Shown: positions 1 to 47,933 of the stretch, in pieces
How the letters are laid out: each line of letters begins with the position of its first letter
How positions within the stretch are numbered: the stretch's first letter is position 1
Assembly: GCA_018822805.1 (NCBI GenBank)
Contig: JAHJJU010000016.1
Coordinates: forward strand, 1-47,933
Direction of reading: 5' to 3'
DNA: 47,933 nt
DNA from: a bacterium
Lineage (GTDB): Bacteria > Campylobacterota > Campylobacteria > Campylobacterales > Sulfurovaceae
The notes under the pieces: generated by a model
What the model was told of the DNA's origin: nothing
Seen by the model: the letters and a program-made list of their open reading frames with translations, nothing else
The model's database searches: none
Position numbers and translations under genes: made by a program

Positions 1-136
1 TATTTTATAAGATTTATTTTATTATTTTATAAAAACTAAAATCGTTTTAGTGAGCATTGGATTGTACTAAAGATTTAAAAAACTGTACATGAAAGTACCG
101 TGTTAAATATTTAGTGCAAAATGATGTGCAATAAGG

Positions 137-1465
137 CTATTTAAAAACTCTAGCAAAGATCTTATCTACATTTTTAGTATAATACTCAAAATTGAAACAC
201 TCTCTAATTTGCTCTTCACTTAATGACACTCTCAACTCATCATCAGCTAAAAGATACTGAAGATAAAGTGATTCACCTTTTTCATTGGTGGTTGCTTTAC
301 CCTGTTGAATTTCTTCCCATACTTTCATGGCATTTCTTTGAACAATTCTATACGCATCTTCACGACTTACCCCTGCAATAGGCAATTCAAGCAGTACCCT
401 TTGAGAGAATACCAAACCACCTGTTAAGTTCAAATTTTTCATCATGTTTTCAGGCATAACCGTTAAATTTGCAATGACATTATTCATTCTATGCAACATA
501 AAGTCCGTCGTGATAAATGCATCAGGTAACCAAAATCGCTCTGTAGAAGAGTGAGAAATATCTCGCTCATGCCATAAGGCTATGTTTTCCATTGCAGGTA
601 CGGCATAAGCACGAATCATTCGTGCAAGTCCTGTAATATTTTCAGTCAAAATCGGGTTTCTTTTATGAGGCATTGCCGATGAACCTTTTTGACCTTTTGC
701 AAAATACTCTTCAGCTTCATAAACTTCTGTTCGTTGTAAGTGTCTCACTTGTACAGCAAATTTTTCAATTGAAGAAGCCATCATGGCCAAAGCAGTTGCC
801 AATCTTGCATATCTGTCTCTATGAACGACTTGGTTTGAACATGGCTCAGGTTTTAATCCTAATTCAGCCATTGCTAACTCTTCAAGTTCTAGTGGAGCAT
901 GAGCAAAGTTTCCCATCGCTCCACTAATTTGACCTACAGAAATCACCTCCATCGTCTCTTCAAGGTTTTTAAGGTGTCTCGCCATCTCATCATACCAAAC
1001 AGCCAAAGTCAAGCCAAACGTAATAGGCTCACCGTGAATACCGTGGCTTCTTCCTACCATCAGTGTCATTTTGTGTTCTTCTGCTCTTGTTTTAATAGAT
1101 TCCATTAACATCTTTACATCAGCAATAATAATTTTAAGTGAATCTCTCATTTGTAAAGCCACACCCGTATCAACGGCATCCGATGAAGTCATACCATAGT
1201 GGAACCATCTTGATTCTTCTCCCAGACTTTCACTTACGCTGGTATTAAAAGCAATTAAGTCATGTTTTGTAACAGCTTCTATTTCTTCGATTCTTTCAAC
1301 TGAGAAAGTCGCATTTTTTACAATTTTTTCACAATCATCATCAGGAATAAGACCCAATTTATTCCAAGCTTTTACAGCTGCTTTTTCAACTTCAAGCCAT
1401 GCAGCGTATCGTGCATGTTGCGTCCAATGTTGTGTCATCTCTTCTCGTGCGTATCGTTCTACCAT
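137..1465 (-). CDS. purB: Adenylosuccinate lyase
   Basis: This enzyme splits SAICAR to AICAR and adenylosuccinate to AMP, both with release of fumarate, in cytosolic purine synthesis. The 442-residue protein carries the fumarase/aspartase-superfamily signature GSSAMPHKRNP at about residues 261-271, a TSSD motif at 93-96 and GRSHGIHGEP at 138-147 holding the conserved histidine. Length and motif order are those of a complete PurB. The start ATG at 1465 is preceded on its strand by AAGGA, so the start is well supported. It is the last gene before the left edge of the window; the 136 bases downstream hold no obvious gene. A REPIN-like repeat pair lies just upstream. The only other purine gene here is purM, about 23 kb away, so the pathway genes are scattered. 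Confidence 0.97.
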   Translation of the reverse strand: MVERYAREEMTQHWTQHARYAAWLEVEKAAVKAWNKLGLIPDDDCEKIVKNATFSVERIEEIEAVTKHDLIAFNTSVSESLGEESRWFHYGMTSSDAVDTGVALQMRDSLKIIIADVKMLMESIKTRAEEHKMTLMVGRSHGIHGEPITFGLTLAVWYDEMARHLKNLEETMEVISVGQISGAMGNFAHAPLELEELAMAELGLKPEPCSNQVVHRDRYARLATALAMMASSIEKFAVQVRHLQRTEVYEAEEYFAKGQKGSSAMPHKRNPILTENITGLARMIRAYAVPAMENIALWHERDISHSSTERFWLPDAFITTDFMLHRMNNVIANLTVMPENMMKNLNLTGGLVFSQRVLLELPIAGVSREDAYRIVQRNAMKVWEEIQQGKATTNEKGESLYLQYLLADDELRVSLSEEQIRECFNFEYYTKNVDKIFARVFK

Positions 1466-1506
1466 TTCAATTTATCCTTAAATGATTTTGTTCTAACTTT
1501 AATTTC

Positions 1507-1676
1507 GTAGCGTGAGCATTTTGCCCACTAAGGCTTTTGAATTAGCTAAGGCTAGTCCTGCAAACGATTGCCTTGCCTATGAAAAATCTCATAAAGCTAT
1601 TTGCATGTTTATTCCCTTGGGGTAGCCTAAAGGAGATATTTTATTTCATCGTCGTGGACAGGAAAGCCCACGCTAC
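1507..1676. repeat. REPIN-like pair of inverted GTAG palindromes (family A)
   Basis: Two short palindromes face each other. The left one begins GTAG at 1507 and continues CGTGAGCA…TGCCCAC. The right one (1653-1676) is its inverted relative and ends CCCACGCTAC. A GTAG head followed by an imperfect hairpin, present as an inverted pair with a spacer of about 125 bases, is the classic REPIN layout. Single relatives occur at 13194-13217 and 41077-41106. The element fills the divergent gap between purB and the RluA-type gene. Confidence 0.6.
1615..1628. repeat. Direct repeat CCTTGGGGTAGCCT, copy 1
   Basis: The 14-base string CCTTGGGGTAGCCT occurs here, inside the spacer of the 1507-1676 repeat pair, and again at 5272-5285 just upstream of hisF, in the same orientation. 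Each copy continues into bases that allow a weak hairpin. Function is unknown; it may be a second dispersed repeat. Confidence 0.45.
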
Positions 1677-1732
1677 AAATGTCAGATTTTATGCTAGAAT
1701 TCTATCTAATTAGCAGTTACAGTGAGGTAAAA

Positions 1733-2668
1733 ATGCCATTTGTTAAAAGAGCTTTTCATATTGAAAAACCTATTAAGGCTTTTCTTTTTATTATCCATCA
1801 ATTCAACCATACGCAAGGTGAAGCACAACGTCTTATCTCTAAAGGACGCATACTTATTAATGGTGAATCCATCTATGATAAAGGAGCCATTATTGAAGGT
1901 GATATAGAAATAGTTTATTTTGAACCTAAAAGCCAAGGACATAAACCTCTTTTTGTAAACAAAGATTTTTTAATTTATGATAAACCCTCAGGTGTCTTGG
2001 TTCACCCGAATACGATGGCAACAGAATACTCCATGCTCGACGAAATTCGTAGCCATTCAGGACAAAATGCCAATGGTACCCACCGAATTGACATGGAGAC
2101 TTCAGGACTACTATTGGCGTCACGACATAAAGATGCAGAGCGTTTTTTAAAAGGTTCTTTTGAGAAAAAGAGCATAAAGAAAAAGTATTTAGCATGGGTC
2201 GTGGGTAAATTAGAAGAACCTTTTTCTATTGAAAAGTCCATTTCCATACGTGATGACTACAGTAGCAATAAACACAAAGTTGAAATTTCTGAAAAAGGCA
2301 AATATGCTAAAACAGATTTTATTCCCTTAGAGTATGATGCCCAACTGGACAGTACCTTGGTTGAATGTTCTCCCCTTACAGGACGTACGCATCAAATACG
2401 TATTCATTTGTTTCACGTGAAACATCCCATACTGGGAGACCCAATATATGGAACAACATTCGATACGGCTGATGAATATTTAGAAGGCAAACTTACTGAT
2501 GAAGATCGATTCATAAAGACAGGAGCCACACGTCTTTTACTCCATGCAAATACTTTAGAATTCCCCTATGAGTGTCAATATCATATTGTCTCTAAGGTTG
2601 ATTTTCGTAATGCAAAAAATAAAATATGTTCTAAAGAGAAACGGTTGTTTTTCAAAAAACACCTGTAG
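1733..2668 (+). CDS. RluA-family RNA pseudouridine synthase
   Basis: The gene encodes a pseudouridine synthase that isomerises uridines in structured RNA. From the chosen start it has 311 residues. An S4-like RNA-binding segment spans about residues 20-65, and the catalytic motif HRIDMETSG at about 117-125 holds the active aspartate at about 120 (the family usually has HRLD). A C-terminal GRTHQIRIHL segment is typical of RluA. I chose ATG 1733 because GAGG sits six bases upstream and MPFVKRAF is a normal opening; the frame stays open to 1679, but that extension abuts the upstream repeat and has no ribosome site. The stop codon lies inside the left arm of the next REPIN-like repeat. Which RNA and position it modifies cannot be told. 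Confidence 0.88.
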   Translation: MPFVKRAFHIEKPIKAFLFIIHQFNHTQGEAQRLISKGRILINGESIYDKGAIIEGDIEIVYFEPKSQGHKPLFVNKDFLIYDKPSGVLVHPNTMATEYSMLDEIRSHSGQNANGTHRIDMETSGLLLASRHKDAERFLKGSFEKKSIKKKYLAWVVGKLEEPFSIEKSISIRDDYSSNKHKVEISEKGKYAKTDFIPLEYDAQLDSTLVECSPLTGRTHQIRIHLFHVKHPILGDPIYGTTFDTADEYLEGKLTDEDRFIKTGATRLLLHANTLEFPYECQYHIVSKVDFRNAKNKICSKEKRLFFKKHL

Positions 2669-2769
2669 GGGCAGAGCCAAGTCTCTGCTCTTCATTAAAT
2701 ATATCAATTAATGTAATTTGGTATTAATTGTATGCCTACAGAGGGCAGAGACTTGGCTCTGCCCCTACA
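2664..2769. repeat. REPIN-like inverted repeat (family B)
   Basis: A perfect 25-base inverted repeat has its left arm at 2664-2688 and right arm at 2745-2769, separated by 56 AT-rich bases. Each arm starts with GTAG just inside its outer edge and can itself fold, because GCAGAG pairs with CTCTGC around CCAAGT. Two self-complementary GTAG units in opposite orientation match the REPIN architecture. It lies between the convergent RluA-type gene and the rlmN operon, overlaps the former's stop codon, and could also act as a bidirectional terminator. Confidence 0.6.
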
Positions 2770-2776
2770 AACACAT

Positions 2777-2866
2777 TTACTCTTTTAACGCCTTGTAAAC
2801 ACCTACAGCTGATACAATGACAACCACGACTATAAAACCAACCATCACCCAATCTAAAATACCCAT
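2777..2866 (-). CDS. 29-residue single-pass membrane protein downstream of rlmN
   Basis: This tiny frame starts with ATG one base after the rlmN stop codon and is preceded by a textbook ribosome site, GGAGG, eight bases upstream inside the rlmN 3' end. It encodes MGILDWVMVGF followed by a run of valine and isoleucine and a short charged tail ending KALKE. That is one hydrophobic helix of about 20 residues with a basic C-terminus. The near-zero spacing suggests translational coupling to rlmN as the last gene of the hisF operon. I do not recognise the protein. The strong ribosome site and clean membrane profile argue that it is real. Confidence 0.6.
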   Translation of the reverse strand: MGILDWVMVGFIVVVVIVSAVGVYKALKE

Positions 2867-2867
2867 A

Positions 2868-3953
2868 CTATTTTTCCTCCAATTCATTGTCTCTTAGTTG
2901 ACCACAGGCTGCTGATATGTCAAGCCCTTTTGACTCTCTTATCGTACAGTGTAAACCACGTTTTGTCAAGTACTCTTGAAAAGCAATCATATCTTTCTCT
3001 TCCGGTCGTTTAAACGCTGTACCACCATAAGGGTTAAAGTAAATCAAGTTGACTTTTGACTTAATACCATCAAGTAAAGAGAGCAGTTTTTTAGCTGCTC
3101 CTATGTCATCGTTGACATCTTTTATAACAAGATATTCAAACATAACCCGTTTACGATCATTGACGGGGAAGGCTTTAACTGCATCGATAATGGACTGTAT
3201 ATTATAGGCTTTATTAATCGGCATTAACGTCTCTCGCAACGCATCGTCAACGGCATGTAAAGAGATTGCCAAATTGACACCCAACTCTAATTGACCCAAT
3301 TTTGTAATCTTCGTACTTAAACCAGAAGTTGAAATCGTTTGTCGGTGTGAGGCAATTGCCATACCGTCAGGGTCAGAAAAAATACGTGAGGACTGTGCAA
3401 CAGCCTCTAAATTGTCAAGTGGTTCACCCATACCCATGTAGACAATATTGAGCCGTCGATTAGCGTCAATATTGTTGTCTCTTTTTATCATACGAATTTG
3501 CTCTACAATTTCACCTGCTGTCAAGTTGGCAATAAACCCACTCTTGGCTGTTAGACAAAATGCACAACCCACTTTGCACCCTACTTGACAAGAAATACAC
3601 ACCGTATATTTTTCCTGATGTTTCAATGTACCATCTTCATGATACTGTTCTTTTTTCATTAACAGTAAAACAGCTTCAACCGTATTGCCATCTTGTAGTT
3701 CAAAGAGGTACTTAATGCTTCCATCGCTGCTCCCTTCTTTTCGGACAATTTTTAATGGCTCTATTCGGTAAGTCTCAGTCAACTCGTCTTTTAAAGCTTG
3801 TGGTAGATTTTTCATTTCGTTAAATGACGTTACATATTTGTGGTAAAGCCATGAGTAAACTTGCTTGGCTCTAAAAGCAGGTTTAATCAACGTTGACAAC
3901 TCTTCTCGTGTATAGTCTTGTATAGAAGGCTTTTTTACTTCTGTTCTACTCAT
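2868..3953 (-). CDS. rlmN: Dual-specificity RNA methyltransferase RlmN
   Basis: This radical SAM enzyme methylates C2 of A2503 in 23S rRNA and of A37 in some tRNAs. The 361-residue protein shows the CX3CX2C iron–sulphur motif as C126, C130 and C133 within SCQVGCKVGCAFC, a glycine-rich SAM site MGMGEPLDN, and the C-terminal cysteine (about C350, in SAACGQL) that forms the methylene adduct with RNA. Length and catalytic residues are complete. It starts one base after the phosphorylase-like gene and is followed one base later by the 29-residue membrane protein, so it belongs to the hisF operon. Confidence 0.96.
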   Translation of the reverse strand: MSRTEVKKPSIQDYTREELSTLIKPAFRAKQVYSWLYHKYVTSFNEMKNLPQALKDELTETYRIEPLKIVRKEGSSDGSIKYLFELQDGNTVEAVLLLMKKEQYHEDGTLKHQEKYTVCISCQVGCKVGCAFCLTAKSGFIANLTAGEIVEQIRMIKRDNNIDANRRLNIVYMGMGEPLDNLEAVAQSSRIFSDPDGMAIASHRQTISTSGLSTKITKLGQLELGVNLAISLHAVDDALRETLMPINKAYNIQSIIDAVKAFPVNDRKRVMFEYLVIKDVNDDIGAAKKLLSLLDGIKSKVNLIYFNPYGGTAFKRPEEKDMIAFQEYLTKRGLHCTIRESKGLDISAACGQLRDNELEEK

Positions 3954-3954
3954 A

Positions 3955-4491
3955 TTATATGCTTCCTTGTCCTCTTTTATTCATGTACGCTGTCAATCGT
4001 TTCATGGCTTCTTTATGATTGTTGACAAAATCTCTATGGGCATTTTCATTACAATGGTTGGTCACAATAAAAATACCACCTGCTGGAATATCAAATGCCT
4101 TCGCAACTTTTAACACAGCATAAAACTCCATGTTCTCTAAACCAATATTATTCGATAGATAATATTTAGAAAGTTTCTCATCGGTTGTAATGTAATTGGA
4201 TGAATTCACAATTGTTTCACGTGAAACATCTAAAGCTGTCGAGACAACATTGTCAATTGGCGTATAGGCTTTGGCATTAAAAAAACTGTTTTCTATGTTT
4301 GCTGCTGTCTTCGACTCGACAATATCAAAAACATTATGTTCACCATAGCTTCCTGCTGATCCAACAAACAAAATAAATGCCGGAGGATTCTCCATACAAC
4401 GTTTGGTCAAATTAATGCTTGTATCCATCAACCCTATTCCCATAGGGTAAGCAAATTCAAAAGATTCACTCTCTCCTGCACAAATAATCAT
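3955..4491 (-). CDS. Nucleoside phosphorylase-superfamily protein (short form)
   Basis: This 178-residue protein has the outline of the purine nucleoside phosphorylase/MTAN superfamily: a central glycine-rich strand (AFILFVGSAGSYGE, about residues 38-51), a NMEFYAVLKVAKAF segment resembling the ribose-binding ME(G/F)AA motif, and the following strand GGIFIVTNH. It is shorter than standard PNP or MTAN (about 230-290 residues). It starts one base after the hisF stop and ends one base before rlmN, so the three are co-transcribed. Base salvage, or a role in the futalosine menaquinone route used by this phylum, are both possible. I do not assign mqnB because the family of the closest match cannot be decided by eye. 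Confidence 0.7.
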   Translation of the reverse strand: MIICAGESESFEFAYPMGIGLMDTSINLTKRCMENPPAFILFVGSAGSYGEHNVFDIVESKTAANIENSFFNAKAYTPIDNVVSTALDVSRETIVNSSNYITTDEKLSKYYLSNNIGLENMEFYAVLKVAKAFDIPAGGIFIVTNHCNENAHRDFVNNHKEAMKRLTAYMNKRGQGSI

Positions 4492-4492
4492 C

Positions 4493-5257
4493 TTATATCC
4501 TTACAGGAATACCACTATCACGAAGATAGTGTTTTAAATCCATAATGTCTATTTCTCTAAAGTGAAAGATTGAAGCTGCCAATGCTGCATCAGCATTACC
4601 TTTTGTAAATGCCTCTTTCATATGTTCCATTGTTCCAGCACCACCTGAAGCAATAATAGGAATGTTCACCACTTCAGCAATACGTGAATTTAATGGATTA
4701 TCAAAACCTGCTTTTGTTCCATCTGCATCCATAGAAGTTACAAGCAGTTCACCTGCTCCTCGTTCATAGGCTTCTTTTGCCCATTCAATGGCATCAATTC
4801 CTGTATCGTTTCGTCCACCATGAGTAAAAATATGCCACTCATCTTCTGCCACGCGTTTTGCATCTATAGCAACCACGATGCACTGTGAACCAAAACGTTT
4901 TGCACCTTCGTTTATAAACTCCGGTCGTTTAATGGCAGCTGAGTTAATACTCACTTTATCACAGCCCACATTTAAAAGTTTATAAATGTCATTGAGCTCA
5001 CGAATTCCACCACCGACAGTCAGAGGTATAAAAACTTCTTTTGCGACTTCTCGAACCACATCGACGATGGTTGCTCTTCCTTCATGCGATGCCCCAATGT
5101 CTAAAAAAGTGATCTCATCAGCTCCTTCTTGGTTATAGCGTTTAGCAACTTCTACAGGGTCACCTGCATCTCTTAAACCTACAAAATTAACACCTTTAAC
5201 CACTCGACCGTTATCAACGTCTAAGCACGGTATAATTCGTTTAGCAAAATATTCCAT
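4493..5257 (-). CDS. hisF: Imidazole glycerol phosphate synthase, cyclase subunit HisF
   Basis: HisF uses ammonia delivered by HisH to turn PRFAR into imidazole glycerol phosphate and AICAR in histidine synthesis. The 254-residue TIM barrel has the two catalytic aspartates, in [15 protein letters not shown] (D13) and VVAIDAKR (D132), and phosphate-binding loops LTVGGGI and [13 protein letters not shown] precedes ATG 5257. It leads the operon hisF–phosphorylase-like–rlmN–small membrane protein, each separated by one base. No hisH or other his gene is in the window, so the histidine pathway is dispersed, as is common in this phylum. Confidence 0.96.
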
Positions 5258-5271
5258 TTTTTTCCTTATAT

Positions 5272-5285
5272 CCTTGGGGTAGCCT
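5272..5285. repeat. Direct repeat CCTTGGGGTAGCCT, copy 2
   Basis: Second copy of the 14-base string at 1615-1628, in the 5' leader of hisF within the divergent hisF/ksgA gap. With the next bases (TATCCTAAG) it can form a short stem with wobble pairs. Significance unknown. Confidence 0.45.
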
Positions 5286-5456
5286 TATCCTAAGCCAATT
5301 TAGTAAATGAGAAAACGTTTACCTTTTCTACCTAATATACACCAAAAGGAGAAAAGAAGTTATAAATCTAATTTTTATGGTAGAATTATATCCAAATTGT
5401 TAATATAGTAAACTATAGCACTATATAAACGAAATCTTAAGTAAGAATTGTGTAAA

Positions 5457-6299
5457 ATGAACGAAATTGAAAATCTATCAGAATTTGCAAACAAAAGATT
5501 CGGTCAGAATTTTTTAAAAAATGATGCTATTATAAAACAGATCATCCAAGCGATTCCCAATGACAATGTAAAAATTGCAGAGATTGGGCCTGGCTTAGGT
5601 GATTTAACCAAAGAGCTCATTGTAGCTCGAAATGTCACAGCATTTGAGGTTGATAAAAGATTATGTGAGCATCTCCAGACAACATTTAATGAATCTATTC
5701 ACGAAGGTACATTAACTATTAACTGTGGTGATGTGCTTGAGCGTTGGGGGAACGATTCGCTATTGGATGAAAATTATCATCTGGTTGCTAACTTACCTTA
5801 TTATATAGCCACCAATATTATCTTAAAAGCGTTAAAAGATATCCATTGCCAATCCGTTTTGGTTATGGTACAAAAAGAAGTAGCTGAAAAATTTTCAGCA
5901 CAGCCGAGAGAAAAAGCTTTTTCAGGACTTTCTGTTCTCACACAGACAGTGGGTTATGGTGAACTACTCTTTGATGTAGGAGCTGAAAACTTTGTTCCTC
6001 CACCAAAAGTAACCTCGGCAATTCTTTTAATACGTAAAGAACGTAGTGAAGATAACAAAGATTTTGAAGATTTTCTAAAAGTTGCATTTAAACAACCTCG
6101 AAAAAAACTCTCAAAAAACTTAAGCACACACTACCCTAAAGATAAAATTGAAGCACTCCTAAATCAACTGGAGATTGATCTAACCATTCGACCTCATGAA
6201 GCTGAGACATCTATGTATCATCACTTATATAATGAATTAAACAAGGATAATGTAGATGGAAGAGAACAAAACAACAAACAGTTCAACCCAAGAAATTAA
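5457..6299 (+). CDS. ksgA: 16S rRNA (adenine1518/1519-N6)-dimethyltransferase
   Basis: KsgA dimethylates two adjacent adenines in the 3'-end hairpin of 16S rRNA during small-subunit assembly. The protein (280 residues from ATG 5457) has SAM motif I as AEIGPGLGDLT (about residues 41-51) and the catalytic motif IV NLPYY (about 112-116), followed by the C-terminal helical domain. I preferred ATG 5457 to an in-frame TTG at 5448; neither has a strong ribosome site, so the exact start is uncertain by three codons. Its last 44 bases overlap the rnj reading frame, which suggests coupled translation of two RNA-processing enzymes. Confidence 0.95.
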   Translation: MNEIENLSEFANKRFGQNFLKNDAIIKQIIQAIPNDNVKIAEIGPGLGDLTKELIVARNVTAFEVDKRLCEHLQTTFNESIHEGTLTINCGDVLERWGNDSLLDENYHLVANLPYYIATNIILKALKDIHCQSVLVMVQKEVAEKFSAQPREKAFSGLSVLTQTVGYGELLFDVGAENFVPPPKVTSAILLIRKERSEDNKDFEDFLKVAFKQPRKKLSKNLSTHYPKDKIEALLNQLEIDLTIRPHEAETSMYHHLYNELNKDNVDGREQNNKQFNPRN

Positions 6300-8373
6300 T
6301 ATAGAAAAAACAACTACACAAGAGAACAATCAACAAGCCAAACCAAGAAGAGATCGTCCGGATAGACCAAGACGTTCTCAAAATCCACATAGAAAACCAA
6401 AACCTGCCAATAGTAATACTGAAGCAGTGGTTCCTGAAGTCAATGGTAATATTATAACTCCTGAAAAAGAAGTTGATGGAAATAAAAAAGCACCACAGAA
6501 AAAAGCAGCTCCAAAACAGCAAAGTCGGAAAGTAAATCCAAACACAGCCCCAAGCAAACCCCCTAGAAAACCTAGCAATCGAACCGGTAATGGACGAGGT
6601 CGAAAAAAACCTCTTGCCGGACCATTAAGTGATGCTATAAAAGCTTCACTTAAAGAGAATGAAGCTGTTAACGATGTCCGAATGAATCCATGGAAACAGA
6701 TTGATGTCTCCAATACCAATAAAATTCGATTTACACCACTGGGTGGATTGGGTGAAATCGGTGGAAACATGGCTGTTATGGAGGATGATGAATCAGCATT
6801 TATCATTGATGTTGGTATGAGTTTTCCTGATGAGACCATGCACGGTGTTGATATTTTAGTACCGGACTTCTCTTACTTACATGCAATCAAAAGTAAAATT
6901 AAAGGTGTGGTAATTACCCATGCACACGAAGATCATATTGGTGCTGTACCCTATCTATATAAAGAGTTAAAGTTCCCTATTTATGGAACACCTTTAGCAT
7001 TGGCAATGATTGAAAACAAGTTCCAAGAGCATGGACTTATGGAAGATATTAAATTTTTTAACTATGTTACTAAACGAAAGCAATATGAGATTGGTACCTT
7101 TAAAGTTGAATGGATGCACATGACACACTCAATCGTGGATGCATGTTCGATTGCCATTGAAAGTAAAGCCGGTATTATGGTTCACACAGCTGACTTTAAA
7201 ATTGATCATACACCAATTGATGGACAAACAGCTGATTTACAACGTTTTGCACACTATGGAGCCAAAGGAGTACTTTGTCTCTTTTCAGACAGTACCAACT
7301 CGCATAACCCGGGGTTCACAAAAAGTGAAGCTGTGGTAGGAAAAACCTTTGACACCCTATTCGACCTTGCAAAAGGTAGAGTTATTATGTCAACATTCTC
7401 ATCAAATACACACCGTATCTACCAAGCAATGGAGCGTGGAATCGCTGCAGGTAGAAAAATTTGTGTGATTGGCAGGTCAATGGAGAGAAACATTGAAACA
7501 ACTAGAAGACTGGGTTACGTCGATATTCCCGATAAACATTTTATCGACGCACATGAAGTTCCAAAATATGCTGAAGAGCAAGTTCTAATCGTTACAACAG
7601 GCTCTCAAGGTGAAGCCATGGCTGCTTTATCACGAATGGCAACCGATGAGCATCGACATATTAAATTGAAACCAAGCGACACCATTATTATTTCAGCTCA
7701 TGCTATTCCGGGTAATGAAGGTTCAGTGTCAGCATTAATGAATAAACTGGTTAAAGCCGGTGTAACGGTTCGTTATAAAGATTTTGAAAACATTCACGTA
7801 TCGGGTCATGCAGCCCAAGAGGAACAGAAACTTATTTTACGATTGATTCAACCTAAATTCTTCTTACCGGTTCATGGAGAATATAACCATATTCATAAAC
7901 ATGCACAAACAGCCATAGCATGTGGGGTTAATGAAAGAAATATCTTACTCATGAGTGACGGTGATCAAGTTGAAATTACCGGCAAATACCTTAAAAAAGT
8001 AAAAACGGTAAAAAGTGGTAAAAGTTTTATCGACAATCAAAACAACAAAGAGATTCAAGCAGATATCATCGAAGATAGACAAAAACTCTCTTCTGACGGT
8101 ATTGTTAACATTGCTGTGCAGATTAGTAAAACAAGTAAACGAATCATCGGTAAAGCTGCTGTCTCTTCACATGGATTGGTTCCGGATAAAGAAGACAAAC
8201 GCTTTGCTCATGAAATTGAAAATATTATTGAGACTTTCTTAATAAATGCCGAAGAGAAACAGTTTGCAACACCAAAAGCTATTCAAGATGAATTGCGTTC
8301 AATTGTCCGAAAATATATCGTTCGTACCAAACGGCGTTATCCGGTTATTACACCTGTCGTTTTCATGGCATAA
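6256..8373 (+). CDS. rnj: Ribonuclease J
   Basis: RNase J is a metallo-beta-lactamase/beta-CASP endo- and 5'-3' exonuclease, the main mRNA decay enzyme where RNase E is absent, as in this phylum. The 705-residue protein opens with about 145 residues of low-complexity, very basic sequence rich in N, Q, K, P and R, then the beta-lactamase fold with the metal motif HAHEDH at 222-227, beta-CASP motifs in the middle, and GHAAQEEQK and PVHGEYNH late. A long N-terminal extension is also known for Helicobacter pylori RNase J, where it aids activity. ATG 6256 has AAGGA upstream inside ksgA. A strong hairpin follows the stop codon. Confidence 0.95.
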   Translation: MEENKTTNSSTQEINIEKTTTQENNQQAKPRRDRPDRPRRSQNPHRKPKPANSNTEAVVPEVNGNIITPEKEVDGNKKAPQKKAAPKQQSRKVNPNTAPSKPPRKPSNRTGNGRGRKKPLAGPLSDAIKASLKENEAVNDVRMNPWKQIDVSNTNKIRFTPLGGLGEIGGNMAVMEDDESAFIIDVGMSFPDETMHGVDILVPDFSYLHAIKSKIKGVVITHAHEDHIGAVPYLYKELKFPIYGTPLALAMIENKFQEHGLMEDIKFFNYVTKRKQYEIGTFKVEWMHMTHSIVDACSIAIESKAGIMVHTADFKIDHTPIDGQTADLQRFAHYGAKGVLCLFSDSTNSHNPGFTKSEAVVGKTFDTLFDLAKGRVIMSTFSSNTHRIYQAMERGIAAGRKICVIGRSMERNIETTRRLGYVDIPDKHFIDAHEVPKYAEEQVLIVTTGSQGEAMAALSRMATDEHRHIKLKPSDTIIISAHAIPGNEGSVSALMNKLVKAGVTVRYKDFENIHVSGHAAQEEQKLILRLIQPKFFLPVHGEYNHIHKHAQTAIACGVNERNILLMSDGDQVEITGKYLKKVKTVKSGKSFIDNQNNKEIQADIIEDRQKLSSDGIVNIAVQISKTSKRIIGKAAVSSHGLVPDKEDKRFAHEIENIIETFLINAEEKQFATPKAIQDELRSIVRKYIVRTKRRYPVITPVVFMA

Positions 8374-8380
8374 CCCTTTA

Positions 8381-8406
8381 CTTCTACTAACAAACGTTGG
8401 TAGAAG
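8381..8406 (+). terminator. Hairpin after rnj
   Basis: Eight bases past the rnj stop, CTTCTACTAAC pairs with GTTGGTAGAAG across a four-base loop, an 11-bp stem with one wobble pair. The following bases are pyrimidine-rich (CTCTTCAACTCACTTTTTC), though not a pure T run. Likely the transcription end of ksgA–rnj. Confidence 0.55.
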
Positions 8407-8528
8407 CTCTTCAACTCACTTTTTCTCTTTCAAATTCAAATTAATTGGATAACATTACTTTTATATTAACCTATTTCTTATAGTAAATCTAAAAAGTTTA
8501 TTTTAAGTAAACTTTACTTTTAACATAT

Positions 8529-8534
8529 TATAAT
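8529..8534 (+). promoter_or_regulatory. Promoter -10 element for the OmpA-domain gene
   Basis: A perfect TATAAT stands about 50 bases before the GTG start of the OmpA-domain gene, inside an AT-rich stretch with T-tracts upstream, the usual shape of Campylobacterota housekeeping promoters, which lack a clear -35 box. AAGGAG at 8573-8578 then serves translation. Confidence 0.5.
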
Positions 8535-8583
8535 ATAGTGATTTTATCTGTTTTAAAATCATAATACGTCTAAAGGAGAAGTT

Positions 8584-9588
8584 GTGAATAGAAGTAAATT
8601 GATTGGCATTTTACTGTTTTTATTACTCTTGTTACTCATTCTTTGTACTTGGTTACATATGGATGATATAGCAAAAAATCAAGCAGTATCTACGTCTAAA
8701 GTAATGACCGAACCAACAGCAAAAGTTCTCAAGGAGACTCTAAAATCCATCGATTTTCATCTCAAAAAAGATGAAAGTACTTTTGAACTTTCAGGAAACC
8801 TTCTTAAAGAAGATAATCTTGTAAAACTTAAGAGTGCATTGGGAAGAGAAAATGTAAACAACAGCATACAGCTCAACAGTAAACTTATGGAACAACCACA
8901 AGTTATAGAACTCACTCAGAAACTTATACCACTATTTATAAGTAAGTATTCAAATGGATCGATTGACTATCATGATAATAAACTAACGGTTGAAGGTGTG
9001 GTTCAAAGCAATGCAGATAAAGACCTTATAAGTACCCTACTTGCAAACTCTACGATAATGAGTGTCAACAACACAAAAGTTGTTCACATACCAACAGAAC
9101 CAATTACATCTACTGTTACAGAAGTAGGAGTAACTGAACCTTCAGCCGAAGAATTGGCTGCCAAAGTAATTGCAGAAGCTCAACAAAAAGCTGAATTGGC
9201 AAAAAAAGCCATGGAAGAGGCAAAAGCGATTGAAGCCGAAATTAAAAAAGTAATAGACTTTGAAAACATTAATTTTGAACTTAACAAAGCAAGACTGACA
9301 ACTCAAAGTATGGTCACCATCAATAAGATTTCTGATATTTTAAAAGAGCATTCAAACGTTAAAGTGCACATAGGTGGACATACCGACAGTTCCGGGGATG
9401 ATACCCATAATTTGAACCTTTCACAAAGCAGAGTAGATAGCGTTAAAAAAGCATTAATCGACCTTGGAATAGCTAGTGATAGACTGGAATCTGTAGGCTA
9501 TGGTGAGACCAAACCACTTGTATCAAACGATACCAAAGAGAACAGACGTATTAACCGTCGTGTTGAATTTAAAATTATAGGAGAATAA
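8584..9588 (+). CDS. Inner-membrane-anchored OmpA/MotB-domain protein
   Basis: The 334-residue protein has one N-terminal transmembrane helix (about residues 5-24), then a periplasmic part. Residues about 45-155 look like two BON-type repeats, 170-220 is an alanine/glutamate/lysine-rich helix likely to be a coiled coil, and 225-334 is an OmpA C-terminal peptidoglycan-binding domain containing HIGGHTDSSGDD and a terminal NRRINRRVEF motif. Such proteins tether the envelope to peptidoglycan. The start is GTG 8584 with AAGGAG upstream. The next gene begins one base after its stop, so they form an operon. The exact cellular role is unknown. Confidence 0.85.
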   Translation: MNRSKLIGILLFLLLLLLILCTWLHMDDIAKNQAVSTSKVMTEPTAKVLKETLKSIDFHLKKDESTFELSGNLLKEDNLVKLKSALGRENVNNSIQLNSKLMEQPQVIELTQKLIPLFISKYSNGSIDYHDNKLTVEGVVQSNADKDLISTLLANSTIMSVNNTKVVHIPTEPITSTVTEVGVTEPSAEELAAKVIAEAQQKAELAKKAMEEAKAIEAEIKKVIDFENINFELNKARLTTQSMVTINKISDILKEHSNVKVHIGGHTDSSGDDTHNLNLSQSRVDSVKKALIDLGIASDRLESVGYGETKPLVSNDTKENRRINRRVEFKIIGE

Positions 9589-9589
9589 C

Positions 9590-10108
9590 ATGTTAGAAAT
9601 TGCATCTCAAATTATACTGTGCCTAATTTTGGCAACACTCATCGGAGGCATTATCGGATACTTACTTGGAAAAGCAACCTGTGGTGATGACCAATGTCAT
9701 GAAGCACCAAAAGCAACACATGAACTCCATATTGACAATCAAAATAAAGTAAAGGCTACTGCTTTAATGACTACCGACGATACAACGGATGAGACCAATT
9801 TTATTGTCGGTACTCAACCCTTACTCCTTACTGAAGCTCGAAAGGCAGGAAAAGACAACTTACAATTGATTAAAGGAGTAGGGAATGTTTTAGAACAGCT
9901 ACTTAATGAGACAGGTATCTATCACTTTGATCAAATAGCCAATTTATCAGAAGAAGAAGCAACATGGTTAGACAACTCATTGTCCTTCCCGGGTAGAATT
10001 AAACGAGAAAACTGGATAGGACAAGCCAAAGAGTTAGCTGAAGGAAAAAGTACGGAGTTCTCTGAACGCGTTGAAAAAGGTGAAGTTGCTACCAGCAAAA
10101 AATCTTAA
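9590..10108 (+). CDS. Membrane-anchored protein with helix-hairpin-helix-like domain
   Basis: This 172-residue protein has an N-terminal hydrophobic helix (about residues 5-27, glycine-rich), a cysteine pair in ATCGDDQCH, a flexible middle, and a C-terminal domain whose LQLIKGVGNVLEQLLNETGI resembles the helix-hairpin-helix repeats of the 'predicted 5' DNA nuclease/flap-endonuclease-like' family (COG3743) also found appended to ribosomal or Nuo proteins. Residues after it (WLDNSLSFPGRIKRENWIGQA) fit the same family. It starts one base after the OmpA-domain gene and ends at a strong terminator. A nucleic-acid role at the membrane is possible but unproven; the domain may be only a protein-binding fold. 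Confidence 0.65.
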   Translation: MLEIASQIILCLILATLIGGIIGYLLGKATCGDDQCHEAPKATHELHIDNQNKVKATALMTTDDTTDETNFIVGTQPLLLTEARKAGKDNLQLIKGVGNVLEQLLNETGIYHFDQIANLSEEEATWLDNSLSFPGRIKRENWIGQAKELAEGKSTEFSERVEKGEVATSKKS

Positions 10109-10119
10109 TCTCTCATACT

Positions 10120-10149
10120 GTCTTTTTGAGAGACTTCTCTCAAAAAGAC
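10120..10149 (+). terminator. Perfect 13-bp hairpin terminator
   Basis: GTCTTTTTGAGAG (10120-10132) pairs perfectly with CTCTCAAAAAGAC (10137-10149) around the loop ACTT, 11 bases after the preceding stop codon. Its A/T-rich flanks suit a factor-independent terminator, possibly bidirectional. Confidence 0.75.
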
Positions 10150-10207
10150 AATAAGCAAAAAGTTTTTCTTATATAGTTACTTAATATCAAAAAAAGGAAA
10201 TAGAACC

Positions 10208-10570
10208 ATGTTACAAAAAAAAATACTCTACCCTCTGCTCTTTTTAGCACTTACTGCATTTTCTTATGCTGATACAAGTGATGAAGCTACAATCAAAAAA
10301 GCTTTGGAGGGAATTAATCAGATAAAAGTCATGGAAACAACTGCTCCAAAAGTTGTCTCCGAAGTTCTTATTACAGAACAAACAGAAGCACCCAAAAAAG
10401 TAATCAAAACAAAAGTAATCAAAACAAAAAAAGCTTTAAAAAAACCAATAAAGAAAAGTAGTAAGAAGTCATACAAAAAGAAAGTAGATACAACAGACTT
10501 CTCTAAACTTAAAGATGTCGAAACTCTTGGAGTTGTTAGTAAATCAAAACCTTATGAACTTGGAAACTAA
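10208..10570 (+). CDS. Small secreted lysine-rich protein
   Basis: This 120-residue protein has a signal peptide (basic MLQKKI, a hydrophobic core, and probable cleavage after SYA near residue 21) and a mature part dominated by lysine, threonine and serine. A short tandem repeat, VIKTKVIKTK, at about residues 64-73 is also visible as a tandem 15-base DNA repeat. No known domain is seen. AGGAAAT precedes ATG 10208. It follows the OmpA-domain pair but is cut off from it by a strong terminator, so it probably has its own promoter. It could be a basic periplasmic or cell-wall-associated protein; function unknown. Confidence 0.7.
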   Translation: MLQKKILYPLLFLALTAFSYADTSDEATIKKALEGINQIKVMETTAPKVVSEVLITEQTEAPKKVIKTKVIKTKKALKKPIKKSSKKSYKKKVDTTDFSKLKDVETLGVVSKSKPYELGN

Positions 10571-10586
10571 CCCTTTCACCCTTTAC

Positions 10587-10620
10587 AAAAGTCATTTAAA
10601 AATCACTATAAATGACTTTT
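10587..10620. terminator. Perfect 12-bp hairpin terminator
   Basis: AAAAGTCATTTA (10587-10598) pairs with TAAATGACTTTT (10609-10620) around a 10-base loop, 16 bases after the lysine-rich gene's stop. The A-run before and T-run after the stem make it a plausible terminator in both directions. Confidence 0.7.
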
Positions 10621-10769
10621 AAGCATCTACACTTAAAATTGAAGCTTAATATCAAATCACCCATTAAGTCCAAATATATCAAAGAAAAAACAAAGTACAA
10701 CCTAAGCCTCTTGTTAATCCACTTATTCCAAAAAAAACCACTCATAAACCTATGAGATAGATCTAAAGT

Positions 10770-11178
10770 ATGATTGACTGTACTCACAGCAACATTCTCC
10801 TCTCTGCTAAAAAATATTGTGTGCTAGAGTGTAAAATAGAAGGTGGTTTTTATGTAAAAATACTATCTCCTTTTAAAAAAAATATTCTCTTAAAAAAGTT
10901 TTATCCTGTAGTGCTTTATGGCATCCCACCATCAAATGGTCGGGGATAAAATCTCTATACTTATGGAAGAATATTTTGACCATAATGCTAAAAATATGCT
11001 GAAAACTATAGAAAGTTCTTCACTATGTGAAAAAGATATGCTCACCTCTGTTTTACTTCTCTTTTAGAAGCGTTAAACTCTGTGACTCAATGCTTTATAC
11101 TGAATAAATTTGGTTTTATAAGTGTTAAAATAAAGATTGATTTAACATATATCTTTAATTCAGGCGTAACTTTGAATT
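10770..11178 (+). pseudogene. Possible decayed gene with two frameshifts
   Basis: An ATG frame at 10770-10949 (59 codons, of ordinary coding-like composition, containing FYVKILSPFKKN and FYPVVLYGIPP) stops where a one-base shift would enter a second open frame (from about 10918 to 11067, containing KISILMEEYFDHNAKNML). A second shift near 11062 enters a third frame (LLEALNSVTQCF) open to the TAA near 11178. Three overlapping open segments on one strand suggest one disrupted gene. No family was recognised and no ribosome site is convincing at 10770. The stretch could also be non-coding with chance open frames. Confidence 0.35.
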
Positions 11179-11207
11179 AACTCTATAAAAGCAAACAAAT
11201 CACATGA

Positions 11208-11432
11208 GATTTACAGACAAAGAAAATAGATCGTAAGTACCTAAATATCGTGAATTTAAGAGGTATTTGTCAATATAAAAGAAATATGATTACGCGTATC
11301 AAAAAACAAATAAAAAAGCTTCATCAATAGAGTGAAAGTATTTCCATTTTAAACTTTAAAAGAGGCTTTAAACACTGTGATATAGAGGTTAGAAAAAAGT
11401 TTCCAAATATTCACATAAAAGTGAGTGATTAA
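11208..11432 (+). pseudogene. Possible coding remnant interrupted by one stop
   Basis: A single frame reads from 11208 to a TAA at 11430-11432 with one internal TAG at 11328-11330. The part before it (containing MITRIKKQIKKLHQ) and after it (SESISILNFKRGFKHCDIEV) both have protein-like composition. No ATG with a ribosome site covers the whole frame. It may continue the broken frames to its left. Family unknown. Confidence 0.3.
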
Positions 11433-11472
11433 AAAAACAAAATATTGCCTTTCGTAAACAAATGTCTAAAAT

Positions 11473-11748
11473 ATGGGCATAAATGACATAAGTTATGCAC
11501 AAATGGATACTTTTAATGTGAATAACTATAAGGTTCAAAAATCCATTCAAGATATTCTTATTATCTCAAGTATTTTTGAACTTTTTTAGTATGATACTTT
11601 GCTTAATCATACCGGCAAACTGTAGTAAATATCATTCAAGAGAGTGGGCTTCTCTCTCTGCATTATCCCACAGTTAAAACAGATTGCCAATGTACTTAAA
11701 AAACACCAAATTTATATTGACGTCACCAATATCTACTTACTAACCTGA
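11473..11748 (+). pseudogene. Possible coding remnant interrupted by three stops
   Basis: One frame runs from ATG 11473 to the TGA at 11746-11748, broken by TAG, TAG and TAA in its middle third. The first part contains VQKSIQDILIISSIFELF and the last contains PQLKQIANVLKKHQIYIDV, both amphipathic and protein-like. The first is vaguely like the N-terminal strand of sensor or response-type proteins, but the resemblance is too weak to name. With the two segments to its left it accounts for most of the 1.3-kb gap before tig. Confidence 0.3.
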
Positions 11749-11842
11749 GTTCGACGGAATAACAACAGTAGAAAATTCACATTTAATTTTATTTTTATCC
11801 TTTTTCTAATACTTTAACTAAAGGCTTTTAGCCTAATTTTGC

Positions 11843-11848
11843 TAAAAT
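11843..11848 (+). promoter_or_regulatory. Extended -10 promoter for tig
   Basis: TGCTAAAAT (11840-11848) is an extended -10 element preceded by a T-rich stretch, 31 bases ahead of the tig start codon. A small AGGCT/AGCCT hairpin at 11822-11834 sits just upstream. Confidence 0.45.
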
Positions 11849-11879
11849 TCCCAAATTATTTTGGAAAAAAAGGATTGTA

Positions 11880-13172
11880 ATGACTATTACAGCAACAAAA
11901 ACTGATACAGCGAACGTATTGGTAGTAGCAAAAATTGACGCTGCAGACATTGAAAAAAATATTACAAAAGCAGCAAAACATCTTGCAAAAACTGCTTCTG
12001 TAGATGGTTTTAGAAAAGGTAAAGTACCTATAGCAACTATTAAAAAAATGTATGGTGCACAACTTGAACAAGATGCTGAGAACCAAGCCATTCAAGAAGT
12101 AATAGATACAGCAAAAAAAGATCTTGGAATTACTGCTGCTGATATTATTGCTGAACCAACATTCAAAAAATATGAAAAAGTTGAAGATGGTATTGAAACA
12201 GAATTAACCATTTCACTTAGACCAACTATTGAAGTAGAAGGTTACGAGAAATTGGCACCTACTTATGATGAGCCAACCGTTGAAGATACTGAATTAGAAG
12301 AGCGTTTAAACAAACTACTTGAGTCAAATGCTCCATTTAAAAAGCTTACTGAAGAGAGAGCTTTAGAAAACAGTGACCAAGCAACATTTGACTTTATAGG
12401 TAAAGTTGATGGTGTTGAATTTGATGGTGGAAAAGCTGAGGGGTTTGAACTTGTCATTGGTTCAGGTCAATTTATTCCAGGGTTTGAAGAGCAAATGGTA
12501 GGTATGAACAAAGGTGAAACAAAAGACTTAACAGTCACTTTCCCTGAAGCCTACCAAGCTGCTGACCTTGCAGGTAAAGCGTCAGTATTTACAGTAACCC
12601 TTCATGAAATAAAAGCAAAATCTTCTGCCCAGCTTGATGAAGAGATGGTAAAAAAGTTAATTCCGGGTGACGAGTCTGCAACAGCTGATACCGTTAAAGA
12701 GAAAGTAGCTGAGCAGATTAAATCTGAAAAAGTTTCTAAACTTTATAACGAAACACTAAAGCCACAATTGATCGAAGCATTGGTCGCTGAATATCACTTT
12801 GATTTACCTCAAAATATTATTGAGCAAGAAATTGATGCACAAATAAATAACAAAGCTAGAGAGATGAGCGAAGAAGAGCTTGCAACTTACAAAGGCAACA
12901 ATGAGAAAATTGATGAGCTTAGAGATTCTGTAAGAGAGGATGCTACTAAATCAGTAAAAGCAACTTTCCTTGTCGATGCGTTGGCTAAAAAAGAGGGCAT
13001 CGTAGTTAACGATCAAGAAGTTTCTCAAACCATCTATTACGAAGCAATGATAAGTGGTCAAGATCCTCAACAAGTGATTGAGTACTACCAACAAAACAAT
13101 CTTCTTCCGGCTGTAAAAATGGGAATGATTGAAGACAAACTTTTTGCAAAAATCATTGGAATAGAAAACTAA
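11880..13172 (+). CDS. tig: Trigger factor chaperone
   Basis: Trigger factor binds the ribosome exit tunnel and shields nascent chains; its middle domain is a peptidyl-prolyl isomerase. The 430-residue protein has the N-terminal ribosome-binding domain with DGFRKGKVP (about residues 43-51, the GFRxGxxP signature), the FKBP-type domain at about 155-240 (DFIGKVDGVEFDGG and FIPGFEEQMVGM), and a helical C-terminal cradle. Length is as expected. AAAGGA precedes ATG 11880. It is followed by clpP and def, a nascent-protein quality-control cluster common in bacteria, though a REP hairpin and a 147-base gap separate it from clpP. Confidence 0.97.
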   Translation: MTITATKTDTANVLVVAKIDAADIEKNITKAAKHLAKTASVDGFRKGKVPIATIKKMYGAQLEQDAENQAIQEVIDTAKKDLGITAADIIAEPTFKKYEKVEDGIETELTISLRPTIEVEGYEKLAPTYDEPTVEDTELEERLNKLLESNAPFKKLTEERALENSDQATFDFIGKVDGVEFDGGKAEGFELVIGSGQFIPGFEEQMVGMNKGETKDLTVTFPEAYQAADLAGKASVFTVTLHEIKAKSSAQLDEEMVKKLIPGDESATADTVKEKVAEQIKSEKVSKLYNETLKPQLIEALVAEYHFDLPQNIIEQEIDAQINNKAREMSEEELATYKGNNEKIDELRDSVREDATKSVKATFLVDALAKKEGIVVNDQEVSQTIYYEAMISGQDPQQVIEYYQQNNLLPAVKMGMIEDKLFAKIIGIEN

Positions 13173-13193
13173 TTTTTCTAACCAAACTTCATT

Positions 13194-13217
13194 CGTGGGC
13201 ATTCTTGCCCACGCTAC
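13194..13217. repeat. Single REP-like palindrome (family A)
   Basis: GTGGGCA…TGCCCAC forms a near-perfect hairpin, followed by GCTAC, the reverse of the GTAG head seen at 1507. It lies 22 bases after the tig stop and may also end tig transcription. Confidence 0.6.
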
Positions 13218-13319
13218 TTGACTCTTTAGGTATGTTTTTTGCATAAACTTTTTAGATGAATATACTTTACTTTAAACTTTTCATAGTATTATCATTGCAA
13301 TTATAATTAAGGAAATTAA

Positions 13320-13907
13320 ATGAGCTATATCCCTTATGTGGTAGAACAGACAGGTCGTGGTGAACGAAGTTACGACATCTACTCAAGACTATTAAAAGAC
13401 AGAATTATTATGCTAAGTGGCGAAGTGAATGACCAAGTAGCCTCAACCGTTGTAGCCCAACTTCTTTTTTTAGAAGCACAAGACCCTGACAAAGACATCT
13501 ATTTTTATATTAACTCTCCAGGTGGAGTCATTACATCAGGGCTCTCAATGTACGATACCATGAACTATATTAAACCTGATATTGTAACCATCTGTATTGG
13601 TCAAGCTGCTTCCATGGGTGCTTTTCTTCTATCAGCCGGTGCCAAAGGTAAACGTTATGCCCTACCTCACGCAAGAATTATGATTCACCAACCTTCAGGT
13701 GGAGCACAAGGACAATCAACTGACATTCAAATTCAAGCTAAAGAGATTCAACGCTTAAAAGACACCCTCAATGAAATTATGGCTGAAAACTGTGGTAAAA
13801 AAGCAAAACAACTTGAAAAAGATACAGAGAGAGACAACTTCATGTCTTCAGCAGAAGCTGTTGAGTATGGTCTGATTGATCAAGTTTTAACCAAGAGTTT
13901 CAACTAA
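13320..13907 (+). CDS. clpP: ATP-dependent Clp protease proteolytic subunit
   Basis: ClpP is the serine peptidase core that works with ClpX or ClpA to degrade proteins. The 195-residue protein shows the catalytic serine in [11 protein letters not shown] (S98), the histidine in [10 protein letters not shown] (H123), and the GLID segment near residue 181 expected just after the catalytic aspartate region. AAGGAA precedes ATG 13320. def starts 10 bases after the stop, so the two are probably one operon. Neither clpX nor clpA is in the window. Confidence 0.97.
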
Positions 13908-13917
13908 AGGTCATCTT

Positions 13918-14442
13918 ATGGTTCGTGATATTGTAATTTACCCTGACAAACGTTTAAAACTGATTTCAAAAGAGGTAACAACATTTGATAGTGAACTACA
14001 TGCCCTACTCGATGATATGTACGACACCATGGTTGCTAAAAATGGTGTGGGTCTAGCAGCCATACAAATCGGTGTTGACAAACGTGCTCTAATTATTAAC
14101 CTACCTGAGGGTGATAATGAAGATGAGTTACAACTCAGAGAAAATACCATAGAGATTATTAACCCTATTTTTGTTCAAAAAGAAGGTTTGTGTAAACACC
14201 AAGAGGGTTGTCTAAGTATTCCCGGTGTTTATGAAGATGTAGAACGTGCTGAACATGTGGTGCTTGAGTATTATGATCGTCATGGCAATAAACAAACCAT
14301 CGACAACCATGATTTTTTAGCCATTGCCATTCAACATGAAATCGACCACTTGGAAGGTAAAGTCTTTATTGAAAAACTCTCTCTTTTAAAACGTAAAAAA
14401 TTTGAAAAAGAGTGGAAAAAACGTAGAAACAATACACTGTAA
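13918..14442 (+). CDS. def: Peptide deformylase
   Basis: Peptide deformylase removes the formyl group from the initiator methionine of new proteins. The 174-residue protein carries all three family motifs: GVGLAAIQ (43-50), EGCLS (96-100) with the metal-binding cysteine, and QHEIDH (139-144) with the two metal-binding histidines and catalytic glutamate. The start ATG follows AAAGGT within the short gap after clpP. The gene runs convergently into the BaiN-like gene, whose stop is 22 bases away. Confidence 0.97.
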   Translation: MVRDIVIYPDKRLKLISKEVTTFDSELHALLDDMYDTMVAKNGVGLAAIQIGVDKRALIINLPEGDNEDELQLRENTIEIINPIFVQKEGLCKHQEGCLSIPGVYEDVERAEHVVLEYYDRHGNKQTIDNHDFLAIAIQHEIDHLEGKVFIEKLSLLKRKKFEKEWKKRRNNTL

Positions 14443-14464
14443 AAAAAGTGTAGAGAAACAATCT

Positions 14465-15679
14465 TTACACACTCTCCCCTGCTTGCATTCCACATACCCA
14501 TGCAAAGTGCAGGTTAAATCCACCACGATCTCCATCAACATCCAGTACTTCACCTGTAAAATAGAGCCCTTTTTCTTTTTTTGATTCCATGGTTTTGGCA
14601 TCAACTTCACGTGTATCGACACCACCTGTTGCTACTTCTGCACCTTTATAGCCCCTACTTCCATTTACGGTAAAAGAGAATGCTTTTATTTGATTGACCA
14701 TCGATTCTAATTGAATTGTGTTTGATGAAATCGAACCTACAGTAGCTTTATCTAGTTTTAATGGCTCTAAAATTGGTCTTATGAGCTTTTTATTAATAAA
14801 CCCTTGCAACCACACCTCTAAAGGTTTTTGGCTCTTTTTACGTAGACTTTTTTTCATCAAAGCTATGAGTTGATCACTGCTCATCTTTGGCATAAGATCC
14901 AACTCTAATGTTACCGTAGAGCTGTGAATAAGTTGTTCCATAACAAAACGACTAATGTCTAAAATAGCCAACCCAGAGATACCATAAGCTGTAAAGAGTA
15001 CATCACCCTGCTTTTGAATGGCTTGATTTCCCTGCTTTAAGCTTACCCTACTCTCTACTTTGACTCCAGCTAGCTCTTTTAAATCTTTACGTGGAGAAGT
15101 AAGCTGGACTAAGGTAGGAAAATCTTTTATGATGTTATGACCAAAATGTTGAGCAAAACGTACCCCATCGATAACCCCACCCAGTTGAGGTGCAGAAATA
15201 TGTCCCGTAGCAATAACCACTTTAGGTGTGCTCACTTTTCCTTGAGTATGCTTTATGACATAAAGGTTGTTTTCTTTATGTATCTGTTGAACTGTAACAT
15301 TACAACGAATCTCAACGCCCAGTTCTTCACATTCACACGCCAACAACTCCACCACCGACAATGCTTGAAGCGACATAGGAAAAACTTTACCCTCTTTTCC
15401 TTCAATCAGCTCCAAACCAATGGATTTAAAAAATTGTTTGATAGACTGATAACTGTACCCCTCAAAGACTTGAGCAATAAATTTTAGGTTATGTGAATAA
15501 AATCTATCCAAAGTAGGGCGTTGATTGCTAATGTTACATTTACCATTACCTGTGGCTAAAAGCTTTTTGCCTACTTTGTTGTTTTTCTCTAAAATAAGCA
15601 CCTTTTTACCCCGTCGTGCAGCAACAATGGCTGTAACCATTCCACTGGCTCCTGCACCTATGATTACTACGTTGACCAT
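14465..15679 (-). CDS. BaiN/HI0933-family FAD-dependent oxidoreductase
   Basis: The protein is a flavoprotein of the HI0933/YhiN/BaiN family. Its N-terminus (VVIIGAGASGMVTAI) is a dinucleotide-binding Rossmann motif, followed by the family's characteristic KVGKKLLATGNGKCNISN, and the C-terminus has TGEVLDVDGDRGGFNLHFAW, which closes the FAD site. It has 404 residues from the ATG. The substrate of this family is generally unknown. I chose ATG 15679, which shares a base with the stop of the upstream GIY-YIG gene (TGATG) and has GGAGA upstream. It is thus coupled to the last gene of the accessory block even though it is a widespread core gene, so it may depend on that block's transcription. Confidence 0.87.
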   Translation of the reverse strand: MVNVVIIGAGASGMVTAIVAARRGKKVLILEKNNKVGKKLLATGNGKCNISNQRPTLDRFYSHNLKFIAQVFEGYSYQSIKQFFKSIGLELIEGKEGKVFPMSLQALSVVELLACECEELGVEIRCNVTVQQIHKENNLYVIKHTQGKVSTPKVVIATGHISAPQLGGVIDGVRFAQHFGHNIIKDFPTLVQLTSPRKDLKELAGVKVESRVSLKQGNQAIQKQGDVLFTAYGISGLAILDISRFVMEQLIHSSTVTLELDLMPKMSSDQLIALMKKSLRKKSQKPLEVWLQGFINKKLIRPILEPLKLDKATVGSISSNTIQLESMVNQIKAFSFTVNGSRGYKGAEVATGGVDTREVDAKTMESKKEKGLYFTGEVLDVDGDRGGFNLHFAWVCGMQAGESV

Positions 15680-16821
15680 CACTCTCTCCGTTTCACTATA
15701 GATTCATTTTTGGCATCATAGAGATAGTAAATAACTTTACCACTAATTATTAAATCTATCACCTCGTCAATCACCTCTAAAGGAGCGATGAACCACTCTC
15801 TTGTAGTGTGACTATTTCCATCTTTATCAAAAATCTCAATATCTAAACAACTCTTTCCAAAGAACTTATGGAGCAGTTGTTCTAGTTTCTGTGGGTTCAT
15901 ATTGAAACATTGATAAATCGAGATAATAGAAACAGCTGACATAAGATAAGTGGGTTCATTGATGGCATTGGCAACTCTTTTATGCACATCTTCTTTGGAA
16001 AATCCTATCTTATAAAGGTTTTTTTTCGTAGCAATTCTATCATCATGGCTAAGAGATTTTAAGACATAGATAAAACCATAACTTTGATCATTTTCAAAAA
16101 TTCTATCTTGATGTTGACTAATTAAATATCCATCCTCATAAAGCCCTTTAGCCAAAGAGCGTAATAGCATATTGGAATATGTTCCATTTTCAAAGATACA
16201 TCGTGTTCGACCATCTACTTTACTATTTTTATCTTTTTTGGCATCAATAATTTTTTCTAAATATCCCATAACTCCTTTTAATATAAAAAAAGTTCCTGCA
16301 CTTAAATGTTTCTCATTAAATTTACCCATGCTTCTACTACCCACTTTTAAATCAGCCTGACAAGCTTGAAACAAAGCTTCATACGCTTCAAAGTTTTCAC
16401 ATACTTTTCTTTGGGCGACAAAATCAGCATCGGCTCTATTTTTATCTATTTTAGGAACATGTTTGAGCTTAAATATATCTTCTGCATCCTCTTCAAAAAT
16501 GCCCAAGATATCGTTATTTAAAATATCATCAATGGATTCTATAGCCAAAATTTCCAACAAATTAAATCTATCATACGCGTTAAGAGATTCTGACTTATTC
16601 ACATCTTCTCGTATGCCTTGCAGTCGTGAATATAATCTTCTCTCTTGCATATTATCTGATTTTGTGGGTTCATATCCCTCTCGCTCGACAAAACTATTGA
16701 TCTCTTCAAAAGAAGCAATCAACCTGTCATCGGCTGTTAATATAGGATTCTTAGCTTTCACCTCACCCAAAAGCCCCAAAGGGTCGTTGTTTAAAATATC
16801 ATCCAGTGTAAACTTAGCCAT
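15679..16821 (-). CDS. GIY-YIG (T5orf172-type) nuclease-like protein of the accessory block
   Basis: This 380-residue protein has a C-terminal GIY-YIG nuclease domain of the T5orf172/MUG113 kind: the first strand GFIYVLK (249-255), then LYKIGFS (269-275), an arginine in VHKRVANA (R282), and the likely metal-binding glutamate in QKLEQLLHKFF (E314), closing with REWF (341-344). The N-terminal 240 residues are not a known domain but contain the motif DDILNND twice (residues 7-13 and 98-104), each followed by a Leu/Ile-Gly pattern. It overlaps the helicase gene by eight bases and the flavoprotein by one. In context it is the candidate DNA-cutting component. Activity is inferred, not shown. Confidence 0.8.
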   Translation of the reverse strand: MAKFTLDDILNNDPLGLLGEVKAKNPILTADDRLIASFEEINSFVEREGYEPTKSDNMQERRLYSRLQGIREDVNKSESLNAYDRFNLLEILAIESIDDILNNDILGIFEEDAEDIFKLKHVPKIDKNRADADFVAQRKVCENFEAYEALFQACQADLKVGSRSMGKFNEKHLSAGTFFILKGVMGYLEKIIDAKKDKNSKVDGRTRCIFENGTYSNMLLRSLAKGLYEDGYLISQHQDRIFENDQSYGFIYVLKSLSHDDRIATKKNLYKIGFSKEDVHKRVANAINEPTYLMSAVSIISIYQCFNMNPQKLEQLLHKFFGKSCLDIEIFDKDGNSHTTREWFIAPLEVIDEVIDLIISGKVIYYLYDAKNESIVKRRE

Positions 16822-18736
16822 TCATTCGCTCTCGTTTTAGATTTTTTAAAAACACCACTGCTTCAGCCATGCGTTTTTCTAAAGCATCTTCTGTCTGTAT
16901 ATGAGGAAGTCTGCCTGTTTTTTGTTTAAACGTAATAATCTTAGGGTAAAGGATGACGGCTTCCTCTTCACTCATGCTCATTCGTGTTGATGCTATGGAC
17001 TCTTGAATCAGTTTTAAAACCCCTGTGGTGACCGATTTGGACAAAATCTCAAAAGCTTTTTGAAAAGGGTTAATGGTATCAATTAAATCAATATGCAACT
17101 CATCAATATTGACAAATTTACCTGCCATACGAATAAACTTCTTATCTCCCTCTTCTTTAATCTCACCATTTTTAATCACCGAATCTACCACCACATGCTG
17201 TCGCAGTGACTCTACCTCTTTCTCATCAAGTTCAGGATACTTCACACGAATAATCTTAGGTATCAACACCTGATTAATCACCTCTGCATCAACATTTTCA
17301 GGCATCGCTTTTAACATCTGTTCATCTTGTAAAATGGTGGCTTTTAGGTCATTTAAATCAGAAGCTATAATCTCTCCCACTCTTTTTGAACTTGGAAGTT
17401 TAAAGCCTTTAATTTTTACTTCACCCTTTCTATTTTCTGTCTCATCATGCTCAAATCGTGGTTTAAACTTGAAACTAGGGGCTAAAACCTGTTCCATAAG
17501 TAAAGAGGCTGTGATGGCTTTGAGCATGTTATTCACCGAGAGTTTCACTTCATCATTATCAGCATCGGGTTGAGCGATTAAGTTGGTAAACTGTGCATGG
17601 GTTTTATTGTCGCTGTCACGTGTGGCACGACCAATAATTTGTATGATTTCGGTGAGTGAACTTCTGTACCCTACCGTTAAAGCGTGTTCACAATAGGGCC
17701 AATCAAACCCCTCTTTTGCCATGCCCAAAGCGATAATCAAATCCATATCATCAATGTGTTTAATATTTCTAAGATAAGTAGCAACCTTTTCACGCTCTTT
17801 GGGTTCATCATTAACCAAGTCAGCTACTTTGAGAAGTTTTCCATCGCTATGTCGTTTAATGATGATAATGCCATCCTCACTCACATCCACCACCTCACCG
17901 ATAATACTTAAAATGGTATCAACCTCTTTGTGTTTGTCTTTGGTTGATTCACCTGAATTGACATTGGGAATATGTAAAATGGTCTTTTTATCGGTATCAA
18001 GTATCTCATCGATGGCAGAGGTGTATCGACCTTGGTAAAAATGATAACCAATCCCCAACGATTTTAAAAACTCATAACCATTAAGCTGTTCATAGTAGTC
18101 ATAACTCACTTTTCTAAACTTCTCTTCATCTTCAGGTAACAACACAGGCACAGAATCTCCCCGAAAGTAAGAACCCGTCATCGCCACCATATGAGCTGTA
18201 GAGTTTGCCATAAGCAATCGAATCAACTCCCCCAATCTGTTGTCACCATCGGCTGAGACATGGTGAAACTCATCAATCGCCAATAGAGTGTTATCAAAGG
18301 CTGACTCCTCCAAGCCTTCAAAAGCAAAACGTAAAGTAGCATGAGTACAGATAAGAATTTTTGCATCACTTTTCAAAAATGCTTTAAACGCCTCTACCTT
18401 ACTCTTTTCAACGCCAGAGGTACAGAGGTTGTAGGTCTCATTCACCTCCCAATCGGCATAGAATCCATGACTTTTTAAATCGGTACTAGCAAAAGAAGCA
18501 CCAATGGACTTTTCAGGAACAGCTACAATCACTTTATCTAGCCCTTGGTTGAGTAGCTTATCAAGAGCTAAAAACATCAATGCACGAGATTTACCCGAAG
18601 CAGGAGGAGCTTTAAGCAGTAAATATTGAGCATCTCTTGACTCATAAGCACGGCTTTGCATGGTTCTCATGCCCATTTCATTGGTTGATTGACTTTTACC
18701 TGTTTGAGCATAGCTTACTTCTACTAGATTTGGCAT
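16814..18736 (-). CDS. SF2 DEAD/DEAH-type helicase of the accessory block
   Basis: This 640-residue protein is a superfamily 2 helicase or translocase. Walker A is APPASGKS (43-50), motif II is DEFH (155-158) in LLAIDEFHHV, motif III is MTGSY (186-190), and motif VI is QIIGRATR (366-373), the arrangement seen in type III restriction subunits and related defence helicases. The C-terminal 200 residues match no domain I can name. Its last codons overlap the GIY-YIG start. A 117-base AT-rich gap with a purine tract separates it from the AlbA_2 ATPase upstream. It presumably moves on DNA for the neighbouring nuclease and methyltransferase; the start ATG has only a weak ribosome site. Confidence 0.85.
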   Translation of the reverse strand: MPNLVEVSYAQTGKSQSTNEMGMRTMQSRAYESRDAQYLLLKAPPASGKSRALMFLALDKLLNQGLDKVIVAVPEKSIGASFASTDLKSHGFYADWEVNETYNLCTSGVEKSKVEAFKAFLKSDAKILICTHATLRFAFEGLEESAFDNTLLAIDEFHHVSADGDNRLGELIRLLMANSTAHMVAMTGSYFRGDSVPVLLPEDEEKFRKVSYDYYEQLNGYEFLKSLGIGYHFYQGRYTSAIDEILDTDKKTILHIPNVNSGESTKDKHKEVDTILSIIGEVVDVSEDGIIIIKRHSDGKLLKVADLVNDEPKEREKVATYLRNIKHIDDMDLIIALGMAKEGFDWPYCEHALTVGYRSSLTEIIQIIGRATRDSDNKTHAQFTNLIAQPDADNDEVKLSVNNMLKAITASLLMEQVLAPSFKFKPRFEHDETENRKGEVKIKGFKLPSSKRVGEIIASDLNDLKATILQDEQMLKAMPENVDAEVINQVLIPKIIRVKYPELDEKEVESLRQHVVVDSVIKNGEIKEEGDKKFIRMAGKFVNIDELHIDLIDTINPFQKAFEILSKSVTTGVLKLIQESIASTRMSMSEEEAVILYPKIITFKQKTGRLPHIQTEDALEKRMAEAVVFLKNLKRERMNG

Positions 18737-18821
18737 TTTTATTCCTGTTTTTATTGATTTTTCTTTTTTCTAAATAATAAAATAAAAAGAAACAAATTCC
18801 TATTTTATGGGAAATACTTTA

Positions 18822-18858
18822 ATTTCTTTTTCTTTTTTCTTTTTTTTCTTTTTTTATT
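18822..18858. repeat. Pyrimidine/purine tract at the AlbA_2 gene end
   Basis: The plus strand is nearly pure T and C for about 35 bases (T-runs broken by single C), covering the last bases of the AlbA_2 gene and the start of its 3' gap to the helicase. In transcript orientation it is an A/G tract. It could be slippage-prone or simply AT-rich spacer. Confidence 0.4.
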
Positions 18859-20500
18859 TGGCAATAAAATAGACCATATTACTTCGTATACCATCTCTCG
18901 ATAAAATACCTTCATCTCTCATTTTATAAACAACTCCTCTTAGATATTTTAAATCTAAATCATCCATTCTACTCTGTATTTGAGATATTTTACTTTTTGG
19001 ATGAGCTTTTAAATCTTCAATAATTAAAGCTCTCAAAACATGCTCTTCCATAGTTTTAAGACTAGGTTTTAAATCATGTTTCATAGAAGCTAAAATCTTA
19101 GGATTAACCATATACATCAATCCTTTTGTTTTTCCCTCAGTGATTAATATTTTTTTCTCTATCAATTTATCAATCCAGTTTCTAAGTCTATCATCATCTT
19201 TTAATTGCAAAATTTTAGCTAAATCATATCCTGAAATTTTTTTCTCCCTTACAATTACACCTAAAGCGATAATTTCTTTTTGATTAAGCTGATAATGTTC
19301 TCCTAAAAAATATAAAATATGTAAAGTTTCATTATCTATAATATTGGCATAAATAGTAATATTCACGTAGTTTATATCGTTCTCAATCACTGGAAATCTT
19401 TTTGCATCATGACTTAATTTTTCATAAATAAGGTCATATCCACTTCCCTCTCCTTCCATAAGGTTCATGGCTGTAAAAGTGTCTATAAGTTTTGGATTTC
19501 TTCGTTGCCGTTGATGCAAAATATTATCTTTGGTAACACCAAGAGGAAGCCCTCCTGGGCTTTGTATCTCTAATCTATCACTATAGACCGAAATAAAAAT
19601 ATCACCTGAAATGGTATAAGATTTATGAGCAAAAGCATTAATTAAAAGCTCTCGAATCACATCTTTATTATAATGTCTAATCTCTTTTCTAAAAAGTCCA
19701 TCAGAAATTTCAAAACTATAGGTTAACTCTATAGCTTCTCTCTCTATCTCCAAAAGAAGCTCTTTAGGATTAAATTGATTAAAATGCCACTCAACTTTAC
19801 GAACTTTCTCTTCATTTTCATTATAGACAATGTATTGCACGGTCAATGGATAGTTAAGTCGGCTTCTCTGTTTAAAATCTCCAAGCCACAAAATACCAAG
19901 GTTGGTCAAGAATCTATCTTCATGAAGTCTATAATATTCCAATATATCTTCATCGCTCTTCTCTTTTATAAACGCTGAAACCCTTGAAGAGTTACGTATT
20001 TCATCTACAAATTTTTGAATATTTTTAGACTCTATTTGAGAAAGGTCTATTTTTTTTAAAACCAACTCCCATTGAAAAGCTCCTTTTTCATGAGCCAAGC
20101 GTGTAAGTTCTTCACCTTTTATGGGTACACATTCATCACCCACACGCATAAAAACTTTTCCTTCACTGGTTGTGGCGATGAGTTGTTTTGAAGGGTAAAT
20201 TTGAATCATAAAGTATTCAGCACCATTATCATGAGTATGAAGTTCAGGATTGACCAACCCCACACCATCTGTCAAACTTCTTAGCGTTTTAACTACTTTG
20301 TTCATATCTTCAGGATTAATCTTTTGCTCTTTTGGTGGAAGTTTATCTCTATCTTCAATACCTATAAAAAGGTATCCACCTTGTGCATTGGCTAAACAGA
20401 CACAAGTTTTTGCTAACTCTTTTAGATTGGCACTTTTACCCACTACTTTTTTAAGGCTTTTATATTCTATGGTACTGTTTTCATACTCTTCTAGTTTCAT
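18854..20500 (-). CDS. AlbA_2/GHKL ATPase DNA-binding protein of the accessory block
   Basis: The 548-residue protein starts with an AlbA_2 (Schlafen-type) domain: the EYENSTIEYKS opening and LANAQGGYLFIGIED (36-50). A GHKL-type ATPase core follows (HATPase_c_4): N-box ELLINAFAH (284-292), SPGGLP (314-319), and a glycine-rich EGEGSGYDL (349-357). The C-terminal 150 residues look like winged helices. Such proteins are often annotated as ATP-binding regulators or RecG-like. Its ATG overlaps the methyltransferase stop in an ATGA junction, so the two are translated together. It could be the ATPase member of an Hma-like defence set, or a regulator of it. Confidence 0.82.
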   Translation of the reverse strand: MKLEEYENSTIEYKSLKKVVGKSANLKELAKTCVCLANAQGGYLFIGIEDRDKLPPKEQKINPEDMNKVVKTLRSLTDGVGLVNPELHTHDNGAEYFMIQIYPSKQLIATTSEGKVFMRVGDECVPIKGEELTRLAHEKGAFQWELVLKKIDLSQIESKNIQKFVDEIRNSSRVSAFIKEKSDEDILEYYRLHEDRFLTNLGILWLGDFKQRSRLNYPLTVQYIVYNENEEKVRKVEWHFNQFNPKELLLEIEREAIELTYSFEISDGLFRKEIRHYNKDVIRELLINAFAHKSYTISGDIFISVYSDRLEIQSPGGLPLGVTKDNILHQRQRRNPKLIDTFTAMNLMEGEGSGYDLIYEKLSHDAKRFPVIENDINYVNITIYANIIDNETLHILYFLGEHYQLNQKEIIALGVIVREKKISGYDLAKILQLKDDDRLRNWIDKLIEKKILITEGKTKGLMYMVNPKILASMKHDLKPSLKTMEEHVLRALIIEDLKAHPKSKISQIQSRMDDLDLKYLRGVVYKMRDEGILSRDGIRSNMVYFIAK

Positions 20501-23151
20501 TTTCTAACTTCCTTCTCCACCATCTCCTCATACAACCCAAACAAATAAGCCAATCGCTCTTCATCACTGCTAAATGGTTTGGCTCTATAACATCGCTCTA
20601 CAGCTAGGTCAAGCTGATGGTGTGCTTCTTTTAATCCTTCTGGCATTTTGTCGGGGTCGTAGAGTTGGGCTAAGGTTTTTTCGGAGTGTCTTTCTCGTTC
20701 ATCTAAGACAGCAAAGGTGTGTTCGGTGAGTGCTTCTTTTTGTTTTTTGGTTATGGTTGGGAAAGGGAAGGTGTTGTAACTCAATATTGATGAATATCGA
20801 AAATCAGTTTTTAAATATCCTGAAACAGCTTTTACCCATATTAAATGAATTTTTGATGATAAAATAGAAAAAATATAAATATCAGAATCATATATAACTT
20901 GTGCAGAATCTGCAATAATGATATTTTTATCTTGAACTCCACATGGTATATAATCTCTTCTTGACGAACCAACTCTAGGAATTAAAATAGAATGTTTTTT
21001 AGCTTCTCTTCTATCTCTAAATTGATGAGGACGCTCAGATAGTTTTCTAGTGCCTTTATCGGTACTTTCTAACCTCATTTTATAAACTTTATCTATTCGT
21101 GCTTTTATTAGAATAGATTTTTCAACCTCAGAAACTTGATTATCATCAATCCATAAAACCCACCTAAATGTATTTTTCATAAATTCAGCAGAGCCTATTA
21201 ATTTCTTTACATAATTTTGAAAGAAAGGATATTCATTGATTAATTCATCTTTTTCTTTGTCATTTAAAATAAGATTTCCTCCATCAAAGGGACTGTTTCC
21301 TCTTAACATTTTTGGAATATTAGAAATAGGATTTGAACGTCTATTAATTACAATATCTTTACTATCAACTAAATAAGCATTTATATTATTCACATTTTGT
21401 TTTATATTGTTTCTATAGATATATTTTGAACTTTTTGATAGGTGTCTAAGTCCAATAATAGCAACGGTTACCCCAGCATTTGACTTTGCATTATTTGACC
21501 ATTTAAAAGATTGGTGAGCAAAAAATATCTCTAAATTTTTATCAAAAATATGTGACCAAAGCATCGCTACTTGTTCACCTTGACTGATTGAATTGGTTGT
21601 TACAAAAGCATATTTTGCATTTATATTTTGTATATATTTCGCTCCTAAATAAAACCAACAAGCAATATAATCTAAATTTTTATAATTTTTAAACCCTTTA
21701 AAAACAAGTGCTAAGTCCTCTTTTTGCTCTCTGTTTTGCATACTTGAACCCAAATAAGGAGGATTCCCCAAAATATAAATTTCGTCTTCTTCCTCTTTGG
21801 GGCAAACTTCTTCCCAGTTCAGGCGTGTGGCGTTGCCATGGCTGATGTTTCCACCATTTTTTAGGGGCAAAGAGGGGGCTGTTCTGCCGAACTCTTTGTA
21901 AAAAAGTAGATTCATTTGATGCTCTGCCAACCACAAAGAGAGTTTGGCGACTTCGTGGGCGAAATCATCGAGTTCTATGCCGTAAAATTGTGAAAGATGC
22001 ATTTCAGAGAAAACAAAACTTTTCTGTTTTGCCAAGATATCCAACTGTTTGAGTATCTTCATTTCTAAAATTCTAAGCTCTTTATAGGCAATAATCAAAA
22101 AATTACCACTTCCACAAGCAGGATCAAAAATCTTTAAATTGGCAATACGCACCGTAAGGCTTTGTAGTTTTCGTTTGTTCTCTTTGGCGTTTTCAAACTC
22201 CTCATAAAGCTCATCTAAAAAAAGAGGTTGAATCACTTTCATGATGTTGGGTACAGAAGTATAATGCATTCCCATACCACCACGGTATTCACTGCTTACC
22301 ACAGCTTGAATCATCGAACCAAAAATATCAGGATTAATCTCGGCCCAACCCAAAGAACCGATCTCAATAAGAATGGCTCGTGATTTGGTCGTGAACTTTG
22401 GGATAGGGTAGGTGGTTTGAAACAAGCCACCATTTACATAGGGAAACGCTTTGAGGTAAGCTGGTAGACGCTCTTCTCTATTTTGGGTATTAAAAACTTC
22501 AAAAAGTCTTAACAGATAGGCATCAAGATCAGAGCCATCCGTGTTGGTGTGCGATTTAATGGCATTGGTAAATTGATTGTCTTCAAAAATGAGCGTATCT
22601 TCAGCGAAATAACAAAAAAGCAGTCTGGTTAAAAAAATATTGAGTGCGTGGGTATCTTCTTTATTGTGTGGTGGATTATGTTTGACAATCTCATCGAAAA
22701 GATTGGCAAGTTTTCTCGAGGCTTTTACATCGGCAATGTTCTCATCTTGATACTGGGCTTTTTCCATTCCTGCTAAGGGTAAAAAGAAAGCATAGTGTTT
22801 AGAGAGGTCTTCAAACACAATATCTAAACTGTCTCCTGTTTTAGTATCGTAAGCCAAAAGGGTTTTAAAGTCGGTCACCATAATAAAACGGGGTTTTTGC
22901 TTAAGAGGTTGGGTCTCATTTTTGAGCCTATCTATGGTAGAATGAAGATTATTTTGAGCTATTTTAAAGAAGAGTTTTTTACGATGGGTCAACTCTCCTT
23001 TGCTCTCTAACTGATTTAAATTCCCTTTTTTCAGTCGGCTAATGGTTGCTTTGGGTTCGCCAAAAGCGAGTAAAAAGTCAAATATAAACTGCTCTTGTTC
23101 AAATGTTTCAACAAGTTGTTGAATCTTCTCTTCTATCTCAATAATGGTCAT
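20497..23151 (-). CDS. YeeA/MmeI-like class I SAM-dependent DNA adenine methyltransferase
   Basis: The 884-residue protein has the layout of MmeI/YeeA-type DNA methyltransferases. An N-terminal domain (1-130) contains VTDFKTLLAYDTKT; a helical spacer has RLLFCYFAEDTLIFE (176-190); GMHYTSVPNI (294-303) precedes SAM motif I DPACGSGN (343-350); and catalytic motif IV NPPY (463-466) predicts N6-adenine methylation. The 600-884 region is the probable target-recognition domain. I see no convincing D-(E)XK nuclease centre at the N-terminus, unlike true type IIL enzymes, so cutting is probably left to a partner. ATG 23151 follows AAAGGCGACC. It overlaps the AlbA_2 gene by four bases. Together with the helicase and GIY-YIG genes it forms a predicted defence operon. 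Confidence 0.87.
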   Translation of the reverse strand: MTIIEIEEKIQQLVETFEQEQFIFDFLLAFGEPKATISRLKKGNLNQLESKGELTHRKKLFFKIAQNNLHSTIDRLKNETQPLKQKPRFIMVTDFKTLLAYDTKTGDSLDIVFEDLSKHYAFFLPLAGMEKAQYQDENIADVKASRKLANLFDEIVKHNPPHNKEDTHALNIFLTRLLFCYFAEDTLIFEDNQFTNAIKSHTNTDGSDLDAYLLRLFEVFNTQNREERLPAYLKAFPYVNGGLFQTTYPIPKFTTKSRAILIEIGSLGWAEINPDIFGSMIQAVVSSEYRGGMGMHYTSVPNIMKVIQPLFLDELYEEFENAKENKRKLQSLTVRIANLKIFDPACGSGNFLIIAYKELRILEMKILKQLDILAKQKSFVFSEMHLSQFYGIELDDFAHEVAKLSLWLAEHQMNLLFYKEFGRTAPSLPLKNGGNISHGNATRLNWEEVCPKEEEDEIYILGNPPYLGSSMQNREQKEDLALVFKGFKNYKNLDYIACWFYLGAKYIQNINAKYAFVTTNSISQGEQVAMLWSHIFDKNLEIFFAHQSFKWSNNAKSNAGVTVAIIGLRHLSKSSKYIYRNNIKQNVNNINAYLVDSKDIVINRRSNPISNIPKMLRGNSPFDGGNLILNDKEKDELINEYPFFQNYVKKLIGSAEFMKNTFRWVLWIDDNQVSEVEKSILIKARIDKVYKMRLESTDKGTRKLSERPHQFRDRREAKKHSILIPRVGSSRRDYIPCGVQDKNIIIADSAQVIYDSDIYIFSILSSKIHLIWVKAVSGYLKTDFRYSSILSYNTFPFPTITKKQKEALTEHTFAVLDERERHSEKTLAQLYDPDKMPEGLKEAHHQLDLAVERCYRAKPFSSDEERLAYLFGLYEEMVEKEVRK

Positions 23152-23170
23152 GGTCGCCTTTTAACCTTTG

Positions 23171-23845
23171 TTATTTATTTTTCTTCTCAAGTTCCTCAAC
23201 TATTTTTGCAGTAGCCAATGTCTCTTCATCGTCGGCACCAAACACTTTTGTTTGTACCTCTAACGCTTTTTTATAGTAGGTTAATGCAGAACTGTATTTC
23301 TCGGTTTTATTATATATTTTAGCAATATCCAAATAGGTCGAAAGTACATCTTCATGAAACTCACCCGATATTGCTCGGTCAATCTCTAATGCTTTAAAAT
23401 AGTACGTTAACGCATTGGCATTGTCCTCTAATGCATCATAGGAAGAAGCTACATTATAATAAGTTGTTGCTCTCTCTGTACTGTTTCTATCTAGAACCAC
23501 TTCATCAATTTTCATTGCTTTGCTGTAATACTCCAATGCTTTATGGTACTCTTTTAATTCATCGTAATCTAAACCAATATTATTATAATCCAATGATATC
23601 TCAGCACTCTGCTCTTTATAATGTTTTAAATCTACTTCCAACTGTTTTAAATCATAGTTTAACGCTTCTTTATAATCACCTTCCTCAAAATATTTTTGTG
23701 AAAGTTCATAATTGGATTGGTCCGATTTTCCACCTAGAAGTTTTTGGGTTGTCTCTCTGTTCTTTTCACTACTCTCTTCTATACATCCTATAAAACATAA
23801 TGACAGCCCTACCAATAAAGCGATGGTTACTATTTTTTTATTCAT
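23171..23845 (-). CDS. TPR-repeat lipoprotein
   Basis: The protein has a lipoprotein signal (MNKKIVTIALLVGLSLCFIGC; lipidated cysteine at about residue 21) followed by tetratricopeptide repeats with the typical LNYDLKQLE, YNNIGLDYDELKEYHKALEYY and YYNVASSYDALEDNANALTYY spacing, about four to five units. It should sit on a membrane surface and mediate protein contacts. GGAGA lies six bases before ATG 23845 (ATG 23848 is possible); the frame is open to 23869 but without a ribosome site. Its stop is 19 bases from the methyltransferase start, so it may be the first gene of the accessory operon, or simply its upstream neighbour. Function unknown. Confidence 0.8.
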   Translation of the reverse strand: MNKKIVTIALLVGLSLCFIGCIEESSEKNRETTQKLLGGKSDQSNYELSQKYFEEGDYKEALNYDLKQLEVDLKHYKEQSAEISLDYNNIGLDYDELKEYHKALEYYSKAMKIDEVVLDRNSTERATTYYNVASSYDALEDNANALTYYFKALEIDRAISGEFHEDVLSTYLDIAKIYNKTEKYSSALTYYKKALEVQTKVFGADDEETLATAKIVEELEKKNK

Positions 23846-23976
23846 CATTCTCTCCATATATAAATTCAATACATTATAACACTTAGCCTGTGAACTACTG
23901 CATATAATCTTTCTATTTTACCATAAATAAACTCCATTTTTTGTATGATGTGAAAATTAAATTTAAAGGATAATTT

Positions 23977-24294
23977 ATGAGTGCATTAGTAGAATTCTCT
24001 ATGTTCCCAACAGAAAAAACCCAAAGTAAAAGTACCTTTGTTGCCCGTGTTTTAGACATTGTTGATAAGAGTGGACTAGCGTATCAACTTACTCCTATGG
24101 GCACCATCATCGAAGGTGAAACCGTTGAAGAGGTCTTAGCTGTTATTAACCAAGCTTATGTTGAATTACAATTGGACTGTGAACGAATTTACAGTTCAAT
24201 CAAAATAGATTACAGAAAAGGTCCAGTTGGAAGACTGGGTAAAAAAGTCCATTCGGTCGAGGAAAAACTTGGGAGGAAGTTACAAAAAGGCTAA
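23977..24294 (+). CDS. MTH1187-family thiamine-binding protein
   Basis: The 105-residue protein matches the YkoF/MTH1187 (DUF77) family of small ferredoxin-like-fold proteins that bind thiamine or related molecules: an N-terminal VEFSMFPTEK strand, the GLAYQLTPMGTIIEG segment near residue 37, and the RVLDIVDKSG helix. Length is as expected. AAAGGATA precedes ATG 23977. It is divergent from the TPR lipoprotein and is followed at 75 bases by the DUF2892 gene and purM in the same direction. Whether it takes part in thiamine or AIR-related metabolism is open, but purM makes the thiamine precursor AIR, so the neighbourhood is suggestive. Confidence 0.85.
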   Translation: MSALVEFSMFPTEKTQSKSTFVARVLDIVDKSGLAYQLTPMGTIIEGETVEEVLAVINQAYVELQLDCERIYSSIKIDYRKGPVGRLGKKVHSVEEKLGRKLQKG

Positions 24295-24368
24295 AATCCA
24301 ATTAGATTAAAACAGTTAGATTTAGCTATACTGTCACAAAAATTTTCAAAAAAAATTTGGAGGGTAGT

Positions 24369-24575
24369 ATGTGTGTTGAAAAACTGCAAAAAATTCTTTT
24401 AGCATTAGCACTTGGTATTTCGATGATGTTGGCAGCAGCAGGTTCATTGAAAGCTGCTTTTATTTTACAAGTAGGGCTTATTATTATTTTAATTGCTAGT
24501 GGCATAACCGGATTTTGTTACATTACCAATGTACTCAGTACAGCCTTTCCATCATGTGACGAGGAGAAAAAATAG
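24369..24575 (+). CDS. DUF2892-like small inner-membrane protein
   Basis: This 68-residue protein has two hydrophobic helices (about residues 8-30 and 33-57) and a late FCYITN segment, in the manner of the DUF2892/YgaP membrane domain. The start is ATG 24369, seven bases after a strong GGAGGG; a TTG further upstream in frame would place the ribosome site inside the gene. Its TAG stop shares its last base with the GTG start of purM, indicating coupled translation. Cysteines near the N-terminus, in the second half and at the C-terminus (SCDEE) could respond to redox or sulphur, but no function is known. Confidence 0.75.
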   Translation: MCVEKLQKILLALALGISMMLAAAGSLKAAFILQVGLIIILIASGITGFCYITNVLSTAFPSCDEEKK

Positions 24576-25570
24576 TGGAAAAAGTTTCATATAAAGACGC
24601 AGGGGTAGACATTGATGCCGGTAATGACTTCGTAGAAGCCATTAAAGCTGATGTAAAATCAACATTCGATGAAAATGTAATCGGAGGAATTGGATCATTT
24701 GCCGGTGCCTATGCTTTACCATCCGGTTACAAAGAACCTGTTATCCTTTCTGCAACCGATGGTGTAGGAACCAAACTTAAACTGGCTATCGAAAGTAACA
24801 GATTTGACACGGTTGGAATCGACTTGGTTGCGATGTGTGTAAACGATCTTATTTGTAATTTTGGTACCCCTATGTTTTTTCTTGACTACTATGCGACAGG
24901 TCACTTGGTTCCAAAAAATGCAAAAGATGTTGTTGCTGGAATCGCTGAAGGGTGCAGACGTTCAGAGTGTTCATTGGTTGGTGGTGAAACAGCTGAGATG
25001 CCGGGAATGTACTCGAATGATGATTTCGATTTGGCTGGCTTTGCTGTCGGTATTGCAGAACGAAGTGAAATGGACACCCTTGCCAATGTAAAAGAGGGAC
25101 AGGCTATTTTAGCCCTTCCAAGTTCCGGTGTTCACTCTAACGGCTATTCACTGGTGAGAAAACTTTTCTTTGAAAAATTGGGCATGAGTTTAGATGCTGA
25201 CTTCAATGGAAAACCTCTTATTGATACACTGTTGGAGCCAACACGTATTTATGTCAAAGAGTTTAAAGCCAACCGAGATAAAATCAAAGCCTTAGCACAC
25301 ATTACAGGTGGTGGAATTGTTGAAAACTTACCACGTGTACTGCCTGATGGAATGCGTGCTCAAATCTCTAAAGAAAGTTTACAAATTCTTCCTATTTTTG
25401 AGTTTATGTCTCAATATGTTGATGGAGAAGAGATGTTTAGAACCTTCAACATGGGTGTAGGTATGGTGCTCGTTGTGGATGCTGCTGATGTTGAAGCTGT
25501 TTGTACCAATACCGATGCTTATGTAATCGGTACCATGATCAAAGGTGAAAAAGGTGTTGATTTAGTATAA
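24575..25570 (+). CDS. purM: Phosphoribosylformylglycinamidine cyclo-ligase (AIR synthetase)
   Basis: PurM closes FGAM to aminoimidazole ribonucleotide using ATP in purine synthesis; AIR is also the source of the thiamine pyrimidine. The 331-residue protein has SYKDAGVDIDAGN at the N-terminus, LSATDGVGTKLKLA (about 59-72) and the LVGGETAEMPGMY signature (about 134-146). The start is GTG 24575, overlapping the DUF2892 stop by one base with GAGGAG upstream. A weak hairpin and T-run follow the stop. Confidence 0.97.
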   Translation: MEKVSYKDAGVDIDAGNDFVEAIKADVKSTFDENVIGGIGSFAGAYALPSGYKEPVILSATDGVGTKLKLAIESNRFDTVGIDLVAMCVNDLICNFGTPMFFLDYYATGHLVPKNAKDVVAGIAEGCRRSECSLVGGETAEMPGMYSNDDFDLAGFAVGIAERSEMDTLANVKEGQAILALPSSGVHSNGYSLVRKLFFEKLGMSLDADFNGKPLIDTLLEPTRIYVKEFKANRDKIKALAHITGGGIVENLPRVLPDGMRAQISKESLQILPIFEFMSQYVDGEEMFRTFNMGVGMVLVVDAADVEAVCTNTDAYVIGTMIKGEKGVDLV

Positions 25571-25593
25571 TTATAAAATTATACAGTTTTTTT
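25566..25593 (+). terminator. Weak terminator after purM
   Basis: TATAATT (25566-25572) pairs with AATTATA (25577-25583) across a four-base loop, then CAG and a run of seven T. The stem is all A/T and includes the stop codon, so it is a weak but plausible terminator. Confidence 0.4.
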
Positions 25594-25623
25594 GATGATT
25601 ATTAAAAAATTAGACTATACTTC

Positions 25624-25632
25624 TGATATAAT
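25624..25632 (+). promoter_or_regulatory. Extended -10 promoter implying leaderless LysR mRNA
   Basis: TGATATAAT (25624-25632) is a perfect extended -10 element. The start codon ATG 25639 begins seven bases after it, where transcription should start, and no ribosome site separates the two. Confidence 0.55.
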
Positions 25633-25638
25633 AATTTC

Positions 25639-26550
25639 ATGAAAGATAAAAAAGAGAAACTAACCCTCCGTCAAATGGAGATATTTTTAAATGTTGTCAA
25701 AGAGGGACATCTAACCAATGTTGCAAAACGTATGGGTCTCAGCCAGTCAGCCATTTCAATGGCAATTAAAGAGCTTGAAAAAATTTTAGGAAATCCTCTT
25801 TTTGACAGAATTAACAAAAAACTCATCCTCAATGAAATGGGTCGTGCTTTTGAAAAAGAGATTGCACCCATTGTCAAAAAAATCAATGATATCGAATATG
25901 AGTTTAAAAACACTGTCAACAAAGGTATGGTTCGCGTGGGAGCGAGTACCACTATTGTTGACTATTTGATGCCACCGATTATCTGCTCATACATGAACAA
26001 TTACCCGGATGTAAAAGTTGCCCTCAAAGAAGGAAATACCAAAAGTATTGTCAACCTTATTAAAGAAGGAGAGCTGGATGTTGGATTTATAGAAGGTGTG
26101 GTCAATGATGCTGATATTATTAAAGAGATAGTAGGTGTCGATGAACTTGTTGTTGTTACCACCGACGAAGAACTAAACCATGAATGTTTTATCGATACCA
26201 TTCAAACTAGAAAATGGGTACTAAGAGAAGAGGGATCAGGAACACGTGAAGTCTTTTTAGACTATGTTAAAGATAAAGTAAACCATATTAATATCTTTTT
26301 AGAATTGGGGCACACCGAGTCTATTAAATCTTTACTCATGAACCATCAATGTGTCACCTGTATCTCAAAGATTGCTGTTAAAAATGAGATAGAAAACAAG
26401 AAACTTATTCAAGTACCTCTTAAAAACTTTGAATGTAAACGAAACTTTTTAATGATTTACCATAAAGACAAATACAAAAGTGAACTTTTTGAAAAATTTG
26501 TCTACTTCACAAAAAGCATGATGGTTAAAATGCTAGAAAAAGACAAATAG
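25639..26550 (+). CDS. LysR-family transcriptional regulator
   Basis: The 303-residue regulator has the N-terminal LysR winged helix-turn-helix (about residues 7-67: LRQMEIFLNVVKEGHLTNVA, then GLSQSAISMAIKELE and LFDR), and a two-lobed effector domain from about 92 (VRVGASTTIVDYLMPP). LysR proteins bind DNA as tetramers and respond to a small molecule; the ligand is not evident here. No divergent target gene adjoins it; the gene lies 68 bases after purM and runs into mobA convergently. The start codon sits at the predicted transcription start. It could control a distant gene or itself. Confidence 0.9.
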   Translation: MKDKKEKLTLRQMEIFLNVVKEGHLTNVAKRMGLSQSAISMAIKELEKILGNPLFDRINKKLILNEMGRAFEKEIAPIVKKINDIEYEFKNTVNKGMVRVGASTTIVDYLMPPIICSYMNNYPDVKVALKEGNTKSIVNLIKEGELDVGFIEGVVNDADIIKEIVGVDELVVVTTDEELNHECFIDTIQTRKWVLREEGSGTREVFLDYVKDKVNHINIFLELGHTESIKSLLMNHQCVTCISKIAVKNEIENKKLIQVPLKNFECKRNFLMIYHKDKYKSELFEKFVYFTKSMMVKMLEKDK

Positions 26551-26556
26551 CGTCTA

Positions 26557-27126
26557 TCAATCTGTGTTCAAAAACTTCATCGCCTTTTCATACTCGGAAG
26601 GGTGATTAAGATTCATAAATGCCTGCCCATCATCAATCTGTACTTTTTGGGTTATTACACGTTTTAAAAGGTCTTGAAGCCGATGATTGTCTTGTTCTAA
26701 AAATACTTTTGCTTCCTCTAAAATCGTTCGTCGGTATATGCCACAAAGAGGCTCCAAACCCTTTTGTGATTCTGCAATAATCACAGAGCTTTCAGCCCTT
26801 GCTTCAGTATAAAGACGTTTAATAATTTCTTCTGTTACAAAAGGTGCATCAACACTCAAGACAAACACTTCATTCAGATCTAACGTCTCAAATATTGAAA
26901 CCAATGCCACTAATGGGGATGATTCTGTATAACAATCTTCTATAATATCAGCCGAAAAATCAAACTTATCTTTTTTTGAAGAGAGATAAACGTTTGAAAA
27001 AAAAGCAGACCAGCGTTGGTATTGATATTCGGCTAAAGTTCTATATCCGGCAAAAGGTAAAAGGGCTTTATCACGCTTCATCCGAGAACTTTTACCTCCT
27101 GCCATAATAACTAAAGTTGCTCTCAT
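26557..27126 (-). CDS. mobA: Molybdenum cofactor guanylyltransferase
   Basis: MobA transfers GMP to molybdopterin to make the guanine dinucleotide cofactor used by enzymes such as nitrate reductase. The 189-residue protein shows the nucleotidyltransferase opening VIMAGGKSSRMKRDKALLPF, the magnesium site aspartate in SVDAPFV, and the PLCGIYRR segment. Length fits. Its start is 12 bases past the dacB stop, so it is likely read from the dacB operon. Only six bases separate it from the convergent LysR gene. Confidence 0.9.
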   Translation of the reverse strand: MRATLVIMAGGKSSRMKRDKALLPFAGYRTLAEYQYQRWSAFFSNVYLSSKKDKFDFSADIIEDCYTESSPLVALVSIFETLDLNEVFVLSVDAPFVTEEIIKRLYTEARAESSVIIAESQKGLEPLCGIYRRTILEEAKVFLEQDNHRLQDLLKRVITQKVQIDDGQAFMNLNHPSEYEKAMKFLNTD

Positions 27127-27138
27127 TATTTATCCATA

Positions 27139-28539
27139 CTATTGGGTAGTAGCCACCCATTCAATGACCGTGTTTGCTAGTTTTCGTCCATATTTTGCCG
27201 ACAACTTATGATTAACCAAAACAACAACCACATAACGTTGTCCTGTAATGCCTTCAACATAACCTGCAATATTTGAAACTTTTTTTATGGTACCTGTTTT
27301 CATCCACGCTCGACCAAAAAGCGTACTTTGTACAAAACGTTTTTTTAAGGTTCCATCAATACCGGCAATAGATAACGTATTCATCCAACGTTGACCATAA
27401 TTTTTTGCTCCATGATCCAAAAGGTTTGCCAATGATTTTGCTGTCACCGTAGAGACCCTAGAAAGTCCTGAACCATTATCTACAAATGTACTACCTTGCT
27501 CTAAAATATGGTAACGATTGAGTATATGCTCAATTGCCTTACGTCCTTTATACAATGTACCGGGCTTGGCATAGAGCTTAGCACCTAAAGTCAACATCAC
27601 TTGTCGTGCAAAAAGATTATTACTCTCTTTAGCTAAAGTTGAGATAATCTCTTCAAGTGTATCTGAATGGTGTGAAAAAAGATACTTTGCTTGTTTAGGA
27701 GTTGTTTTCAATTGCATTTTACCTTTAAATGCAATTTTAGAACTTTTCATCTTATCTTTAAACGCATAATAGAAAGAGAGATACGGTTTGGTTAATACTT
27801 TACAAACCGTACGATCATCACAGTTACGCGATATTTGTCCTGAAAAAATTAACGTAGATTGATTGACACTGACGCTTGGCCAGGCACGTTTTCCACGACA
27901 GGATCCATTGACCAATTTTAACTTATTGACAACCGTATAACTCCTATCAGGGACATCTTTTTTTATCTCTGCTCTCTTTCCCACAAGCGTTACACACAAT
28001 GTGCTTTTTCGTTCATTAAACATCAGTGCATCAGGCATCGCATTATAAGGACTGTAGGTATTTTGATCAAATCCGGAACTGTTTTTACTTGAAACTTTAA
28101 AAACAGTTCGATCAATAACCATATCACCTACAATACGTCGAATGCCGGCAGCTTTTATCTGCTCAACTATCCCATCTAAATCTTCTGTTTCCAATGAAGG
28201 ATCACCCGAAGCTTCAATAATTAGATTTCCATGTAAAACACCATTTTTTATTTGTCCTGTATGATAAAACTTGGTCTCCCAACGATAATCATAGCCTAAA
28301 GCCAACAAGGCAGAGTAACTGGTTAGCAATTTAATGACTGAAGCCGGAACCCTTTTTGTGTGGGTTTTCCAAGAGACAAGTGGTACCGGTGAATTTAGTG
28401 CTTGTACATGAATACTGTAAGCACTTTTATCTAAAGGAATGGTTGAAAGTCGTTGTGCCAGATCATTGGGAACAGAGAGAGCAAAAAGTTGAACTGAACA
28501 GAGTACAATAAGTATGAGAAGTTTTAAATGTTTCACCAT
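27139..28539 (-). CDS. dacB: D-alanyl-D-alanine carboxypeptidase/endopeptidase (PBP4, S13 family)
   Basis: This periplasmic penicillin-binding protein trims or cuts peptide crosslinks in peptidoglycan. It has a signal peptide in the first 20 or so residues (LLILIVLCSVQLFALS) and all three active-site motifs: SVIK (in VPASVIKLL), SNN (in KESNNLFARQ) and KTG (in MKTGTIKKV). The large insert between the first two motifs is typical of S13. I chose ATG 28539, five bases after the small membrane gene's stop; a TTG at 28557 extends the frame without a ribosome site. The gene is the middle of a three-gene operon with mobA last. Confidence 0.92.
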   Translation of the reverse strand: MVKHLKLLILIVLCSVQLFALSVPNDLAQRLSTIPLDKSAYSIHVQALNSPVPLVSWKTHTKRVPASVIKLLTSYSALLALGYDYRWETKFYHTGQIKNGVLHGNLIIEASGDPSLETEDLDGIVEQIKAAGIRRIVGDMVIDRTVFKVSSKNSSGFDQNTYSPYNAMPDALMFNERKSTLCVTLVGKRAEIKKDVPDRSYTVVNKLKLVNGSCRGKRAWPSVSVNQSTLIFSGQISRNCDDRTVCKVLTKPYLSFYYAFKDKMKSSKIAFKGKMQLKTTPKQAKYLFSHHSDTLEEIISTLAKESNNLFARQVMLTLGAKLYAKPGTLYKGRKAIEHILNRYHILEQGSTFVDNGSGLSRVSTVTAKSLANLLDHGAKNYGQRWMNTLSIAGIDGTLKKRFVQSTLFGRAWMKTGTIKKVSNIAGYVEGITGQRYVVVVLVNHKLSAKYGRKLANTVIEWVATTQ

Positions 28540-28543
28540 AATT

Positions 28544-28771
28544 CTATCGTGAGACAACTTTTCTCAATATACGACCTAAGGTCAAAATTAGCAAAAGAAC
28601 AAGAAAACCGGCTAAAGAGAAGACCACAGGGTGAAACATACCCAATCCATACGCACCGGCAGAAGGCAGTGCCGTAAGATGTTCAATAGGATGACTCATC
28701 CACTCTTTAAAATGCATACCAATGGCTAAAAATAGGAAAACTCCAACAAAAAGTGTTATATGTTTTTTCAT
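28544..28771 (-). CDS. Small two-helix membrane protein upstream of dacB
   Basis: The 75-residue protein has two hydrophobic helices (about residues 4-20 and 46-67), a short loop with HPIEHL and a basic tail (RILRKVVSR). AAAGGGAT precedes ATG 28771. Its stop is four bases from the dacB start, so it is co-transcribed. No domain is recognised. A role as a partner or membrane anchor of the cell-wall peptidase is possible but is only position-based inference. Confidence 0.68.
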   Translation of the reverse strand: MKKHITLFVGVFLFLAIGMHFKEWMSHPIEHLTALPSAGAYGLGMFHPVVFSLAGFLVLLLILTLGRILRKVVSR

Positions 28772-28859
28772 AATCCAATCCCTTTAAAATCAATTAATTT
28801 ATCTCTTAGGATAATAATGAAAACTAACTTTAAAAGAGATATATTTAAGAGTAACTCTA

Positions 28860-29201
28860 TTAACAAACCAACCAATGTTCCATTTTAAACACATCTTCTG
28901 TACAAGGCATCCCTTTCCAGCCTGAAACATCCAAATACATCATCTTTCCTCCAAAATATCCCACCACATACTGCTCTTTATAAATGGGGTACATACCATT
29001 TGTAAACATGGCAAAAATATCCTCATAGGAGCTTGGATGTTCATAGTGTTCAAAATCTAAACTGTGCAAAACTGTAATGGCATAATGCAACATCTCATTA
29101 TTCATCATGGAAGCACTTAAGGCATAATAGGAAGGGTAGGTGATGGATGGGTCTTCTAACAACTCCGAAATATAGAGTCGTTCTTTCTTTTTTTGATACA
29201 T
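28860..29201 (-). CDS. Hypothetical protein, 113 residues
   Basis: The protein is rich in tyrosine, methionine and acidic residues, has no signal peptide or membrane helix, and is not recognised. It opens MYQKKKERLYISELLED, has a MYPIYKEQYVVGYFGGK segment near residue 70 and ends WLVC. Codon use resembles its neighbours. The start ATG 29201 follows a TATAAT element by only six bases, so the mRNA may be leaderless. It stands alone between dacB's operon and recJ. It is probably a genuine lineage-specific gene. Confidence 0.55.
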   Translation of the reverse strand: MYQKKKERLYISELLEDPSITYPSYYALSASMMNNEMLHYAITVLHSLDFEHYEHPSSYEDIFAMFTNGMYPIYKEQYVVGYFGGKMMYLDVSGWKGMPCTEDVFKMEHWLVC

Positions 29202-29207
29202 GGTGAT

Positions 29208-29213
29208 ATTATA
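29208..29213 (-). promoter_or_regulatory. -10 element next to the start of the 113-residue gene
   Basis: On the minus strand TATAAT ends six bases before the ATG at 29201, preceded by T/A-rich sequence. A transcript would begin at or within a base or two of the start codon. Confidence 0.4.
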
Positions 29214-29257
29214 TTAAAATATTGAAATAAAATTTTAAAATATGTCAAATTGTCATA

Positions 29258-30841
29258 TTAATAGATTTTTTCAACCATCAACTGCAATGTAATCCGATTG
29301 TTAAAATGATTTTCATTGATTCCATAGATTACTGAAACTGTTTGACCTATCTCAAATACCTCTTTGGTTTTAAATAGCACACCCTGTTGTATTACTCCCT
29401 TATGAGAAAAGGTAAAACGTCGATGCTCTTTCTCTTTTCCCATTTCAACTACATCTTCGATGGTAATATTTTTTGTAATAAACTTTGGTCGAGGATTTCC
29501 TTGACCATAAGGTTCATAAGCCTTCATACGGTTCACAAGTTTAAAATCAATATCTGAAAAACTCAATTCACCTAAAATATCAGGGTCAAAAGCCTGCTCA
29601 TCATAATTTTCTGCCATGTAATTTTCATTAATCTGTTTTTTGAAATGTTCTAAATTCTCTTTAGAAAGTGTTAAACCTATAGCTGCATCATGCCCTCCAA
29701 ACTTATATAAAAGGGAACGACAAGAATTGGTAATTTTAAACAAATTACAGACATGAAAACTTCGTCCACTCCCTTTTAAATCACCATGTTCACTCTGCGT
29801 CAACACAATGGTAGGTTTCTCATGATATCGACCCACACGTGCAGCAACAATACCCACAACACCTTCATGCCAGTCATCACCAACCACAACAATTACCTTA
29901 TCGTCAGGATTTACCAATGCCAATGCTTCATCGGTAATTTTTTGTTCAGTAATTTTTCGGCTGTTATTAAAATCAATCAATCGCTCCAGCCGTATTCGTG
30001 CATCATAAATATTGCTACTCAATAAAAACTCAACGGACCATTTGGCATCATCCATTCGACCGGCCGAATTCAATACCGGAGCAATCTGAAAACCAATATC
30101 TTCTGCAGAGAGTGCTACTTTGTCTAACTTTTCCATAAAGGCTCGAATGGCAGGTAACTCAGAACGGTTTAAAAGTTGCAAACCTGCCAATACCATGGCA
30201 CGGTTGATGTGTTGCAGAGGCATCATATCTGCAATGATGGCTATGGTAACCAGACCAAGGTATGACTTGACATCTATTTGGCACTTTAAAGCCCTATTAA
30301 GAGATGCTATGAGGTACCAAGCAATCTGTGCACCACAGATTTCATCATGTGGAAATAAACAATCTTCTTGCTTTTGATTAACGATGGCATACGCTTTAGG
30401 TAAAATTGACGGTACCAAGTGATGATCGGTAATAATAAGTTCAATATTATTTACTTTACAAAGTTTAGCAGCTTCTACAGCTGCAATACCATTGTCAACA
30501 GTAATGGCTAAATCATAATCTTTAATTCTTGGAATCAGATTGGGTGAAAGTCCATAACCATCTCGAAAACGATTGGGAATAATCCACTCTAACTCAACAC
30601 CAATCTCTGTGAAAAACATTTTCATTAAGGTGGTTGAAGTAACTCCATCAACATCATAATCACCAATAAGAACTATTTTTTCACGCGTATGTATGGCTTT
30701 AACAATACGTGCCGTAGCACGCTCCATATCTTTAAACATAGCAGGGTTTGGTAAATCTGAAAGTGATAAAAAACCTTCATCTTTAAAACGAGATTGTAAG
30801 CGCTGTTCAATTATTTGAGGAGAAATTTTAGGGTAAGGCAA
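29258..30841 (-). CDS. recJ: Single-stranded-DNA-specific exonuclease RecJ
   Basis: RecJ degrades single-stranded DNA 5' to 3' in recombination and mismatch or base-excision repair. The protein has the DHH phosphoesterase motifs GDYDVDGVTSTTL, TVDNG and TDHHLVP, the DHHA1 part with GGHDAAIGL, and a C-terminal OB-like domain. It has 527 residues from the chosen start. I chose TTG 30841 because AAGGA lies seven bases before it; the frame is open nine codons further, but only to another TTG without a ribosome site. It lies 75 bases after pyrG in the same direction and may share its transcript. Confidence 0.93.
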   Translation of the reverse strand: MPYPKISPQIIEQRLQSRFKDEGFLSLSDLPNPAMFKDMERATARIVKAIHTREKIVLIGDYDVDGVTSTTLMKMFFTEIGVELEWIIPNRFRDGYGLSPNLIPRIKDYDLAITVDNGIAAVEAAKLCKVNNIELIITDHHLVPSILPKAYAIVNQKQEDCLFPHDEICGAQIAWYLIASLNRALKCQIDVKSYLGLVTIAIIADMMPLQHINRAMVLAGLQLLNRSELPAIRAFMEKLDKVALSAEDIGFQIAPVLNSAGRMDDAKWSVEFLLSSNIYDARIRLERLIDFNNSRKITEQKITDEALALVNPDDKVIVVVGDDWHEGVVGIVAARVGRYHEKPTIVLTQSEHGDLKGSGRSFHVCNLFKITNSCRSLLYKFGGHDAAIGLTLSKENLEHFKKQINENYMAENYDEQAFDPDILGELSFSDIDFKLVNRMKAYEPYGQGNPRPKFITKNITIEDVVEMGKEKEHRRFTFSHKGVIQQGVLFKTKEVFEIGQTVSVIYGINENHFNNRITLQLMVEKIY

Positions 30842-30916
30842 TGATGATTCCTTGAAGAGTAAAAACAATGATGGGCTATTGGGGAATAAATTCCTACCTT
30901 AAAGATCGCGAGTTTA

Positions 30917-32569
30917 TTACTCGCTATCTTTTCTACTTTCCATTCTATTTTTTATGGTCGTTTTAACAAAAGCTAAAATCGATGGATTTGGATTTTGTAA
31001 TCGCGATGTAAATTCCGGGTGAAACTGTACTCCTAAGAACCACGGGTGATCTTTGACCTCAACGGCTTCAATTAAACCTTGAGATTCACCTGTAATCTCC
31101 ATACCATTGGCTTCAAACTGCTCACGGTAAGCAGGGTTTGCTTCATATCGATGACGGTGACGTTCATATATTGTTGATGCTCCATATGCTTCACGTAAAT
31201 GCGATCCCTCTTTGGTATCACACTCATACTCACCAAGACGTAGGGTACCACCCATTGGAGACTTGGTGGTACGAATCTGTTTTGATCCGGCAGAATCAAT
31301 AAACTCATCAATTAAATAGATAATAGGATTTTTTGTCTCTGAATTAAATTCTACTGAAGTTGCATCTTCGATTCCCAAAACATTACGTGCAAATTCAACC
31401 ATTGCCAGCTGCATTCCCAAACAAATACCTAAAAAAGGTATTTTATTTTCACGAGCATAACGGATGGACTCAATTTTCCCTTCGACTCCACGTTCACCAA
31501 AACCACCGGCTACTAAAATACCGTCACAATTGTTTAAATATTTTTTAGCACCGTCTGATTCTACTTTTTCACTGTCTACCCATTTAATCTCCACAGCAGC
31601 ATCTAAATTGGCTCCTGCGTGAATTAATGCTTCAGTTAATGATTTATAGGACTCTTTTAAATCCAAATATTTTCCAACAAAAGCGATACATGTTTTATTG
31701 CTAGGCTCAATAATTTTGTGTACCAAATCCGACCATAGCTGCATGTTTGGTTTTAATTCACCTAAATTTAACTCTTTAGCAATAGGTTCTAAAATATCTT
31801 GTGCCATAAAGTTCAAAGGTACTTGATAAATGGTTGCTGCGTCTACAGCTTCTATAACAGATTTTTCATCGACGTCACAAGAGTAAGCAATTTTACGTTT
31901 AATCTCGGTTGGAATACGCTCTTCTCCTCTTAAAATTAACATTTGAGGAGTAATACCAATACGTCGTAATTCTTGAACTGAGTGTTGTGTTGGCTTGGTT
32001 TTAAGTTCACCGGCAGTTCGAATATAGGGCAGTAAGGTAACATGGATGTTCATTAAGTGCTCTTTACCCAACTCATGTTTCATTTGACGTATGGTTTCCA
32101 GAAAAGGCATTCCCTCCATATCACCGGTGGTACCACCCAATTCAACAATAAGAATGTCTTTACCTTCACCGGCCATGACAATACGTTCTTTTATCTCATT
32201 GGTAATATGAGGAACAATCTGTATGGTTTTTCCAAGATATTTACCTTTACGCTCATTCTCTATAACCGTTTTATAGATTTGTCCTGTTGTAAAGTTGTTG
32301 TTTTGAGTTAATGAATTATCTAAAAAACGTTCATAATGTCCCAAATCTAAATCGGTTTCGGCACCATCTTTGGTGACAAATACTTCTCCATGTTCTAAAG
32401 GTGACATGGTTCCCGGATCGACGTTGATATAGGGATCAAGTTTTAGTACAGCGACTCTAAGTCCTGAATGTTTTAAAAGGGTTCCGATACTGGCTGCAGT
32501 AATTCCTTTTCCAAGAGAACTTAATACGCCTCCTGTTACAAATATATATTTGGTTGGGTTGGTTAACAT
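30917..32569 (-). CDS. pyrG: CTP synthase
   Basis: CTP synthase aminates UTP to CTP with glutamine and ATP. The 550-residue protein has the N-terminal synthetase domain ([19 protein letters not shown], about residues 11-29, and [12 protein letters not shown]) and a C-terminal class I glutamine amidotransferase with the nucleophile in [11 protein letters not shown] and the catalytic FHPEF. Full length. GAGG precedes ATG 32569 within a 17-base gap after dnaN, so it is likely co-transcribed from the replication promoter. Confidence 0.98.
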
Positions 32570-32586
32570 TAATAATTTTCCTCTGT

Positions 32587-33654
32587 TTATGCAATAATCG
32601 GCATAATAACTGTAATAAATTGTTTATCTTTTAAAACAAATGGTAGGGTCGGTTCATTTAATAAAATTTGAAAAGAACTCTCTTCTGTTTGTGTGATAAA
32701 ATCTAAAAGATAACGACTGTTTACGTTTAATTCAAATCGTTCTTCTAATCCTGTATGAATTAAGAGTTCGGTTTTAGCTTCAATATTATCAGCTGTTAAT
32801 GAATTGAAAATAATGCTCTCTTCTAAAAAAGTAATTTTAATTTCTTGAGAGATGGTGGTAATCATTTTAATAGAATCAAGCATCTCTTTTTTAGGAAGTT
32901 GAATGGTAATTTTATTGTCAGCCGGGATAATACGTTCATAATCAGGATAGTTGCCGTTAATTAGACGAGTAAAGAAATAATAGTTATTGTTTTTAATAAT
33001 TAAATTGGTTTCGTCATAATAGATGTCAATTTGATCTATAAAAAGTTTTTGAATTTCTAAAATGGCTTTTTTAGGAATAATAATTGAAAATTCATGTTCA
33101 TTTTGATTTTCCATAGATACTATGGCCAATCTTCTTGTATCTGTTCCTACCAATTGGGTGCTATGATGTTTTATACTTAACAGAGCTCCATTCAATTCAA
33201 ATTTAGGATTGTTATTATCAATAGCAGAAGATATTTTTTTTAATCCTTTAATGAGACCAATTGAATCCAATGTTATTTGAGGTTTATTGTCAATAAGAGG
33301 AAAAGATGGATAATTTTTGGGATTAAATGTTGGTAATTTGAATTTTGATTTATTTTGTTTGATGTTTAAATTATTTTCCAATTTTTCAAGTATGATTTCT
33401 TCATCTTTTAAGATTCGAACAATATCTAAAAATTTTTTCCCATTGGCTGTAAAGTTACCTTCATGTTCAACAATCATATTGTTACTGTGAATAGTTAAAC
33501 CAATCTCTCCATCAGTTGCTTTAATGGTACAAATATCATTAATAGCTTCAAAATAGACATGAGATGTGATTTGACTGGCATCTTTTTTTTCTAAAAAAGG
33601 TTGCAAATTGATAAGTATCGATTCTATCAATGGTTTAGTAACACGAATTTTCAT
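32587..33654 (-). CDS. dnaN: DNA polymerase III beta subunit (sliding clamp)
   Basis: DnaN is the ring-shaped clamp that holds the replicative polymerase on DNA. The 355-residue protein has the three-domain clamp outline: [15 protein letters not shown] opening, [15 protein letters not shown] in domain I, GTDTRRLA in domain II (the family GTDxxRLA segment), [12 protein letters not shown], and a C-terminal [19 protein letters not shown], the peptide-binding end. GGAGATTAA precedes ATG 33654. It follows dnaA across a 229-base gap that appears to hold the unwinding part of the origin. Confidence 0.97.
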
Positions 33655-33802
33655 TTAATCTCCCTATTTTTTTACTCTTTAATTCTTTAATAAGTAGTTG
33701 TAGTAGTAGTTGTTGTTGAAAAGGTGAATAACTCTATCTAACTTAGATATTTTGGGCTTTAAATTGATTCTTTTGGGCTTACAAAGTTTCACATGTTTTC
33801 AC
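33655..33802. other. Probable origin unwinding region (DUE, DnaA-trio-like run and DnaA boxes) between dnaA and dnaN
   Basis: Reading dnaA to dnaN (minus strand), two TTCAC-type boxes (33788-33795 and 33798-33802) and a further box, GGTGAATAAC on the plus strand at 33723-33732, are followed after four bases by eight trinucleotides on the plus strand at 33695-33718, four TAG and four TTG. Next comes a T/A-rich stretch at 33655-33691. A DnaA box, then DnaA-trios, then an AT-rich unwinding element is the known bacterial basal unwinding arrangement, and the orientation fits. H. pylori has its unwinding element in this same dnaA–dnaN gap (oriC2). Confidence 0.65.
33750..33780. repeat. Direct 10-base repeat TTTTGGGCTT in the dnaA–dnaN gap
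   Basis: TTTTGGGCTT occurs at 33750-33759 and again at 33771-33780, 21 bases apart (two helical turns), between the trio-proximal box and the two outer DnaA boxes. Two-turn spacing suggests a dimeric protein site, but no known factor is assigned. Confidence 0.4.
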
Positions 33803-33883
33803 TTATTGAATTATATCTTTTTTTAATATATCTTTACTTTAAGTATAAATTTCAAAGTAAACTCTCTAAAATGATGAATGAAC

Positions 33884-35221
33884 TTAATCAAATTTAGAGG
33901 AGTTGGCATTAACTTTATTGGAAAATTCTTCCATTAGTACTTTAAAGTTTTCATCATTTTCAAGGGTTTCATTAATTTTTTTCATGGTATGACTGACAGC
34001 AGTATGATCTTTCATTCCAAAATAAACAGCAATTTGTGGCATGGAATTTGGGGTTAAGTTTCGTGTTAAATAAATGGCAATACGACGTGCATTAACAACA
34101 TCTTTGGTTCTTTTTTTAGATTTTATGTCTGATAGTTTAACATTAAGTTCTTTTGAAACCAGTTTAACAATATCATCAATAGTGATATTGGCTTGTTTTT
34201 CAGTGAGCTGATCTTTAATGACATTTTGGGCAAATTCAAGGGTAAGTTTTTGATTCATTAGTCCGGCGTAGGCATTGAGTTTAATGATGGCACCTTCTAT
34301 TTCTCGGATGTTGTTTCCCATATTGGAGGCTATAAAGTTAATGATGTCTTGATTGAGCGTAATACCGTCAATTTCACATTTTTTCTGAATAATAGCAATT
34401 TTAGTTTCCAATCCAGGAGGCTGAATATCGGCCATGAGTCCCCATTCAAAACGACTTCGTAGTCTGTCTACCAATCCGGCTATTTTATTGGGTTGTCTAT
34501 CTGAAGTGATGACAATTTGTTTTTTAGCTTGATGAAGTTCATTGAAGGTGTGAAAAAATTCTTCTTGTGTTTGCTCTTTTCGGCTTAAAAATTGAATGTC
34601 ATCAATCAGTAGTATATCACACTCTCTGAAGTGATCACGAAATCTATCCATGGTCTGTGAACGTAGGTGAGAAGTAAACTTATTCATAAATTGTTCAAAA
34701 GTGGTATAGATAACCTTTTTTCCCATAGCGATTTGGTGGTTACCAATGGCTTGAATAAGGTGTGTTTTACCTAAACCTACACCACCGTAGAGAAAGAGAG
34801 GATTATAGAGTGCACCGGGCTTTTCAGCCACACTTTTAGCTGTGGTGTAGGCAAATTGGTTTGAATCCCCGACAATAAAGCTTTCAAAAGTGAATGATGG
34901 GTTTAGAATGGTACTTTTCGTTTGATTTTTTTGTTCTGAATCGGAAGAGCTGTTTTTTTGTTTTGTATTCAGTAGCTTTTTTTGACCAATAGAGATAATC
35001 ACATTCGGACGGATATCGGTTTCAACTTCAAAGAGATGGGCAATTTTGTCTTGATATTTGGTTTTAATCCATTTGGCTACCAACATATTGGGGGCATAAA
35101 ATTGTGCAACATTACTTCTTGATGCTGACTCATCGTAGTTTAATGTCTTAATGTATCGTTCCCACTCCTTATTACTTATTTCTTGTTTAAGTTTTTTAAG
35201 TACTTTGTTTCCTATGTTCAT
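33884..35221 (-). CDS. dnaA: Chromosomal replication initiator protein DnaA
   Basis: DnaA binds DnaA boxes at the origin and, with ATP, opens the duplex and loads the helicase. The 445-residue protein has domain I at residues 1-70, a short S/K/Q-rich linker (about 80-105), the AAA+ domain with Walker A GVGLGKTH (147-154) and Walker B LLIDDIQFL, and the C-terminal box-binding domain with DHTAVSHTMKKI. GGAAG precedes ATG 35221. It is divergent from ruvC, with DnaA-box clusters in the gap and again between dnaA and dnaN. Confidence 0.98.
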   Translation of the reverse strand: MNIGNKVLKKLKQEISNKEWERYIKTLNYDESASRSNVAQFYAPNMLVAKWIKTKYQDKIAHLFEVETDIRPNVIISIGQKKLLNTKQKNSSSDSEQKNQTKSTILNPSFTFESFIVGDSNQFAYTTAKSVAEKPGALYNPLFLYGGVGLGKTHLIQAIGNHQIAMGKKVIYTTFEQFMNKFTSHLRSQTMDRFRDHFRECDILLIDDIQFLSRKEQTQEEFFHTFNELHQAKKQIVITSDRQPNKIAGLVDRLRSRFEWGLMADIQPPGLETKIAIIQKKCEIDGITLNQDIINFIASNMGNNIREIEGAIIKLNAYAGLMNQKLTLEFAQNVIKDQLTEKQANITIDDIVKLVSKELNVKLSDIKSKKRTKDVVNARRIAIYLTRNLTPNSMPQIAVYFGMKDHTAVSHTMKKINETLENDENFKVLMEEFSNKVNANSSKFD

Positions 35222-35237
35222 CGGCTTCCAATTCTTA

Positions 35238-35336
35238 ATGTGAATAATTCTTTAAATATTATCAAAAATTGGCTAAAATGTGGGTTTAAAACGAGGTGTG
35301 AATGTATTATTCACACTGTGAACAAAGGTGTGAATG
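35238..35336. other. DnaA-box cluster upstream of dnaA (second origin part)
   Basis: The gap between dnaA and ruvC holds five TTCAC-core sites: ATGTGAATA at 35238-35246, GTGTGAATG at 35296-35304 and again at 35328-35336, TTCACAC at 35310-35316 and GTGAA at 35318-35322. The last GTGTGAATG covers the ruvC start codon. An AT-rich stretch lies between the first and the others. TTCAC is the core of Campylobacterota DnaA boxes, so this is the probable oriC1-like half of the origin and may also autoregulate dnaA and ruvC. Confidence 0.65.
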
Positions 35337-35819
35337 AAAATCTTAGGAATCGATCCCGGTACCCGAAATTTAGGCTACTGTATACTAGAATTAAACCGTG
35401 AAAAGTATGGCTTGATTGAGGCTGGAATACTTAAATTTAAAAAAAATATTTTAAAAGAGCAAATATTAGAATTAACTAAAGGATTGGATGTAATTTTATC
35501 TTCTCATAATATCGATGAAGTGGCGATTGAGGACATTTTTTATGCCCACAATCCTAAAACTGTACTTAAGTTAGCACAGTTTCGTGGAGCTTTAAGTTTA
35601 AAAATACTTTTATCTGTTGGAAATTATGAAGAGTACACCCCTTTACAAGTGAAAAAGTCTATTACCGGAAATGGAAAAGCAACAAAAGAGCAAGTAGCTT
35701 TTATGGTTAAGCGATTGTTAAACATTAAAAAAGAAATTAGACCTTATGACATTACCGACGCCATGGCAGTTGCCATTACACATGCACAACGTGTGAAATT
35801 TTCCGGTACCATGCTTTAG
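35334..35819 (+). CDS. ruvC: Crossover junction endodeoxyribonuclease RuvC
   Basis: RuvC cuts Holliday junctions symmetrically during recombination, with RuvAB. The 161-residue protein has the RNase H-like acidic residues: D7 in [14 protein letters not shown]66 in VAIEDIFY, and a pair of aspartates in [10 protein letters not shown] near residue 140. Length is normal. The start ATG 35334 lies inside a DnaA box, with GTG repeats rather than a clear ribosome site upstream. It is divergent from dnaA, a placement seen in several Campylobacterota. Confidence 0.95.
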
Positions 35820-35855
35820 ATATTAGGAGATAGTGAGGTGGAAAAACAATGGATT

Positions 35856-35882
35856 ACCATTGCTCTTAGAAAGAGCAATGGT
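35856..35882. terminator. Perfect 12-bp hairpin between ruvC and the L,D-transpeptidase
   Basis: ACCATTGCTCTT (35856-35867) pairs with AAGAGCAATGGT (35871-35882) across a three-base loop, between two convergent genes. There is a short T-run about 12 bases past the stem on the minus strand. Likely a shared terminator. Confidence 0.55.
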
Positions 35883-35911
35883 GTGAATAACTTATGGTGA
35901 GTACGCTGTTG

Positions 35912-37567
35912 TTAGTATTGAGCTGTCTGGTTGTTACGATTGTAACTTCCTCTTTGTGAGCTTTCAATGAATGAATCGTACTCATAAACATCTTTTCTAA
36001 AGTGTGTAAGACCATTACGTTTAAATACTGTAAAGTACGTTGTATGGACAGGTAACTTTTCTGTAAAGTTAATTACTTTATTGGTCAGGGTGTTACGGTA
36101 TTTATTGATCTGGCTAATGTCCGAAGACTTGAGTCGAGACTTTAATACCTCAAGCAATTCAAATGGCTGTTCTAAACGCATACATCCTGAACTGTAAACA
36201 CGGTAACGACGTGCAAAAAGTGATTTGTTATCGGTATCGTGAAGATAGACAGAGTACTTGTTGGGAAACATAAATTTTATGCGTCCTAAGGCATTATCAT
36301 CCCCAGGGTACTGGACAAAACGGTAAGGGATACCCCCTTTCTCCGGATCTTGATAAGGAAGGAGTTTATCTATGGTAAAGTTTTTAATCTCATCATTTTC
36401 TTGCCAGCCGTTAAATGCATGAATATTATGCTCTTTCAAGTAGTTAGGATTTTCTATTAAAGCTGGAATTAAATCTTTTCGAACCAAGTTTTCAGGAATG
36501 TTCCAGTTGGGATTAAGTTCAAGATAGGTCATGTAACTTGAAAAAATCGGTGTTGGTCGAACATCTCTTCCTACTACGGCATTCATGTGTAAAATAGAAT
36601 TGTTATTACGATAGTAATCCATGGTGAAATCCGGAAGATTGACGCGAATATATTCCTCTGGGAACTTATTTGGAAACACTTTGAGTTTATCTAAATTGGT
36701 AATAATACTTTGGGCATGCAGATGCATTGGCTTATTAAGATAGTAAACAGTAATTTTATCAACAATACCATTTTGTTCCAATTTAAAACGATCTTTATAG
36801 CTATAGAGTGCTTGTGCTAACTCTTTATCAAAGATATCGTTGGTGTTATTTTTATTTTGAAGATCACCGGTGATAATTAATCGTTTTTTAATGTCTTCAA
36901 TATAAAGATATTTATCACCCAATTTGAGATCTTTACCATATTTTATGCGTGGAAGTGATCGAATACTTTGGTAGAACATAAGTGAGTCTATAAGCTCTTG
37001 ATGTAACTCTGGAAGAGGGGTTAATGATTGTAGAAAGCCATGAATGTTTTGGCTACTTATTGCTCTAAACAGTTCGCTAGGAGATGGAGAACTTTTACGT
37101 ACCATCTCCCAGTTCGCAGTAATATCTTTTGTTTCTTTAAGTGTAGCAATTTTATCTTGTACCATATCCCAATCGATATCACTCTGTACGATAAAGTTTG
37201 TCAATGCCAAATAAGCACGGGTTAATACAATGTCAAGTGTTGCAAGTTCATTACTACTCTCATCTAAATTCATTTGATCATGAAGAAGGTAAGTATACTG
37301 CTCTATTTGGCTTTGATGAAAATCTTTATATTTATAGTTAAAATAAGGATTTTGTAGTGCTTCTCTTAAGGCATTTAAATTATGTGCATGACCAATCCAT
37401 AGTGGTCTGTTTTGATTCATTCCATAGAGTTGGCGTATGATGTCCTGCTCATTTTTATGCTCAGAGAGTTGATAAGGTTCATTGTTGATAATAGATTGAA
37501 GTCTATTGTCTAGCTGTGTTGACCAAAGTGCTGAAAAAAGTAGGCTCAGAAGTAGTAAAAGTCTCAA
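35912..37567 (-). CDS. Periplasmic L,D-transpeptidase (YcbB/LdtD-like)
   Basis: The protein carries an N-terminal signal peptide (LLLLSLLFSALWS) and a C-terminal YkuD-type catalytic domain. The active site is YLHDTDNKSLFARRYRVYSS-GCMRLEQP, with the histidine, the SSGC cysteine at about residue 462, and the following arginine. Such enzymes form 3-3 crosslinks or attach proteins in peptidoglycan; in related helical bacteria homologues influence shape. The 551-residue length and the upstream helical region match the YcbB class. The start is TTG 37567 with AGGAGA upstream; no better start is available. It is convergent with ruvC and has no gene partner. Confidence 0.88.
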   Translation of the reverse strand: MRLLLLLSLLFSALWSTQLDNRLQSIINNEPYQLSEHKNEQDIIRQLYGMNQNRPLWIGHAHNLNALREALQNPYFNYKYKDFHQSQIEQYTYLLHDQMNLDESSNELATLDIVLTRAYLALTNFIVQSDIDWDMVQDKIATLKETKDITANWEMVRKSSPSPSELFRAISSQNIHGFLQSLTPLPELHQELIDSLMFYQSIRSLPRIKYGKDLKLGDKYLYIEDIKKRLIITGDLQNKNNTNDIFDKELAQALYSYKDRFKLEQNGIVDKITVYYLNKPMHLHAQSIITNLDKLKVFPNKFPEEYIRVNLPDFTMDYYRNNNSILHMNAVVGRDVRPTPIFSSYMTYLELNPNWNIPENLVRKDLIPALIENPNYLKEHNIHAFNGWQENDEIKNFTIDKLLPYQDPEKGGIPYRFVQYPGDDNALGRIKFMFPNKYSVYLHDTDNKSLFARRYRVYSSGCMRLEQPFELLEVLKSRLKSSDISQINKYRNTLTNKVINFTEKLPVHTTYFTVFKRNGLTHFRKDVYEYDSFIESSQRGSYNRNNQTAQY

Positions 37568-37658
37568 GGGAGATCTCCTATTAAAGTTTTTAAAATATGT
37601 ATAAAAACTTAATCTTGTGAAATTCTTAGAGATATTTTAAGGGAAGTAAGGAATAATC

Positions 37659-37687
37659 TATTTCAACCTTTAAAAAAGGTTGAAATA
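37659..37687 (-). terminator. 13-bp hairpin after the beta-barrel gene
   Basis: ATTTCAACCTTT (37660-37671) pairs with AAAGGTTGAAAT (37675-37686), extended by one A-T pair, with a three-base loop, about 11 bases past the stop of the porin gene on the minus strand. Confidence 0.6.
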
Positions 37688-37698
37688 TCTAAGCGTTC

Positions 37699-38310
37699 TT
37701 AGAATTGGTAAGCAGCACCAAGAGTTAGACCCCATGTAGAAGGAGTGTTTGATTTTTTCAAGTAGTTTACAACATCTGTAAATACAGACACATTATCAGT
37801 AAGACCATAATCAAGACCAGCACCATAAGAGAAACCTGATTCAGATGCTTGAGCACCAGCGAAGTTTGTTTTAGAAGCACCTAATAAACCATAAAGGTTG
37901 ATTACATCAGTAACATCATAGTTTGGTTTAAGGTAGGCACCATATTGTTTAAATTTAGTTCCATTATCTTTAGCAACACCGTAAGTACCTCTTAATTCAG
38001 CACCTAGGTAATCCATAAAGTCATAACCAATTCTACCTGTTAAACCAACTTGTCTCTCTTGGCCTGCTTCATCAGCAAAGAAGTTAGCTGTATCAGTAGA
38101 GTGTACAGCAACATCTGTAAGACCACCGGCAACATAAAGACCTAATGGTTCTGCTACTACCGGAGCAGCTACTACTGGAGCAGGAACAGCTACTGGCTCA
38201 ACAGGAACCACTACTGATTCTTGTTCGAATACTGGCTCGATAATATCTCCACCAGCAAAACTCATTGTACTTAATGCAGCGATTGCTACGATTGAACTTG
38301 TTAATTTCAT
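37699..38310 (-). CDS. Outer-membrane beta-barrel protein (OmpA-like/opacity family)
   Basis: The 203-residue protein has a signal peptide (MKLTSSIVAIAALSTMSFAGG), a proline/valine/alanine-rich linker (VVPVEPVAVPAPVVAAPVVAEP region, about residues 34-56) and a C-terminal eight-stranded barrel of alternating strands ending in aromatic AAYQF, the usual signal for outer-membrane insertion. It has AAGGAG before ATG 38310, a strong TGATATAAT promoter and a good terminator, so it is probably highly expressed. No OmpA peptidoglycan-binding domain is present. Ligand and role are unknown. Confidence 0.85.
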   Translation of the reverse strand: MKLTSSIVAIAALSTMSFAGGDIIEPVFEQESVVVPVEPVAVPAPVVAAPVVAEPLGLYVAGGLTDVAVHSTDTANFFADEAGQERQVGLTGRIGYDFMDYLGAELRGTYGVAKDNGTKFKQYGAYLKPNYDVTDVINLYGLLGASKTNFAGAQASESGFSYGAGLDYGLTDNVSVFTDVVNYLKKSNTPSTWGLTLGAAYQF

Positions 38311-38345
38311 ATTGAAATCTCCTTAATATAATAAAAATATATAGC

Positions 38346-38354
38346 ATTATATCA
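38346..38354 (-). promoter_or_regulatory. Extended -10 promoter of the beta-barrel gene
   Basis: On the minus strand TGATATAAT reads at 38354-38346, followed after about 30 bases by AAGGAG and the start codon at 38310. It is identical to the element before the LysR gene. Confidence 0.55.
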
Positions 38355-38434
38355 CAAAGACTCTAAAATAATTACTAAAAGTTTTAGTAATAAAAATAAT
38401 TTTTAAAAGTGTGTTTAATCATGCTTCATTGTGT

Positions 38435-39061
38435 TTAATCATGTTTTTCATCGTATATTTTTTCTTTAAAAAGGTATTGATGTTCTCTAGGGAGAGCAGT
38501 GTAAAGTTTTTGTGCCATTTTACGTATTTCCCATAATGCACTCTTATTACTTCGTAATTCTATGAAGTTTTGTAAGCTTCGTGCATTAATGGTCCACGTG
38601 AGTTCTGTTTTATAACTTTCAGGTAGGCAAAATTTAGCAATATCATTACCGATTCCCTCTTTTAAAATGGCTTGAAGATTATTAAGTGCTTTTATGGATG
38701 CTGTATCTACTAGAGTATTACCGGTTAAAACTATAAATTTGTTCGCACTTTCATAATCATCTTCTTTAAAGGGATCTATATTTTTAAGTTCTTTTAGTGT
38801 GTAACGGGTACTTTTTACACTGGGGCTTGCCATTCTGTGTCGTGCCAATTCTTGAAGTAGGGCACGTGAAATGCCTTTAACGTAAAAAGTATAAACCAAA
38901 TGTTCTAAAGTTGAAGCATGTTTGTATTTATTTCCTACACGATCTATGAGTGCTTTATCTTTTTCTCCACCTTCATCACTTTTGTCAAAACTTTGCCAAC
39001 AGGTACGAATAGCATGAGCACAAACATCTAAAGGGGTATGGTGCATAAGGGTGACTTCCAT
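38435..39061 (-). CDS. thyX: FAD-dependent thymidylate synthase
   Basis: ThyX makes dTMP from dUMP with methylene-folate and FAD, replacing ThyA. The 208-residue protein has the ThyX motif RHRMASPSVKS (residues 74-84), the required RHRx7S pattern, and flavin-binding HASTLEHLVY. AGGAG precedes ATG 39061. The last bases of the gene (TGTGTTTAATCATG on the plus strand) are repeated a second time just beyond the stop, a small tandem duplication of the 3' end. It stands alone, divergent from typA. Confidence 0.95.
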   Translation of the reverse strand: MEVTLMHHTPLDVCAHAIRTCWQSFDKSDEGGEKDKALIDRVGNKYKHASTLEHLVYTFYVKGISRALLQELARHRMASPSVKSTRYTLKELKNIDPFKEDDYESANKFIVLTGNTLVDTASIKALNNLQAILKEGIGNDIAKFCLPESYKTELTWTINARSLQNFIELRSNKSALWEIRKMAQKLYTALPREHQYLFKEKIYDEKHD

Positions 39062-39251
39062 TAAAAACTCCTAGAATATATTTAAATTTTTCAATTATTA
39101 TTGCATTTTGAAAGAGCTTTATTATAACGGTTTTTGCGATAATATATTCTTAATTTTATCTGACATTAAAAGGGTTTACTTACTTAATAATCTTTAATAA
39201 TCTTTGGATATAATTCGCGTAATTTAATTAATTAATAATAGGAAATCCTTA

Positions 39252-41069
39252 ATGCAAAAAATCAAAAATATTGCCGTAATTGCACACGTTGACCACGGTA
39301 AAACAACGCTTGTAGATCAGCTTCTACAGCAATCAGGTACCTACGCAGCACACCAAGAGGTACAAGAAAGAGCGATGGATAGTGATGCCATTGAGAAAGA
39401 GAGGGGAATCACGATTCTTTCTAAAAATACAGCGATTGTTTATGGTGATCATAAAATTAATATTATTGACACCCCAGGTCACGCCGATTTTGGTGGTGAG
39501 GTTGAGCGTGTGCTTAAAATGGTTGATGGTGTACTTCTTTTGGTGGATGCACAAGAGGGTGTTATGCCTCAAACCAAATTTGTTTTGAAAAAAGCAATTG
39601 GTTTTGGTCTTATTCCTGTTGTTGTTATTAACAAAATTGATAAAGATGGTTCAGATCCAGATAGAGTTATGGATGAAGTCTTTGACCTGCTTGTGGCACT
39701 TGATGCCAATGAAGAGCAACTTGAATTTCCTGTACTTTATGCAGCAGCTAGAGATGGTTATGCTAAATGGGACATGGAAGATGAAAACAAAGACATGACG
39801 CCTCTCTTTGAAGCCATCTTAACAAAGGTACCTTATCCCGTAGGTTCAGCAGACAACGATACTCAAGCACAAGTATTTACCTTAGATTCTGACAACTTTG
39901 TTGGACGTATCGGTATTACACGTATCTTTAATGGTAAAGTGAAAAAAGGTGATGAGTATCTTCTTGTAAAGGCATGTGGTGCTAAATCAAAATCTCGTAT
40001 CTCAAAACTTATTGGATTTAAAGGTCTTGAACGTATAGAGATTCAAGAAGCAGAAGCTGGTGATATCGTAGCGATTGCTGGATTTAATGACATTGATGTG
40101 GGTGACTCGGTATGTGACCCTGTTAATCCTGTAGCCCTTGACCCCATGCATGTTGAAGAGCCTACACTTTCAGTTATTATGTCGGTAAACAATGGACCAT
40201 TGGCTGGACAAGAGGGGAAACATGTCACTTCAAATAAAATCAAAGAGCGTCTTGAAAAAGAGATGGAGACCAACATTGCTATGAGAATGGAACCAATGGG
40301 GGATGCCTCTTTCAAAGTTTCTGGTAGAGGTGAGCTTCAGATTGGTATTTTGGCCGAGAACATGAGACGTGAAGGTTTTGAGTTTATGTTGGCACGTCCT
40401 GAAGTTGTAACCAAAGAGGAGAATGGTGTTAAAATGGAGCCATTTGAACACTTGGTTGTTGATGTTCCTGAAGAGTTCCAAGGGGTTGCCATTGAGAAAC
40501 TTGGAAAAAGAAAAGCAAACATGACGTCTCTTTCTCCAATGCCTGATGGTACCGTACGTTTAGAGTTTGAAATTCCTGCACGTGGTCTTATCGGATTTAG
40601 AAATGAGTTCTTGACCGATACCAAAGGGGAAGGTATTATGAACCACTCGTACTTAGAGTATAGACCATACTCAGGTACGGTTGAGAGTAGAACACCCGGT
40701 GCATTGGTTTCTATGGATGATGGTGAAGCCGTTGCTTTCTCTATCTTTAACTTACAATCAAGAGGTGTTATGTTTATTCACCCACAAGATAAAGTATATT
40801 CAGGAATGGTTATTGGGGAGTCTGCACGTCCGGGAGACCTTGATGTTAACCCACTTAAAGGTAAACAGTTAACCAACATGAGAACGTCAGGTGCTGATGA
40901 TGCCATTAAATTGGTTGTTCCAAGAGCGATTACTCTTGAGTCAGCAATGGAGTGGATTGAAGATGATGAGTTGGTTGAAATTACACCTCTCTCTATTAGA
41001 ATCAGAAAGAAATTTCTTGATCCAATTGTAAGAAAAAGATTGGCTCGAGACAAAAAAAACTCTAAATAA
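39252..41069 (+). CDS. typA: Translational GTPase TypA/BipA
   Basis: TypA/BipA is a ribosome-associated GTPase related to EF-G and LepA, needed for 50S assembly and stress or cold growth. The 605-residue protein has the G1 motif AHVDHGKT (10-17), G3 [12 protein letters not shown]4 NKIDKDG, and the EF-G-like C-terminal domains. Length is typical. GGAAATCC precedes ATG 39252. A REP-like palindrome follows eight bases after the stop. Confidence 0.97.
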
Positions 41070-41076
41070 TCTATAA

Positions 41077-41106
41077 CGGTGGGCATTTTTGCCCACGCCC
41101 ACGCTA
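41077..41106. repeat. Degenerate REP-like palindrome after typA (family A)
   Basis: GTGGGCA…TGCCCAC forms the same hairpin as at 13194 and 1653, followed by a duplicated CCCACG and GCTAT in place of GCTAC. It lies eight bases past the typA stop and may serve as its terminator. Confidence 0.55.
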
Positions 41107-41141
41107 TATTGTTTAATTTTCTTCAAGTATTTTTTTGTAAA

Positions 41142-41756
41142 TTATCTAGGTTGTTGACATCGTGGGTCAAAACCAATTTTCAAAATTTCTAGTTTCATTG
41201 TAGCTACGCCACTTTGAACCAAACCCAAAGTTTTAGCCACAGCATAAGAGACATCGAGAATGCGATTACCATGGTATGGACCTCGGTCATTAATTCTAAC
41301 CGTTTCACTTTTTCCTGTTTTTTTATTGGTTACTTTAACCAAACTATTAAAAGGGAGTTCTTTATGGGCTGCTGTTTTTTTATGCATATTGTATCGTTCA
41401 CCATTGGCTGTCTTTCTACCATGGAATTTTTTTCCATACCAACTAACTTTTCCAAAGGTTGTTCGTCCTATTAAAAGTGTATGAAGGTTAAGGTTATCAT
41501 CTTCATCCTCAATTAAATTCTCATCTTCGAGTGCTTCATATTTCCCCTCTTCACCTGCTTCTAGTGGGAAACTTTCTAAAATTTTCAACTCATCAAGAGG
41601 TTCACAGCGTGCATCTGATTGAGGAAGATGACTGCTGTCACTATTATTTTCAATTGTTATGATGGGGTCTATATCCTCAAGAATTTCATTTTTCCAAGAA
41701 CAACCACTAAAAACAAAGAGGCTCAAAATGGATAATATGATGTAACTTTTTTTCAA
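41142..41756 (-). CDS. rlpA: RlpA-family septal-ring lytic transglycosylase lipoprotein
   Basis: RlpA-type lipoproteins bind or cleave glycan strands lacking stem peptides at division septa. The 204-residue protein has a lipobox ending at C19 (SLFVFSGC), a short acidic linker and a double-psi beta-barrel domain: GKVSWYGKKFHGRKTANGE, AAHKELPFNSLVKV and VRINDRGPY with the catalytic aspartate. There is no C-terminal SPOR domain, so septum targeting would differ from E. coli. The start is TTG 41756, with AAAGGA upstream. It is convergent with typA. Confidence 0.87.
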   Translation of the reverse strand: MKKSYIILSILSLFVFSGCSWKNEILEDIDPIITIENNSDSSHLPQSDARCEPLDELKILESFPLEAGEEGKYEALEDENLIEDEDDNLNLHTLLIGRTTFGKVSWYGKKFHGRKTANGERYNMHKKTAAHKELPFNSLVKVTNKKTGKSETVRINDRGPYHGNRILDVSYAVAKTLGLVQSGVATMKLEILKIGFDPRCQQPR

Positions 41757-41837
41757 CTTATTTTTCCTTTAAATAACTCTTTGATATGTTTATAAATATT
41801 AGTACAACTTAAGTAAAATATTTGTCTATTTATTGCT

Positions 41838-43019
41838 CTATTGAGATCTCTTTATTTTCCCCATCCATTCACTTAGGGTTTTTTCAAATCCAATCTTGGA
41901 AGTTTCATAAAATTTCATTGCCTTACTTAGATAGTTTTGTTCAACCCAACCACCGTAATTGTGTGGGTAGAGGTAGTTGATGTTATCATGTTTTATGTTG
42001 GTTGGTATGGGATGAATCTCTCCGTTTTTTATGACAGAAAGGGCATTGTTTATTGCCATATAGGCTGCATTTGATTTTGGAGATGATGCTAGGTATATGA
42101 CCAGTTGTGCAAGCGATATACGTGCTTCAGGATAGCCTATCTGTTTGACAATGGTTAGTGTTGATGCTGCTAAGTTTAAGGCATGAGGATTGGCATTACC
42201 TATATCCTCACTGGCAAGTATACAGAGACGTCTTGCTATGAATTCAGCCGGTTCTCCACCATTAATTAGGCGTGCAACATAGTAGAGACTGGCATCAATG
42301 TCGGAACCTCGTATGGACTTTATCATGGCAGAGGCTAAGTCGTAGTGTGAATCGGCTTCTGAACTTCCTGCTTGCATGGCGTAGGGACGTATAGATTTTA
42401 ATTTTTTTAGTGAAATTTCTGAGCCCAATGCCATAGCAGACTCTAAAAGATTTAACATGGCACGAATATCACCTGCTGATGAGCTGACTAAAAAGGCTTT
42501 TGCTTCATCGTTTATATCGATAGATTCTTTTTCAAGTATCTTTTCAAGTTGTTCGTGTAAGGAAAAGTTATTCACATGTTTTAGTTCAAAAAGATGAGAA
42601 CGAGAACGCATGGCAGCTGTGAGTGAATAGTAAGGGTTTTCAGTAGAAGCTCCAATAATCAGTGCAGCATTATTTTCCATAAAAGGTAAAAGTACCTCTT
42701 GTTGATTTTTACTAAGCCTGTGAACTTCATCAATAAAAATAAGAGGTTTTTCTAAAGCATTGCTGTAGTTTTTAAATATTTTACGTAAATCTTCTATTTT
42801 CAAAGTGGTGGCATTAAGCTCGTAAAAGGGGTATTTTAGAACTTTAGCAATGATACGTGCTAGGGTAGTTTTTCCACATCCCGGAGGGCCATAGAAAAAA
42901 GAGTGCAGTAGGGCATTTTTTTCTATGAGCGTTCGTAGAACTTCTCCTTTAGCTAAAAGATGATCTTGCCCAACAATTTCGTCAAGTGTAGAGGGACGAT
43001 ACTTTAGAGCAAGAGACAT
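41838..43019 (-). CDS. rarA: Replication-associated recombination AAA+ ATPase RarA (MgsA)
   Basis: RarA acts at stalled replication forks and single-stranded gaps. The 393-residue AAA+ ATPase has Walker A YGPPGCGKTT (43-52), Walker B IDEVHRL, a sensor region GASTENP, and the C-terminal tetramerisation and MgsA domains (SSPKSNAAYMAINNAL, YPHNYGGW). The ATG at 43019 shares its A with the TAA stop of rluB, a coupled pair. Confidence 0.93.
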   Translation of the reverse strand: MSLALKYRPSTLDEIVGQDHLLAKGEVLRTLIEKNALLHSFFYGPPGCGKTTLARIIAKVLKYPFYELNATTLKIEDLRKIFKNYSNALEKPLIFIDEVHRLSKNQQEVLLPFMENNAALIIGASTENPYYSLTAAMRSRSHLFELKHVNNFSLHEQLEKILEKESIDINDEAKAFLVSSSAGDIRAMLNLLESAMALGSEISLKKLKSIRPYAMQAGSSEADSHYDLASAMIKSIRGSDIDASLYYVARLINGGEPAEFIARRLCILASEDIGNANPHALNLAASTLTIVKQIGYPEARISLAQLVIYLASSPKSNAAYMAINNALSVIKNGEIHPIPTNIKHDNINYLYPHNYGGWVEQNYLSKAMKFYETSKIGFEKTLSEWMGKIKRSQ

Positions 43020-43960
43020 TACTGCTTCTTATTCTTTTTGTTAGGATTGTTTCTGTTGGCGTTTTTTTGATTTTGCTCTTTGATTCTTTTTTTCTCTGCA
43101 GAGGCTTCTCGTCGTGCTTGATCTTCAGTTTGGTTTTTCTTTTTCTCACGAAGTCGTTCAGCTTGAATTCGGTCTTCTTCCTCTTTTTTCTCTTGAGCCT
43201 CTATCTGTTTCATGGCTTTAAGGTACTTGTGTGTGTCATCATATTCACGTCGTGTGAAATAACGGGTTTTACCCGTAGGAAGGTTGTTTAACTCTATGCC
43301 TCCAAATTCTACTCTTTTAAGGTCAAGAACATTGGCTTCAAAGTGTCCAAAGAAACGACGTAATTCTCTGTTTTTACCCTCAGCAATGGTGACACGTAGC
43401 TTGGTAAAGTTTTCAGAAACAGCACGAATTTCATAGTGAACAAAAGGAGCAAACTCCATACTGTAAACTTTTGATTTTTCATGTCCACCGGCCCTTGCAT
43501 CGTCTAAAATCAAACCTTCACGCATTGCTTCTTCCATTTCAGAACTAAGTGGTTTGTCTATTTTAATGTTGTAGGTACGATTCAAATCACCACGCATCAT
43601 CACCTCGGCTACGGTTGGAGAATCGGTAAGCAGCAAAAGCCCTTCTGAAGCAAAGTCCAGTCGTCCTATGGGAATGAAGTGTCTGAATTTACCGGGGAGT
43701 TTATGAAAAATGGTGGTTCGTCCACGGTCATCTTTTCGGGTAACCAAGGTACCTTTAGGTTTGTTAAATACAATCATGGTAAGTTCTGTACGCTCTTTGA
43801 CATGAAGACCTCGAACCGATATTTGGTCTCCCTCTTCTACTTCATAACCAAAGTTGTCTATTTTTTTACGGTTTACAGTAACTTCACCGGCTTCTATAAG
43901 GGCATCAGCTTCTCTGCGAGAGTATTTACTATTGTGTGAGATATATTTGTTGAGTCTCAT
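43019..43960 (-). CDS. rluB: RsuA/RluB-family ribosomal pseudouridine synthase
   Basis: This enzyme isomerises a uridine in 23S rRNA. It has an N-terminal S4 domain (MRLNKYISHNSKYSRREAD, to about residue 60) and the catalytic GRLDFASEGLLLLT with D102. The C-terminal 70 residues are a lysine/glutamate/arginine/asparagine-rich tail without fold, likely an RNA-binding extension. Member assignment to rluB over rsuA rests on overall likeness and is less sure than the family. ATG 43960 is preceded by AAAGAAAAAA, a weak site. Coupled to rarA. Confidence 0.85.
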   Translation of the reverse strand: MRLNKYISHNSKYSRREADALIEAGEVTVNRKKIDNFGYEVEEGDQISVRGLHVKERTELTMIVFNKPKGTLVTRKDDRGRTTIFHKLPGKFRHFIPIGRLDFASEGLLLLTDSPTVAEVMMRGDLNRTYNIKIDKPLSSEMEEAMREGLILDDARAGGHEKSKVYSMEFAPFVHYEIRAVSENFTKLRVTIAEGKNRELRRFFGHFEANVLDLKRVEFGGIELNNLPTGKTRYFTRREYDDTHKYLKAMKQIEAQEKKEEEDRIQAERLREKKKNQTEDQARREASAEKKRIKEQNQKNANRNNPNKKNKKQ

Positions 43961-44040
43961 TTTTTTTCTTTATATGGGGGTTGTGAAAATAACTTATTCA
44001 CATTATTGTTGGAATTATAGCATAAGTAAGTGGAGGATGT

Positions 44041-45384
44041 CTATTGACAACTCCCTGTATCGACATAGTTTAGGGCAGCCTTTAACATTAACTCATTGCT
44101 GTCACCCATCTCATGGTAAGGGTCATCGTTTATGTCACAACCTGCTGTGACAGGCAGACCATTAAAGTAGTCATAAAACCCAATAGAGTTTTTAACCACA
44201 AAGTTAATAAGAAAGTAGTAATAGCTCTCATCTGATCTTCCACCCATGCCTACCGGCTTTCCATGGGTATCCTCACCAATGACAACAACCTTACTCTCTT
44301 CCATATAGGGTTTCATAGCTGAAATAACCAGTTCACTAGCCGATGCAGAATCTTTGGTGGTTAAAAAGAGAAGTTGTTCTAAATATAAGGAGTTCTCTTC
44401 GGTTTTAAAAGTGTAGGTCTCATTATTTTTTTGATGGTCATCATTCCATGCCAGTGTGAATTGTGAGGCTTCATTGTGGGTATTGGTCAATTTGTTTAAA
44501 AGTGCTGAAGCAACATCAACCGATCCTCCACCATTGTAACGAAAGTCAATAACCAGTTTGGAGATGGCAGCTTTTTTAAAAGTATCAAATGCCTCATTAA
44601 TCTCTTGTATAATGCTCTCATCTCCTAAAAAGGAATCAAAACGAAAATAACCAACATTTTGATGGTTGTTGGTGTTTATAATTTTGGCTTGAGCAACTTT
44701 ATAAGTGTAGTCACGAGGGGTTATTTTGCAGGTACAGACTTCCTTTCTATTGTCTCGTTCTATTTTAAAATTGCTAAGCACACCTAGGTTGTCTGCTGTT
44801 TCATACAAAAGAGCTTGGGTTGCATCTTCTTCATTAATCCGAGAAATAACATCTCCCCTTTTGAGTCCAACTTTATCAGCAGGTGAATCAATTCTAACAT
44901 AGGTAACGTGACAACCGTTACTTACATCTTGACAGAAAAACCCAAATCCATCAGATTTTTGAGAGGTCAGATCAGCATAGGCTTCTTTTGTAATGGCAAA
45001 GCTCCATCTATCTTTCTCATGTTTGAGATCATCAATTAAACTTTGAGGTGTGCTATAGGCAGTATAGTCAAAGTTATTAGAGGTTTGGCTAGCCCAGTAA
45101 TATTCTGTCTGAAAGAGACCATAGAGACCTGCTTTATCAAATTCTACTGTTGTGGTAAGAGGAGTTGGTGTATCAGCAAGGGTATGCAGTAATAATTTGG
45201 GCTCAGAACCGGGATTATCTATCTCAATAGTAGGGCTATAAGCATTTTTATTGTGTAAAGAGTTAAGAGGTGCCGGTTCGCAATGTATTGGAACATCATT
45301 AGAACTTGTAGTTCCACCTCCTCCACAAGCTGTAAAGATCAGTAGTATAAAAGTAAAAAGAGAAATGTTATGCTTTTTAATCAT
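44041..45384 (-). CDS. S41-family PDZ protease lipoprotein (CtpA-like)
   Basis: This serine protease has a lipoprotein signal (lipidated cysteine in LLIFTACGGGG) followed by a PDZ domain (FGFFCQDVSNGCHVTYVRIDSP… VGLKRGDVISRINEED) and the peptidase S41 domain, with the catalytic serine in TTKDSASASELV and the lysine in GEDTHGKPVG. C-terminal processing proteases cleave periplasmic proteins. I chose ATG 45384, two bases after the ATPase stop; the GTG at 45399 would overlap it without a ribosome site. Translational coupling with the HerA-like ATPase is likely. Four extra cysteine-containing segments hint at disulphides in the periplasm. Confidence 0.86.
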   Translation of the reverse strand: MIKKHNISLFTFILLIFTACGGGGTTSSNDVPIHCEPAPLNSLHNKNAYSPTIEIDNPGSEPKLLLHTLADTPTPLTTTVEFDKAGLYGLFQTEYYWASQTSNNFDYTAYSTPQSLIDDLKHEKDRWSFAITKEAYADLTSQKSDGFGFFCQDVSNGCHVTYVRIDSPADKVGLKRGDVISRINEEDATQALLYETADNLGVLSNFKIERDNRKEVCTCKITPRDYTYKVAQAKIINTNNHQNVGYFRFDSFLGDESIIQEINEAFDTFKKAAISKLVIDFRYNGGGSVDVASALLNKLTNTHNEASQFTLAWNDDHQKNNETYTFKTEENSLYLEQLLFLTTKDSASASELVISAMKPYMEESKVVVIGEDTHGKPVGMGGRSDESYYYFLINFVVKNSIGFYDYFNGLPVTAGCDINDDPYHEMGDSNELMLKAALNYVDTGSCQ

Positions 45385-45386
45385 CT

Positions 45387-47702
45387 TTATACAACCCACA
45401 CAATAGAGAGTTCTTCAACATTAATATCACTTTTTCTAGGTTTCATAGCAGATTCTTGAATTTCAATGGCATCAACATCAAATTTTTCTACCAACTCATC
45501 TATTTTTCCTTCTAACTCCTCAGCTAAAAGTTCTATCTCTTCATGTATCGCTTCAACCTGCTCTTGGGCTCTACTAATGTCTCCTCGTTCTTTGTAGGCA
45601 CGACTTCCTTTAGAAAATGCATGTCCAAGTTTTGCTGATGATGTTCGTCCAAAGAGTGCACCCAAAATAGCGATACCTGTATCAACCATAGATTTACTAG
45701 CATCGGCTTCTTCTTTTTCTACGAGATCTTGTGCCCGTTGAAGACGTTTGAGCAATAGGTGCTCTTTTTTGGCATAACGCTCTTGAAGGGTTACTATTTC
45801 ATCTTCTTTCTTCTCTTCAAGTATGTCTTTTATACGTATTTTAAAATCGGTTAAACGCTCATAAGGTTCAGATGTGAGTCGTGGTGAGCTACATTTATAT
45901 GTTAGTAAACGTTTTGTTTTATAGATCCAGTCTATTAACCCTTTTTGGGTTTCTTTAAGAAATTTATCATTAATAATATCAGTATTTAAAGGAGCAAAGG
46001 TAGCATTACTTGGTTTAGATCCATTTGCTTTTGGACACTCTTCTAGGCTTTGAGCATTATTCCAATCAATGCTCTCATCTTCATAGAGTTCAAGATCCAA
46101 ACAGAGTGTTTCATGTTCATCTACCCCTTTGCTTTGGTTGAAATAGTGCAGTTCAACTTTTCCTTGAAGTGTGGCACGAAATCTGTTTTGACCTGTAACA
46201 TCAATGGAAAATTTTTGATCGATACTACCATCAAGGGGTATAAATTTTTTATATCCATCTTCTTCAATGCTTTTGTGCATAATGGTCTGAGGTTTGGTAG
46301 CTTTTTTTGCTTCCATGAGTTTTGAAATTTCATCTGCTTGTAGGGGTCCTTTTAGATAGGACATTACCCAACGTGTTGAAAAGATACTCAAGTCATCAAG
46401 GTGGGCACTTTTAAGGAAAAAAGTTCTTTCTTTTAGGTTAGAAAGTAGAGATTTAATTTCACTTTTTGAATAACTGGCTCCCACCTTTCCTCCTAAACCA
46501 TCAATAACACGATCAATATCTTGAGATGTTTGTAAACGACCAATAAACCATGTACCAATATTTGAAAGCCCTTTATAGTCAAGATCGACAGGGTTTTGTG
46601 TACTTAAAACAACCCCCACACCAAAGGCTCGGGCTTGTTTTAAGAGCAGTAACATAGGCTCTTTTGATGGTGGGTTTTTACTTGGTGGGAAAAAGCCAAA
46701 AATCTCATCCATATAGAGTAGGGTTTTTAGGGCTGAAGTTCCAGACTGTCTTCGCATCCATGCAATATATTTATTGAGGAGTAAGGTCACAAAAAACATA
46801 CGCTCTTCATCGGATAGATGAGAAATGGAGAAGATGGAAATTTTTGCTTTTCCATTGTCATCATAGAGGAGTTTTTGAATGTCCAAAGCATCACCCTGTA
46901 ACCACAAAGAGAATGTTGGTGATGCAATAATGGAATTAAATTTGGTTGCCAATGCAAAACGTTTGTCGGAAGGATAAAAACTCTCCAATGGAAGAACCCC
47001 AATTTTATCAAAGCTAGGAGAGATAATGGCTCCAATAAGTGCTTCAAGTGAAACATTTTCACTAGCCAACCATTTGTTTGCTAAGATTTGTGCAATCAGT
47101 AAGTACTCTTTTGAGCTTACCGGATCAGCTTCAATTTTAACGAGTGAAAGTAGACTTGATACCGTACTTTTTAGATAAGATGCAAAGGTATCAGCATCGT
47201 CCAATATTTCAGAAGGTGGTGCCTCAAGAGAACCTAAAATATTAATGGAGATTCCGGAAGAACTGCCCGGTGTGTAAATGGTTTTCTCTACAGCTGTGAG
47301 TTTAGCCACACGGCTTTCATCTTGATGGTCACGTTTGATTCCTTCTTGCCACATGCTGGCGATTTGGGCAGCATATTCATCTGGATTTTTTTCTTTGTTT
47401 TTGGCTTCATCTTCGACCCAAGGTTTAAAATTACTAGGAGAAAATGTTGGATCTGTGAGCAGTAAATTACCCATATCACCTTTAGGATCAATAATCAAGG
47501 CAGGAATATTATCGATGGCAGCTTCTTCAATAATTCCGATACCTAAACCGGTTTTACCTGAACCGGTCATACCAATAATGGCTGCATGAGTTGTAAAGTT
47601 TTTGTTTTTAAGTAACGTTAATGCTTCGGTGGCTTTTTGTGAGTTTTTATCCACATTTCGACCCAAATAAAAGAGTCCAAGTTTTTCATAGAGATTTACC
47701 AT
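45387..47702 (-). CDS. HerA/FtsK-like ATPase (DUF853-type) with coiled-coil tail
   Basis: The 771-residue protein is a P-loop ATPase of the HerA/VirB4 kind: Walker A IGMTGSGKTG (43-52) in AAIIGMTGSGKTGLGIGIIEE, ALIIDPKGDMGNLL just after, Walker B LLYMDEIFGFF at about 330, and VVLSTQNPVDLDYKGLSNIGTW, the sensor/arginine-finger strand. The last 200 residues are strongly charged and helical, with predicted coiled coil. HerA-type ATPases translocate DNA; this subfamily is widespread but its role is not established. AAGGATA precedes ATG 47702. A TGCTAAAAT promoter stands upstream. The S41 protease follows in the same operon. Confidence 0.8.
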   Translation of the reverse strand: MVNLYEKLGLFYLGRNVDKNSQKATEALTLLKNKNFTTHAAIIGMTGSGKTGLGIGIIEEAAIDNIPALIIDPKGDMGNLLLTDPTFSPSNFKPWVEDEAKNKEKNPDEYAAQIASMWQEGIKRDHQDESRVAKLTAVEKTIYTPGSSSGISINILGSLEAPPSEILDDADTFASYLKSTVSSLLSLVKIEADPVSSKEYLLIAQILANKWLASENVSLEALIGAIISPSFDKIGVLPLESFYPSDKRFALATKFNSIIASPTFSLWLQGDALDIQKLLYDDNGKAKISIFSISHLSDEERMFFVTLLLNKYIAWMRRQSGTSALKTLLYMDEIFGFFPPSKNPPSKEPMLLLLKQARAFGVGVVLSTQNPVDLDYKGLSNIGTWFIGRLQTSQDIDRVIDGLGGKVGASYSKSEIKSLLSNLKERTFFLKSAHLDDLSIFSTRWVMSYLKGPLQADEISKLMEAKKATKPQTIMHKSIEEDGYKKFIPLDGSIDQKFSIDVTGQNRFRATLQGKVELHYFNQSKGVDEHETLCLDLELYEDESIDWNNAQSLEECPKANGSKPSNATFAPLNTDIINDKFLKETQKGLIDWIYKTKRLLTYKCSSPRLTSEPYERLTDFKIRIKDILEEKKEDEIVTLQERYAKKEHLLLKRLQRAQDLVEKEEADASKSMVDTGIAILGALFGRTSSAKLGHAFSKGSRAYKERGDISRAQEQVEAIHEEIELLAEELEGKIDELVEKFDVDAIEIQESAMKPRKSDINVEELSIVWVV

Positions 47703-47780
47703 AATACTATCCTTTGGTGAGCTAATGGTACATATTTTAGCATATTTTAAGGGAATTTTTACAGGTTTTAAAAGAAGTCT

Positions 47781-47875
47781 CTAGTTAAGAAGATGTTCGT
47801 GAAATATTTTTATATTATTGGGAGAATTATAAGGGACATTTCGTCTAAAGAAAGAATAAACATCTTCTTAACTAG
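47781..47875. repeat. 17-bp inverted repeat at the right edge
   Basis: CTAGTTAAGAAGATGTT (47781-47797) is perfectly complementary to AACATCTTCTTAACTAG (47859-47875) with a 61-base spacer. It sits upstream of the HerA-like gene with no coding sequence inside. It may be a mobile-element footprint, an operator or a processed RNA; the window ends too soon to tell. Confidence 0.5.
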
Positions 47876-47933
47876 GTGTAGTGTACAAAATATATTCTTT
47901 TATAATACTTAAAAATTACTATTATTTAATAAA

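What the first reader, a model, noticed from the sequence alone, without database searches (positions are those of the whole stretch)
15679..23151. Four-gene accessory block resembling an Hma-type defence system with an added GIY-YIG nuclease
Methyltransferase (YeeA/MmeI-like), AlbA_2/GHKL ATPase, SF2 helicase and GIY-YIG nuclease genes run in one direction, with ATGA overlaps between the methyltransferase and AlbA_2 genes and between helicase and nuclease. A helicase, methylase and ATPase set (Hma) is a known predicted defence class in PADLOC-type surveys. The methyltransferase shows no clear nuclease motif of its own, so the GIY-YIG protein would supply cutting. A four-part system of this composition may be an undescribed subtype. 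The block lies between core genes.
Basis: partly seen in the sequence, partly recalled or inferred. Interest (0 to 1): 0.78.

Follow-up and report, generated by a model that had tools for sequence, protein, structure and literature searches.

The report
YeeABC-type restriction operon carrying Schlafen gene
This block is a bacterial anti-virus restriction operon of a type known from Bacillus (methylase, helicase, nuclease), into which a probable RNA-cutting 'suicide' gene has been slotted at a position where many relatives carry other, interchangeable defence genes.

Summary
The methyltransferase (20497-23151), SF2 helicase (16814-18736) and GIY-YIG protein (15679-16821) form a DnmA-YeeB-YeeC (YeeABC) operon: an MmeI-type N6-adenine methylase without its nuclease, plus a separate motor and nuclease. 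This cluster has been described as a possible 'Type I-like' R-M system. The helicase-nuclease pair is separated in only 2 of 90 relatives across many phyla.

The fourth gene (AlbA_2/GHKL/wHTH, 18854-20500) is not part of the core. It occupies an internal slot between methylase and helicase. That slot is filled in 35 of 80 comparable operons by exchangeable genes: Schlafen-type, RhuM or Fic in 30 of them, plus SIR2-HerA, TIR, STAND-Mrr, PrrC-like and Abi_C proteins.

Close relatives of the AlbA_2 gene elsewhere in the order follow the methylase gene of other R-M systems (HsdM, Eco57I-like). Its AlbA_2 domain matches Schlafen RNases in structure and in the spacing of the catalytic acids. I read it as a backup abortive-infection effector.

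Two same-genus genomes show the empty site: the 7.5-kb block replaces a 4-5 bp spacer. The core is known; the slot is the new part.

The parts
20497..23151 (-). DnmA/YeeA-type N6-adenine DNA methyltransferase (884 aa): MmeI architecture with degenerate N-terminal nuclease; FDPACGSGNF and NPPY motifs intact
   Evidence: Pfam MmeI_N/hel/Mtase/TRD/C; MmeI 5hr4 aligned from residue 84 only; no aligned D..ExK in 72 homologues
18854..20500 (-). Cargo: Schlafen-type AlbA_2 + GHKL ATPase + C-terminal winged-helix protein (548 aa), probable RNase backup effector; 4-nt ATGA overlap with the MTase gene
   Evidence: Pfam; Foldseek to DIP2311 and human SLFN11/12/13/14; E7/E12/D50 spacing equals SLFN13 E205/E210/D248; cargo position variable in relatives
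18737..18853 (-). 117-nt A/T-rich gap between cargo and helicase; possible separate expression signal for helicase-nuclease (not shown)
   Evidence: Sequence; promoter-like hits in the region no more frequent than in shuffles
16814..18736 (-). YeeB-type SF2 (DEFH-box) helicase/translocase, 640 aa
   Evidence: DEAD/ResIII/Helicase_C; Walker A, DEFH and motif VI invariant in 14 homologues
15679..16821 (-). YeeC-type protein: N-terminal region with an SH3-like barrel and C-terminal T5orf172 GIY-YIG nuclease domain, 380 aa; 8-nt overlap with helicase
   Evidence: T5orf172/MUG113; GIY-YIG residues Y252, K271-G273, R282, E314 conserved; AlphaFold pLDDT 88
14465..15682 (-). Left flank: HI0933-type flavoprotein, host gene next to the block in same-genus genomes too
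23171..23869 (-). Right flank: TPR lipoprotein gene, 19 nt upstream of the MTase; adjacent to the flavoprotein gene in empty-site genomes

Best explanation
The block is a horizontally acquired DnmA-YeeB-YeeC ('Type I-like') restriction-modification operon with an embedded Schlafen-type backup effector. The methylase marks one strand of an asymmetric site in the host genome (inferred from MmeI/DnmA). On unmodified invading DNA it recruits the helicase (translocation) and the GIY-YIG protein (cutting) (inferred). The AlbA_2-GHKL-wHTH protein, translationally coupled to the methylase, is not needed for restriction. It acts as a second layer that cleaves tRNA/rRNA or halts translation when restriction fails or is inhibited, as PrrC does in type I systems (inferred). 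Shown here: gene content, conserved three-gene core, degenerate methylase nuclease, exchangeable cargo slot, empty insertion site, Schlafen-like fold of the cargo protein.
For: Core: helicase directly followed by GIY-YIG in 88 of 90 loci; MTase upstream and adjacent (45) or separated only by same-strand cargo (34) in 79 loci, plus the window. It occurs in 13 of 81 genera of the order, many phyla and 229 plasmids. Same three-gene cluster described as DnmA-YeeB-YeeC, MmeI homologue without nuclease, 'Type I-like'. Slot specificity: inserts at MTase|helicase 34/79 against 2/90 at helicase|nuclease, p=1.6e-11. Cargo: AlbA_2, RhuM or Fic in 30 of 35 filled slots, with at least 25 changes of cargo class on the helicase tree. 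Close AlbA_2 homologues lie directly or one gene downstream of HsdM and other N6 methylases in other Campylobacterales, twice with 4-nt overlaps. Schlafen fold and acid spacing. Schlafen-HK-wHTH proteins are proposed backup suicidal effectors in BREX (PMC12839542). Empty site in two same-genus genomes.
Against: B. subtilis DnmA-YeeBC gave no protection against three phages and no restriction of transformation, so the type may be inactive or phage-specific. The second Schlafen acid is D in some close relatives, and the third is N in some remote ones. The AlbA_2 family was long annotated as transcription regulators, so the cargo could instead regulate the operon. The P0003 model is mediocre (pLDDT 70). 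No activity has been measured for this locus.
Confidence: 0.72

Rival explanations
1. The AlbA_2-GHKL-wHTH protein is a regulator of the R-M operon (silencing helicase and nuclease until methylation is established, or inducing them on infection), not an RNase effector.
For: C-terminal winged helices; the 117-nt gap before the helicase, with comparable gaps of about 100-190 nt in cargo-bearing Campylobacterales relatives (L020-L024, L028, L034), while methylase and helicase genes overlap when no cargo is present. The family's older annotation is as transcription regulators. RhuM and HTH-bearing Fic proteins in the same position could also be regulators.
Against: Slots also hold clear effectors (SIR2-HerA, TIR, STAND-Mrr, PrrC-like AAA_13, Abi_C). 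More than half of the operons have no cargo. The Schlafen acids are kept in most close homologues.
Confidence: 0.25
2. An obligate four-component defence system (Hma-like or a new subtype).
For: Same order and a 4-nt overlap; AlbA_2 recurs in 10 of 80 operons, five of them close homologues of 52-72% identity.
Against: 45 of 80 operons lack any cargo and 25 carry other cargo. AlbA_2 homologues occur with other R-M systems. Hma requires an m5C methylase.
Confidence: 0.05
3. A relic: only the methylase is active (orphan regulatory methylation), as proposed for B. subtilis; the remaining genes are decaying.
For: B. subtilis phenotype. Some relatives have split MTase or helicase ORFs (L029, L031, L034).
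Against: All four window ORFs are intact with invariant catalytic motifs. Helicase identity across the order is 62-78% with 640 aa kept. V. crassostreae dnmA and yeeB deletions raised sensitivity to some phages (reported in PMC9973331).
Confidence: 0.15

Closest known systems
DnmA-YeeB-YeeC (YeeABC) cluster of Bacillus subtilis; homologues in Vibrio crassostreae
   Same: MmeI-type N6 methylase without nuclease motif, SF2 helicase, T5orf172 GIY-YIG protein, same order and strand
   Different: Window operon carries an AlbA_2/Schlafen gene between methylase and helicase; B. subtilis has none there
Type IIL/IIG enzyme MmeI (5hr4)
   Same: Methyltransferase, helical spacer, TRD and C-terminal domains (about 800 aligned residues, E 2e-187)
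   Different: N-terminal endonuclease degenerate; motor and nuclease supplied by separate genes
Type I R-M loci with genes embedded between hsdS and hsdR (DarTG2 in EPEC; PrrC, known to me from memory)
   Same: Accessory defence gene(s) inserted at the modification|restriction junction
   Different: Unrelated restriction subunits: no HsdR/HsdS; MmeI-like MTase with its own TRD; GIY-YIG nuclease
Schlafen-minimal HK-wHTH backup effectors of BREX (PMC12839542)
   Same: AlbA_2/Schlafen domain, GHKL ATPase, winged helix; embedded in a methylation-based system
   Different: Host system is YeeABC, not BREX (no PglZ/BrxC)
Hma (PADLOC)
   Same: Contains a helicase, a methylase and an ATPase-fold protein
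   Different: Hma has an m5C methylase and different ATPase and helicase families; no Hma model appears for the helicase, AlbA_2 or GIY-YIG proteins

Membership tests
DnmA-YeeB-YeeC cluster | MmeI homologue lacking the N-terminal PD-ExK motif | tested here: met
DnmA-YeeB-YeeC cluster | SF2 helicase gene downstream on the same strand | tested here: met
   (one cargo gene between methylase and helicase)
DnmA-YeeB-YeeC cluster | T5orf172/GIY-YIG gene directly after the helicase | tested here: met
DnmA-YeeB-YeeC cluster | Sequence homology to B. subtilis YeeB and YeeC themselves | tested here: inconclusive
   Bacillus mediterraneensis operon L090 has the same three genes with a 64%-identical helicase and B. 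subtilis scores for the methylase model; the 168 YeeB/YeeC proteins were not aligned
DnmA-YeeB-YeeC cluster | Asymmetric-site m6A methylation; restriction of unmodified DNA | not testable with these tools
   Needs methylome sequencing and phage assays
Hma | m5C methyltransferase (HmaB) | tested here: not met
   N6-adenine MmeI-type MTase with NPPY motif; definition in PMC8565338
Hma | HmaA helicase / HmaC ATPase models | tested here: not met
   No Hma model among all listed PADLOC hits of P0001, P0002 and P0003; five weak hits of P0004 were not displayed
Type IIG/IIL (MmeI) | Endonuclease and methylase in one polypeptide (D..ExK in N-terminus) | tested here: not met
   PADLOC nevertheless scores P0004 as REase_MTase_IIG, 1036 bits
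Schlafen/AlbA_2 RNase | SLFN core fold | tested here: met
   Pfam SLFN_AlbA_2; Foldseek SLFN11/12/13/14 at E 2e-4 to 7e-4
Schlafen/AlbA_2 RNase | Three catalytic acids (SLFN13 E205, E210, D248) | tested here: met
   E7, E12, D50 at identical spacing; kept in most close homologues (E12 is D in three), varied in remote ones
Schlafen/AlbA_2 RNase | RNA cleavage | not testable with these tools
   Biochemistry needed
Type I R-M | HsdM/HsdS/HsdR subunits | tested here: not met
   none of HsdM_N, methylase_S or HsdR families

The most novel reading that the evidence does not exclude
The methylase|helicase junction of YeeABC operons is a dedicated exchange slot, equivalent to the hsdS|hsdR slot of type I systems. 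It draws on a shared pool of guard genes (Schlafen-GHKL-wHTH, RhuM, Fic, PrrC-like) that move between unrelated R-M types and fire when the host R-M complex is inhibited, so the R-M complex serves as the guarded sensor.
Probability: 0.3. Interest if true: 0.65.

Novelty: new variant of a known kind. Interest (0 to 1): 0.42.

Why it matters
DnmA-YeeBC is a widespread, poorly understood R-M type: 561 relatives were confirmed in a capped scan, and 229 plasmids carry the helicase. PADLOC reads its methylase as a lone type IIG enzyme. The variable slot between modification and restriction genes names 73 candidate defence genes by position in the relatives surveyed, and predicts that Schlafen-type RNases act as backup for restriction systems. 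That is directly testable in laboratory strains.

Tried and rejected
Hma: rejected on methylase type and absent models. Four-part obligate system: rejected by synteny. Type IIG enzyme: rejected on the missing nuclease. Phage origin: two partial phage matches only, and no AlbA_2 relative in viral contigs. Mobility signals: no tRNA and no flanking repeats of note. Promoters/terminators: no excess over shuffles, so the idea of a separate helicase promoter is unproven. Fold search of the GIY-YIG protein: only weak SH3-like matches to EF-P/eIF5A domains for residues 160-237; no known partner domain named, and absence is not evidence. Morgan 2009, the V. crassostreae paper, Payne 2024 and the bacterial Schlafen preprint are not held, so they are cited only through papers that quote them. 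The 80 genome-collection loci are the best matches to a Campylobacterota-based profile, so slot frequencies are for that sample; the Actinomycetota clade has no cargo.
Full report
Observation. The four ORFs are present on the minus strand in the order methyltransferase (20497-23151, 884 aa), AlbA_2 protein (18854-20500, 548 aa), helicase (16814-18736, 640 aa) and GIY-YIG protein (15679-16821, 380 aa). Pfam assigns the full MmeI domain set, SLFN_AlbA_2 plus HATPase_c_4, DEAD/ResIII/Helicase_C, and T5orf172/MUG113. The MTase-AlbA_2 overlap is ATGA. The helicase-nuclease overlap is 8 nt, not ATGA. There is a 117-nt gap between AlbA_2 and helicase.

What the core is. The methylase aligns to MmeI (5hr4) from residue 84 to the end at E 2e-187, also as a profile. 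The N-terminal nuclease segment does not align, and no aligned D...ExK motif is present in 72 homologues. The methylase motifs FDPACGSGNF and NPPY are intact. The helicase has invariant Walker A, DEFH and motif VI. The nuclease keeps the GIY-YIG residues. This is the DnmA-YeeB-YeeC cluster. PMC7261158 and PMC9973331 describe DnmA as an MmeI homologue without nuclease, followed by a helicase (YeeB) and a T5orf172 protein (YeeC), suggested earlier to be Type I-like. B. subtilis is among the control genomes that score with the methylase model, and a Bacillus operon with the three genes was found (L090). PMC9973331 reports that the B. subtilis copy gave no phage protection, while V. crassostreae dnmA and yeeB deletions increased sensitivity to some phages.

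Not Hma. Hma is helicase, m5C methylase and ATPase (PMC8565338). The methylase class differs, and no Hma model appears among the PADLOC hits of the helicase, AlbA_2 or GIY-YIG proteins (five weak hits of the methylase were not displayed). PADLOC scores the methylase alone as a type IIG enzyme with 1036 bits, a label that its missing nuclease contradicts.

Conservation and slot. In the order, 17 of 299 genomes (13 of 81 genera) carry a helicase match, 16 of them at over 60% identity. A genome-collection scan confirmed 561 relatives and kept 80. With 15 larger regions fetched from the order and three duplicates dropped, synteny shows helicase directly followed by the GIY-YIG gene in 88 of 90 loci. 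The MTase-helicase distance is bimodal: 45 loci at or under 150 bp and 34 at 471-6120 bp filled with same-strand genes, none between. The difference between the two junctions has p=1.6e-11. Of 35 filled slots including the window, 30 carry an AlbA_2, RhuM or Fic gene, or a fragment of one. Others, sometimes together with these, include SIR2 + HerA, TIR, STAND NTPase + Mrr, AAA_13 (PrrC/RloC family), OLD-like AAA_15, Abi_C, KAP NTPase, dual-specificity phosphatase and DUF3800. On the helicase tree, cargo class needs at least 25 changes and AlbA_2 presence at least 8-9 (quick tree). AlbA_2 is therefore exchangeable cargo. This matches the embedding of defence genes between hsdS and hsdR in type I systems and the 'guilt-by-embedding' idea cited in PMC12255303.

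What the cargo gene is. The window AlbA_2 protein has homologues of 52-72% identity in five other slots (L034, L058, L064, L068, L091) and remote homologues (21-24%) in four more. Outside such operons, the closest full-length homologues in the order (56-73%) sit directly, or after one gene, 3' of other N6 methylases: HsdM in G023, Eco57I-like enzymes in G181 and G271, a 1230-aa DUF7149/DUF7814/Eco57I methylase in G259. Two of these have a 4-nt overlap. Truncated copies lie in two Eco57I-type loci in G035. The predicted structure (pLDDT 70) matches DIP2311 over its length and the Schlafen core of SLFN11/12/13/14. E7, E12 and D50 have exactly the spacing of SLFN13 E205, E210 and D248, the acids needed for tRNA/rRNA cleavage. 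A recent BREX survey describes Schlafen RNases fused to a minimal histidine kinase and wHTH as backup suicidal effectors (PMC12839542). By analogy I propose the same role here. A regulatory role remains the main rival.

Acquisition. In two genomes of the same genus (L118, L119) the HI0933 flavoprotein and TPR genes flank a 4-5 bp spacer in the same tig-clpP-def...purM neighbourhood. In the window the 7.5-kb block lies precisely there. There is no integrase, tRNA or repeat at the ends. The methylase starts 19 nt after the TPR stop codon and the nuclease stop overlaps the flavoprotein start, so the block may use the resident operon's promoter (inference). Relatives occur on plasmids (229 records, 116 of them predicted conjugative), which suggests a route.

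Mechanism. Shown: gene content, conserved core, degenerate nuclease, cargo exchange, insertion site, fold. Inferred: hemi-methylation of an asymmetric site, helicase-driven translocation with GIY-YIG cutting, and Schlafen-mediated RNA cleavage when restriction is blocked. Overall confidence in this package is 0.72; the core identity alone is near certain.

Noticed in passing
L020:6398-8127: The slot of G250 holds a TIR-domain gene next to a 295-aa gene with no Pfam match; by eye it might be a nucleotide cyclase, which would suggest a Pycsar-like pair. Untested guess.
   Followed up: no
L022:3566-6579 and L024:4044-7113: SIR2_2 + HerA-type ATPase pair embedded in the same slot in two genomes, as in known SIR2-HerA defence.
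   Followed up: partly
L023:2488-7081: AAA_13 (PrrC/RloC family) protein with a C-terminal RxxxE...H pattern, directly followed by an nSTAND3 + Mrr_cat protein, both inside the slot.
   Followed up: partly
L021:6945-7445, L024:7117-7605: Dual-specificity-phosphatase-like genes immediately upstream of the Fic gene in two slots; possible partner of the Fic protein.
   Followed up: no
L029:5868-8569, L031:5689-8414, L034:8658-10585: MTase or helicase ORFs split into two overlapping or adjacent frames in some relatives; could be phase variation, decay or assembly error.
   Followed up: no
L033:3291-7740: Divergent copy in which the MTase reads NPTY in place of NPPY, with two tandem C5-methylase-like genes upstream.
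   Followed up: no
L160:2-10780: Two tandem Eco57I-type methylase loci, each followed by an SMC/AAA gene and a near-identical truncated AlbA_2 gene.
   Followed up: no
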